A stretch of DNA of 40,287 bases. Source: a virus. Numbering within the stretch: position 1 is the first letter of the stretch; every line of letters starts with the position of its first letter. Below, one piece after another: positions 1 to 40,287 of the stretch. The notes below the pieces were generated by a model. It saw only the letters and a program-made list of their open reading frames with translations. It was not told where the DNA came from and did no database searches. Made by a program: the position numbers and the translations under genes. The stretch covers positions 1-40,287 of the IMG/VR virus record IMGVR_UViG_3300042922_000583. One strand, given 5' to 3'.

Positions 1-127
1 CCCGGAAGACGTCCGCCTGGTGGCCGCGCCTCGACCGCGGCATCGAACAGATCGAGTCGCGCAACGCTGACGTCCTGCTCGTCTGGCGCATCGACCGCAC
101 CGCGCGCAACCGACTGAAGTGGGCGAT
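1..127. repeat. Terminal direct repeat (assembly closure of a circle), copy 1
   Basis: Bases 1-127 are identical to 40161-40287. The repeat lies inside one continuous reading frame, the serine integrase. That fits a circular molecule cut arbitrarily by the assembler better than a biological terminal repeat. The length of 127 matches a common maximum assembly k-mer. The unique genome is therefore 40,160 bp. Confidence 0.95.
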
Positions 128-1250
128 TGCGTCTGACCGGATCGAGAGCGCCGGCGGCTACATCGAGTCCGCCACCGAGCCGAACGATCGATCACCTGCG
201 GGGCGTTTTGGTCGCGGCATGATGGCGGAGCATGCCGCGTTCATGGCCGAGTCCATCGGTGCCACTTGGAAGGAGACTCAGGAGCGGCGCGTGCGCCTCG
301 GGCTCACGCCGAACGGGCAGCGCCATTACGGCTACACCTACTCCCGCGGCACCGGATACGAGATCGACCCCGTCGAAGGCCCCATCCTCGCCGACATGTA
401 CCGCTCGTATGCCGCTGGCGAATCCGCACAGAGCATCTCGTCACGGCTCACCGACCCTGCCGCGGTCCCCGACGAGAACGGCGCCTACCCGCCGCACACC
501 CGCTGGAACACACCCGCGGTCCTCCGCGTCTTGGACTCCGGCTTCGGTGCCGGCTACATCCTGTTCCGGAAGGAGCTGCATCCCGGGACTCACCCGGCCG
601 TCATCACCGCGGACGACTGGGCTCGGTTCACGCACGCCCGCGAGGCACGTCGACGACGGCCGCGCGCGGAGCGCTCCCCCTACGCCTACTCCGGTCTCCT
701 CGTCTGCCACTGCGGCGGCCCAATGTCCGGGCGCACGGACCACGGCGTGAGGCGGTACATGTGCGTGCGATCCGCGCACTACGAGAGCCACGGCAGCGCG
801 TCCCTGGCTGAGCACGTTATCGAAGCGGGCGTCATCCAGTGGCTCCGGCGCATCCGAGCCGAGCTCGACGAGGCCGCGCGCAGCGCACCGCGACGACCGC
901 AGGTGATCGAGGACCCGGCGAAGCTCATCACGCGCCGTCTCGCCGCGGTGAACGAGCGCATGGATGCAGCGACCATGAAGTACGTCGACGACGCGATCCC
1001 CCACGACGCCTACCAGCGAGTGCGGACGAAGCTCGAGGTGGAACGCGCCGCCCTCACCGCCGAGCTCAATCGCGTGGCCGCGCAGGCTACCGTCCGGCCT
1101 GTCGCGTTCGTCGGCGACCTCGCGTCGCGGTGGCAGGACATCCCGGTCGAGCGGAAGCGCGAATCACTGCGGCTACTCGTCGATCGGATCCGGATTCACC
1201 CCGCCGGTGTGCAGCCTCGCATCAGCGTCGATTCGCCACTCACACCGTAG
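1..1250 (+). CDS. int: Large serine integrase, C-terminal part (continues from 39980 across the join)
   Basis: Joined to 39980-40160 this gives one 476-residue serine recombinase that integrates the phage by attP x attB recombination. The part here holds the end of the catalytic domain, then a recombinase domain from about residue 161 (GLTPNGQRHYGY). A zinc-ribbon region follows, with C296, C298 and C315 visible, and a C-terminal helical segment with coiled-coil character (about residues 350-410). It ends at TAG 1248-1250. The length and domain order fit large serine integrases of actinophages. Without circularising, the gene looks like a 343-residue protein starting at 219, which would lack the catalytic serine and cannot be the real start. 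The HTH repressor lies upstream and a promoter/operator lies downstream. Confidence 0.95.
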   Translation, partial: RKTSAWWPRLDRGIEQIESRNADVLLVWRIDRTARNRLKWAIASDRIESAGGYIESATEPNDRSPAGRFGRGMMAEHAAFMAESIGATWKETQERRVRLGLTPNGQRHYGYTYSRGTGYEIDPVEGPILADMYRSYAAGESAQSISSRLTDPAAVPDENGAYPPHTRWNTPAVLRVLDSGFGAGYILFRKELHPGTHPAVITADDWARFTHAREARRRRPRAERSPYAYSGLLVCHCGGPMSGRTDHGVRRYMCVRSAHYESHGSASLAEHVIEAGVIQWLRRIRAELDEAARSAPRRPQVIEDPAKLITRRLAAVNERMDAATMKYVDDAIPHDAYQRVRTKLEVERAALTAELNRVAAQATVRPVAFVGDLASRWQDIPVERKRESLRLLVDRIRIHPAGVQPRISVDSPLTP

Positions 1251-1333
1251 TTAGACACAGTCATCGGACGATGCCTATTGATAACTGGGACATAGGGCTC
1301 CGAGCCTACCGGCAGGATTTCCGCGCGCTGCGC

Positions 1334-1370
1334 TTGCGCTCCGCGGGACCTCCCCCTATCGTTATCCATA
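1334..1370 (+). promoter_or_regulatory. Predicted repressor-controlled promoter downstream of int
   Basis: A -35 box TTGCGC (1334-1339), a 17-bp spacer and a -10 box TATCGT (1357-1362) are followed after 7 nt by ATG at 1370. This is the same -10 to start spacing seen at most other leaderless starts in this genome. The operator 1361-1378 covers the end of the -10 box and the start point, so repressor binding should block it. The transcript would run from about 1370 to the terminator at 1513-1549. Confidence 0.55.
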
Positions 1371-1378
1371 TGGATAAC
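1361..1378. promoter_or_regulatory. Operator O-A, perfect 18-bp palindrome
   Basis: GTTATCCATATGGATAAC is a perfect palindrome. It matches three sites in the immunity region (39532-39549, 39557-39574, 39600-39617) with the pattern GTTATCC-N4-GGATAAC. On the circle it is about 1.9 kb from the nearest of them. It contains ATG GAT AAC with the ATG at bases 10-12, the same place as the start codons in two of the immunity operators. It is probably bound by one or both HTH regulators. Confidence 0.7.
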
Positions 1379-1556
1379 CCGATGGACCCAGGCCGGTGGG
1401 GCGAGGTGGCAGCCAGAAGATGACCGGCCCAGACAACGGCGTCTGGGCGTAGACCAAAACGGCAAGCCGCAGCACCCGCACCACCAGGACGACGACGTCC
1501 CCAACAACGAACGACGCCCCCACCGCTGAGAATGCGCGGTGGGGGCGTCTCGTTCT
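1370..1556 (+). ncRNA. Candidate repressor-controlled small RNA or leader transcript
   Basis: The stretch 1251-1586 has no convincing gene but has a promoter (1334-1362), an operator (1361-1378) and a strong intrinsic terminator (1513-1549), which define a transcript of about 180 nt. Its 5' end could encode a 17-residue peptide beginning MDNPMDPG (1370-1423), followed by a 10-residue ORF in an ATGA overlap (1420). A perfect 8-bp hairpin sits at 1427-1434/1441-1448. It could be a regulatory RNA, a peptide gene, or the remains of a lost gene. The arrangement is seen in the sequence; the function is inference. Confidence 0.4.
1513..1549 (+). terminator. Intrinsic terminator
   Basis: A perfect 14-bp stem, GACGCCCCCACCGC (1513-1526) with its complement at 1536-1549, has a 9-nt loop and is followed by TCGTTCT. 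It closes the int and small-RNA transcripts and insulates the next gene, whose -10 box starts at 1574. Confidence 0.75.
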
Positions 1557-1573
1557 ATGTCCGAGGGCACTCG

Positions 1574-1579
1574 TACCGT
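1574..1579 (+). promoter_or_regulatory. -10 box TACCGT of a leaderless promoter
   Basis: TACCGT ends 7 nt before ATG 1587, and no Shine-Dalgarno sequence lies between them. The same spacing recurs at 3014, 3850, 39596 and, on the other strand, 39548; at 2879 it is 6 nt. I see no clear -35 box. Confidence 0.5.
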
Positions 1580-1586
1580 TGCCAGC

Positions 1587-1997
1587 ATGTGCACGCTCGC
1601 TGAGGTCCGTTCCCGCCCGTTCGACGCCGCCGCCGTCGGGCAGCAGCCCGCGATGATGCACGTCCGCACCCCGTACGGCACGGTCAAGGTCGGCATCTCG
1701 CGTGAGGACGCATCGGACTACGTCGAGTCCGACCTGTTCGACGTCGGGCTCGCCGTCATCTCTCTGTCCGGATGGTCCGGCACGGAGAAGCGCAACTTCG
1801 AGCTCGCAGAGGGGCTCGCGGTGCTGCACCAACTCCTCGGGCCCACCGTGCTCCCGATGCTGCGCGCGGTCACTCTCGGCGGCGGCGCCATGTACTTCAT
1901 CGGCCTCGTGCGCGGTGCGTCGTTCGTCGCGCCGACGATGCTGCAGGACACGGTCCTCGCGCGACGCCTCGACGCCCGCGTGATCATCCCGAAGTAG
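1587..1997 (+). CDS. Hypothetical protein, lysogen cargo region (136 aa)
   Basis: I do not recognise the family. The protein is soluble and about 136 residues long, starting MCTLAEVRSR, with a Gly-rich hydrophobic stretch near the C-terminus (LGGGAMYFIGLV) that looks like a buried beta-alpha segment rather than a membrane helix. The ATG at 1587 is chosen because a TACCGT -10 box sits 7 nt upstream, suggesting leaderless translation. ATG 1557 is an in-frame alternative lying just behind the terminator. It is convergent with the DUF3263 gene, with only 4 bases between the stops. As an independently promoted gene beside int it is likely expressed in the lysogen. Confidence 0.65.
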   Translation: MCTLAEVRSRPFDAAAVGQQPAMMHVRTPYGTVKVGISREDASDYVESDLFDVGLAVISLSGWSGTEKRNFELAEGLAVLHQLLGPTVLPMLRAVTLGGGAMYFIGLVRGASFVAPTMLQDTVLARRLDARVIIPK

Positions 1998-2001
1998 CGG
2001 G

Positions 2002-2265
2002 TCAGGCGGAGCGGCGCGCGGCGCGCTGCTGCCGATGCGCGTCGCGGATGCGCAGCAGGCGGTGGGTCAGCAGCGGGTGCGAGGCCAGCGCCTCGGGCGT
2101 CTCGATGATCCGGTCCAGCAGCTGGTAGTACCGCGCTGGCGTCACGCCGAGCTCGCTGCGGATGGCCTCCTCCTTGTTGCCCGTGTGAGCGCCCCACTTC
2201 TGTTCGAAGTCGAGGAGATCGGCGGCCGGCAGCATGCTCCCCATCATGGAGCCGGCCACCGACAT
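2002..2265 (-). CDS. DUF3263 family protein
   Basis: An 87-residue protein whose core (LLDFEQKWGAHTGNKEEAIR, then the TPARYYQLLDRIIETPEAL region) matches the DUF3263 family of actinobacteria. That family is a small helical protein resembling a DNA-binding helix-turn-helix; its role is unknown. Its ATG overlaps the stop of the upstream SHOCT-domain gene in a TGATG arrangement, so the two are cotranscribed and probably translationally coupled. It has no strong ribosome binding site of its own. Confidence 0.8.
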   Translation of the reverse strand: MSVAGSMMGSMLPAADLLDFEQKWGAHTGNKEEAIRSELGVTPARYYQLLDRIIETPEALASHPLLTHRLLRIRDAHRQQRAARRSA

Positions 2266-2786
2266 CAGAGCCGCGCGAGGATCTCGGCCTTCTTCGCCGC
2301 GAACTCATCCTCGGTGAGGATGCCGGCGTCGCGGAGGCTGGCGAGCTGCTGCAGCTGGGCGGTCGGGTCTGCGGCGGGCTGCCCGACGGGTACGGCGGGC
2401 GCCGGGGGCGACGTGGGCGTGGCCTGTGAGGGATGCGTGCCGAGGATCAGCGACGTGAGCGTGTCCTTCACGATCTTCGCCTCGGCGTGCGAGACGCGGA
2501 AGTCGACCGTGTTCCCCGAGGTGATGACCGACACCTTCGAGTTCATCATCCCGTCGCGCTTCGTGGTCACGGAACTGATCGACTTCACCGGGATCATCTC
2601 GGTGCCAGAGTCGCCGTTCTTCACGCCGGTGGCGAGCATCGAGAGCCCCGCGGTCATGATGCCTGCAGTGACCTTCGCGCCGGACACGCCTCGCGGCTTC
2701 TCCCACTCGACCCGGTCGGGGTAGATGCTCACGCGGGCGTTCTTCCCCGAGATGTGCGAGGTGAACTGGTACAGCAGCGCGGTCAT
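2265..2786 (-). CDS. PH-like plus SHOCT domain protein
   Basis: A 173-residue protein. Residues 1 to about 115 form a beta-rich region (ARVSIYPDRVEWEKPRG, then KISSVTTK-like strands) resembling bacterial PH-like/DUF4429 domains. A Pro/Ala linker (about 118-140) follows. A C-terminal SHOCT motif (LASLRDAGILTEDEFAAKKA) occupies the last 30 residues. SHOCT domains are short oligomerisation modules. The start at 2786 is chosen for GGGGGAG ending a few bases upstream; an ATG 12 nt further out lacks such a signal. It is divergent from the zinc-ribbon gene at 2891, the 104-bp gap holding both promoters, and coupled to the DUF3263 gene. Confidence 0.75.
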   Translation of the reverse strand: MTALLYQFTSHISGKNARVSIYPDRVEWEKPRGVSGAKVTAGIMTAGLSMLATGVKNGDSGTEMIPVKSISSVTTKRDGMMNSKVSVITSGNTVDFRVSHAEAKIVKDTLTSLILGTHPSQATPTSPPAPAVPVGQPAADPTAQLQQLASLRDAGILTEDEFAAKKAEILARL

Positions 2787-2878
2787 GGTCTCCCCCATCG
2801 GAACGGTTGCTGCATAGAGCGTAGCGGCGCGCGGGAGCGGGCTGTGAGCAGATCCCGACGTCGACGAGGCGGAGCGAC

Positions 2879-2884
2879 TACCGT
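2879..2884 (+). promoter_or_regulatory. -10 box TACCGT of a leaderless promoter
   Basis: TACCGT ends 6 nt before ATG 2891 with only GCGGGG between them. It is the same hexamer as at 1574. Confidence 0.45.
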
Positions 2885-2890
2885 GCGGGG

Positions 2891-3016
2891 ATGATCGACG
2901 CGCTCGACGACGCGCAGCAGCCGCGGTGCCCTCACTGCGGGACCGTGCTGCGGGACGATCGCGGCGGGTACTGGTGCGCGGGCTGCGACATCGTGACCGT
3001 CCGAACCGGGCTGTAG
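2891..3016 (+). CDS. Mini zinc-ribbon protein (41 aa)
   Basis: A 41-residue ORF with two CxxC knuckles, CPHC (residues 13-16) and CAGC (30-33), spaced as in a zinc ribbon; the second follows a GGYW turn. These residues should bind one zinc ion. Such single-domain ribbons may bind nucleic acid or protein; the function is not known. A TACCGT -10 box 6 nt upstream supports a leaderless ATG. Its stop TAG (3014-3016) is also the first three bases of the TAGCGT -10 box of the next gene, so the cassette is tightly packed. Confidence 0.7.
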   Translation: MIDALDDAQQPRCPHCGTVLRDDRGGYWCAGCDIVTVRTGL

Positions 3017-3019
3017 CGT
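3014..3019 (+). promoter_or_regulatory. -10 box TAGCGT of a leaderless promoter
   Basis: TAGCGT ends 7 nt before GTG 3027. The identical hexamer at identical spacing drives the leftward immunity gene (39548-39553). It overlaps the stop codon of the zinc-ribbon gene. Confidence 0.5.
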
Positions 3020-3026
3020 CGTCCCC

Positions 3027-3209
3027 GTGGAACAACACGTCGCCGTCCTCGCTCTCGTCATCGCTGCATACGCGCTGGGCTTCATCGTCAGCGCCCTCGT
3101 CTTCTACTGGCTCATACGCCTCGCAGTCACCCACGCGCTGCGATCTCACACGTACTGGCTGCAGAAGCGTGAACGCACCGCGACCACGACGATCCCGACG
3201 GTGCGCTGA
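3027..3209 (+). CDS. Small membrane protein (60 aa)
   Basis: A 60-residue protein with one strong hydrophobic segment (residues about 5-32, VLALVIAAYALGFIVSALVF) followed by a basic tail (KRER). It is therefore a single-pass membrane protein with a cytoplasmic C-terminus by the positive-inside rule. The GTG start is supported by a TAGCGT -10 box 7 nt upstream. It is cotranscribed with two downstream unknowns, the first in a one-base overlap (TGATG). A role in superinfection exclusion is possible for a small membrane protein in a lysogen cassette but is only inference. Confidence 0.65.
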   Translation: MEQHVAVLALVIAAYALGFIVSALVFYWLIRLAVTHALRSHTYWLQKRERTATTTIPTVR

Positions 3210-3478
3210 TGTTCGTCGGACTGATCCGTCCCGTCGAGACCAAGACCCGCGAGGTGCGGGGTGAGGGCATCGCGGCCATACACGAGCAGCTCGAGGCGCC
3301 CGACGGGTGGGAGCTGACGCAGGCGCACATGGGACGCCAGCCGGGAACGACGGAGTTCATCACGGTCGGGCAGTTCGCGCGCCGTGACGAGCCGACAGAG
3401 ATCGAAGCGGACGACATCGATACCCTGCGGGGGAAGGTCCCCGAGGGCCACCATCTGCTTGCCATCATCCAGCGATGA
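3209..3478 (+). CDS. Hypothetical protein (89 aa)
   Basis: Unrecognised soluble 89-residue protein with mixed alpha/beta character and acidic C-terminal half (EPTEIEADDIDTLRG). The ATG overlaps the stop of the membrane-protein gene (TGATG), and the next gene starts in an ATGA overlap at 3475. It therefore belongs to one coupled three-gene transcript starting at about 3027. Confidence 0.6.
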   Translation: MFVGLIRPVETKTREVRGEGIAAIHEQLEAPDGWELTQAHMGRQPGTTEFITVGQFARRDEPTEIEADDIDTLRGKVPEGHHLLAIIQR

Positions 3479-3795
3479 GCGTCCTGCACCCCGACGTCCT
3501 CCTGAGCATCGCGCTCAGCGCCGCTATGGGCCGCAACCAGTACACGCGGGACGTGCAGCCGATCGTCGACGAGGTTCGGCAGCTCGCCGGCGGGCGGCCC
3601 GACATCCTGTACCCGGAGGTCGGCCGGTGGGTCGGGTACCACGGCATCCCCGAGAACGCTGCACTGACGTCCGCGCTGCTCGACGCATTCCCCGGCGCGG
3701 TCCCGTTCATCCGCGAGGGCCAGGAGCGACGCAACCGCGGCTCCCACAGCACGCCCTCCGTGCGAACGCCGAAACAGCCCCCGACCACCTCGTGA
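3475..3795 (+). CDS. Hypothetical protein (106 aa)
   Basis: Unrecognised 106-residue protein. The body (residues 1-85) looks globular, with motif-like stretches VQPIVDEVRQLAGGRPDIL and VGRWVGYHGIPEN. The last 20 residues are Pro/Thr/Ser/Arg-rich and probably disordered. The ATG lies in an ATGA overlap with the preceding gene. The 3' end lies inside the terminator hairpin 3776-3811, the stop codon falling in the inner loop region. Confidence 0.6.
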   Translation: MSVLHPDVLLSIALSAAMGRNQYTRDVQPIVDEVRQLAGGRPDILYPEVGRWVGYHGIPENAALTSALLDAFPGAVPFIREGQERRNRGSHSTPSVRTPKQPPTTS

Positions 3796-3811
3796 GAGGC
3801 AGCCGGGGGCT
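3776..3811 (+). terminator. Hairpin terminator overlapping a stop codon
   Basis: AGCCCCCG (3776-3783) pairs with CGGGGGCT (3804-3811), with an inner CCTC-GTGA-GAGG stem between. A moderately T-rich stretch (GTATTTCG) follows. It ends the 3027-3795 transcript. Confidence 0.55.
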
Positions 3812-3849
3812 GAGAGTATTTCGTGCTTTAGGTGGTTCTGCCGGTGTGC

Positions 3850-3855
3850 CAGGAT
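3850..3855 (+). promoter_or_regulatory. -10 box CAGGAT of a leaderless promoter
   Basis: CAGGAT ends 7 nt before ATG 3863, matching the spacing of the other leaderless starts. The hexamer deviates from TANNNT at its first base. Confidence 0.4.
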
Positions 3856-3862
3856 CGTCCCT

Positions 3863-4819
3863 ATGAATGCGCCTGTCCGACATCATTGGATGGACGCATT
3901 GCGCGGCTTCGCCGTCGTCCTCGTGATCTTTTACCACGCCGCCTTGTCGGTCGCTTCGGCAGGCGTCGAGCCGCCGGCATTCGCGCTGGTGATGAACGAC
4001 CTTTTCGCGCCGTACCGGATGCCAATGTTGGTGTTCCTGTCCGGCATGCTGCTCGGCGCGTCGCTGCGGAAGCACGCCGGGCCGTATCTCTGGGGCAAGT
4101 TCAGCAACATCGGATGGCCGTACCTGCTGTGGCTCGTCCCTCAGTTCTTCCTTGCGCCTCCGGGAGAGCATTGGAAGGGCTTCCTTGCGGGCGGGACCTA
4201 CCTCTGGTTCCTGCTTTTCATCGGCTTCTACTACGTCGTCGGGCTCGTCACGAAGCGCATACATCCGCTCCTTGTGGGCGGTGCGGCATTCGTCGTCTCC
4301 ATCGCAGCGGAAGACGGAAGCAAGTTCGGTGAGCGGCTGTTTCTCCTGCTGGCGATCTTCATGCTCGGACACTGGTACGCGACCCGTCAGCCCGTGAGCG
4401 CGTATGTGTTCCGCACCCGGTGGCTGCTGTACGTCGCGGGGGCGATCGTCGTTGCGTACTTCATCTGGATGCCGCAGGGCGGCTACCAGCCTGTGTCGAT
4501 TTTTGCGAGCGTCGCCGGCATCTTCCTTTTGATCCGCGGCGCGATGGCCGTGGAGAAGCAGAGCTGGGTCGCTCCATTCCGTGAAGCCGGGAAGAGCTCG
4601 CTCGTCGTCTACATCACCCACGTTGTCGGCATGCAGCTGCTCGGGCTCCTGATCGGCGACTCGAGCGACTTACCGGCGTGGCTGCTCTACCTGATGTTCC
4701 TCGCGGCGGGCGTGCTCACGGCCGTGCTGTTCGTGCTTGGCACGCGCCGATCGCGAGGCGTGGGCTACCTCTTCTCCCTCACCCCGAAGCGTGGAGTGAG
4801 GGAGAAGATCTCCGCCTAG
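3863..4819 (+). CDS. Membrane acyltransferase (acyltransferase 3 family)
   Basis: A 318-residue integral membrane O-acyltransferase with about ten hydrophobic helices. The N-terminal signature MDALRGFAVVLVIFYHA (D11, R14, H25) and the following RMPMLVFLSGM stretch are typical of acyltransferase 3 proteins. These transfer acetyl or similar groups onto exported sugars, wall polymers or lipids. In a prophage such an enzyme would fit lysogenic conversion: altering a surface glycan that other phages use as receptor. The gene has its own putative promoter, sits behind a terminator, and ends in another. Its wording is less GC-saturated than the structural genes (for example ATCTTTTAC, GATTTTTGCG), which may indicate separate acquisition. 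Family assignment is firm; substrate is unknown. Confidence 0.85.
   Translation: MNAPVRHHWMDALRGFAVVLVIFYHAALSVASAGVEPPAFALVMNDLFAPYRMPMLVFLSGMLLGASLRKHAGPYLWGKFSNIGWPYLLWLVPQFFLAPPGEHWKGFLAGGTYLWFLLFIGFYYVVGLVTKRIHPLLVGGAAFVVSIAAEDGSKFGERLFLLLAIFMLGHWYATRQPVSAYVFRTRWLLYVAGAIVVAYFIWMPQGGYQPVSIFASVAGIFLLIRGAMAVEKQSWVAPFREAGKSSLVVYITHVVGMQLLGLLIGDSSDLPAWLLYLMFLAAGVLTAVLFVLGTRRSRGVGYLFSLTPKRGVREKISA
4771..4807. terminator. Bidirectional terminator-like hairpin
   Basis: CTTCTCCCTCAC (4771-4782) and GTGAGGGAGAAG (4796-4807) form a perfect 12-bp stem within the 3' end of the acyltransferase gene. The two convergent genes share the palindromic CTAG at their stops (4816-4819), so this hairpin is the only candidate to separate cargo and late transcripts. 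Confidence 0.55.
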
Positions 4820-5559
4820 ACGATCCCGTACTGGGCCTTGAGATTGGCGATAGCGGTATCAAGCTCCGTGGAAGTCAGGAGCCGATCGCGGAACGTGATG
4901 TCCTCAAGGACTCCCGGGCCGAGGAAGGTGTTCCCGGCTGAGAACTTCCCCCACCGCTGACTGATGTCCGCGTCCTTCGTGACGGGCCCAGCCACGGCCT
5001 GATCGTACCCCGCCTGCACAATCCGCAGAGCGTCAGTGGCGCCGGTAGCCGACAGCGTGATCGCTGCGATGACGAGAGCATCGTTGACGTAGGGCACAGA
5101 TGTGAAGGGGATGGACAGACTGTTCGTGTCAGTGCCCACGCGCGTCTGGAGCTTCCAGCGGTCTGCGCCTCGGATCAACTGACGCCCAGAGGCGGATCGC
5201 AGATGGTAACCACTTGCAGCACCACCAGCGGCGTGATGCCCAAAGAACACGAGCAGGATCGTCGCCGCAGCCGGACCGTTCGCCACCGTGAAGCCCGATT
5301 GTGCCGCGTCAAACAGGTTGACGTAGGTTCGCCCGAACACGGTGGCCTTCTTGGGCGTTCCTGCTTTGTCTGTCCGAACCATGCTGATCTGGTCCAGCCA
5401 TCCGCCCGGGAGTGCAGTGCCGTCTGCCAACGCCGCGAACTCTGACGCCTTTCGGCGTTCGTGATAGCCGGCCACACCAAGACTCGGAGTGAACGCGGCA
5501 TTGCTTGGTATGGCCGGGTTGGTGATCCCTACGCCGGGGATACGGAGTTCGGTCGCCAT
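4816..5559 (-). CDS. LamG-like tail tip or receptor-binding protein
   Basis: A 247-residue beta-rich protein. Its C-terminal part resembles the concanavalin/LamG fold: alternating strands, then a terminal helix of the type DRLLTSTELDTAIANLKAQYGI, a signature at the end of phage and bacterial LamG-3 domains. Such domains bind carbohydrates. It is the last gene of the late operon, and its ATG overlaps the stop of the depolymerase-like gene (TGATG). It is therefore probably a tip or spike protein involved in host recognition. A longer in-frame ORF reaches 5643, but the first 28 residues look non-coding and overlap the upstream gene. Confidence 0.7.
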   Translation of the reverse strand: MATELRIPGVGITNPAIPSNAAFTPSLGVAGYHERRKASEFAALADGTALPGGWLDQISMVRTDKAGTPKKATVFGRTYVNLFDAAQSGFTVANGPAAATILLVFFGHHAAGGAASGYHLRSASGRQLIRGADRWKLQTRVGTDTNSLSIPFTSVPYVNDALVIAAITLSATGATDALRIVQAGYDQAVAGPVTKDADISQRWGKFSAGNTFLGPGVLEDITFRDRLLTSTELDTAIANLKAQYGIV

Positions 5560-7400
5560 CAGAGTGCTCGATTCTGCGCGGCCAGGATCAGAGGCGGCGC
5601 GTCGGAGGAACGGGTGTTGGTGGTCGTGATTCCAGCCGCCCACAGAGCCCGGCCGACCTGGAATGACGCCATGGGTTCGGCGCGAGTGGAGTAACCGGTG
5701 TCGCCGGGCTGGTATATCTGCCCACTGGTGTTGCGGGCCTGCATTGCGGTCACCCGATCAAGGTGGAGCGGCGCCCAGATCTGAGCCTTCACACTGGAAA
5801 GCTGGTCCATTCCCAGGATGTGAGCGAGAACGTCCAGCTGCCCAAACACGAGCGGGCGGTCCCCCCAGTCCGACACCTCCGGGTAGTAGATGCCGCCCAC
5901 AGGTGCGCCCGCGCTGCGCTGGTAGACAGTGCCGCCGGGAGCCGCGTAGGGCGGGCTTCCGAACGTGACGTCGATGAGGGAGCGGTAGATGAGTGGCCCG
6001 TTGAAGAGGCAAGCCCGCGGCACCTTCCTCCCGGCCTTTGCGAACAGCAGGCCGGCCGACCAGATGTCTCCGACCGACGCGATGTAGTCCGGATGGATCA
6101 CATCATGGTTGGTGACGGTGCCGTCGTCGTTCACGTTCGATCCGACGCCGATGATGTCCACGACGCGGGTGCCGTTCACGATCGTCGCGAGCGCTGAGTC
6201 CGCAGGGCGCGCAGATGCGGCAACGCACATCTCCACGAGCTTTGCCATCCACCGATCGCTATTCGCGTGATCGGGCGACATCACGAGCGCGAGCGCGAGA
6301 ATGTCCGTGTTCCACGCGATCGTTTCGAACATCGAATCACCCGGCGTGATCACCTGAGCCCCGCGCTTGAAGTACGGCACTTGCCAGCGAAGGAATCGGT
6401 TCGCTTCCCACTCGACCATCGCGCGGACGTAGCCCTGCTTCGTGGTGTCCAAATCGGCCCACGTCATCCAAGCGGCATGCCCGGCGATGTATGCCCACGC
6501 CGCCGCCTGCCAGGACGGTTCCGTGTTGAAGTTCGACCAGGGGGCCTCATGCCCGCCCCAGCCATCCGCCTCCCCGGCAGTCGCGCGGTGGTGGTAAGCG
6601 AGCGACGATGTCAGCCGCGCGCAGGTCGCGCGGGCGTCGGCCTCGGACACTCCGGTGGAGGCCGCGTTGTAGGACCCCGATGCGAGCAGGGCCGCGATCC
6701 CGTACGCTCCCTCCGCCACCGGTCGCACCTCCGCCTCCACCTTCCCCGTACCGGGGAGCGTGAGGAAGGGCTGCGCGACTTGACTGCTGAAAGCCCCGGG
6801 ATACCAGACGTTGAGCAGGTACTTGACGACGCCGCTGCTGATCGAAACGAGGGAGTCTCGGACCGCAGTAGGGGTGGTCGCGATCGCGAGGTCAGCACCG
6901 GCCGGCGTAATCGCCTTGCGCCAGTAGTCGGCAGTGGGCGGCGCTAGCTGCCCCGTCTGCTGGTCGAACAATGCGAGAGAGTCACCGTTGATGGTGATCG
7001 CGATGTACGGCGAGTCGGGCACTTCGACTGTTGGAGGACCCGACATCTTCGCGCGCACCCATTCCGCCATCCGGGCAGTGGGCAGACCGTCCGGGCCAGC
7101 CTCAGGCCAAATGCGATTCCCATCCGCGTCCGCCATCGTCCAGACGGGTCCGCCGGCTGGTGTGTCATACGGCACAGTGCCGACGAGGCCACGATCTGCG
7201 ACCTCGCCATCGACCGCGTCGGAGGCTGCTGCCGCAATGGTCGGGTCGTCCGCCAGGGCGGCTACGACGAGGGGCTCCACCGACCCCGCAATGGCCGTCT
7301 TTACCTCGGTCGAGTCGGCGAGGGCGCTGCGGGCTTCGGGGGTGTTCGCGAGGAACCGGGCGTCCGCGCCTTCCTTGCTGTAGATGTCGGCGGCCATCAT
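5559..7400 (-). CDS. Tail spike with putative alpha/alpha-toroid polysaccharide-degrading domain
   Basis: A 613-residue protein. Residues 1-120 are Ala-rich and resemble a tail-attachment region. From about 150 onward it consists of helix pairs with Trp/Tyr/His-rich ends (WGGHEAPWSN, GDSMFETIAWNTDIL, TNHDVIHPDYIAS, GGIYYPEVSDWGDRP). This is the look of an (alpha/alpha) toroid as in chondroitin/hyaluronate- and heparinase-type lyases. The NH pair at TVTNHD and a nearby Tyr are candidate catalytic residues. I infer a capsule- or wall-glycan-degrading spike. It starts in an ATGA overlap and lies between the lysis genes and the LamG-like tip protein. Alternative: a non-enzymatic glycan-binding toroid. 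Confidence 0.55.
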   Translation of the reverse strand: MMAADIYSKEGADARFLANTPEARSALADSTEVKTAIAGSVEPLVVAALADDPTIAAAASDAVDGEVADRGLVGTVPYDTPAGGPVWTMADADGNRIWPEAGPDGLPTARMAEWVRAKMSGPPTVEVPDSPYIAITINGDSLALFDQQTGQLAPPTADYWRKAITPAGADLAIATTPTAVRDSLVSISSGVVKYLLNVWYPGAFSSQVAQPFLTLPGTGKVEAEVRPVAEGAYGIAALLASGSYNAASTGVSEADARATCARLTSSLAYHHRATAGEADGWGGHEAPWSNFNTEPSWQAAAWAYIAGHAAWMTWADLDTTKQGYVRAMVEWEANRFLRWQVPYFKRGAQVITPGDSMFETIAWNTDILALALVMSPDHANSDRWMAKLVEMCVAASARPADSALATIVNGTRVVDIIGVGSNVNDDGTVTNHDVIHPDYIASVGDIWSAGLLFAKAGRKVPRACLFNGPLIYRSLIDVTFGSPPYAAPGGTVYQRSAGAPVGGIYYPEVSDWGDRPLVFGQLDVLAHILGMDQLSSVKAQIWAPLHLDRVTAMQARNTSGQIYQPGDTGYSTRAEPMASFQVGRALWAAGITTTNTRSSDAPPLILAAQNRAL

Positions 7401-7666
7401 GCTCCGATCGTGAGGGTTCCGTCGCCGTTGTCGACGTACGAGCTTTCCGAGGTGAGGGTGAGAGTCCCGTCACCGTTGTCCTGGATGCCGATTGCGCTAC
7501 CGGCCGCGGCCCGGACGGCCTGACCGATGGGAGTGGTCGGGTCCGCGATGTCCGTCTGCACAGACGCTTTCTGACGAGCGAGCATCCGCAGTTTCTCGGC
7601 CGTCATCGAGTGGAGCGGGTCCCAGTCCCGGAACTCCGGCTCCACGTACTCGACCTCGCCGGCCAT
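7397..7666 (-). CDS. Small structural or tail-fibre-associated protein (89 aa)
   Basis: An 89-residue protein, N-terminal half acidic and helical. Its C-terminal third holds two copies of DNGDGTLT (IQDNGDGTLTLTSESSYV, then VDNGDGTLTIGA). DxDGT-type repeats often form calcium-binding or beta-turn structures. It is coupled on both sides (TGATG at 7666, ATGA at 7397-7400), between the holin-type gene and the spike gene. It may be an accessory or adaptor of the spike; the function is not known. Confidence 0.6.
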   Translation of the reverse strand: MAGEVEYVEPEFRDWDPLHSMTAEKLRMLARQKASVQTDIADPTTPIGQAVRAAAGSAIGIQDNGDGTLTLTSESSYVDNGDGTLTIGA

Positions 7667-8121
7667 CAGGCGTTGTGCCCGCCGTTGACCCGCGTCCCCG
7701 CGCCGACACCGACGGACTGGGCGGCGTCACCGATTCCTGTGGGCTTCCAGAACCCCTCGTACGTGCCGATCGCGATCAGCCACGCACCTACACCGGTGAC
7801 GAGCGCGGTGAACAGGTCGAACGTGGTCCCGGCGGTGACCGCGGCGAGCAGCTGCGACGCGAGACCGGACGCGAGCGAGATCGACGCGAGCAGCACAGCC
7901 TTGAACCGGCCGGACGCGGTCTTCTTGGTCACCACCCCCACGAGCAGGGGGAACACGATCGATACGAGCAGCGTCAGGACCATCGGCAGGTTCGGCTCGA
8001 ACGAGACGACCGCCTCACCATCCGCCGCGTACGCCGACGGCGCACCGATGAACAGCAGGGCGCCGAGCGCGATCAGGAAGAGGAGCAGGGCGCGCGCGGC
8101 GCGCGTGATGAACGTGAACAT
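7666..8121 (-). CDS. Putative holin (multi-TM membrane protein)
   Basis: A 151-residue protein with an N-terminal hydrophobic segment ending GAPSAYAADG (signal-peptide-like, AxA site about residues 29-31). Three further hydrophobic segments follow (about 47-63, 72-92 and 100-120). A C-terminal soluble tail, Gly/Val-rich, ends VNGGHNA. Size and topology fit actinophage holins, which permeabilise the membrane so the endolysin can reach the wall, and the endolysin is three genes upstream. A strong ribosome site AGGAGG precedes ATG 8121. A second small membrane protein lies at 8632-9081, so which one sets lysis timing cannot be told from sequence. Confidence 0.6.
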   Translation of the reverse strand: MFTFITRAARALLLFLIALGALLFIGAPSAYAADGEAVVSFEPNLPMVLTLLVSIVFPLLVGVVTKKTASGRFKAVLLASISLASGLASQLLAAVTAGTTFDLFTALVTGVGAWLIAIGTYEGFWKPTGIGDAAQSVGVGAGTRVNGGHNA

Positions 8122-8145
8122 GGTTCCTCCTCAGGAACTCGGGAT

Positions 8146-8628
8146 TCAGGTGCGGATGGTGTCGTCGAAGTCGGCAGGAAGCGCTTCTCCGACGACGGCG
8201 AGGGCGCGGTCGAAGTCCTCGATCGGCACGTCCGGGTCCAGGGCGTTGCGAGCCCAGATGAGAACCTCGGCGTACGTCACGTGGCCCGTGCGCTGCGCCT
8301 TGGCCTGCAGGTACTGGATCGCCAGCGTCAGCCGGTCCCGTTCCTGCACTGCTTGCGCCTTCTCGGCGCGCAGCGCGGACGCGGCGTCTGCGCTGATCGA
8401 CTTCGACAGGATCGACTCGTACCGGCCGATCTGGTCGTTCGCGCGGTCCAGGAGCTTGAGGATCAGGTCGTTCGCTGCGTTCTCCGCAGCGTTCCGCGCC
8501 TGCTCCGCGGCCGTCTGGTCAGCGTGCGAAGGGATGCGTCGAGTGACGAGGGTGTTCACCAGCAGGAACGCGCCGGTGATGATCGCGGCGCCCGTCGCGC
8601 CGCCGGCGAGGCTCTGGATGAAGTCCAC
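8146..8628 (-). CDS. Membrane-anchored coiled-coil protein in the lysis cassette
   Basis: A 160-residue protein with one N-terminal hydrophobic segment (residues about 8-27, GGATGAAIITGAFLLVNTLV). A long Ala/Glu/Arg-rich helical stretch (about 40-115, AEQARNAAENAANDLILKLL) has coiled-coil character. A short acidic tail follows. It starts with GTG. Placement between two multi-TM proteins beside the endolysin suggests a lysis regulator or holin partner; no defining motif is visible. Confidence 0.6.
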   Translation of the reverse strand: MDFIQSLAGGATGAAIITGAFLLVNTLVTRRIPSHADQTAAEQARNAAENAANDLILKLLDRANDQIGRYESILSKSISADAASALRAEKAQAVQERDRLTLAIQYLQAKAQRTGHVTYAEVLIWARNALDPDVPIEDFDRALAVVGEALPADFDDTIRT

Positions 8629-8631
8629 CGG

Positions 8632-9081
8632 TCAGATCACCGCCCCAGCGTTCGGATGCACCTTCCGGGATCGACGCCAGCGGGTGAACACGATCGCGAT
8701 GCGACACACCATCGCAGCGCACAGCAGCTGCGCGAGCCCCGTGAGCGCGAGCCTGTCCTTCGCCACTTCCCACGGCAGCGTGCACACGAGGTACACCTGC
8801 GTCACGAAGTAGACGAACGGTCCCGCCCACATCAGGGCGAGACCGCCGAGCTCGACGCCGATGCCGGTGGCGATCGTGCGCAGCCCGATTCGGGTGGAGA
8901 GGACGAGCCCACACGACGACACCAGCGCGCCGGTGATTGTCACGGCCGCGATGAACCAGGTGACGCCACCGAGCGCGTTCCCCACCTGAGGCGGAGTGAA
9001 GGCAACCAGCAGCAGCATCCAAACGATCGCGGATGCCTTGAAGTAGAGCCACGCCCAGTCGCGGAGGCCGAGGCCGCCCAT
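8632..9081 (-). CDS. Four-TM membrane protein, second holin candidate
   Basis: A 149-residue protein with four hydrophobic segments (about 12-28, 38-60, 68-95 and 110-130) and a basic C-terminal tail (RWRRSRKVH). This topology suits a holin or holin-like protein. ATG 9081 overlaps the endolysin stop (TGATG); a TTG one codon upstream is an alternative. Immediate coupling to the endolysin makes it the better-placed holin candidate, while the 7666 gene has the stronger ribosome site. Confidence 0.6.
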   Translation of the reverse strand: MGGLGLRDWAWLYFKASAIVWMLLLVAFTPPQVGNALGGVTWFIAAVTITGALVSSCGLVLSTRIGLRTIATGIGVELGGLALMWAGPFVYFVTQVYLVCTLPWEVAKDRLALTGLAQLLCAAMVCRIAIVFTRWRRSRKVHPNAGAVI

Positions 9082-9944
9082 CAACCGGCCAGTCGTTTCG
9101 CCTGCTCGTCAGCGGCGGCCTTCGCGAGACGTTCGACGTCCTCGCCGGACAGCGACCCCATGTACGCGGGAAGCAGCGGTGCGAGCTGGCGCGCCACGGC
9201 TCCCTCGTCGACCTCCGCGCTGATCGGTAGACCCAGCTTCTCGAGGATCAGCTGCAGCATGTCCCCGCGCGGGTCAGTGCCACGGACTCGAATCTGCGTG
9301 TCCTTCACCAGGGGGCTGAGTACCTGGATCTCGCTCAGCACGGCCTGCGCGGCACCGTAGTTCTGTTCCGGCGCGACGATGATCTTGCGGAGGTTGGTGA
9401 ACTGCGCATCGAGCCACTTACGGTCATCTTCGTCGAGCTTCGCCATGATGTCCTCCAAAGACGTCGAATGGTTGCCTGCACTACCAGCCGCAGGGCCGGG
9501 CTGGTTGATGTCGCCGAGCGGACCCCAGAACGTCCAGTGCCACTTCTCGCGGAAGTTCTCGCCCTCGCAGGTGATGTTGAACTGCGGCGCGATCCTCTTC
9601 CCGTAGCGGTGGGCGGGAGTGTCGGCGTTGTAGGGGTACGCGAGGTCGTTTGACCGGCGCTTCACGTGGTTTGACGCGTCCGGCGGCGCGACGGTGTCAG
9701 GGTGGATCTGGTACCAGGTGATTCCCTGCCATTTCCGCGTGCCGTAGACCCGGCGGCCTCCGACACGGTCCGCGGTGACCATCCGCTGGTCCCAGATCCT
9801 TCGCTGACCTGCGAGCTCACGGTCTCCGTCGATGACGCGCGGCCGCGGGTGCCCGGCAGCTACGAGCGCGTCCGCCCACCGGTCGAACGCCGAGAGGGTG
9901 CCGGATGCTCGGTTGTACCGTCCTGGGGCGAACTCGATGCCCAT
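9081..9944 (-). CDS. Endolysin, peptidase M15/VanY-type, with internal start
   Basis: A 287-residue enzyme expected to cleave peptide bonds in the peptidoglycan cross-bridge. Zinc ligands of the M15 (D,D-carboxypeptidase/L-Ala-D-Glu peptidase) fold are visible: SNHVKRRSND gives H93-x6-D100, and EKWHWTFW gives H136. A linker (about 145-165) follows. A charged helical C-terminal region (167-287) starts MAKLDEDDRKWLDAQ and ends AAADEQAKRLAG; it probably binds wall or oligomerises. A ribosome site sits exactly in the linker (9444-9456), so a separate 121-residue C-terminal product is likely. It starts in a TGATG overlap with the minor tail gene and has no signal peptide, so it relies on a holin. 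Confidence 0.85.
   Translation of the reverse strand: MGIEFAPGRYNRASGTLSAFDRWADALVAAGHPRPRVIDGDRELAGQRRIWDQRMVTADRVGGRRVYGTRKWQGITWYQIHPDTVAPPDASNHVKRRSNDLAYPYNADTPAHRYGKRIAPQFNITCEGENFREKWHWTFWGPLGDINQPGPAAGSAGNHSTSLEDIMAKLDEDDRKWLDAQFTNLRKIIVAPEQNYGAAQAVLSEIQVLSPLVKDTQIRVRGTDPRGDMLQLILEKLGLPISAEVDEGAVARQLAPLLPAYMGSLSGEDVERLAKAAADEQAKRLAG
9444..9456 (-). promoter_or_regulatory. Internal ribosome binding site within the endolysin gene
   Basis: Read on the minus strand, TTTGGAGGACATCATG places GGAGGA a few bases before an in-frame ATG (9446-9444, Met167 of the endolysin). The site lies exactly at the end of the linker between the catalytic and C-terminal regions. Confidence 0.6.
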
Positions 9945-10990
9945 CAGAGGTTCCCGGTGCGTTCGATGCTGAGCGTGCCCGAAGCGTTCGACGAGCCGCC
10001 TGTCTGCTTCTGGATCTCCACGATCAGACCCTCCGACCCGTCGGCTCGGAACGACGCGGAGGCGGACATCACCGGGTCGGCGTTGAACGCGGGCAACGTC
10101 CGGGCCCGGACCCCCTGAGACGTCCCGCGTATCTGCAGGAACGTCGTCCCAGTCGCGACGCTCCCCGGGTGCCCGGTGGCGTGCACCTGGTAGATGCCCG
10201 GTTCGAGCGTGATCCGCCCGTCCGTGTTGCTGTACGTGTACGCGAACGCCGGCTCGGTGTCCTTCGAGGTGTCTTCGACCGGCACCTGGAAGAACGGGGA
10301 CCCGTCGCTCATGCCGCCGCGCGCGGTCGTGAACATCCGGAACGAATTGCCCCGCCGGCGCCACGCTCCCGCGACCCGCTCGTGATAGGACGACGTGTCG
10401 ATGCGGTACGCCTGCGCCCCGTCCGCGGGTGCCCATGCTGCGAGCTCGGCCGCGTTGCGGACCGGGACTGTCCCGCCGGCCATCGCCGTGTACGGGTGCG
10501 TCTGCGTGATCACGACCGTCTGCGTCGTGGTGTCGGTGGACTTCACCTCAGCGACGGCCAGCTCGAGCGCGCCCGGCGGGATGGTGGGCTTCGTCGGGTT
10601 CGCGTTCGGCGTGCCCTGCGAGATCCCGAAGCGACGCACGTTCGCGGGATCGCCCGCCGAGGTCCTTTCGATGCGCTCCCAGATGACGTCGATTCGGGAG
10701 TTCGCAGTCGGCGCCTCGTACCCGACGGGCGAAAGGTCGGCGGTCGCATCGTTCGCGACGTACTCGACCTCCCCGGGAGTGCGGGCGAGCGCCGAGACGT
10801 GCGGCCCGATGTCGTACCCCTTCGACGCCTTCCCCGTGACCAGGGGCGCATAGGTGAGCGGGAACACGCCGACGCGCGGCGTGCCGTTGGCGGCGCGCAC
10901 GATCTGCCCCGCCTGGATACGGCGCAGCGCGGCCGCAGTCGTGCCAGTGGGGTCGCCTTCACCGGCCGGGAAACTAGCAGTGAGCGTCAT
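9944..10990 (-). CDS. Minor tail protein (348 aa)
   Basis: A 348-residue protein, first part (about 1-170) rich in short strands and turns. The C-terminal 130 residues resemble a jelly-roll head like those of phage receptor-binding proteins: FAYTYSNTDGRITLEPGIYQ, then a strand run ending SGTLSIERTGNL. It probably forms part of the baseplate or upper fibre. The start at 10990 has a strong GGAGGAGA site and an ATGA overlap with the previous gene. It lies between another minor tail protein and the endolysin. Confidence 0.7.
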   Translation of the reverse strand: MTLTASFPAGEGDPTGTTAAALRRIQAGQIVRAANGTPRVGVFPLTYAPLVTGKASKGYDIGPHVSALARTPGEVEYVANDATADLSPVGYEAPTANSRIDVIWERIERTSAGDPANVRRFGISQGTPNANPTKPTIPPGALELAVAEVKSTDTTTQTVVITQTHPYTAMAGGTVPVRNAAELAAWAPADGAQAYRIDTSSYHERVAGAWRRRGNSFRMFTTARGGMSDGSPFFQVPVEDTSKDTEPAFAYTYSNTDGRITLEPGIYQVHATGHPGSVATGTTFLQIRGTSQGVRARTLPAFNADPVMSASASFRADGSEGLIVEIQKQTGGSSNASGTLSIERTGNL

Positions 10991-11619
10991 GAGGTCTCCT
11001 CCGGTACTCCGTCGCCGATGATCTCGACGGTCAGCGATGGGGCGTTGAACTGGATGCTGCACTCCGTGCCGTTGGCCGACGCAGCCCACGCCCCGTACTG
11101 CACGCGCACCGTGTACGGACCCGGGTGGGCGGCTCGGTCCGTGATCGTCACGGGCCGCGGTCCGGTCGAGATCGTCATCCCGATGCGCTGATTCGTGAAG
11201 ATGCGACCTGCTCGCGTGGCGACGCCTTCGTTCACCGGCACCAGTGCGCCGTTCACGTCGTACACACGGAACGAGATGAACGCAGTGACGTAGTCGCCAC
11301 CCGGCTGGATCGACGCTTCACCGACGGACGCTTCGACCGTCATCCGATCGGTCGGGATCTCTAGTCCCGTGATCTCGACGACGTTGCCGTCGTTCCAGCG
11401 GATCGTCTCGTCGAGCGGGATCGATCCTGAGTTCCAACCGTCCCCCGACGCGGCGAACGTCACGAGGCTCGCGAGGTAATCGATCATCCGTTGCAGCCGA
11501 CGCAGCGAGTTCGCGCGCTGGGTTCCGGATGCGCGCTCCACGTCGCGCTGACGGTCGTCCTGAGCGCGCAGGACATCGGCGAGCAGCCCGCCCTCTCGGG
11601 GCGGCACAGGGTCAGCCAT
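10987..11619 (-). CDS. Minor tail protein (210 aa)
   Basis: A 210-residue protein. The N-terminal 55 residues are helical (LADVLRAQDDRQRDVERASG, with Arg/Gln-rich continuation), suggesting a coiled-coil trimerisation stalk. The rest is beta-rich (VEITGLEIPTDRMTVEASVG and later strands). ATG 11619 is preceded by GAGGAGG and overlaps the previous stop (TGATG). Position in the tail operon supports a structural role at the tail tip; no enzyme motif is seen. Confidence 0.65.
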   Translation of the reverse strand: MADPVPPREGGLLADVLRAQDDRQRDVERASGTQRANSLRRLQRMIDYLASLVTFAASGDGWNSGSIPLDETIRWNDGNVVEITGLEIPTDRMTVEASVGEASIQPGGDYVTAFISFRVYDVNGALVPVNEGVATRAGRIFTNQRIGMTISTGPRPVTITDRAAHPGPYTVRVQYGAWAASANGTECSIQFNAPSLTVEIIGDGVPEETS

Positions 11620-12824
11620 CACGCCTCCTCGTAGTTCTCACCACACGTGAGGGTGATCTGGTCCGTGTCCGACGACCCCGAGATACCGACGATCCGCCGC
11701 ACGTACTCGCGCGGCTCGAGGTAGTCCGGGATCTGCTCCTCGGTGAACGGTCCCGACAGCACGCCAGGACCGGACAGGACGCCCTCGCCCGAGAGCAGTC
11801 CGGCGCGGTACTGCAGCACCGGGGACAGGGTCAGCGACGCGAGGTCACCGCACCCGTACTCGTGAGGGAACGGCGACTGATCCGCCGGCACCCGGAACGA
11901 CCAGAACTCCCACGGCCTCCGCGCGGTCCGCAGCGTCTCCGCGTTGTGGGACGCGAGCGTCTCCGCGGCCGACGTCGTCGACGACGCATCGGACTCGAGG
12001 TGCAGCAGCGGGAACCCGCGGTCGACCAGGTACGGGTCGTACATGCCCGCGATGAGCGTCTGGTCCGTGGACCGTCCACCCTCCGACCACGCGAACGAGC
12101 CCATGCGGGACGCGTTCGGTTTCACCGACAGCCCGGAGGTGTCGTCCGGTTCCCATGCGAGTGGCACCTCGCCGTGCAGGCGGGGGTCGTCGTCGGTGCC
12201 GGACTCGTACACCCACCCGAACGAGTCGTCGCTGATGCGGACGAGGCGGATGCGGATGTCGGGCCCGTTGTTCTGGCTCGACAGGTCCGACAGCGCCGAC
12301 TCGACCGACTTCCGGTCAACCGCCGCGTACGTCTGTGTCCGCGTGCCGGGACGGTCGGGGTGGAAGGTCATCGGGATGTCGCTCCACCCGGGCCAGGTGA
12401 GCGCCTGCTGCACGAGCTTCTTCCCGATCGTGCCCCGGTCGAAACCCGTGATCGTCGTCTCGAGGCTCGTGTCGGGCTCTCCGCCAGGCGCGAGGGGCTG
12501 GGTCAGCGCCGCAGCGGACAGGACGGGGATGCGGTCGAGCATGAACCGGAACCCGCGAGCCGTGACGGAGAGGACCCGCTTGTCGCCGTCGAAGTCACCC
12601 GGCAGGACGATCGGCCCACCGATGACGCGGTTCCCGACCTCTACCGCGATCGAGTGCTTCCACGGGGTGAAGAGGTTCCGCCAGCCGGCGATCCCGTCGA
12701 CCATGCTGAGGTTCACCGTCTCCGCAGTGTTCGACTGCTCCTGCCAGTCGTGCTGCGACGGGTCGATCTCGTCGACCACCGCGCCGGAGCGGGTCTCGAA
12801 CACGGAGATACGGGTCACCACCAT
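11619..12824 (-). CDS. Minor tail protein, ReqiPepy6 Gp37-like
   Basis: A 401-residue protein, N-terminus VVTRISVFETRSGAVVDEID followed by WRNLFTPWKHSIAVEVG and an INxxG-like strand pattern. This resembles the siphovirus ReqiPepy6 Gp37-like tail domain, a hub protein common in actinophages and related to baseplate hub folds. A striking LLSGEGVLSGPGVLSGPF segment (about residues 345-362) is three near copies of LSGxGV. ATG 12824 overlaps the distal-tail gene by 10 bases; a GTGA-coupled GTG at 12818 is possible. Confidence 0.65.
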   Translation of the reverse strand: MVVTRISVFETRSGAVVDEIDPSQHDWQEQSNTAETVNLSMVDGIAGWRNLFTPWKHSIAVEVGNRVIGGPIVLPGDFDGDKRVLSVTARGFRFMLDRIPVLSAAALTQPLAPGGEPDTSLETTITGFDRGTIGKKLVQQALTWPGWSDIPMTFHPDRPGTRTQTYAAVDRKSVESALSDLSSQNNGPDIRIRLVRISDDSFGWVYESGTDDDPRLHGEVPLAWEPDDTSGLSVKPNASRMGSFAWSEGGRSTDQTLIAGMYDPYLVDRGFPLLHLESDASSTTSAAETLASHNAETLRTARRPWEFWSFRVPADQSPFPHEYGCGDLASLTLSPVLQYRAGLLSGEGVLSGPGVLSGPFTEEQIPDYLEPREYVRRIVGISGSSDTDQITLTCGENYEEA

Positions 12825-13663
12825 GCGTGATCCACCTTCGTGATCATCTCGCCACCGTCCGCGTCGAACTGGAACGTCCGCGACATCAGGCCAGGGACCT
12901 CGGTCCACTCACGGAACCGCAGCCACCGGGACACGTCCGACTGCCCGTCAAGCAACGCACGCTTCGTCTTCACGTCGATCTCGACCATCGACCCCGCAGC
13001 CACAGGGCGGGCGAACCCGATCCGGCGGCCGTTCTCGACGCACGTGATGACCGCCGACTCGAACCCGCCCAGCAGACGGAACGTGGGCGCCGACGGTGCC
13101 TTGCCGGCGTTCGCGAGCTCCACGCGCCCCGACGACCCGCCGCCGGGCCACACCGCAGGCCACACGGCCGGCCACACGAGACCCTGCCCCGCCGACGGCG
13201 GCGGGGTGGAAAACCACTCCCCCGACGAGTACCGGCGCGGGTCCCGCGCGATCATGTCGACCGTCATACCGCCGATCGGAGATCCGCCGCGGTGACGCGT
13301 CGGCGCTGTGTCCTCGATCGTCACCACACGTTGAGATGAACCCGCCGGCGTGGTGACCGTCATCAGCACAGGCCCCTCGGCGCCGACCGCGGACAACGTG
13401 TCGAACGCGTCCTCGACCTCAGCCTGCGACTCACCGATGTAGTTCGCCGAGATGGAGATCGCACGCGACGACCGCAGAGACTGCGACGTTTCGAAAGCGC
13501 CGTGCCCCTGCGGTCGCTCGACAGGCGAGCCCTTCGCCGGCGTGGTCCCCCACCAGTCGACGAGGTCCCGGAACGACCACCCCTGAGCCGCGAAGCTCGG
13601 GAGGGTGACCGGGGCGCCCGTACCGACCAGCGGCATCAGCGTGATCGCAGAGAGCTCGGTCAT
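12815..13663 (-). CDS. Distal tail protein
   Basis: A 282-residue protein directly after the tape measure gene, the standard slot for the distal tail (Dit) protein that joins tube and baseplate. The pattern of an N-terminal half with GAPVTLPSF and RSSRAISISANYIGES strands, a middle domain, and a C-terminal strand set (WLRFREWTEVPG) fits the siphovirus Dit family. A curious Trp-Pro repeat (VWPAVWPAVWPGGGSSG, coded near 13140-13190) bridges the two halves. It starts in an ATGA overlap with the tape measure stop; AAGGAG lies 11 nt upstream. Confidence 0.75.
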   Translation of the reverse strand: MTELSAITLMPLVGTGAPVTLPSFAAQGWSFRDLVDWWGTTPAKGSPVERPQGHGAFETSQSLRSSRAISISANYIGESQAEVEDAFDTLSAVGAEGPVLMTVTTPAGSSQRVVTIEDTAPTRHRGGSPIGGMTVDMIARDPRRYSSGEWFSTPPPSAGQGLVWPAVWPAVWPGGGSSGRVELANAGKAPSAPTFRLLGGFESAVITCVENGRRIGFARPVAAGSMVEIDVKTKRALLDGQSDVSRWLRFREWTEVPGLMSRTFQFDADGGEMITKVDHAWW

Positions 13664-16545
13664 GACGATGCGAACTCCTTCTCTGCTTCCCGCTGCCACT
13701 GACGCATCTGCAACCGCGGATCCGTCTGCTGCGGGTAGATGTTCTGCACGACGCTCTTCGCCGGCACGCCCGGAACCTCACCGCCCAACGCCCCCGCGCC
13801 GGACGCCGTCCGCGCCCCGCTCGCAGCTGTTGCAGCTACTTCCGCGGTGACGGTTCCCATCGCCGCCTGCGCGCGCTGAGAGGCGTTCTCCGCCATCCCG
13901 ACGAGGGCAGCCGTGAACTTCGGCGCCTCGTCCTCGATAGCGAGGACCGACCCGGCAACAACCCACTTCGTCTCTCGACGCATGAGCTTCGACGGTGACG
14001 CGATGCCGAAGAAGTCCTTGAACCCCTCGAACGCACCCGACGCCAGATCGACGATCGCATCGACGACGGCGGACCCCATCGAGATCAGTCCGTTGATGAT
14101 GCCCTGCACGATCTGCACGCCGAGGTCGAGCCAGTCGACGCTGATGAGGCCGTTCCAGATCGCCTCGATGATCTGCGGCAGCATCGCAATGATCTTCGGG
14201 ATCGCCCCGACGATGCCCTGGATGAGCGACACCACGAGCGTGATGCCCGCCTCGATCAGCCGCGGCAGCATCTTCAGCAGCCCCGTCACCAGTTGGATGA
14301 CCAGGTCGATCGCCGCGGTGATGAGCTGCGGCAGCGCCTCCACGAGTCCAGTGACCAGCGACAGGAGCAGCTGGATGCCGGCCTCGATGATCATCGGCAG
14401 CGCGGTGACGATCGTGTCGAGCAGCGTCATCACGACGTCGAGCGCGAGCTGGATGATCTGAGGGAGCGCGTTGACGATGCCCATCAGCAGCGCGAGCAGC
14501 AGCTGCACGCCGCCCTCGATGATCAGAGGGAGTGCGGAGACGATGCCGATGAGCAGAGCGTCGACGAGCTGCAGCGCTCCCGACACGAGGAACGGGAGCG
14601 CGTTGACGATCCCTTGCAGGAGCGTGGTCACCAGCTGTATCGCGCCGGTGATGATCATCGGCAGGTTCGCCACGATGGCCTGCAGCAGGCCCTGCACGAG
14701 AGCGACCGCGCCGGACACGATCGTCGGGATCGCCGTGACCAGACCCTGGACAAGGACCATGACGATCTCGGTACCAGCGGACAGCAGCGTGGGAACCTGC
14801 GAGAGGATCCCGTCAACCAGCGCGGGGATGAACTGCGCGATCTGGGCGACCATTCCCGGCAGTGCCGAGACGATTTGCGTGACGATGCCGGTGATCCCGG
14901 TGACGAGTCCGGAGAAGTCCCCGCCCGAGAGCGCGAATCCAGCGAGCGCTGCGCCGACGATCCCGAGGGGTGAGGCGAGTGCCGTGAGAGCGCCGCCCAG
15001 TCCAGGCAGTAGAGCCCCGAGAGGTCCGAGCTTCGCGAGAAGCCCAGCGAACCCACCGGCCCCGAGCGCCGCGACGATTCCCGTCAGCGGTCCCGCGATG
15101 CCCATCAGGTTCGAGAACCCGCCCGACACCGTGAGCGCTCCGGACCCGATGCGTTCGAGCAGGCCGGTGAGCCAGTCGAGCGCGGGGCCCACAGCGTTCA
15201 GCAGTACCTGCCCGAACGCCTTTGCCCGCTCCTCAATGGGACCGAGCGCCGACGTCGCGGCGAGGATCAGCGGCGCGATCTTGCCGTAGATGGGCTCGAG
15301 CGCGTTCGCGCCGATCCGGCCCATGGCTGCGAAGAAGTTCTTCGCAGCGCCGGGGACGGTCTTACCTATCTCGTCCGCTACGGTGCCCGCAGCAGTGGCC
15401 GCGGCGGCCGAAAACGTAGCGAAGTCGATCTCGCCCCGGGTCGCCATCTCACGGACCTCGTCCGTGGTGACGCCCAGCTGCGTTGCGAGCGCCTGATAGA
15501 TCGGGATGCCCCGGTCTGCCAGCTGGTTCAGGTTCTCCGTGTAGGCGCGTCCCGAGGACGCGACCTTGTTGAAGATCGCCCCGGTCTCCTCCATCGAGGT
15601 ACCGGCCGCCGCGGAGACGTTCGCGATGCCCTTCAGGGTGCCCTGCAGCTGCTCGCCGGGCTTGATGCCCGCAGCGACCGCGCCGGCAGCGACAGTCGCC
15701 GCCTCGCCGAGTCCGAAGCTGGTGCCGCGGACTGAGGCGAGCGCGTCGCCCATGATCGCCTTGACGGCGTCGGCGTCGTTCCCGAGGCCGGTCAGTTTCG
15801 CGCGGGCGGTGTCGATCGCGCCGAGGCGGGAGAAGCCCTTCGACAGTGCGATGCCGATGCCTGCGGCCGCGACTGTGACGGCTCCCGTTGCGGCGGTCTG
15901 GATCCCGGACCCGAGAGTCCGCCCCACCGCACCGGCGACGCGAGATGCGGCGCCGACGACGGACTGGAACCCGGTCGCAGCGGTGCTGCCGAGTCCCTGC
16001 AGCATCGTGCGGAACCGGCCAGAGGAAGCGGCGGCGCCATCCTGCGACGCCCGCACCGCGTCCTGAGCCGTGCGCAGCGATGCCTGAGACGCGCGGAGCC
16101 GCGACGTCGCCGCGGTGACGGCGTCGGTCGTGGTCGCGTGCACGCGTCGTGCTGACGCGAGGCGTTCCTCCGCAGCGACGGCCTGCGAAGAGTTCGCGCC
16201 GGACTTCGCAACCGCTTCCGCGAGTCGCGTCTCCGCGATCCGCACGCGGCCCGCGTCGTCCTGCTGCTTCAGCCGGACACGGGCCAGCGCAGACGATGCG
16301 GAAGCGACCTCGCCGGTCAGCTTCTTCATCGCGCCCGAGCCGAGGTCGCCAGCACTCGACGTCAGCGCCGACTTGAGGTCACGCCCGAGGGCACGGCCTG
16401 TCGCTGCGCCCGCGCCCTTGAAGCTGCGGTCGAACGACTTCGCGCCAGCCGCTCCTGCTTCCTGGACCCCCTTCGTGACGCGGCTTCGGAAGCCCGTCAT
16501 GACGGGGAAGATGCTGACGTGACCGGAGGCGACCTCGGACGACAT
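13660..16545 (-). CDS. Tape measure protein
   Basis: A 961-residue protein, the longest here, that spans the tail lumen and sets tail length. Residues 1-220 are Ala/Arg-rich helices with coiled-coil character. A TP901-type tape-measure core follows (about 250-430, with GIANVSAAAGTSMEETGAIF and NFFAAMGRIGANALEPIYG). Then come hydrophobic Gly-rich segments (about 430-590), nine 22-residue hydrophobic repeats (about 592-789), and a C-terminal tail ending EKEFASS. The start has a strong AGGAGGTGCC site; the TAG stop of the upstream GT frame is part of this site. The late block continues without a gap into the distal tail gene. Confidence 0.9.
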   Translation of the reverse strand: MSSEVASGHVSIFPVMTGFRSRVTKGVQEAGAAGAKSFDRSFKGAGAATGRALGRDLKSALTSSAGDLGSGAMKKLTGEVASASSALARVRLKQQDDAGRVRIAETRLAEAVAKSGANSSQAVAAEERLASARRVHATTTDAVTAATSRLRASQASLRTAQDAVRASQDGAAASSGRFRTMLQGLGSTAATGFQSVVGAASRVAGAVGRTLGSGIQTAATGAVTVAAAGIGIALSKGFSRLGAIDTARAKLTGLGNDADAVKAIMGDALASVRGTSFGLGEAATVAAGAVAAGIKPGEQLQGTLKGIANVSAAAGTSMEETGAIFNKVASSGRAYTENLNQLADRGIPIYQALATQLGVTTDEVREMATRGEIDFATFSAAAATAAGTVADEIGKTVPGAAKNFFAAMGRIGANALEPIYGKIAPLILAATSALGPIEERAKAFGQVLLNAVGPALDWLTGLLERIGSGALTVSGGFSNLMGIAGPLTGIVAALGAGGFAGLLAKLGPLGALLPGLGGALTALASPLGIVGAALAGFALSGGDFSGLVTGITGIVTQIVSALPGMVAQIAQFIPALVDGILSQVPTLLSAGTEIVMVLVQGLVTAIPTIVSGAVALVQGLLQAIVANLPMIITGAIQLVTTLLQGIVNALPFLVSGALQLVDALLIGIVSALPLIIEGGVQLLLALLMGIVNALPQIIQLALDVVMTLLDTIVTALPMIIEAGIQLLLSLVTGLVEALPQLITAAIDLVIQLVTGLLKMLPRLIEAGITLVVSLIQGIVGAIPKIIAMLPQIIEAIWNGLISVDWLDLGVQIVQGIINGLISMGSAVVDAIVDLASGAFEGFKDFFGIASPSKLMRRETKWVVAGSVLAIEDEAPKFTAALVGMAENASQRAQAAMGTVTAEVAATAASGARTASGAGALGGEVPGVPAKSVVQNIYPQQTDPRLQMRQWQREAEKEFASS
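14178..14771 (-). repeat. Nine tandem 66-bp (22-residue) repeats in the tape measure gene
   Basis: Nine consecutive 22-residue units fit the pattern LLxxLLxGIVxALPxIIxAGIQ, for example LVTTLLQGIVNALPFLVSGA. They are divergent in sequence but strictly in phase, with Pro at position 14 of each. The units would form amphipathic or hydrophobic helical hairpins. Copy number changes would change tail length by fixed steps. Confidence 0.85.
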
Positions 16546-16553
16546 GGCACCTC

Positions 16554-16919
16554 CTAGCTGCTGAAGACGATGCCGTCCTCGAGTTCTGCCTGCGCGACCG
16601 CGACCTCATCGGCCGATGCGTGTGCGCCGGCGCGGCGCGGGTTCTTCATGACCCACGGCATGAGCTTCATCGCGGGCTTCCCGACCTGGCCCGCCATCGT
16701 GATCAGCTGGATCATCGACGCCGGGTATCCCCAGCCCGCGAGCTCCGCGCCGAGCGCGGTGGACGGGTCCGATGCTGCTTCCTCGATGAGGTCGATCGTT
16801 TCTCCCCAGGAGACGGCGTCGCCCAGATCCGAGAGACCCACCCCGAACGTCTCGCGCAGCGTGCGCGCGACCGTCCGGCGGTGGTCTCGGATGGTCTGGG
16901 CGACGCTCAGGATTCCGGG
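16554..16919 (-). CDS. Tail assembly chaperone T part (translated by -1 frameshift from G)
   Basis: This frame is open in the -1 register relative to the G gene, from upstream of the G stop down to 16554 (122 codons from 16919). From the frameshift point it reads PGILSVAQTIRDHRRTVART, then VGLSDLGDAVSWGETIDLIE. The conserved layout G, G-T, tape measure is universal in long-tailed siphophages: the GT fusion binds the tape measure and tail subunits during assembly. A stand-alone start (GTG 16841) has no ribosome site, so fusion by frameshift is favoured. The stop TAG overlaps the tape measure ribosome site. Confidence 0.75.
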   Translation of the reverse strand, partial: PGILSVAQTIRDHRRTVARTLRETFGVGLSDLGDAVSWGETIDLIEEAASDPSTALGAELAGWGYPASMIQLITMAGQVGKPAMKLMPWVMKNPRRAGAHASADEVAVAQAELEDGIVFSS

Positions 16920-17278
16920 AGGGATGCCCCGGCGATGCGGCTGAAGACCGTGAAGAACTTCTCCGCCATCACCATCGTCTCGGCGAGGTCGTGCTTCGTG
17001 AACTCGCCGACGGCGTCCTCACCGCCGATGGTGAGGAGCAGGCTCTTCACCTGGTCGACGGGGTTCGGGGTGCGTTCGGACATCTCGTCGATGTCGTTCA
17101 GGCTGATCGACAGCGGGAGCTTCACGATCACGCCGTCGGGGAAGCGCCCGACGAACATGCGCTCGACGATGATGTATTTCACCTCGGGGACGAGCGCGGC
17201 GATTGCCTTGTTCTCGTCCTCCTCGGTCCACGCGTCGAAGTCGTACTCGGGGACTGCGGTCTTGCTGGTGGCGGCCAT
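16907..17278 (-). CDS. Tail assembly chaperone G
   Basis: A 123-residue acidic helical protein between the major tail protein and the tape measure, the slot of lambda gpG-type chaperones. It starts MAATSKTAVPEYDFDAWTEE behind a GGAGAG site and ends ASLPES. The protein coats the tape measure during tail assembly and is absent from virions in known systems. It lies behind a hairpin terminator (17326-17362), which may lower chaperone output relative to the major tail protein. A fraction of ribosomes should shift -1 near the end to make GT. Confidence 0.8.
   Translation of the reverse strand: MAATSKTAVPEYDFDAWTEEDENKAIAALVPEVKYIIVERMFVGRFPDGVIVKLPLSISLNDIDEMSERTPNPVDQVKSLLLTIGGEDAVGEFTKHDLAETMVMAEKFFTVFSRIAGASLPES
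16913..16919 (-). promoter_or_regulatory. Candidate -1 frameshift site C CCG GAA
   Basis: Near the 3' end of G the minus strand reads C CCG GAA TCC TGA, with the stop of G two codons after the heptamer. The tRNA-Pro on CCG could slip to CCC, entering the T frame. It is not a canonical X-XXY-YYZ heptamer, so the exact site is uncertain; the required direction (-1) follows from the frames. Confidence 0.35.
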
Positions 17279-17325
17279 GATGGCTCTCCAATCGGGTTAT
17301 CGGGTGGGGTCGGGTTGGTTGATGG

Positions 17326-17362
17326 GACTGGCCGGGGCGACCCGATGACACCCCGGCCAGTC
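17326..17362. terminator. Hairpin between major tail protein and tail chaperone
   Basis: GACTGGCCGGGG (17326-17337) pairs perfectly with CCCCGGCCAGTC (17351-17362), with a 13-nt loop. It lies 7 bases past the major tail protein stop in the direction of transcription. It probably terminates part of the transcripts, making major tail protein more abundant than chaperone. Confidence 0.6.
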
Positions 17363-17368
17363 GTCTGA

Positions 17369-17953
17369 TCACGGCGTGACGGGAGCCGCGCCGGGGACGG
17401 CGGGACCGAACTGCCAGAACGGGGCGCCGTTGAACAGGTCGTCTTCCTGCCAGGTGAAGGTCACGTTGACGCCTTCGACCGAGCCGCGCTCGGACTGGTC
17501 GTACTCGACGGCCGTGATCGACGCGGCGCCCTCCTGGCGCTTCTCGAGCCCGCCGCGGTAGCGCACGACGTTGAGGAGGATGAACCGGTTGTCCGGGAGC
17601 GAGGAGGAGACCTCGATCACACCGTTCGCGTCCGGCGTGGCGCCCTCGGTGAGCGCCAGCACGGTCGGGTTCTGCTCGGCCATGCCGATGACGACGGTGC
17701 GGGTGCCCGCGCCTGCCTTCGAGTAGCCGATCTGGAAGAACTCGATCGCGTCGCCGGCTTCGCGGGACGCTGCGGGACCGCCGTCGGACTTGTACAGGCC
17801 GACGCGCTTGAACGCCGCCGGGAGCACCAGCGGCGAGGCGGCGAGTTCTTCCTTCGCGATGACGTTGGCCTCGAGCAGCGGCGCGAACGCCGCCAGGCCG
17901 GTGATGGGGACGCCAACGGCGTCCAGGTCGTTGCCCTGAGAGTCAGCGGCCAT
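17369..17953 (-). CDS. Major tail protein
   Basis: A 194-residue protein likely to form the tail tube. It sits after the tail terminator gene and before the chaperones, with its own good ribosome site (AGGAGT), a downstream hairpin terminator, and mixed beta composition (VNVTFTWQEDDLFNGAPFWQ near the C-terminus) typical of tube proteins. The sequence EGAASITAVEYDQSERGSVE supports a tube fold but I recognise it mainly by position. Confidence 0.8.
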   Translation of the reverse strand: MAADSQGNDLDAVGVPITGLAAFAPLLEANVIAKEELAASPLVLPAAFKRVGLYKSDGGPAASREAGDAIEFFQIGYSKAGAGTRTVVIGMAEQNPTVLALTEGATPDANGVIEVSSSLPDNRFILLNVVRYRGGLEKRQEGAASITAVEYDQSERGSVEGVNVTFTWQEDDLFNGAPFWQFGPAVPGAAPVTP

Positions 17954-18002
17954 GAGTGTTACTCCTTCTCCCGCTGAGCGGGCTTCGATGGGATGAGTTG
18001 GC

Positions 18003-18422
18003 TCACCATGAGCCGGACACGACGTACTGCGCTGTCATGTATTGGCGTGACACGTCGAGGCCTTCTGGGACGTCATACGGGCCGTTACACCCGTCTGGTC
18101 TGACGGCCGCTATCGGGGAGCCGTCGACGAGCGGCAGGTCCAGATCGAACAGCACGCCTGCGAGCCACCGGGCAAGGTCCTTGGCAGGCTTGTCGTTGAG
18201 CTTCGTCCCGGCGAGCACGGAGGCGCCGACGGATCTGTCGAACGTCACGTGCGACAGGCGTGGGCCGGAGTCGTCGCGGATCACGATCAGAGGCCGCGCG
18301 AGCGGGAGGGCGAACTTCGGTGGCTCTTTGTTGCCGACCTGGACGTCGAGTTCCTCGGCGACGGCGAGGGCGCGCACGTAGCTGGTCAGCCAGTGCTCGA
18401 GCTCCGGAGGTTCGACCCTCAT
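18003..18422 (-). CDS. Tail terminator / tail completion protein
   Basis: A 139-residue protein in the standard slot between the HK97 gp10-like connector and the major tail protein. An N-terminal helix (ELEHWLTSYVRALAVAEELD) is followed by strands (PLIVIRDDSGPRLSHVTFDR), the arrangement of tail terminators such as lambda gpU. It would cap the finished tail tube. It starts in an ATGA overlap with the gp10-like gene. Confidence 0.7.
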   Translation of the reverse strand: MRVEPPELEHWLTSYVRALAVAEELDVQVGNKEPPKFALPLARPLIVIRDDSGPRLSHVTFDRSVGASVLAGTKLNDKPAKDLARWLAGVLFDLDLPLVDGSPIAAVRPDGCNGPYDVPEGLDVSRQYMTAQYVVSGSW

Positions 18423-18709
18423 TGCTTCGCCGCCTTCAGCGCACGAGCGAGGTTCCCGGTCTTGGACTCGATGAGCAATGTCTTCGGATCATTACCAACG
18501 ACCCGGTAGACGCGTCGGTAACGGGATTCCCGGACGATCACTCGGATCTGATCGCGATACGAACCGGTGTCGACAGGAGCGGTGGCCCGAGCGATCGAGG
18601 CCGCGCGAGTCGCAGCGTCCTTCGTCAGCGACTCGACGCCAGCGGACCGCATGATTTCGTCGAAGAACGCGTCGTTGAACTCGATCGTCGTCTGGCCCTT
18701 GGCAGCCAT
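18419..18709 (-). CDS. HK97 gp10-like head-tail connector
   Basis: A 96-residue protein with the typical gp10 features: an N-terminal amphipathic helix (FNDAFFDEIMRSAGVESLTK), then RAxxIARATAPVDTGSYRDQ, where APVDTGxYR is the family hallmark. It then has a strand pair and an Ala/Lys tail. It joins head neck and tail. A GGAGGA site precedes ATG 18709. Confidence 0.8.
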   Translation of the reverse strand: MAAKGQTTIEFNDAFFDEIMRSAGVESLTKDAATRAASIARATAPVDTGSYRDQIRVIVRESRYRRVYRVVGNDPKTLLIESKTGNLARALKAAKQ

Positions 18710-18721
18710 GGCGTCCTCCGT

Positions 18722-19117
18722 TCAGCCGACGTATCGCGTCAGCGGGACCTCTCGCGGCGGGGTCCACCCGGTCCACGGGTTCGAGTCCGCCATAGGCGGG
18801 ATGCCGTCGATCGTGTAGACCGGTGCGCCCTCGTCGCCGTCACGAATCCGGTCGCCCTTCTGCAGGTCCGAGTCGCCCGAGCAGAACAGCGACTTCGATT
18901 CGACCGCCTGCTCCCGGGTCGCTGTGCGCAGCATCGACGTCGATGTCTGGGCGATGAAGGCGCCGACGATCTCAAGCACGTCGGGTTCGTCCCAGTTCTC
19001 CGGGATCTGCGCATCCGGGTTGTAGGGGTCGGGCATCATGCCGCCACGGAGCCTGTAGACGGTGGAGCCGTGCGGGAACACAGTGCCGTCAGTCGACAGG
19101 CTGTCGAGCCAGCCCAT
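18722..19117 (-). CDS. Head closure protein (stopper)
   Basis: A 131-residue beta-rich protein in the head-closure slot. Motif-like pieces are PHGSTVYRLRGGMMPDPYNP and GDRIRDGDEGAPVYTIDGIP, resembling small beta-barrel stoppers such as HK97 gp7/SPP1 gp16. ATG 19117 overlaps the stop of the adaptor gene (TGATG); a GTG one codon upstream is possible. Confidence 0.65.
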   Translation of the reverse strand: MGWLDSLSTDGTVFPHGSTVYRLRGGMMPDPYNPDAQIPENWDEPDVLEIVGAFIAQTSTSMLRTATREQAVESKSLFCSGDSDLQKGDRIRDGDEGAPVYTIDGIPPMADSNPWTGWTPPREVPLTRYVG

Positions 19118-19656
19118 CACGGCTCCCAGTTCAGAACGAACGGCGCGAGGGCGGCCTTCTCAGACGCGAGGAGCGGCAGGCTGAGTGGTGCACCGTCGGC
19201 GCCGATGGCGTATCGGACGGAAGCCGAGCCGATGCCCTGCTGCGCCACCGCTGACACCCCTGCTGCTGCGGCCCGTTTCGTGAGGGCGACGATGAGAGCG
19301 GCGACGTCCGGCACCTCCTCGATCGGGTGCCCGTGCGTCAGGGTCACTTCGATCGAGCCGACGTCCTCGGACCATCCCGAGGCGAGAGTGAGGATGCCGG
19401 CGCGGCGCGAGAACCGGACGCGAGAGATGACGTCTTCGCCGTCGTTGGTCACCGCTGCGAGGGCGGCGATGCGCTGGGACGGCAGGAGCAGGCGAGTGCC
19501 ACCCCTGCCGTCCAGCGTGAGAGTTTCGGTGATGACAGGCGCAACATGCCACCCGCATTCGCGACGCACCGCAGCATTCGCCGCGTTGAGCCAGAACGCC
19601 GGGTCAACCTGCGTCTGTCCGGTCACGATCGGGGGAGTCGTCACGCCTGCCACCAC
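19117..19656 (-). CDS. Head-tail adaptor (HK97 gp6-like)
   Basis: A 179-residue, mainly helical protein in the adaptor slot just after the capsid region. It has FWLNAANAAVRRECGWH near the N-terminus, the usual helical bundle of gp6/gp15-type connectors that dock under the portal. A central strand pair (TETLTLDGRGGTRLLLP, IEVTLTHGHPI) and later helices follow. The start is uncertain: GTG 19656 behind GAGAGG, or GTG 19644. Confidence 0.65.
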   Translation of the reverse strand: MVAGVTTPPIVTGQTQVDPAFWLNAANAAVRRECGWHVAPVITETLTLDGRGGTRLLLPSQRIAALAAVTNDGEDVISRVRFSRRAGILTLASGWSEDVGSIEVTLTHGHPIEEVPDVAALIVALTKRAAAAGVSAVAQQGIGSASVRYAIGADGAPLSLPLLASEKAALAPFVLNWEP

Positions 19657-19663
19657 CTCTCGG

Positions 19664-19933
19664 TTACTCGGCCGAGGATGCCCGGCGCCCGCGGCCCTTG
19701 GCCGTGTCGGGCTCGCGCACCTTGGTCACTTCGGGATCGACGACCTTGGTCGCCGCGTCGGCCGCCGGATCGCGGTCCACGGTCCCATCCACGACCTCGG
19801 CGCTGACCGTCTCCGGTTCTCCGCCATCGGCCGCCAGGACCACGTCTACCTGCTCGCTGATGAGTCCCGCCTTGATGGCGTCTGGGCGACGATAGCGGCG
19901 CCCGCCGTGGGTGATCATCTCCGCCACGGTCAC
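19664..19933 (-). CDS. Small protein after the capsid gene (89 aa)
   Basis: An 89-residue protein whose N-terminus MTVAEMITHGGRRYRRPDA is compact, followed by an acidic, Val/Asp-rich region and a basic tail (AKGRGRRASSAE). It starts with a GTG in a GTGA overlap with the major capsid stop. Many actinophages have such a short, low-complexity protein here; it may bind capsid or act in head completion. No known domain is recognised. Confidence 0.6.
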   Translation of the reverse strand: MTVAEMITHGGRRYRRPDAIKAGLISEQVDVVLAADGGEPETVSAEVVDGTVDRDPAADAATKVVDPEVTKVREPDTAKGRGRRASSAE

Positions 19934-21174
19934 ACCGCCAGGTCGAGCAGGGCGAGCTTCGCGGGCTGCCGGATCATCTGCAGGCCGCGGAGCTCGGCGC
20001 GGATGTAGACGAGGTTCCGCTGCGCGTAGTCCTTGTGCTGGTTGAACGCGAGGACCGACAGTGCCTCGTACACGAGGAACTGCACGGCGCGGAAGTCGCC
20101 CATCAGCGCCTGGCCGGCCGGGATCGCAGAGGACTCGATGCGGGGCACGCCCCACACCGTCTCCGGGCCGACGCCGAACGGGCCGTTGCCGTAGTAGCGC
20201 TGGTTCCCGTCCTTGAGCAGGTCGAGCTTCTCGGCGTCCTCCGGGTTGACGAGGATCGCCTGCGCGACCGTCTGCGACGTCTCGCGCAGCAGCGTCTTGC
20301 CCTTGCGGATGGTCGTGACCATGTCGGTGGCGAAGGCCTGCTGCAGCACGCCCGTGGTGTTGAGGATGCCGTTGGGCTCCTCGTTCGCGTCGTCACCGGC
20401 CAGGACGACCCGCTCGATCTCGTCGCGGAGGTTCTGCGCGAGGATGCCGTTGATCAGCGCCGCGAGGGCGCCGTCGTCGTTCAGCTCCTGCGTGGTCGCC
20501 TCGATGCCGTCGGCGTAGGTGTGCGCCTTCGCGTCCGCCATGCGGGTCTCGAGGTCCGAGATCGGCTTAACGCCGCCCGCGACGCCGACACCGTTGTTGG
20601 TGAGCGACTCGGGGACGATCGACGCGTTGTTCGTCACGCCGACGAGCTGCCGGTACTGCAGCCACGCGGCCTGCGTGGTCCCGACCGTAATCAGGTCCAG
20701 CAGGGTGTTCGGGCGGCGGTAGGTGACGTCCTCGATGCCGGGCAGCCGGGTCGGGGCGGTGTCGCCGTTGTCGACCGTGTTGAGCGGCGCCTTGATGGCG
20801 CGGACCGACGCGGCCTTCGTCGCGAACCGGCGGGCCTCGACGTTGATCGGGGTGTTCTTTGCGACGCCGTTCGGGTGACGCTCGCGGAACTCCTTCAGCG
20901 CCTCCGATGCGACGAACGCGTCACCGAGGGACTTCGGAGCTTCGGGACGGCCCTTCACGACCGGCTCGTCACCGTGCTGCTCGTCGGCCGCGAACGCGTC
21001 CTTGAGAGCAGCGGCGGCGGTCTCCTGTGCCTTGATCTTCGACTCGGTGTCGGTGATCTCGGCCTTCAGATCGGGGATACGGGCGACGTCTTCCTCGGTG
21101 AGGTCCTCGGCGCTCTTCTTGCGCAGCTCGGCGGCCTCAGCCTGCAGGGCCGCGAGCTTCTGCTTGAGATTCAC
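19930..21174 (-). CDS. Major capsid protein, HK97 family
   Basis: A 414-residue protein. Residues 1 to about 110 form a charged coiled coil (LKQKLAALQAEAAELRKKSA), the delta or scaffolding domain normally removed by the prohead protease. The rest is an HK97 fold with the usual C-terminal features (NLVYIRAELRGLQMIRQPAK). Its start is GTG 21174 behind AAGGAG. It lies directly after the protease gene; a strong hairpin inside the end of that gene may influence its level. Confidence 0.9.
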   Translation of the reverse strand: MNLKQKLAALQAEAAELRKKSAEDLTEEDVARIPDLKAEITDTESKIKAQETAAAALKDAFAADEQHGDEPVVKGRPEAPKSLGDAFVASEALKEFRERHPNGVAKNTPINVEARRFATKAASVRAIKAPLNTVDNGDTAPTRLPGIEDVTYRRPNTLLDLITVGTTQAAWLQYRQLVGVTNNASIVPESLTNNGVGVAGGVKPISDLETRMADAKAHTYADGIEATTQELNDDGALAALINGILAQNLRDEIERVVLAGDDANEEPNGILNTTGVLQQAFATDMVTTIRKGKTLLRETSQTVAQAILVNPEDAEKLDLLKDGNQRYYGNGPFGVGPETVWGVPRIESSAIPAGQALMGDFRAVQFLVYEALSVLAFNQHKDYAQRNLVYIRAELRGLQMIRQPAKLALLDLAV

Positions 21175-21212
21175 GTGGAATCTCCTTTCTGGCCTTGCGG
21201 GCCGGTTGCTGA

Positions 21213-21878
21213 TCAGGTGATCAGGTCGAGCAGCGCGGAAGCTCGCTTCTGCGCCAGGTGAAAGACCCCCGAGTCTTCGGGGGCTTCGTCCGCGTCACCG
21301 AGGTTCGGTTCAGCAGCGGTCGTGTGGTCTTCGCCGTCGGGCGCGACCGGGTCGGTCGTCGCCTCTACGAGCTCGGCAGCCGACTTCACGTCGATCAGCC
21401 GGGTTTCGGGGTTCGCGCCACGCAGCACCAGTGACACCTCTACGAGTTCGAACTCGTAGACCTGCCAGATCGTGCGGCCGTCTTTTTCGACGCGTCGGAT
21501 CCCTTCGGACGGCTCGAACCCGCCGATCGAGAACTCCTTGATGCGCCCGGACTTGAGCAGCCGGTAGGCCTTCACCGCGTCGGGGTCGTCCATGTCGAAC
21601 CATCCCTCGATGACGAATCCGTCATCGGTTTCGACGCCTTTCGCGCCGCCCAGGTGCGCGCCGAGCGCGCTCCACTGGTGGTTCCACATGATCGGGATCG
21701 GGTCGTCACCGAACCGCTCGAGCGACTTGTCGAACGCGCCGGGCATCACCTCCTCGTCGTACGAGTCGACGACGCCGTATGCCGAGACCAGCGCCGTGAA
21801 GGTGCCCGCTTCGTCGTTCGTGGCCTTTAGAGATGCGGTGAAGCTCTTGCGCGCTTCACGCACTGCAGGCGCTGCCAT
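21213..21878 (-). CDS. Prohead protease, HK97 family (U35)
   Basis: A 221-residue serine protease that cleaves the capsid delta domain during maturation. Catalytic candidates are H67 in MWNHQ and S117 in KEFSIGG, as in HK97 gp4; a third acidic residue is expected in the ELVEVSLVL strand region. The C-terminal 50 residues are acidic and probably act in self-cleavage or scaffolding. Ribosome site GGGAAG precedes ATG 21878. Confidence 0.9.
   Translation of the reverse strand: MAAPAVREARKSFTASLKATNDEAGTFTALVSAYGVVDSYDEEVMPGAFDKSLERFGDDPIPIMWNHQWSALGAHLGGAKGVETDDGFVIEGWFDMDDPDAVKAYRLLKSGRIKEFSIGGFEPSEGIRRVEKDGRTIWQVYEFELVEVSLVLRGANPETRLIDVKSAAELVEATTDPVAPDGEDHTTAAEPNLGDADEAPEDSGVFHLAQKRASALLDLIT
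21266..21283 (-). terminator. Terminator-like hairpin in the 3' end of the protease gene
   Basis: On the minus strand CCCCCGA-AGAC-TCGGGGG has a perfect 7-bp stem and a 4-nt loop, followed by TCTTTC. It lies inside coding sequence about 90 bases before the capsid start. It may act as a partial terminator, or stabilise or process mRNA for abundant capsid expression. Confidence 0.4.
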
Positions 21879-21893
21879 GTCGGCTTCCCTTCG

Positions 21894-23177
21894 TCATGCG
21901 GTCGGCTCCTGCTCGTCGCCGATGCCGCGGTCTTCGCCGTCGCCGCCCGTGATCCCGTCCTGGGGGGAGGCCTGTCCGCCTTCGATGACGTTCAGCGGGA
22001 GTATCAGTTCTTCCGTGCCCTCGAGCTTTCGGAGGTTCTGCATGCCTCGCGCTTCCGCGCGTGTCATCCAGGGCCCACCGACCGCCGTCGACAACACCCG
22101 CGATTGCTCGATGATCGAGCCGTTGATCGCTGCTTGCCGGTCCATCTCGGCGTAGAACGTCGTACCGGCCAGCGTTGGGATGATCTCCGCGTTGAACGCC
22201 TGCTGGAACTCCTCGAAATGCGGACCCAGCGCCGGCCCGAACAGCATCTGCCGGAACGCGGACACGTTGGACGCGGTCCCTTCGCGGGCACCGACGAGCT
22301 CGGGCGGGATGTAGAACGCCGATGCCACCTCAGCGTCGGTGAGCCGACGCCCCTCGATGTCCATCGCGTCTTTCGGGGTGACGCTGCTGCTCCAGTCCTC
22401 CCACTCCATCCCGTCTTCGAAGATGGGGGCGCCGCCGGCTTTGCTGTCACGGAAGTCGCGGAATGCCTGCACCCAGCGGGTGCGAGCTTCGGGCTCCCAC
22501 TTCGGTGCACCGGCTGGGCGCTTGATGATGCCCGCGAACTTCGGGCGCTCCTCCCACAGCTTCCGTCGCCACTCCACCGCGTTGGTCTGCTCGGAGAGGA
22601 TGGCGTCGAGTGTTGTGAGGGGGGAGATCCCGTCGCCCGACCAGGCGTCCCAGCCCGTGCCGAGCGCGAGGGGCAGGTCGGTGATGTCGACCGTGCGTCC
22701 GGCGACGTTGACGCCGACGAACCGGATCTCGTCCATCGCGTTCGACTCGATGACGAGCGCGCGAGGCGGGATGCGGTGCGGCACACCGTCCGGGTCGAGG
22801 AACACCGCCCACCGGTCGTACAGGCACTTATCGATGGTCAGGCGTTCCATGAGCTTGAAGCCCGACAGGAACCGGTGCGGCTGACGCAGACGCTGCTCGG
22901 CGAGCGACCCGGAGGCGCGCTGCCGATCGTCATCGTCGAGTCGCTCGTACACCTTCCACGGCACAGAAGCGACGTTCCGGGCGATGAACCCGACCACTTT
23001 CCGGAGGGAAGGCTGCGTCTTCCACGCCTTCTCCGGCGTGAGCTTCGACAACGTCGTCATACGCGTGAGCGGGATGCCGGGGTCCGGTACCAGGAAATCC
23101 GCAGAGCTCGCCGACACCCCCGTAAGCGGGTCCGGACCAGCACGAACGATCTCCGAGCCCACCGTGAACCCGACCAT
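21894..23177 (-). CDS. Portal protein, HK97 family
   Basis: A 427-residue portal that forms the dodecameric DNA channel. Family-type features include an N-terminal helical region (RKVVGFIARNVASVPWKVYE), the central stretch GTGWDAWSGDGISPLTTLDA, and the clip/stem helices around ADAEVASAFYIPPELVGARE. The C-terminal 40 residues are Gly/Asp-rich and disordered. It sits between the terminase and protease genes. The ATG overlaps the stop of a 61-residue protein (TGATG). Confidence 0.9.
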   Translation of the reverse strand: MVGFTVGSEIVRAGPDPLTGVSASSADFLVPDPGIPLTRMTTLSKLTPEKAWKTQPSLRKVVGFIARNVASVPWKVYERLDDDDRQRASGSLAEQRLRQPHRFLSGFKLMERLTIDKCLYDRWAVFLDPDGVPHRIPPRALVIESNAMDEIRFVGVNVAGRTVDITDLPLALGTGWDAWSGDGISPLTTLDAILSEQTNAVEWRRKLWEERPKFAGIIKRPAGAPKWEPEARTRWVQAFRDFRDSKAGGAPIFEDGMEWEDWSSSVTPKDAMDIEGRRLTDAEVASAFYIPPELVGAREGTASNVSAFRQMLFGPALGPHFEEFQQAFNAEIIPTLAGTTFYAEMDRQAAINGSIIEQSRVLSTAVGGPWMTRAEARGMQNLRKLEGTEELILPLNVIEGGQASPQDGITGGDGEDRGIGDEQEPTA

Positions 23178-23362
23178 CAGGCGAGCACCTGCACGGTAAG
23201 CACGCTGCGCGCGTAGACGATGACCACGCCGGGGACGTCGCCCTGCTGCGTGGACACCTCCACGAGATGCAGTCGACCGAACCAGGCGAGCCGCGTGCGG
23301 CCGGAGAGCACCGAACCGTCGGTCAGGGAGACGGTCACCTTGCGTCCAGGCATGAAGAACAC
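23177..23362 (-). CDS. Small beta-barrel-like protein (61 aa)
   Basis: A 61-residue protein of short strands (RKVTVSLTDGSVLSGRTRLA, then HLVEVSTQQGDVPGVVIVYA), resembling an Sm-like or SH3-like barrel. It starts with GTG 23362 behind a strong AGGAGG that overlaps the TAG stop of the terminase gene. It lies between terminase and portal; such small genes are common in actinophages and their role is not known. Confidence 0.65.
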   Translation of the reverse strand: MFFMPGRKVTVSLTDGSVLSGRTRLAWFGRLHLVEVSTQQGDVPGVVIVYARSVLTVQVLA

Positions 23363-23371
23363 GGGAACCTC

Positions 23372-24943
23372 CTAGACGATGACGAGGTCGTGATCCTCGT
23401 AGGCCGACGTTTCCGGCTCCGGAGCGTCAGTAGTCAGCAGCGCGTAGAGCGCCATACTGATCGCGATGATCGGGGCGATATCGACGGGCGCTTTTTCGCG
23501 ATCCCACACGGGCATGCCGTTGAGGGTCTTCGTGGTGCCGTTCTCGGCGGCGATGTCCACGGCGGGCTGCGCACGGTGCCGCAGACGCCGGTCACGAACC
23601 GCGTCATGGAGTCGACCGGCCGAGTTCAGAAGCGGCGTACCGGATATCTCGTGCACGTTCCATCCAGCGCGCTTAAGCGTCTCGGCTAGATCCGAAACCG
23701 GAGCGCCGCGGCCCTGGAGGGCAATCTCGTTGATGCCCGTCTTCGCGCGCACCTCATCGAGGTGATCCTCGAGCCACAGCATTCCGGGACGCTGCGCGAT
23801 GACCTCAACGTGCGCGAGCTCGTCGTCACGTATTCCGGCGACAGCGACGTACGCCATCTTCCTGTCGCCGGAGACATCGACACCGAGCACTTTGCGGGTG
23901 CCGGCCGGGAGGGTCGATCCTTCGTACACGAGGACGCCCCGTTCGTCGACCTGCGGCGCATCGGCGCAGTCAGCCCACGACGGGAAGTCCAGGTACGGGA
24001 CGATCTCCGCCGTGACCCACTGACCGAGCACCTCGATGCGCTCGACGTTCTTCTCCCGCGCTTTCGCGGCCGTGCGCATGAGACCGCGGATCGTCATGCC
24101 AGGGAGATGCCCCGCAGACGGGTTCGCCTGAGCAAAAGCCTTCTCGTCGGTCAGCGGAGCGTCCGGCTCAGCTGACCACTCCGCGACGAACCACTCGGTA
24201 TCGGGATCCTCCACGCCTTCATGGGAGATGTCGCGAACATCCTTCAGGACACGCGAACGAAGCGTGCCGGCGTTGGAGAACGCCACAAGCAGCGAGTCGT
24301 ACATCGCGTTCGCGGACTTCTCAATCGACGACCAGCCCTCGTAGTCGTACTGCTGACGCAACTCGTCAAGCATGAGCCGCGCCGCGGAGTGGCCGCGTGC
24401 GCCGTCGAACGTGCGCGGCAGGTACGTGGCGCCACCGAGCGTCTTCAGCTCGGTCTCACCGTTCGTGGTCCGCGGCGGGTAGGTGTACTCCTGGAGCATC
24501 GACACCCGGTCGGGGGCGATTCCGACCTTCACATCGTCAGGGGCACCCCATCGGCGAACCTGCCGCCAGGGCTTCATCGCGATGTCAAGCTTCTGCGCCG
24601 CGCCTACCACGACGAAGTCGAACTCGCGCAGCTGCTCCGGCCAGCGACCCGCATCGACGTAGATCCAGAACGCAGCGAGCACCGCGCCGATCAGGGTCTT
24701 GCCGTTCTGCCGCCCGACGATGACCAGAGCCTTGCGGAACCGCATCGTTCCGTCGGGATTCAACTCGAGCAGGTGAATCAGCAGCCACTCCTGCCAGGGC
24801 AGCAGTGTGACGTTCAGGACATCACGGGCGAAGTCGATGACCTCGAACCCGCGGGACGTTTTCGGCGTCAGCTCGCGGAGCGGCTTGGTCCAGATACGAG
24901 GCTCAGTGATGCCGAAGGCGAGACCAGCCACGGCCACCTCCAC
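23372..24943 (-). CDS. terL: Terminase large subunit
   Basis: A 523-residue packaging motor. The ATPase domain shows Walker A at residues 76-83 (VGRQNGKT) and Walker B at 190-194 (LMLDE). The C-terminal half has an RNase H-type nuclease beginning VLGVDVSGDRK. The start is GTG 24943, five bases before the terminase small stop and so overlapping it; GTG at 24937 or 24931 is also possible. An in-frame extension upstream to 25048 looks non-coding. Confidence 0.9.
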   Translation of the reverse strand: MEVAVAGLAFGITEPRIWTKPLRELTPKTSRGFEVIDFARDVLNVTLLPWQEWLLIHLLELNPDGTMRFRKALVIVGRQNGKTLIGAVLAAFWIYVDAGRWPEQLREFDFVVVGAAQKLDIAMKPWRQVRRWGAPDDVKVGIAPDRVSMLQEYTYPPRTTNGETELKTLGGATYLPRTFDGARGHSAARLMLDELRQQYDYEGWSSIEKSANAMYDSLLVAFSNAGTLRSRVLKDVRDISHEGVEDPDTEWFVAEWSAEPDAPLTDEKAFAQANPSAGHLPGMTIRGLMRTAAKAREKNVERIEVLGQWVTAEIVPYLDFPSWADCADAPQVDERGVLVYEGSTLPAGTRKVLGVDVSGDRKMAYVAVAGIRDDELAHVEVIAQRPGMLWLEDHLDEVRAKTGINEIALQGRGAPVSDLAETLKRAGWNVHEISGTPLLNSAGRLHDAVRDRRLRHRAQPAVDIAAENGTTKTLNGMPVWDREKAPVDIAPIIAISMALYALLTTDAPEPETSAYEDHDLVIV

Positions 24944-24947
24944 GCGA

Positions 24948-25310
24948 TCAGGCTCGTCCGAGCTTCTGCCGCATCGCGTCGATCGGGGTCGGCGGCCTCG
25001 CGGTCGTCTTCGCTGGAGTGGCGGACGTCGACTTGCCGGCGTTCTCATCCGCGGGCATCAGCCCGAGCATGTCGAGGTACTTCCCGAAGCTCGCCAGCGA
25101 GACGTTGTCATTGGCGGGGACCTTCGGGCGGCTCCCGCTTTCGGCGGCGTCCTCGTTCGCCCAATCCACGATTTGGTCCCAGGCGTCGATCTTCCGAGCG
25201 AGCGCCCGGGCGGCGGCGACAGCGGCGGAGTGGCGTGCACGAAGGTGCGGCGCGTTCTTCAGCGACCGCTCGAGCGCCTCAGCGACGCCCTCCTCGACGA
25301 ATCGAGCCAT
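24948..25310 (-). CDS. terS: Terminase small subunit
   Basis: A 120-residue protein directly before terL, which should recognise the phage DNA end. The N-terminal helical part (VEEGVAEALERSLKNAPHLR, then AWDQIVDWANEDAA) and C-terminal Pro/Thr-rich tail fit the actinophage small-terminase type. A good AGGAGG site precedes ATG 25310. The 124-bp gap upstream (25311-25434) has no gene and may hold part of the packaging site. Confidence 0.75.
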   Translation of the reverse strand: MARFVEEGVAEALERSLKNAPHLRARHSAAVAAARALARKIDAWDQIVDWANEDAAESGSRPKVPANDNVSLASFGKYLDMLGLMPADENAGKSTSATPAKTTARPPTPIDAMRQKLGRA

Positions 25311-25434
25311 GCCACACCTCCTATCCGCGCGTGACCCCCTATCGAACGACTCGGGGAGAGAGGAACCGACCGTGCGGGAGGTGTTCCGGGTTCGCGGCTT
25401 TCGCCGGGATGGAAACGCCCCTCCCCCTGTCGGT

Positions 25435-25614
25435 CTAGGGCTGTCGTGTGCCGTTCCGGGTCCAGGTGTCGAGGAGCAAGTCCCAGAGTGCGAGGCGTCG
25501 GCGGTACTGGCGCAGGTTGGTGGAGGTTACCCACTTGCGTCTGCATCTCTCTTGCTCGGTGAGCCATGCCCTGCCTGCTGCTTCCCGGTGTCGGGTGAGC
25601 CATCGGGTGATCAT
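25435..25614 (-). CDS. Short duplicated basic protein (59 aa), paralogue of the 28275 gene
   Basis: A 59-residue basic, Arg/Trp-rich protein starting MITRWLTRHREAAGRAWL. It is closely related over its whole length to the N-terminal 50 residues of the protein coded at 28275-28667: both have the EQERCRRKWVTST core and WDLLLD near the end. The family is unknown; the composition suggests nucleic-acid binding. ATG 25614 is in an ATGA overlap with the 25611 gene. The packaging module is immediately downstream. Confidence 0.65.
   Translation of the reverse strand: MITRWLTRHREAAGRAWLTEQERCRRKWVTSTNLRQYRRRLALWDLLLDTWTRNGTRQP
25445..25613 (-). repeat. Duplicated segment, copy A
   Basis: This stretch aligns with 28490-28655 in the same orientation, with long identical blocks such as GTGAGCCATCGGGTGATC and GAGGTNACCCACTTGCGTC. 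It is an intragenomic duplication about 3 kb apart. Confidence 0.75.
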
Positions 25615-25808
25615 CGGTGCGTCCCCATCCATGCGCGTGCGAGTCGTTCGCGTTCTCGTGCTGCGCGTCGTTCTTCCCGCGTCTGCATGCGGAGGCAGCG
25701 TCGGTGCGCTCGGGTATTCCGCAGATCGAACGCGATGCCGCACCGCGGGCACGACGGCATGGTCGGCCTGGGCGGGGGCGTGGTCGGGCGAGGGCGTCGT
25801 TCCCTCAC
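25611..25808 (-). CDS. Small zinc-finger-like basic protein (65 aa)
   Basis: A 65-residue protein, Pro/Arg-rich at the N-terminus, then a zinc-finger-like segment CPRCGIAFDLRNTRAHRRC (two Cys, His, Cys; residues about 20-38). A basic helix follows (REERRAARERERLARAW). It probably binds zinc and nucleic acid. GTG 25808 is in a GTGA overlap; an internal ATG at 25760 gives a shorter form that begins just before the finger. Confidence 0.6.
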   Translation of the reverse strand: MRERRPRPTTPPPRPTMPSCPRCGIAFDLRNTRAHRRCLRMQTREERRAARERERLARAWMGTHR

Positions 25809-25996
25809 GATGCGGAGGAGTCGCTGCCCCGGAGCGTTCCGTGCGGTCTGATGGGGCGGGTGTCGACGTGGATGGGGATCTCCACCGTGCCGACCTCGAC
25901 GGGTTCGCCCTCGCCGATCTGGATCAGCACCTTGCCGGTGAGAGTTGCTGCGATCGCTGCCATGTCAGTTGTCCGTCCTAATTGGTGGGCGCGCAT
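25805..25996 (-). CDS. Hypothetical protein (63 aa, or 52 from ATG 25963)
   Basis: Short unrecognised protein. From Met12 (ATG 25963) it reads MAAIAATLTGKVLIQIGEGE and continues as a beta-rich, slightly acidic sequence, which looks more natural than the 11 residues before it. Neither start has a clear ribosome site. The stop couples to the next gene (GTGA). Confidence 0.5.
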   Translation of the reverse strand: MRAHQLGRTTDMAAIAATLTGKVLIQIGEGEPVEVGTVEIPIHVDTRPIRPHGTLRGSDSSAS

Positions 25997-26011
25997 TGGC
26001 GGGATGATCGT

Positions 26012-26317
26012 CTACGTCCAGGCTTGGCTGGGGATGCCGAGTCCGGGACGTGGTGGCCCGTTGCCGCGTAGACGGTTGCATCCTGCGGCTGATGGGCGGA
26101 AGTTCGCGGGGTCCTCTTGCAGCTCAGGGTGAGTGGACACTGGGTAATAGTGGTCGAGTTCGAAGCGGTCGTCGTTCGAGTAGTCGTCGTGCGGGGCTTC
26201 GTAGTCGATGTGGTCTTGACCGCAGATCCAGCAGCTGGCGTGTTCCTGTCTGCACTGCTCCCGGAACTCGTCACGTAGTGCGATGAACCGCCTGGTGATC
26301 TTCCGCTTCGTGCTCAC
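26012..26317 (-). CDS. HNH endonuclease, packaging-associated type
   Basis: A 101-residue HNH nuclease. It has the zinc knuckle CWICG (about residue 29-33), the catalytic stretch FELDHYYPVS (about 53-62), and a C-terminal ASN/His region PSAAGCNRLRG. Small HNH proteins next to the terminase genes work with the large subunit in cutting DNA at cos sites in many long-tailed phages. Its start is GTG 26317 behind GGAAGG. A strong hairpin lies 22 bases upstream. Confidence 0.85.
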   Translation of the reverse strand: MSTKRKITRRFIALRDEFREQCRQEHASCWICGQDHIDYEAPHDDYSNDDRFELDHYYPVSTHPELQEDPANFRPSAAGCNRLRGNGPPRPGLGIPSQAWT

Positions 26318-26338
26318 CGGGTGGACCTTCCCGATCTA

Positions 26339-26376
26339 CGAGAGCGGGGCGACACCATCCGGGCACCCCGCTCTCG
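26339..26376. terminator. GC-rich hairpin upstream of the HNH gene
   Basis: CGAGAGCGGGG (26339-26349) pairs perfectly with CCCCGCTCTCG (26366-26376), with a 16-nt loop. It precedes the HNH ribosome site. It may be an attenuator, a terminator of read-through, or a structured element of the packaging site. Confidence 0.45.
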
Positions 26377-26660
26377 GTGTAGCCGGTCACCCCACGCGAC
26401 CAGCATTCGGACGGCCGCAGCCACGCGACCCCTTCAACCCGCACACGCCGCCACAGCGGGAGACCAGCGAGGAAGACTGCGTCCCGCCACTCATCACCGC
26501 TCAGGGTGCGCTATGCGACCGTCTACGTCGCTACCCCTCAACGGCCACCGAAGGGCGGATGCGGACGATCATGGCGAAAGGTCGCTCTGCAGAGGGATGT
26601 GAGCGTGTGGCGGCGGGACGAGATCCGGACGGGGCACCGTCCGAAACCCTGGAACGACGA

Positions 26661-26686
26661 AAGCCCCACCCGTGAGGATGAGGCTT
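26661..26686 (-). terminator. Terminator at the end of the early operon
   Basis: On the minus strand AAGCC...GGCTT flanks a pairing interior (TCATCCTCACGGGTGG) and is followed by TCGTCGTTCC. It lies about 75 bases past the last early gene, the right place to stop the leftward early transcript. Confidence 0.5.
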
Positions 26687-26759
26687 CCGATAACTGTTCT
26701 GCAAGGCAGAGCCTACCACTGACTGGCGAACAGCCGTGGCACGAATCTCGCAAGATGCG

Positions 26760-26972
26760 TCAGGGCTTCGCGCGTTCCGCTTCCCGTGCCAGCGGCTCTC
26801 GGATCTCGTCGAGGAACTCCCGACTCACCGGCACGATGAGATCGGATGCCTCGTTGCCGTCCTGCAGATGCAGGACTACGTTCGAGCGGTCGTGGTTTTC
26901 GGTGTCTCGGATGGTGTACCCAACGATCTTCGCAGTCATGGCGCCGAGCCTACCGAGATCGCGCCCGGTCAT
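26760..26972 (-). CDS. Hypothetical protein, last gene of the early operon (70 aa)
   Basis: An unrecognised 70-residue protein. From the second Met (about 26939) it reads MTAKIVGYTIRDTENHDRSN and then a strand-rich sequence with a helical, charged C-terminus. ATG 26972 is chosen because of the ATGA overlap and a GAGGAG site. It is followed by the early terminator. Confidence 0.55.
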   Translation of the reverse strand: MTGRDLGRLGAMTAKIVGYTIRDTENHDRSNVVLHLQDGNEASDLIVPVSREFLDEIREPLAREAERAKP

Positions 26973-27451
26973 CGGTCTGTCTCCTCTGTCGGTACGGGAG
27001 CGGCAGCGGCGTCCCACAGCGTCCGCGGCACCTGGTCCGCCTTGTTCGTGCGCGGACGGCTCGGGGTGTCCCAGCCGGGACGCGGCGGGCGTTGCGCGAC
27101 GACACGGAACCCGGCAGCCCGGAGGCTCGCGCCGGACTCGTCCGCCTGGGTGTAGGTGATGAGGCGGTCGTAGCCGAGCGCGAATGCTGCGCGGCGGGCT
27201 GCGCCGTAGAGCATCGAGTTCGCGTTTCGGGTGCCGTCCGTCGCGGTGCGGATGACCTCGAGCGTTGCGCCCTCGGATTGGATGACGCGAGAGACCGGCC
27301 GGCCGACGATCGCGACGCCCACCAGCTGCTCGCCGTTCGCGACGCCGACGCTGAACTTGTGGCCGATGGGCGGCTCGTTGTGCCGGTGGTGCGCTGCGAC
27401 GAACTGCTGGGCCGTCTTCAGATCCACGGGAACGATCCGGAGGCCGCTCAT
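26969..27451 (-). CDS. XF1762-family (GNAT-like) protein
   Basis: A 160-residue protein with the conserved pattern of the XF1762 family, common in phages: AAHHRHNEPPIGHKFSVGVA near the N-terminus, LVGVAIVGRPVSR, then LEVIRTATDG and a C-terminal LGYDRLITYTQADESGASLR. The fold is like GNAT acetyltransferases; the substrate is not known. It is coupled at both ends with ATGA overlaps. Confidence 0.75.
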   Translation of the reverse strand: MSGLRIVPVDLKTAQQFVAAHHRHNEPPIGHKFSVGVANGEQLVGVAIVGRPVSRVIQSEGATLEVIRTATDGTRNANSMLYGAARRAAFALGYDRLITYTQADESGASLRAAGFRVVAQRPPRPGWDTPSRPRTNKADQVPRTLWDAAAAPVPTEETDR

Positions 27452-27603
27452 CGGTCGCGCTCCTGCAACAGTGCCCGTGCCAGGCGGAGTGCCTCGTGTA
27501 GCTCTCTGGCTTTCTCGAACACGTCCGTGTGATGCATGACCGTGCTGGCGGACAGTGCTGCGTCGATTCGGGTGAGGATGGCGGCCTCGTCAAGCCCGCT
27601 CAT
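27448..27603 (-). CDS. Small helical protein (51 aa)
   Basis: A 51-residue acidic, helical protein: MSGLDEAAILTRIDAALSAS, then HHTDVFEKARELHEALRLAR. It could dimerise as a helical hairpin. ATG 27603 is in an ATGA overlap with a 37-residue gene. The function is not known. Confidence 0.55.
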   Translation of the reverse strand: MSGLDEAAILTRIDAALSASTVMHHTDVFEKARELHEALRLARALLQERDR

Positions 27604-27713
27604 CGGTCCCGAACCGAATCCGTCGACCATGACCACGACGCAATGAACGGAACCAGCTCCGTGACCTTGACGCACAGAATCTTGTGGTGGGGCGGGACGA
27701 CGGAGTAGGTCAT
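27600..27713 (-). CDS. Mini-gene (37 aa)
   Basis: A 37-residue ORF, MTYSVVPPHHKILCVKVTEL then VPFIASWSWSTDSVRDR. It is supported by ATGA overlaps at both ends, like its neighbours; no domain is recognised. Confidence 0.5.
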   Translation of the reverse strand: MTYSVVPPHHKILCVKVTELVPFIASWSWSTDSVRDR

Positions 27714-27943
27714 CGGTCTGCCTCCGGTTCGACGAAACGGGCACACGGGCAGACGCCCGCTTTGCGCCTCCGGTCGCGGCGGCGACATTCGTGGTGCTCC
27801 TCGATTCCGTCGAACATCCCCGGCTTGACGACCTCGCGTCGGTGGTCGCGGCGGCGGTGCCCGCATCCCGCGCAGGGCGTGCTCGGGAGGGGCCGGTTGA
27901 ACGCGGCGGCGATGTCGTCGCCGGTGTATCGGACAGTTCCCAT
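27710..27943 (-). CDS. Cys/His-rich zinc-binding protein (77 aa)
   Basis: A 77-residue protein with a Cys/His pattern CAGCGHRRRDH, then HHECRRRDRRRKAGVCPCA, which should bind one or two zinc ions between very basic segments. It probably binds nucleic acid. ATG 27943 is in a TGATG overlap with the next gene upstream; the stop overlaps the mini-gene (ATGA). Confidence 0.6.
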   Translation of the reverse strand: MGTVRYTGDDIAAAFNRPLPSTPCAGCGHRRRDHRREVVKPGMFDGIEEHHECRRRDRRRKAGVCPCARFVEPEADR

Positions 27944-28278
27944 CACTCGCTCCCGTCCGCTGGGTTGATGTCGGTGTGCCGGATGACCGTGAAGTGACAG
28001 CGCTCGTGGGGTGTGTCCTGCACCGCGAACCAGTGGCCGTGCCATTGCCCCTCGTTGTCACACCCGAAGCCATCGCTGAGCGGATAGCGAGAGCACCACT
28101 TCACCCGCGGCACCCACTCGAGGTAGACCTCCTCGACTTTCGTGAACCAGCCGTCATCCGGCTCGCCGATCATCTCGACTTCCGCCCGATCGAGAACGCT
28201 CTGCGGCAGATTGTGCCCCTCGAGGATCGCGGCCCATCCACCGTCGTCCCGCATCGAAATGAGTGTGGGGTACTTCAT
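27943..28278 (-). CDS. Hypothetical protein (111 aa)
   Basis: An unrecognised 111-residue protein, MKYPTLISMRDDGGWAAILE and later EVYLEWVPRVKWCSRYPLSD, with many aromatic and acidic residues and likely a beta-rich fold. ATG 28278 is in an ATGA overlap. Confidence 0.6.
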   Translation of the reverse strand: MKYPTLISMRDDGGWAAILEGHNLPQSVLDRAEVEMIGEPDDGWFTKVEEVYLEWVPRVKWCSRYPLSDGFGCDNEGQWHGHWFAVQDTPHERCHFTVIRHTDINPADGSE

Positions 28279-28667
28279 CGCGTCTCTCCTTCGGTCGGTT
28301 CGGGCGCGGGGCGCACTGCGGCACGCTCGTCTGTCTCCCTTGCTTGCGAATGACGAACAACGCAGGCGTGCATGTCCGGGGCTGCTCGCGGAGGGACCCT
28401 CCACAATCCGTCCTTCCGCATCAAGATGACTTGCTCTTCGCCATCGAGGGATGTTCCTAGAACGAATCCGATTTGCGCTTTCCCGCGACCGCCGCGAACG
28501 GTCCAGGCGTCGAGAAGGAGGTCCCACATCACGAACCGGAGGCGGTACTGGCGCAGCGCCGTGGAGGTCACCCACTTGCGTCGGCAGCGCTCTTGCTCGA
28601 TGAGCCATGCCCGGCCCGCCGCTTCTCGGCGTCGAGTGAGCCATCGGGTGATCGACTTACTGTTCAT
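28275..28667 (-). CDS. Two-part protein with duplicated basic N-terminus (130 aa)
   Basis: The N-terminal 50 residues (SITRWLTRRREAAGRAWLIE and onward) match the protein at 25435-25614. A following region (about 60-95) reads IGFVLGTSLDGEEQVILMRK, strand-like. The end carries the RPAPEP linker also found in the next gene. This suggests a mosaic built from a repeated basic module and a separate domain. ATG 28667 is chosen over ATG 28673 for ribosome-site spacing (GGGAG). Confidence 0.6.
   Translation of the reverse strand: MNSKSITRWLTRRREAAGRAWLIEQERCRRKWVTSTALRQYRLRFVMWDLLLDAWTVRGGRGKAQIGFVLGTSLDGEEQVILMRKDGLWRVPPRAAPDMHACVVRHSQARETDERAAVRPAPEPTEGETR
28490..28655 (-). repeat. Duplicated segment, copy B
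   Basis: Same-orientation match to 25445-25613; see that entry. Here the module is fused to extra C-terminal sequence. Confidence 0.75.
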
Positions 28668-29781
28668 CAGCATTCACTCCCTTTCCGTGTTGATCGACGA
28701 CGCGGCCGCCTGCGAGCGTGCGGGCGAACTGTTCCGCGTGCTTCTCCGACTCGAAGCGAGCGCGTAGGCGGCCGGCACCGTTACGCACGACGTACGGCAG
28801 CGCTGGTTCCTTTTCAGGTTCAGGTCGAGCGGCACGGTCCAGTGGCCCGACGGGCTTGCGGTAGTCCGCCGTGAGGCCGCAGCGGTTGCACCACGGCGGA
28901 CGGGCGTCGCGGTGCTGGACCGGGTTGTGATCAGAGCACTGAACTGGTCGGGCGTCGGATTGCGGTGTGGGGGTGGCATCGCCGACAGCATCAGCACCGT
29001 GCATTCCGCATCGCGAGTCGAGCGGGCCGTAGCAAATGCACTCCGGTTCGGGAGCGGGACGGGCAGCGCGGAGCACATCGCGAGCGGCGGCGATCAGTGA
29101 GGAGGATTTCTCCGCCTCACCGCGCCGGGAGTAGGCGATCGCCCAGTTCAGCAGGTGATCCGGGCCATGCTCGAGGTCGTGCGCGGCGTCGTAGCCCTTC
29201 TCCGGGTGCCGGGCGCGCTCGGCTCCGACCCGTTCGATCCACTCCTCGACCGTGGGCGGTTCGGGTGCGGGACGAACAGCACCGAGAGCGGCGGCGAGGA
29301 TGTTGCGCATTCGCATGTACGGAACCTGCATCTGCCGGAACGCGACCTCCTCCGCAGCGATCGCGGCTTCTACCATCTCGTCCGTGACGGTGGGCGGGTG
29401 CTGCTTGGAGTAGCCCGCCGCGGGTAGTGCTGCCGCCACATCGCCATGCCCATAGCCCCTCAATAGACCCTGAGCGACGGCGATCGGATCGTCGGCCAAC
29501 TTCTCCCGAGATACCACGGGGTGAGCCCCCGGAATGCCCTCCCAGTGTCTTGGGGGTACAGGAGGGCCGGGAGGGAGCGATCGCTCGTCGGTGTCGGCTT
29601 CTCGGGGCTTGGAGTAGCCCTGCTCAGCCATCCACGCGAGAGCGACATCCGCCTTCATGTAGTCGAAGGTCGCGGGGGCGGGGTTCGCCTCCTCGGCCAT
29701 CATCGGCGGGTACGTGCGCCGAATGGTGTCAGCGCGCATCGCGCGCGCCAGGCTCTCGCGGGCTTCGGGGTCAGTGCTCAT
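28657..29781 (-). CDS. Modular protein with RPAPEP linkers and Cys motifs (374 aa)
   Basis: A 374-residue unrecognised protein. The first 110 residues contain acidic helices; a helical middle follows (about 120-230: VTDEMVEAAIAAEEVAFRQM). Segments are separated by the linkers VRPAPEPPT and ARPAPEPEC. A Cys-rich part follows (CICYGPLDSRCGMHG, CSDHNPVQH, CNRCG), which looks like zinc-binding. It ends with a strand pair (LPYVVRNGAGRLRARFESEK) and helix. It may be a protein scaffold or host takeover factor; no enzyme motif is seen. AAGGAG precedes ATG 29781. Confidence 0.6.
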   Translation of the reverse strand: MSTDPEARESLARAMRADTIRRTYPPMMAEEANPAPATFDYMKADVALAWMAEQGYSKPREADTDERSLPPGPPVPPRHWEGIPGAHPVVSREKLADDPIAVAQGLLRGYGHGDVAAALPAAGYSKQHPPTVTDEMVEAAIAAEEVAFRQMQVPYMRMRNILAAALGAVRPAPEPPTVEEWIERVGAERARHPEKGYDAAHDLEHGPDHLLNWAIAYSRRGEAEKSSSLIAAARDVLRAARPAPEPECICYGPLDSRCGMHGADAVGDATPTPQSDARPVQCSDHNPVQHRDARPPWCNRCGLTADYRKPVGPLDRAARPEPEKEPALPYVVRNGAGRLRARFESEKHAEQFARTLAGGRVVDQHGKGVNADEQ

Positions 29782-29914
29782 CGGTTCGCTCCTTCTCGTG
29801 GCACCCGCAGGCGCAATCAGTCGGGGTATCGGTCTCCAAGTCCCACGCGTTCCCGAGACACGCGTGATGCTTCTCAGCGACACAGTCCGGGTCGAGGGTC
29901 AGGCGGGGTGGCAT
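29771..29914 (-). CDS. Mini-protein with Cys cluster (47 aa)
   Basis: A 47-residue ORF, MPPRLTLDPDCVAEKHHACL then TPTDCACGCHEKERTDEH, with Cys/His residues arranged as a possible zinc knuckle (CxCxCH near the end). ATG 29914 follows GGGGAG with workable spacing; ATG 29920 is the alternative. It overlaps the HTH gene by 16 bases and the next gene by 11. Confidence 0.5.
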   Translation of the reverse strand: MPPRLTLDPDCVAEKHHACLGNAWDLETDTPTDCACGCHEKERTDEH

Positions 29915-30693
29915 TCGCATCTCCCCGCCGAAACCTCGTCGATCGTCGACGCGTAGAAGTACGACAGGACCGACCCACGGGGGCCACGGGTGCGAGCGAC
30001 GGGGGCGATGAGACCCTTCGTCACCCACTTCTGCACGGCACGCTGCGTGAGCTTGTGCCGCTTCGCCGCCTGCTCCACCGTCAGCAGCGGGTCGAACCAC
30101 TCCCGCACCGGCGCCCCAGCCTCGTCGTCCTCGTCCTCGGTCGGGAACACGAACGTGTCCGTGTCGCGACGTTCCACCCCCCACTGATCCACCGCGTCCT
30201 GAACAGACCACCCGGACCGGATGCCGTCCTCGGGGGCGTGACGGTCCAGCAGCAGCTCCCCCAGGTAGGCGATGTCGTGCCGGTTATTCGCGACCGTGGA
30301 CAGGTCAACGTGCGACCACGACACCGCCACCTCCACCACACGCATCGCATCCAACAGATCCGACCCGACCGGTGCCGGCGGTTCCGTCGACGACGTCGAC
30401 ACCCGCACCTGATCCAACACGTTCGCCTTCATCGGATCCGCGAGACTCCGCAACCGGGCGAGGAGATCCGGGACGTCACGCAGCAGGCCACGCATCCGGC
30501 CGAAGCACCGATCACAGACCAGCGACCCATCCCGGCACTCACGAGGCGCACAGCCGCGGCACGGAGGCACGTACTCGATGCCGGTGTCCTCGGCGTGCGC
30601 GCGCTTGAGCAGTTCTATCGGGGCATGGTTGGCGCATGTCGCCCAGTGCACGTCCTTCTGCGTGCACCCACGGATGCATACCCGGTCAGCCAT
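29899..30693 (-). CDS. HTH DNA-binding protein with N-terminal zinc region
   Basis: A 264-residue protein. Residues 1-60 are Cys-rich (CIRGCTQKDVHWATCANH, CRGCAPRECRDGSLVCDRC), likely two zinc sites. A helical middle follows (about 70-190). A C-terminal HTH (LTVEQAAKRHKLTQRAVQKW, about 215-235) is of the MerR/helix-turn-helix 17 kind. This combination recurs in actinophage early regions, where it is taken as a regulator; the target is not known. It lies downstream of SSB. Confidence 0.7.
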   Translation of the reverse strand: MADRVCIRGCTQKDVHWATCANHAPIELLKRAHAEDTGIEYVPPCRGCAPRECRDGSLVCDRCFGRMRGLLRDVPDLLARLRSLADPMKANVLDQVRVSTSSTEPPAPVGSDLLDAMRVVEVAVSWSHVDLSTVANNRHDIAYLGELLLDRHAPEDGIRSGWSVQDAVDQWGVERRDTDTFVFPTEDEDDEAGAPVREWFDPLLTVEQAAKRHKLTQRAVQKWVTKGLIAPVARTRGPRGSVLSYFYASTIDEVSAGRCECHPA

Positions 30694-30892
30694 GCGGGTG
30701 CTCCTGCTCGACGTCGATGACGAACCGGTGATCGTTGGGGCAGCGAGCTCCCCCGGGGTGCTCGTTCGACCAAACGAAGTCCGCGTGTCCCTGGTCCTTC
30801 GTGCAGCGGAGCTCATCCGTCACGCCGCCCCAGGTCACCTCGAGCACCTCCTCGCAGCGGGTGGCATCTTCAGAACGGGGTGTCGTCTCCAT
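30686..30892 (-). CDS. Hypothetical protein (68 aa)
   Basis: A 68-residue protein with pairs of Cys/His ([40 protein letters not shown]), resembling a small zinc-binding fold. ATG 30892 is chosen; it overlaps SSB by 23 bases, and its stop overlaps the HTH gene by 8. No longer start looks natural. Confidence 0.5.
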
Positions 30893-31364
30893 AGCTCCCA
30901 CCCCCCGGCTGCGCCGCATCCCACGACGTCGTCTCCGAGGAGGGTGCAGCCCACTGCTCATTCGACGGCTGCGCCGCCTGACCCGAGCCGTCAGCACCCC
31001 GGGCGGTACGGGTGACCTCGGCCGTCGCATACCGCAGACTGGGACCGATCTCCTCCACCTCGAGCTCGATGCTCGTGCGGTTCTGCCCCTCACGGTCCTG
31101 ATACGTCCGCTGCTTCAGCCTGCCCGTCGCGATCACCCGGGCGCCCTTCTTCAGCGACCCCGCCACATGCTCCGCGAACTCACGCCACACCGTGCAGCGG
31201 AGGAACAGGGCATCGCCGTCCTTCCACTCGCCGGACGCGCGGTCGAACGTTCTCGGGGTGGATGCGATCGTGAATCCTGCCACCGCCAGCCCGTTCTGCG
31301 TGTACCGCAGTTCGGGGTCAGCGACCAGGTTGCCCACGGTGGTGAGCGTCGTCTCATTGACCAT
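30870..31364 (-). CDS. ssb: Single-stranded DNA-binding protein
   Basis: A 164-residue SSB. The OB-fold (residues about 1-110) shows [20 protein letters not shown] and the Trp/Phe strand [20 protein letters not shown], then [17 protein letters not shown] Gly/Ser/Gln-rich tail ends DDTPF, the acidic tip that recruits partner proteins. It serves phage replication and recombination, close to the replication protein and exonuclease genes. Confidence 0.9.
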
Positions 31365-31866
31365 CTCGGTTGTACTTCCTCTCGGTGATGATGGGACCGC
31401 CGGCCTTCGCCCAGCGGCGGCCGCGGATGATCAGGCTCACGAGCGTCGGGGACACTTCGTAGTCCCGGGCAAGCGCGGTCTGTGCGGCGCCGTGCGCGTA
31501 CCGCTCGCGCATCACGCGGACAGCCTCGACGGTGAGCCTCGTGGTCCCGTTCCGGGCTGTGCCAGCGGCGAGCATGTCGGCCACGTTCCCGCGTCGCGTG
31601 TCGAATCGAAGGTGATGCGGGTTGCAGCAGATCGGGTTATTGCACCGGTGGCAGGTGTCCAGTCCCTGTGCTCGCCGCTCGCCGGTCGCGAAGGTCAGCG
31701 CGAGCTCGTGCGCGCCTACCATCCGGCCATCCCAGAAGAACCGGCCGTAGCCCTCTTCCTCGTAGCCCGTCCAGGGCCAGCACGCGTCCTCGTCGTCGGT
31801 GCTCGCGACGTTCAGCCAGAACTCGGTGATCCGCGGCGCTGCATCGAGCAGGTCTGCTTCGCTCAT
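31354..31866 (-). CDS. HNH homing endonuclease-like protein
   Basis: A 170-residue protein. The first half is an HNH_3-type nuclease: [54 protein letters not shown] (His-Asn-His core), then [11 protein letters not shown]. The second half ends with an HTH-like region ([20 protein letters not shown]), as in homing enzymes that bind DNA through such modules. It is likely a selfish gene between SSB and replication genes. ATGA overlap at its start. Confidence 0.8.
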
Positions 31867-32054
31867 GCTCGTCCCCGATCTCTCATTCGCTTCAACTTCT
31901 CTGCTGCTGTGGGGCGCCCTTCTCGCGTCAACTTCTCCCGGTAGTGGAAGTCGCTGTGCCAGCTGAGGGCGGCCGTCTCGATGAACTTCCCCAGCGGATC
32001 GGTCGCTTCCTTCACGTACCGCTGGGATGTCCGGGGCCTAGAACGGGAGGTCAT
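31863..32054 (-). CDS. Small basic protein (63 aa)
   Basis: A 63-residue basic protein, MTSRSRPRTSQRYVKEATDP, with a helical middle (LGKFIETAALSWHSDFHYRE) and a basic end. It starts at 32054, overlapping the replication gene by 17 bases and in ATGA register with the stop of the long GIY-type ORF. The function is not known. Confidence 0.55.
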   Translation of the reverse strand: MTSRSRPRTSQRYVKEATDPLGKFIETAALSWHSDFHYREKLTREGRPTAAEKLKRMRDRGRA

Positions 32055-32676
32055 CGTGATCCCCCGTTTCTGCGGGTTTCCAGGCGAGGACTGCTTCGTC
32101 CCTGGACATCTCCCCGCGGATGAACTTCTCGTGGATCTTCCGGGCACCTGCACACGCCCCACAGGGGATCAGTCCGGTGTTGTGCGGGTGACGGGGACAC
32201 CCCGCCGGCGGCACCCCGTCCGGTCTCTCCCACCAGTCCCCCACCTCCCCTTCCCCTCTCGCCGGAGTCGCCCCGGAGGCCGCCCGCAGGTCGCCCCACG
32301 TGGTGCTCTGGGCGGACACCGGGCCGGGTTCCGGCTCCGGATACCGGGACCCGTCGCGGCCGTCGCAGGACACGAACCCAGCCCACACGACCGGGTTCAC
32401 CTGCATGAAGATCCGCCTGCCGGACGTGTACAGGACCAACCAGTCCCGTTCCTCCAACGCGAGGAGCCACTCGTCGACCCGCCCCACAGTGACGTCCTCG
32501 TCGAACTCGAAGAACGTCTCCCGCAGCGTCGACGACGACGCGATCTCCCGACCCAGCTGATCCACGTACATCAGCAGCTGCAGCAGGAACAGGCGCAGGT
32601 CTCTCGACAGCGACAGGAACCGTTCGTCTCGGTTCAACGCCTCGAGCTTGAACTTCCTGACTGGCGTGAACGGCAT
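32038..32676 (-). CDS. Putative replication protein (winged-helix type)
   Basis: A 212-residue protein. The N-terminal 110 residues (FKLEALNRDERFLSLSRDLR, QLLMYVDQLGREIASSSTLR, VDEWLLALEERDWLVLYTSG) have the pattern of winged-helix replication initiators of actinophages. A Pro/Gly linker follows, then a Cys-containing end (GCPRHPHNTGLIPCGACAGA) and DLPF tail. It is preceded by GGAAGG. It sits with SSB and methylase genes. The role in origin binding or helicase loading is inferred from family and place. Confidence 0.65.
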   Translation of the reverse strand: MPFTPVRKFKLEALNRDERFLSLSRDLRLFLLQLLMYVDQLGREIASSSTLRETFFEFDEDVTVGRVDEWLLALEERDWLVLYTSGRRIFMQVNPVVWAGFVSCDGRDGSRYPEPEPGPVSAQSTTWGDLRAASGATPARGEGEVGDWWERPDGVPPAGCPRHPHNTGLIPCGACAGARKIHEKFIRGEMSRDEAVLAWKPAETGDHDDLPF

Positions 32677-32998
32677 GGACGGCCTTCCTAAACTCGGTGA
32701 TCGCCCGGCCGACATCGGCGGGGGCGACGGTGAAACACTCGGAGAACCCGCGGCCGCGCGGGAGCAGCGCACGCGCCTCGACGTGGGTTCGGTACGCGCG
32801 CCGGAACAGGGCCCCGAACGCTGCGAGTGCGGCTTTCTCCCACTCGGCGGGGGTGTCTCGGACGAGCGCGATCAGTTCCGCGCCGGCGTTCACGAACGAC
32901 CGGACACGGCGGGCGTGCCGGCAGCGGCCCACCTTCATCACGCCCTCAGCGCGCCAGTAGACGACGTACGTCATCCCGAGCTCCGGCATGGCGCTCAT
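32051..32998 (-). CDS. GIY-YIG-like protein, reading frame runs on through the replication gene
   Basis: The first 110 residues resemble the GIY-YIG/T5orf172 nuclease fold: MTYVVYWRAEGVMKVGRCRH, then RRVRSFVNAGAELIALVRDT, and KAALAAFGALFRRAYRTHVE. ATG 32998 is in an ATGA overlap with the methylase gene. After about residue 115 the sequence becomes Arg/Gly/Val-rich and overlaps the whole replication gene in another frame, reaching 32051 without a stop. A TAG in the third frame lies just upstream of the replication ribosome site, where a normal stop would be expected, so a late frameshift in this gene is possible. The functional part is likely only 32680-32998. Confidence 0.5.
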   Translation of the reverse strand: MSAMPELGMTYVVYWRAEGVMKVGRCRHARRVRSFVNAGAELIALVRDTPAEWEKAALAAFGALFRRAYRTHVEARALLPRGRGFSECFTVAPADVGRAITEFRKAVHAVHASQEVQARGVEPRRTVPVAVERPAPVPAAAADVRGSAGSGDRVVVDAAGDVLRVRRGRHCGAGRRVAPRVGGTGLVGPVHVRQADLHAGEPGRVGWVRVLRRPRRVPVSGAGTRPGVRPEHHVGRPAGGLRGDSGERGRGGGGLVGETGRGAAGGVSPSPAQHRTDPLWGVCRCPEDPREVHPRGDVQGRSSPRLETRRNGGSR

Positions 32999-33744
32999 AC
33001 CGTCACCGCCGCGTGCTCGATCAGCTGTCGTCCGAGCCATTCTGTGTACGCCGGCGGGATCGCTTCAGCGAGACCGCGCCAGTCCATCCAGTCGATGCCC
33101 ATCGCGTGCCGGCCCTCTTCGACCGATCGCGCGGCTCGGAGGATGGTGCCGTCCGTGCGGGTCCACAGCCGGCGGCCGTCGGCACTGCGACCGTAGACGC
33201 CGATCACTTCGCGCTTCGGCCCGCGCGGTGCGGGCACGAGGGGCATGTTCGACTCGAAGAGCCGCGGACGATCGACGCCGAGACCGAACATCGCGCCGTT
33301 GAGGGTCACCGGCGAACGCAGGTCCTTCCGGGCGCCGGCGACGTTCTCGATCACGTACGGGAGCCCGGTCTCGACCAATAGTTCGCGCGTCGGGGCGATG
33401 AGCTGCGGCCACCGCGCCTGAGCATCGGGGTACCGGTTCGACATGGTCGTCTTCGCCTGGCACGGCGGCGACGCGGCGATCGCGGCCACCATGTCGAGCG
33501 TCACCAGGACGATGCTCCCGTCGGGGCGCGTGAACGGCACGGCTTCGCCGTCGATGAGGCGGCGGGGGACGTCGAGCGCGTCGCCCTGGTGGAACGGGAA
33601 CGGGTAGTTCGACTGAGGGGCGATGTCGACGCCGAACACCTCGAACCCGGCACGGTGATATCCCGTGCTCGCGCCCTCGCAGCAGAAGAAGTCGATGAGG
33701 ATCGGGCGGCCGGCCATCGTGACGGCGTCCTCCCAGGCGCTCAT
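32995..33744 (-). CDS. DNA cytosine C5-methyltransferase-like protein
   Basis: A 249-residue protein with motifs of C5-cytosine methylases: LIDFFCCEGASTGYHRAGFE with FGVDI (SAM-binding motif I), IAASPPCQ with catalytic C95 (motif IV), and VIENVAG (motif VI, about 132-138). It is shorter than most such enzymes; the target-recognition part must be small. It would methylate phage DNA, protecting it from host restriction. ATGA overlaps on both sides. Confidence 0.8.
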   Translation of the reverse strand: MSAWEDAVTMAGRPILIDFFCCEGASTGYHRAGFEVFGVDIAPQSNYPFPFHQGDALDVPRRLIDGEAVPFTRPDGSIVLVTLDMVAAIAASPPCQAKTTMSNRYPDAQARWPQLIAPTRELLVETGLPYVIENVAGARKDLRSPVTLNGAMFGLGVDRPRLFESNMPLVPAPRGPKREVIGVYGRSADGRRLWTRTDGTILRAARSVEEGRHAMGIDWMDWRGLAEAIPPAYTEWLGRQLIEHAAVTV

Positions 33745-34181
33745 CGCCGCACCCCGATCGTCAGGGCGAGTGCACGGTCGGTTCGGTCGGCTTCCGCTTT
33801 CCAGTCGAGGTACTCGTCGCCGTAGACGTGGTGCATCATGTCGAGCGCGGCGACCGCGGACACCTGGATGCGTTCGGGGCCGGTGAGGCGGAACCACGTG
33901 TGCACGGGCTGGTGGAACACGGGGACCAGGGCGGGGGCTTTCACCCACCGCTTCACCTTCCACCCGTACGCGAGAGCGACCGTCTGCAGCTCCGCTTCGA
34001 ATCCCTGGTTGTGTGGCAGGCACGCGGCGACACCCTCCTCGGCGGTGGGGCGGCGCTTCGAACCGCCCATGCCGACGGCGCAGCGGTGCTGGAACGACAG
34101 ACCGGTGGTGGTGCCGCAGAGGACGCAGCCGCCGTCGCGGGCGTAGACCTCAGCACGGACACGCGCGGTCGGGGCGCTCAC
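33741..34181 (-). CDS. HNH-like nuclease/zinc protein (146 aa)
   Basis: A 146-residue protein with a CVLCG knuckle (near residue 20), SFQHRCAVGMGGSKRR and VAACLPHNQ, an HNH-type layout (Cys pair, His, Asn/His). The rest has a strand pair (KVKRWVKAPALVPVFHQPVH). It may be a nicking or restriction-related nuclease; it lies between two methylase genes, which could mean a modification/restriction pairing, but nothing proves that. GTG start in GTGA overlap. Confidence 0.65.
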   Translation of the reverse strand: MSAPTARVRAEVYARDGGCVLCGTTTGLSFQHRCAVGMGGSKRRPTAEEGVAACLPHNQGFEAELQTVALAYGWKVKRWVKAPALVPVFHQPVHTWFRLTGPERIQVSAVAALDMMHHVYGDEYLDWKAEADRTDRALALTIGVRR

Positions 34182-34849
34182 GCGTCCATCCCCTCGAACA
34201 CGAACGCCTGCTGCGCGAGGCGCGACACGATGAGTTCGCAGTACTTCTCCTCGAGCTCGACGCCGATGACACGACGGCCGAGGTTGCGTGCTGCGATGAG
34301 CGTCGCACCGGACCCGGCGAACGGGTCGGCGATGACACCGGGCGGGCACTTCTCGATGAGGTGCTCCATGAGGGCGACGGGCTTCGGCGTGGGGTGGTCG
34401 GCCCGGCGGGCGTCGGCCGACATGAGGGTCTGAGCGCGGATGACGTTCGTCTCCCGCTTCCCCTTAAAACCGGACCCGAGGACGTATATCTCCTCCTCAC
34501 CGTTTCCCCACGGCATCGAGACGTCGCCCATGCCCGGGCCTCCCTGCTTGTCCCAGACGAGACGGTGGCGGGTGGCGTCGGGGCGGGGCACGTTCCAGCG
34601 TCCGAACACGAGCGCGGGCCGGTCGCCCCACAGCTCGAGCGCGGTGTCGCGAACCTCGGTGGTCGAGTCGCCGGCAACCGTGAGGCGCCCGGCGGCGCGA
34701 CGAGGCTCGCCCTTGCGTCCACCGAAACCCGTGTAGTCCATCCCATAGGGAGGATCAGTGACGAGCACGTCGGCGCGCGTCCAGCCGCGGATCGCTCTGC
34801 AGTCGCCGAGGTGAAGTTCGACGAGGTCGTCTTCGTAGTAAAGGCTCAT
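34178..34849 (-). CDS. DNA methyltransferase, N6-adenine/N4-cytosine type
   Basis: A 223-residue methylase. The catalytic motif DPPYGMDY (residues 32-39) comes first and the SAM-binding motif DPFAGSGATL comes near the C-terminus, the order of beta-class (D12-like or M.MboII-type) enzymes. HPTPKPVALMEHLIEKC is also typical. It should modify phage DNA. ATGA overlaps at both ends. Confidence 0.9.
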   Translation of the reverse strand: MSLYYEDDLVELHLGDCRAIRGWTRADVLVTDPPYGMDYTGFGGRKGEPRRAAGRLTVAGDSTTEVRDTALELWGDRPALVFGRWNVPRPDATRHRLVWDKQGGPGMGDVSMPWGNGEEEIYVLGSGFKGKRETNVIRAQTLMSADARRADHPTPKPVALMEHLIEKCPPGVIADPFAGSGATLIAARNLGRRVIGVELEEKYCELIVSRLAQQAFVFEGMDA

Positions 34850-35298
34850 GGGGTCCTCCGGTGCCAGCTCGCGGTCATCCCCTGGATGCCCTTGTTCGTG
34901 TTCATGAGGCCGAAGTGCTTGCGTCCGAGGGCCCCGTGCACGCCCTCGGCGTGGTGGTAGACAGCTTTCGTGTGGAGCAGGTCGGCGTGCGCGTCGCTGG
35001 CGTCGACCTTCGCGAGCGCCCGGGCGACGGTGACCTTCGCGATCTGGGCGCCGTGCTTCGCGAGAGCCGCGTTGAAGACACGGCTGTACTCGACCTCCGC
35101 CTCGTAGCGGGCATCGTTCAGCTGGCGGAGGAAGTCGGCGATCGCGAACCCGACGTCCTCGATGTCGCGCAGCAGGTGGTCGACCTCGAGCGGAGTCTCG
35201 GGGCGCTGCGGGCGGAGGTGCTCGGCGCGGGCGCGCAGCTGCTCCCACTCGGCATCGAGGTCGCGGACCTCGCCGGTCGTGGTCTGGACGAGGATCAT
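34846..35298 (-). CDS. Hypothetical helical protein (150 aa)
   Basis: A 150-residue helical protein: DLDAEWEQLRARAEHLRPQR, then IADFLRQLNDARYEAEVEYS and HAEGVHGALGRKHFGLMNTN. It may form a coiled coil. Close to the exonuclease and methylase genes, so a recombination or replication partner is possible. ATGA overlap at start. Confidence 0.6.
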   Translation of the reverse strand: MILVQTTTGEVRDLDAEWEQLRARAEHLRPQRPETPLEVDHLLRDIEDVGFAIADFLRQLNDARYEAEVEYSRVFNAALAKHGAQIAKVTVARALAKVDASDAHADLLHTKAVYHHAEGVHGALGRKHFGLMNTNKGIQGMTASWHRRTP

Positions 35299-36038
35299 CT
35301 GCGGCCCCGCTTCTTCCGATTCCGCTTCTTCGGCGACGACGGCTTGAGGAAGTCGCGGGGCGCGCCGGGCCGGGCGTCGCTGGCCTCGACGCGCAGCGCT
35401 CCTGTGGACGTGCGAACCTCGCGGGCCTGGTCGATGGAACCGTCCGACATGACCCGGCCCACCTCGAAGACCGGCTGCGGCGTGCCCGGGGTCCCCCACG
35501 GGTTGTCGTTCAGGTCGGCGAGGCGCGCGTCGAAGATGACCTCGAGCGCTGCCGTCCGCTGACCCTTGCAGTCCTTCCACACGGCTCGCAGCTGCTCGGC
35601 AGTCCGCGCCGCGCGCAGCTCCGTCTCCCAATCGCGGGCGGGCGCCGCGGGGCGGGGGGCGGGTGCGTGGTCGCCGGGTTCGCGGCGGTCGCCGATCGCG
35701 TCGCGGAACGCGTGCCGGATGGCGTCGCGGCGGACGTACGCGCCGAACAGGGGCATGGGGCGGCGGAGCCACAGGTCGCGCCAGGAGTCCTCGGCGGGGA
35801 GTGCGTCAGCCCAGAGGACGACGACGGTGGATGCGGCGCCGTCACGGCGGGCGGTCGCACGTGCCGCGACAGGCGGGTCCTGGGACAACCACACCTGGGA
35901 CCAGGTGGTGCCGTCGGCGGTGAACTCGGGGGCGTCGAACTCGGCCCGTGCGCCCGTCCCGATCGCGATCGTCTCGTACTCCGCGATCGTCCGCGCGACG
36001 TCCTCTTCCGTCGGTTCGACGGTCTGCTGCTCGGTCAC
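35295..36038 (-). CDS. Hypothetical protein, recombination-region unknown (247 aa)
   Basis: A 247-residue protein. The middle has EDSWRDLWLRRPMPLFGAYV followed by RRDAIRHAFRDAIGDRR, then a second helical unit (WETELRAARTAEQLRAVWKD), a strand-turn region and a very basic tail (SSPKKRNRKKRGRR). The basic tail suggests DNA binding. No RecT- or Erf-type annealing gene is obvious elsewhere, and this lies two small genes from the YqaJ exonuclease, so it could fill that role; the link is speculative. GTG start in GTGA overlap. Confidence 0.55.
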   Translation of the reverse strand: MTEQQTVEPTEEDVARTIAEYETIAIGTGARAEFDAPEFTADGTTWSQVWLSQDPPVAARATARRDGAASTVVVLWADALPAEDSWRDLWLRRPMPLFGAYVRRDAIRHAFRDAIGDRREPGDHAPAPRPAAPARDWETELRAARTAEQLRAVWKDCKGQRTAALEVIFDARLADLNDNPWGTPGTPQPVFEVGRVMSDGSIDQAREVRTSTGALRVEASDARPGAPRDFLKPSSPKKRNRKKRGRR

Positions 36039-36208
36039 GCGGTCTTCTCCGGAAGGTTGCTCAGGGTGGTCTTCCACCAGATGCCGTGGTTCGTGGTGTT
36101 CGCGGCTTCGAGTTCGACCTGGTCGCGAATGATCAGGCGGATGATCCACCGGACGTCGCCGACGGTGACCGGGTCACCGATACGCCACTTGGGCTTCGAG
36201 CGCTTCAC
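36035..36208 (-). CDS. Mini-gene (57 aa)
   Basis: A 57-residue ORF starting GTG 36208: MKRSKPKWRIGDPVTVGDVR, then WIIRLIIRDQVELEAANTTN and a short tail. It is supported by GTGA overlaps at both ends. Strand-like and probably a small barrel. Confidence 0.6.
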   Translation of the reverse strand: MKRSKPKWRIGDPVTVGDVRWIIRLIIRDQVELEAANTTNHGIWWKTTLSNLPEKTA

Positions 36209-36774
36209 GCCTCCACCCCCGCGAGCTTCAGGAGGTGCGCGATGTCAGCGCGTTCGACCATGACCTGGTCCTCACCGTCCGGGTCGTGGACGAGGTGACG
36301 CATCAGCGCCACCTGACCATCGACCGGCGGCTCTGCCGCGTACTCCCAGAGGACGCATTCGCCCTCCCACTCCCACTCGATGAGGCCATCCGGGAAGTCG
36401 AGCGAGTCGTCGTCACGGCGCTCCAGCGCGCTATCCAGTGCTGTGTCGGCGAGTTCCGCCGCCGTCAGCCACGGGAGCACCCAGCACTCGTCGTGTGCGG
36501 TGTACTCGCAGCCGCACGGCCACGATTCGTGACGGTCGCAGGTCGGGTACCAGTGGCACCGGTTCGTGCGGTCTCCGTTGCACACGGGCTGCCCGTCACG
36601 GATGGCGTGGGTCGCGGTCGGGATCAACTTCATCCACTCGGGCTGCTCGAACGCTCCGCGGGCTTCCTCGCGTTCATCGAGTTCGTTCGCGTCGAGTGCG
36701 CGCCTGCCGTCGAAGTCCACGACGAGCCAGTTCCGGTTGCCGAGGAAATCGTCCAGCCGGGATGAGATGGTCAT
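36205..36774 (-). CDS. Hypothetical Cys/His-rich protein (189 aa)
   Basis: An acidic 189-residue protein with Cys/His clusters in the middle (CNGDRTNRCHWYPTCDRHES, then CGCEYTAHDECW) that suggest two zinc sites. The N-terminal third contains WLVVDFDGRRALDANELDER; the C-terminus is helical. The family is unrecognised. It is coupled to the exonuclease (ATGA). Confidence 0.6.
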   Translation of the reverse strand: MTISSRLDDFLGNRNWLVVDFDGRRALDANELDEREEARGAFEQPEWMKLIPTATHAIRDGQPVCNGDRTNRCHWYPTCDRHESWPCGCEYTAHDECWVLPWLTAAELADTALDSALERRDDDSLDFPDGLIEWEWEGECVLWEYAAEPPVDGQVALMRHLVHDPDGEDQVMVERADIAHLLKLAGVEA

Positions 36775-37718
36775 GATGCTGCTCCGTTCGGGGTGACTCT
36801 GAATGTGGGGGCGGCGGGCTTCTCGACGCCGTACAGGACGGTCGCCGCGGCGGCCTGCTCAGCAAGTGCGGTGCGGGCGGCGACGAACTCGGCGTACGTT
36901 TCCGGTTCCGCGGCCTCCCACGCCTTCTCGTCGAGGACGAGGGCTGCGGGTTTCGGTTCGAAGAAGAGGGCCGCGCGGGTGCCGCCGCGGCGCATGGGTC
37001 CGCCGTCGTGGAGTGCGGCCGCCCACGCTTTCAGGCGGGCGCCGGCGGCGTCCTTCGCTTTCTTCGCGGCGGACTCAGCCCGCTGCTCCCGGGAGTAGAC
37101 GGCGAGGTCGTCGTCGACGTCTTCGGGGATGTCGTCGAGCTCGGGGGCGCCGGATGCGCGCCACTCGATGAACGAGTCCGCCTGCTTCACCAGGTACGCG
37201 ATGCGGGCTTCGTCGCGTTCCACCCACTCCGTGTTCACACCGGGGACGCCGTCTACGGCCCACCCGTACAGCCACGAGTCGAGGCCGAGGACGTGCATGC
37301 CCCACTGCATCTGATCCATGTGATCCGCGGGGATGGCCGTCTGGGTGTAGCCGGGGGCGTGGTGCTTGACCTCGATCCCGAACTGGGTGCCGCCCTCGTC
37401 GATACCGAGAGCGTCGGGGGTGGCGCGGTGCTTCGGGTTCTCCGGGTTCCCGTACAGGGCGGAGGACGCGTACACGGCGGTCACGCCGGGGAGTTCGTCG
37501 ATCTCCGCGAGAATGCGGGGTTCCCATTCGTGGCCGCGGCGGGTGTGCTCGTTCCCGTTCCACGTGGACCCGTTGAGCTTCTCGTCGAGGATCCGACGCC
37601 ACGTCTTCCGGGAGCCGTGCGCGATCCCGTGGACCTCGGATGCGGTGACGCCGCCGGCGCGGCCCTCGAGCCACTCGTCCTCCGGCGCACCGTCCGGGAC
37701 GATCACCCGGGCGTTCAC
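36771..37718 (-). CDS. YqaJ-type recombinase exonuclease
   Basis: A 315-residue exonuclease of the YqaJ/lambda-exonuclease family, which resects double-strand DNA ends for single-strand annealing. Motifs are RRGHEWEPR (R61, G62, E66), ATPDALG (D102) and GIEVKHH (E116, K118), the PD-(D/E)xK active site. A C-terminal coiled-coil helical region follows (about 215-300). The start is GTG 37718 in a GTGA overlap; an in-frame extension to 37796 has no ribosome site and overlaps a mini-gene. A recognisable annealing protein partner is missing. Confidence 0.85.
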   Translation of the reverse strand: MNARVIVPDGAPEDEWLEGRAGGVTASEVHGIAHGSRKTWRRILDEKLNGSTWNGNEHTRRGHEWEPRILAEIDELPGVTAVYASSALYGNPENPKHRATPDALGIDEGGTQFGIEVKHHAPGYTQTAIPADHMDQMQWGMHVLGLDSWLYGWAVDGVPGVNTEWVERDEARIAYLVKQADSFIEWRASGAPELDDIPEDVDDDLAVYSREQRAESAAKKAKDAAGARLKAWAAALHDGGPMRRGGTRAALFFEPKPAALVLDEKAWEAAEPETYAEFVAARTALAEQAAAATVLYGVEKPAAPTFRVTPNGAAS

Positions 37719-37828
37719 TCGGAGCCCATTTCGATGATGCTGACCACGAAGATGATCAGCCCGATCAGGGCCGCGATCCCGAGCCACGGCCACCACTCCT
37801 CGGGGATGTACGGCAGCAGGACGGTCAT
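37715..37828 (-). CDS. Mini membrane protein (37 aa)
   Basis: A 37-residue ORF with one transmembrane segment (WLGIAALIGLIIFVVSIIEM) and the start MTVLLPYIPEEWW. It is supported by ATGA at its start and GTGA at its stop. Small membrane proteins in early operons sometimes alter host physiology; the role here is unknown. Confidence 0.65.
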   Translation of the reverse strand: MTVLLPYIPEEWWPWLGIAALIGLIIFVVSIIEMGSE

Positions 37829-38121
37829 CTCGGCATCCCCACGAAGATCAGGTCGTCGCCGGGGATGACCCGGGTGACGACGACGGGCGCGGGGGCGTCG
37901 ACGGGCTCGTCAGGTCCCGGGAACCCGATCGCGTCGACGCCGCGCATGAGTCCGCGGACGATGCGGAGAACGTCGTTCGCAGTGAGCGCCGCCGAGCCGT
38001 CCTCCACGTGGAGGTACACGGTGCGCTCGTTCAGTGAAGAGGTGATGCCGATCTCGACGATGCCGCCGAGAGTGAGGTCGATCTGTTCGTCCACAGGGGG
38101 AACGAGGGTGGTGTCCGTCAT
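37825..38121 (-). CDS. Hypothetical protein (98 aa)
   Basis: A 98-residue acidic protein: VDEQIDLTLGGIVEIGITSS, then TVYLHVEDGSAALTANDVLR, a compact beta-alpha look, and a Pro/Val-rich end. The family is unrecognised. ATG 38121 is behind AAGGG; 36 bases separate it from the membrane-protein gene upstream. Confidence 0.6.
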   Translation of the reverse strand: MTDTTLVPPVDEQIDLTLGGIVEIGITSSLNERTVYLHVEDGSAALTANDVLRIVRGLMRGVDAIGFPGPDEPVDAPAPVVVTRVIPGDDLIFVGMPR

Positions 38122-38157
38122 GTCGATGTGCCCTTCGTTTCGACGGATGAATGGTGG

Positions 38158-38427
38158 TCAGGCGTTGAGGCGGCGGAGCCGAACCTCCCGACGTGCTTCG
38201 TGTGCGCGGCTCTCCGCGGTGATCTCCGCGTCGATGCGGGCGCACTCCGCGTCCAGTTCCGGGGGTCCGAACCACACGTCCCGGTGGAACGCACCGAACG
38301 ACCAGAACAGGGTCAGGACCGACACGGTCATCAGGATGAGGAGGGTCCAGGAGCGGGTGCCGTCCCACGCGGTGACCGTGCAGATGATGAGGATCAGGAA
38401 CGACACCCACCGCACGAGCGCGGTCAC
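38158..38427 (-). CDS. Small membrane protein (89 aa)
   Basis: An 89-residue protein with two hydrophobic segments (about 5-22 and 28-45: WVSFLILIICTVTAW, LLILMTVSVLTLFWSFGAFH). An Arg/Glu-rich helical tail follows. The start is GTG 38427, in a GTGA overlap with the antirepressor. It could be a sensor or exclusion protein; not known. Confidence 0.6.
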   Translation of the reverse strand: MTALVRWVSFLILIICTVTAWDGTRSWTLLILMTVSVLTLFWSFGAFHRDVWFGPPELDAECARIDAEITAESRAHEARREVRLRRLNA

Positions 38428-39179
38428 GATGCGACCTCCACGGCGGTCAGCACGCCGAGGCGCACGCGGAGCCGTTCGATGCCCCTGAGTGTCACGCGGA
38501 CCTGCGGCGGGTCGATGACGAGTTCGCCGGTCGCGGGGTGGTGGTGGGACTGTGGGCGCTCCGCGAGGTGGCCGGAGTCGACGCGGCCGGCGTAAGCCCG
38601 CCACTTCCCGTCACTCCCCCGGAAGATCCAGTTGAGCGCTTCGAGCTGCGCGAACAGGCGCTGCGGGCCGGTCGTGACGCCGGCGCGGGCCAGCATCTTC
38701 GCGGCGTCAGCCACGGAGTAGTCGCCGTCGGCGGACGCGATCTCGTCCCACGCTTCCGCGCGCGGGGTGAGTTCCCGGATCTGGGTGTCGCGGCGCTCGA
38801 GGAGTTCCTGCGCCTGCAGGACCGCGCGGGCCATCAGCAGTTCGGGGGTCTCCGGGACGGCGTAGGCGCCGGTGCGAAGGATGGAGGGGATGACTTCGTG
38901 GGTGATCCAGCGGCGGAACTCCCGGGCTCTGTCGCTGCGGGACCGCATCACGGCGGAGTGCAGTCCGGGCTCGGAGACGACAGTGACTTCCTGCATCCCG
39001 CCAGGGGTGCTCACAATGTGAGTCCCCCGCTCGTCCTCATCGAGCAGCCGCGTCATGTTGGAGGTGCGGTCGTACTCGAGCGCCGCGGCGACGTCGGAGG
39101 CCACGAACCAGGGGTCGCCGTCGATGATGACGACGCGGACGCCATGCGTCCCGAAGTCGAACCGCTCGAGGGCGCTCAT
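38424..39179 (-). CDS. Phage antirepressor, BRO-N plus KilAC
   Basis: A 251-residue protein. Residues 1 to about 100 form a BRO-N domain (WFVASDVAAALEYDRTSNMT, then GLHSAVMRSRSDRAREFRRW). Residues about 130-250 form a KilAC/ANT-type C-terminus (YSVADAAKMLARAGVTTGPQ, QLEALNWIFRGSDGKWRAY). Such proteins inactivate a prophage repressor or act in lytic regulation. It is the third gene of the leftward early operon, with a mini-gene and the Cro-like gene before it, so it would be made soon after derepression. ATGA overlap at start. Confidence 0.85.
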   Translation of the reverse strand: MSALERFDFGTHGVRVVIIDGDPWFVASDVAAALEYDRTSNMTRLLDEDERGTHIVSTPGGMQEVTVVSEPGLHSAVMRSRSDRAREFRRWITHEVIPSILRTGAYAVPETPELLMARAVLQAQELLERRDTQIRELTPRAEAWDEIASADGDYSVADAAKMLARAGVTTGPQRLFAQLEALNWIFRGSDGKWRAYAGRVDSGHLAERPQSHHHPATGELVIDPPQVRVTLRGIERLRVRLGVLTAVEVAS

Positions 39180-39307
39180 GCTGCGCGCTCCGTGCGCTGC
39201 TCGAAGTGCTCGTTGCCGACGCCGGAGGCCGCGCGCTTCGCGTCCTGCTCCTCGACGGCGTCGCGGATGATGATGGCGGCTGCAGTCAGCCGCTCGACGG
39301 GCGACAT
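39176..39307 (-). CDS. Mini-gene between Cro and antirepressor (43 aa)
   Basis: A 43-residue helical ORF, MSPVERLTAAAIIIRDAVEE then DAKRAASGVGNEHFEQRTER. It starts in a TAATG overlap with the Cro-like gene and ends in an ATGA overlap with the antirepressor. The function is not known; it could be a modulator in the switch. Confidence 0.6.
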   Translation of the reverse strand: MSPVERLTAAAIIIRDAVEEQDAKRAASGVGNEHFEQRTERAA

Positions 39308-39540
39308 TACGCCGCCGCCTCGGGGTCATCGGGGAGGAATTCCCCGGGAGTCTTGCCCGTCGCTCTCGCGATTCTGTTCAGCTCGGAGACGTTGAACGGA
39401 GTGACGCCCTTGAGCTTTCTGTCGAGTGTCGCGTAGGGCACCGAGGCGGCCTTCGCGATGGCGTTGTGCGACTCTCCCGAGTCGTCGATCGCCTTCTTGA
39501 CGAGCTCCGCCACTCTGGTGTCGAAGTGTGCGTTATCCAT
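39307..39540 (-). CDS. Cro-like HTH regulator, first gene of the early operon
   Basis: A 77-residue helix-turn-helix protein: DTRVAELVKKAIDDSGESHN, then AIAKAASVPYATLDRKLKGV as HTH, and a short tail. Transcribed away from the repressor gene from a shared control region, it is Cro-like by place. The start ATG 39540 is chosen because TAGCGT ends 7 nt upstream (leaderless); an in-frame ATG three codons earlier (39549) has no signal. The start lies inside operator 39532-39549. Confidence 0.75.
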   Translation of the reverse strand: MDNAHFDTRVAELVKKAIDDSGESHNAIAKAASVPYATLDRKLKGVTPFNVSELNRIARATGKTPGEFLPDDPEAAA

Positions 39541-39549
39541 ACGGAGCAC
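39532..39549. promoter_or_regulatory. Operator O-B, covers the start codon of the Cro-like gene
   Basis: GTTATCCATACGGAGCAC matches GTTATCC-N4-GGATAAC with the left arm intact and the right arm partly changed. Read on the minus strand, the ATG of the Cro-like gene occupies bases 10-12 of the site, followed by GATAAC. Confidence 0.6.
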
Positions 39550-39576
39550 GCTAGCTGTTATCCGTTCGGATCACAA
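39548..39576 (-). promoter_or_regulatory. Leftward early promoter
   Basis: On the minus strand -35 TTGTGA (39576-39571), a 17-bp spacer and -10 TAGCGT (39553-39548) lie 7 nt from ATG 39540. Operator O-C fills the spacer and O-B overlaps the start, so the promoter should be repressible. Confidence 0.65.
39557..39574. promoter_or_regulatory. Operator O-C, in the spacer of the early promoter
   Basis: GTTATCCGTTCGGATCAC matches the operator pattern with one mismatch in the right arm (GGATCAC for GGATAAC). It lies between the -35 and -10 boxes of the leftward promoter and holds no start codon. Confidence 0.6.
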
Positions 39577-39595
39577 CCTCCGTTTCTCGATCGCG

Positions 39596-39601
39596 TAAAG
39601 T
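39596..39601 (+). promoter_or_regulatory. -10 box TAAAGT of the rightward repressor promoter
   Basis: TAAAGT ends 7 nt before GTG 39609. No clear -35 box is visible. Operator O-D overlaps its last two bases and the start, which would allow autoregulation. Confidence 0.5.
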
Positions 39602-39617
39602 TATCCGCGTGGATAAC
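39600..39617. promoter_or_regulatory. Operator O-D, covers the start codon of the repressor gene
   Basis: GTTATCCGCGTGGATAAC has both 7-bp arms intact. The repressor GTG is at bases 10-12, the same place as the starts in O-A and O-B, followed by GATAAC. Confidence 0.65.
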
Positions 39618-39854
39618 GACAAGACGCCCGTAGACGACTACACCCGGGCCGTCGCCCGCATACTCACAGACGCCAAGAAGCGGAAGGGGGTCAGCTTCGA
39701 CACCCTCGCCGCCGATACCGGACTCGGCCGCGCGACGGTCGTGCGACTCCTCGCCGGCGAGCGCCACATCAACCTGATGTACCTCCGGCTGCTATGCGAC
39801 GCGCTCGACATCGAGGCACGCACCGTCCTCGACGAGGCGGGCGAAGACGACTGA
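39609..39854 (+). CDS. HTH repressor candidate
   Basis: An 81-residue protein, VDDYTRAVARILTDAKKRKG at the start, then HTH FDTLAADTGLGRATVVRLLA and NLMYLRLLCDALDIEARTVL. It is in the slot of the immunity repressor, divergent from the Cro-like gene and upstream of the integrase, the usual arrangement for coexpression in lysogeny. It lacks any cleavage domain, so induction would need another input such as the antirepressor. The leaderless GTG 39609 is supported by TAAAGT 7 nt upstream. Which regulator is the repressor and which is Cro is inferred from position. Confidence 0.7.
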   Translation: MDNDKTPVDDYTRAVARILTDAKKRKGVSFDTLAADTGLGRATVVRLLAGERHINLMYLRLLCDALDIEARTVLDEAGEDD

Positions 39855-39916
39855 CGGCTTGACGCCGCACCTCCGCGCTTCTTCATTGACCTGAGCGACA
39901 GTGTCTGACTCGCACA

Positions 39917-39955
39917 CTAGCTTTCCCCTTTATTCGAATCTATGTTCGAAGCTAG
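39917..39955. promoter_or_regulatory. AT-rich inverted-repeat element upstream of int, possible attP
   Basis: CTAGCTT (39917-39923) and AAGCTAG (39949-39955) are inverted copies around a core with two TTCGAA sites (39933-39938, 39945-39950). The region 39910-39955 is much richer in A and T than its surroundings. attP sites of serine integrases are about 50 bp with imperfect inverted arms and often adjoin int, so this is a candidate; it may instead be the int promoter or an operator. The core crossover dinucleotide cannot be assigned. Confidence 0.4.
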
Positions 39956-39979
39956 GCGAGACGTCCGACAGGAGCAATC

Positions 39980-40287
39980 GTGAATCACCTGACAGCCACA
40001 CCGCGGCCCGCACGGCGCCGCGGTGTCGCGATGATCCGCGTCTCCAAAGAGCGCGAGGGGATGATCAGCCCCGAGAACCAGAGGTACGCGATCCAGCAGT
40101 ACGCCGACCGCTCCAACATCGACGTCATCGAGTGGATCGAGGGCATCGACGAATCCGGATCCCGGAAGACGTCCGCCTGGTGGCCGCGCCTCGACCGCGG
40201 CATCGAACAGATCGAGTCGCGCAACGCTGACGTCCTGCTCGTCTGGCGCATCGACCGCACCGCGCGCAACCGACTGAAGTGGGCGAT
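39980..40287 (+). CDS. int: Large serine integrase, N-terminal part (continues at position 1)
   Basis: GTG 39980 is preceded by AGGAG (39970-39974). The first 102 codons lie here. The catalytic domain includes IRVSKEREG, with the nucleophile S22, SPENQRYAIQQYADRS, and the LLVWRIDRTARNRLKW region of the family. At position 40287 the frame continues into position 128. A full-length integrase requires the circle to be closed. Confidence 0.95.
   Translation, partial: MNHLTATPRPARRRGVAMIRVSKEREGMISPENQRYAIQQYADRSNIDVIEWIEGIDESGSRKTSAWWPRLDRGIEQIESRNADVLLVWRIDRTARNRLKWA
40161..40287. repeat. Terminal direct repeat (assembly closure), copy 2
   Basis: Identical to bases 1-127. Removing one copy restores a continuous 476-codon integrase. 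Confidence 0.95.

Follow-up and report, generated by a model that had tools for sequence, protein, structure and literature searches.

In a 40,287-nt stretch of phage DNA, hereafter the window (an entire circularly permuted IMG/VR phage record, with bases 1-127 repeated at its end), we identified an 18-bp operator-like palindrome whose axis of symmetry lies exactly at the -1/+1 junction of the start codons of two divergent regulatory genes. Judging from the sequences of the window and its relatives, this layout of operator and start codon is real, conserved and precise. We interpret the locus as the immunity switch of a temperate actinobacterial phage that would be lambda-like in plan, with leaderless promoters and operators centred on +1, and give this reading a probability of about three in four.

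The palindrome GTTATCC-N4-GGATAAC occurred four times in the window, versus an average of 0.46 expected in shuffled sequences when up to three mismatches were allowed. Two additional three-mismatch matches at 6084 and 37320 resembled noise, and the total of six was never reached in the shuffles. O-A (1361-1378, plus strand) and O-D (39600-39617, plus strand) were perfect palindromes. Bases 10-12 of O-A were the ATG at 1370 that opens a 17-codon ORF, while those of O-D were the GTG at 39609 with which the repressor-like gene (rep) begins. O-B (39532-39549, minus strand; GTGCTCCGTATGGATAAC) had two mismatches, with one half reading GTGCTCC, and its bases 10-12 were the ATG at 39540-39538 of the cro-like gene; a counterpart of O-B was present in the related loci L152, L153 and L141. 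O-C (39557-39574) had one mismatch and lay in the cro promoter (TTGTGA-17-TAGCGT), across the end of the -35 element and the greater part of the 17-nt spacer, with its centre 25 bp from that of O-B. Pairs of the O-B/O-C type with a spacing of 25-26 bp were also found in L152, L153, L141 and prophage G001. The first-pass annotation had described four copies, a start codon at bases 10-12 in three of them and the fourth in the early promoter spacer, all of which held, with the addition that the O-B start is on the minus strand. Its description of these start codons as those of genes held for O-B and O-D, which mark the starts of the divergent HTH genes, but O-A opens only the 17-codon ORF and no recognised gene. 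As far as sequence goes, both divergent promoters share the operator (O-B, O-C and O-D), as in a rep/cro immunity switch. The window held only four symmetric sites, unlike a stoperator system of the L5 type with its many asymmetric repressor sites genome-wide.

The cro-like gene (39307-39540, minus strand) encodes a 77-aa protein that begins with MDNAHFDTRV and matched Pfam BetR/HTH_26 and PHROG 4583. The rep gene (39609-39854, plus strand) encodes an 81-aa protein that matched Pfam HTH_26/HTH_3. On these matches and the AF2 models of both proteins, the two form the divergent pair of small HTH regulators expected of a temperate-phage rep/cro switch. The models had HTH folds like those of lambda, P22 and C proteins, with matches to restriction-modification controller proteins, lambda CI and, for Cro, P22 c2; the best structural match of Rep was 2b5a, a restriction-modification C protein (TM 0.79-0.80). 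The pair was also associated with a lytic early gene and an integrase, as such a switch would be. Since the minus-strand HTH gene is followed by an antirepressor gene with BRO-N and KilAC domains (38424-39179, minus strand) and the plus-strand one by the 5' part of a serine integrase gene (39980-40287, plus strand, continuing across the record ends to 1250), the former was taken as the Cro-like early gene and the latter as the likely repressor. With the annotated immunity repressor of Propionibacterium phage Anatole, Rep shared ~41% identity, and the rep, cro and antirepressor genes of Anatole are arranged in this divergent order too. Because Rep consists of an HTH domain alone and has no cleavage domain, induction probably proceeds via the antirepressor. 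Just upstream of the leadered integrase gene we noted a LexA-like box at 39934-39949 (TCGAATCTATGTTCGA) with one mismatch to TCGAAC-N4-GTTCGA; two-mismatch matches to this pattern occurred at chance level.

The promoters of the locus had the signature of leaderless transcription. The predicted cro promoter (39548-39576, minus strand) consists of a -35 TTGTGA (39576-39571), a 17-nt spacer and a -10 TAGCGT (39553-39548) 7 nt from the ATG. The rep promoter has a -10 box TAAAGT (39596-39601, plus strand) 7 nt before the GTG and is without a consensus -35. The third promoter (TTGCGC-17-TATCGT-7-ATG) occupies, together with the 17-codon ORF A at 1370-1423, positions 1335-1423 of the plus strand. The TANNNT box that had been reported 7 nt from each start was present at O-A, O-B and O-D. 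We then examined 39 start sites (18 cro, 19 rep and 2 ORF A) in 20 phages and prophages and found TANNNT either 6 nt (25 sites) or 7 nt (14 sites) upstream of every one, against 10 occurrences in 1443 other positions of the same upstream regions (0.7% per position). Some of these start codons were chosen by us; in named phages, 7 of 10 matched the deposited annotation. Deposited starts at L125 3897 (Anatole gp31), L148 2501 (Maja) and L151 2501 (Eileen) are probably too far upstream, where a leaderless ATG fits better. A TTG -35 at 16-18 nt was found in 18/18 cro and 2/2 ORF A promoters but in only 5/19 rep promoters. A scan with the sigma-70 consensus found no promoter, which is unsurprising for TANNNT promoters. 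In Mycobacterium tuberculosis, TANNNT is the usual form of a leaderless promoter (PMC3898074). Neither the rep nor the cro start was preceded by a Shine-Dalgarno sequence, while the adjoining integrase gene has one (AGGAG), and a TANNNT box ~7 nt before the start together with this lack is what marks an actinobacterial leaderless gene. The proposal of leaderless mRNA is supported by this geometry in all 39 starts, and the transcription itself we infer.

The genes could instead be leadered, with transcription from further upstream and translation from elsewhere (for cro, the GTG at 39549, giving VLRMDN...), so that the operator merely overlaps the 5' end of the coding sequence. That GTG is in frame and is kept in L152 and L153, but L141 is without it (GTCATCCGTATG), and the TANNNT box both lies 7 nt from the ATG and overlaps GTG 39549. 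Given also the missing Shine-Dalgarno sequences, we regard leadered genes as quite improbable.

We analyzed the position of the operators in relatives of the window, which were retrieved with two-sequence alignments and a two-operator DNA pattern. Scans with a single HTH protein gave few relatives, and a scan of viral contigs with the bare palindrome returned at least 118 stretches, nearly all unrelated. The close relatives with the same operator family were L141, L152, L153 and prophage G001; cousins with other operators were Anatole/E6, L135-L140, L156, L160, L162, a Propionibacteriaceae MAG (L133) and the Arthrobacter phages Maja, Shoya, Zucker and Eileen. With the start taken as the dyad axis, we scored the complementarity of positions 4-9, the six base pairs that lie beyond the start codon. 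At the -1/+1 axis 58.5% of the pairs were complementary, compared with 25.2% (sd 4.7%) at 80 other axes. When right halves were swapped among loci, 104.9 +/- 6.9 pairs were complementary against 137 observed, and none of 20000 swaps reached the observed value. Because related sequences share ancestry, these counts measure the strength of the pattern and not a number of independent events. By group, the -1/+1 axis ranked first of 81 axes for window-type cro plus ORF A (0.83), window-type rep (0.75) and Anatole-type cro (0.62), while the score was weaker for Anatole-type rep (0.44), Arthrobacter cro (0.54) and Arthrobacter rep (0.42). A start-codon-centred operator was therefore evident for cro and rep of the window type and for cro of the Anatole type, and weak in the other groups. 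In L141, L152 and L153 the right arms at rep were degenerate (GGAGCNN).

The operator sequences differed by group (GTTATCC, GGTAGTC, GGTTTCC and GGTTGAC types) while the register stayed; they read GTTATCC...GGATAAC, GGTAGTCAC/ATGACCACC, GGTTTCCAT/ATGAACACC and GGTTGACGT/ATGGCAACC. As read from these alignments, the feature conserved across the groups is the position of the operator and not its sequence. The cro promoter spacers of L148, L149, L150, L151 and L140, among them those of Arthrobacter phages, also contained near-perfect palindromes (e.g. AATCCCCAAACGGGGATT at about -20); conservation of the spacer operator is thus no weaker than that of the start operator. In L133, L192, L170 and L194 (G002 contig 58; Propionibacteriaceae MAG) several small HTH genes and divergent pairs stand close together, and several of the HTH starts in this MAG (G002 contig 58) have TANNNT 6-7 nt upstream, which may represent stacked or relic immunity regions.

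The layout might also be an ordinary by-product, since any operator on the +1 of a leaderless gene would contain its start codon without special design or selection on the register. This reading overlaps with our account and differs from it mainly in the latter's claim of a maintained register. Leaderless genes are common in actinobacteria, and repressors often sit across the transcription start. In M. tuberculosis, 26% of the genes that have a primary start site are leaderless (PMC3898074), and mycobacteriophage BPs has an operator-like site across its Prep start (PMC4557955). However, groups whose operator sequences differ keep the axis at precisely the same base position, and in Angel, a relative of BPs, the operators are off-centre from the gene starts. 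Among more distant actinobacterial prophages the leaderless form was kept but the start-centred palindrome was mostly missing, with exceptions that include the cro genes of L168 and L169, indicating that leaderless starts alone do not produce the palindrome. We therefore consider a mere by-product unlikely, though deserving of serious attention.

Since the right arm of the operator encodes codons 2 and 3, we compared the N-termini of the relatives. The codons of Cro followed the arm each time, giving DN (window, L152 and G001), DH (L153), DD (L141), TT (Anatole), NT (L138) and DT (L137). Within each phage, codon 3 of Cro (AAC, AAC, CAC and GAC in the window, L152, L153 and L141) matched the O-C half site (GTTATCC, GTTATCC, GTGATCC and GTCATCC, respectively). 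The Asp at codon 2 was GAT despite a preference of the window genes for GAC (230:70). In Rep, codons 2-3 were DN, EH, EP and EQ across the relatives, and the residues before the conserved DDYT core varied (VDNDKTPVDDYT, MEHEVDDYT, MEPEVDDYT and MEQGMDDYT). Met-Asp-Asn, which had been expected at each start, did occur in the window-type proteins but was no rule among the relatives, where the register recurred and the arm spelled other residues. In L141 (9700-9910) the cro frame appears to be one base out of step with its homologues at a GGGAAAA run, so this copy either contains a sequencing error or is a broken gene. In the AlphaFold model of Rep, residues 1-4 had a pLDDT <50 and the first helix began at residue 10, so the constraint from the DNA seems to be taken up by a flexible N-terminal arm. 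The first helix of the Cro model begins at residue 3, so the coupling may matter more in Cro. That repressor strength and N-terminus cannot evolve separately was overstated, since the N-terminus of Rep varies and its predicted disordered arm makes the protein side permissive.

These comparisons also bear on whether the start palindromes are coding or RNA features, such as a conserved N-terminal peptide or an mRNA hairpin, instead of DNA operators. Although Met-Asp-Asn recurs in window-type proteins, the N-termini differ among relatives while the symmetry stays, O-C is a copy of the element in noncoding DNA, and the first four residues of Rep are disordered in the model. A hairpin was ruled out as the cause, because a leaderless RNA carries one arm only. 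We find a coding or RNA origin hardly credible.

The preferred reading, an immunity switch with operators centred on +1, would work as follows. The cro-like and rep genes diverge from a region with three operators, and RNA polymerase would recognise TANNNT and initiate transcription at the start codon's first base. The 18-bp operator spans -9 to +9, so that a bound HTH dimer would cover the transcription start while the right half serves as codons 1-3. Dimers of Rep or Cro on O-B, at the cro +1, and on O-C, in the cro promoter spacer 25 bp away, could form a double lock on the strong lytic promoter. On the rep +1, O-D would allow the HTH proteins to shut rep, by autoregulation or Cro repression, and O-A would bring the promoter beside attP into the same regulon. 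That Rep and/or Cro bind, and in which direction they regulate, we infer, like leaderless transcription, from this arrangement. Activation of rep from O-C, as in lambda, was also considered. The centre of O-C is at -43.5 from the rep start, which we take to be near the position of OR2 at PRM. In the window this would fit, but the corresponding distance in L141, L152 and L153 is 113-136 bp and thus not conserved.

O-A is weaker evidence for operators that contain the starts of the genes they control, since it serves a mini-ORF. ORF A encodes MDNPMDPGRWGEVAARR followed by a stop, and G001 carries a 20-codon counterpart that shares its operator, promoter and end. Window positions 1267-1536 aligned to the end of the G001 prophage, in the order of a segment resembling the ychF 5' end, a promoter with one or more operators and a short ORF ending in ARR and a stop; in G001 a second operator lies 25 bp upstream of the O-A counterpart, the spacing of the cro pair. 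This alignment and the paired operators in G001 support the view that O-A marks a genuine third promoter, followed by a mini-ORF. The leaderless mini-ORF is conserved beside attP, at 1370-1423 (17 codons) and at L131 1906-1968 (20 codons), both running MDN...ARR-stop. The predicted O-A transcript had a more stable fold than shuffled sequences (z -4.5), to which a strong terminator-like hairpin near 1515-1545 contributed much, and an Rfam search of this transcript gave only sub-threshold microRNA matches, which we read as chance.

The probable attP core (1267-1315, minus strand) was identified by its likeness to the 5' end of ychF and by alignment to the G001 junction, where YchF was confirmed by Pfam. 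It lies downstream of the integrase gene and not within the repressor gene, as it would in integration-dependent immunity of the BPs type. The attP-like stretch imitates the promoter -10 and the first nine codons of ychF (MSQLSIGIV), and prophage G001 (L131 1800-1860) sits at the 5' end of ychF. In the G001 lysogen the phage operator pair is ~43-85 bp upstream of ychF. YchF inhibits translation of leaderless mRNA in Escherichia coli (PMC8138138), and a pneumococcal prophage adjoining ychF alters its expression (PMC6375853). It is a long shot that the phage repressor tunes YchF and thereby how the leaderless switch genes of the phage itself are translated; if true, such a feedback would connect the integration site with leaderless translation in the host and with the lysis-lysogeny decision.

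If our reading of the switch is right, one 18-bp element would be RNA start, repressor site and first three codons at once, and a change of immunity specificity would be written into the N-terminus of the regulators. The layout would provide a sequence rule for locating operators and correct start codons in the large, mostly unmapped set of actinobacterial temperate phages. As a natural case of regulatory and coding DNA forced onto the same bases, it would make the trade-off between regulatory and protein evolution over the same nucleotides testable.

The layout had been proposed as a distinct switch design. In the open-access literature we found no phage switch described with start-codon-containing operators, but leaderless repressor and cro genes are already known from lambda and PY54, so we regard the locus as a variant and not as a new class of switch. 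Rhodobacter acuR is a leaderless autoregulated repressor gene and operon with an inverted-repeat operator on its promoter (PMC3017554); AcuR belongs to the TetR family, however, and the operator is described as overlapping the promoter upstream of the ATG and not as centred there. The controller (C) proteins of restriction-modification systems are small HTH proteins that regulate their own genes, which often are leaderless (PMC4824078). C.BclI and C.AhdI are comparable through the match of the Rep model to 2b5a, but C systems have paired C-boxes upstream of the start, and no endonuclease or methyltransferase gene was seen among the searched neighbours, which were the antirepressor and the integrase. 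BPs has one operator between the -35 and -10 of PR, as O-C is here, and another site overlapping the Prep transcription start (PMC4557955), but its operators consist of two 12-bp half sites. In immB of PY54, both the cI and cro mRNAs are leaderless by RACE (PMC4488713), but the repressor gene is preceded by a single 16-18 bp operator, OR3, at a distance of up to 40 bp from the cro promoter. The lambda cI mRNA is likewise leaderless, as cited in passages of PMC3017554 and PMC4488713. The likeness to lambda OR lies in the divergent HTH genes with three operators between them, two on the lytic promoter ~25 bp apart and one at the repressor promoter; lambda cro has a leader, however, whereas here Rep is without a cleavage domain and an antirepressor is encoded. 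To our knowledge, lambda operators contain no start codons. A counterpart in the placement of the start was the Anatole-type region of Propionibacterium phages Anatole, E1 and E6. It differs in its cro operator sequence (GGTAGTC...) and has a tyrosine or other integrase arrangement, but it shares with the window a homologous rep, the order of cro and antirepressor, the leaderless signature and a start codon at bases 10-12 of the palindrome.
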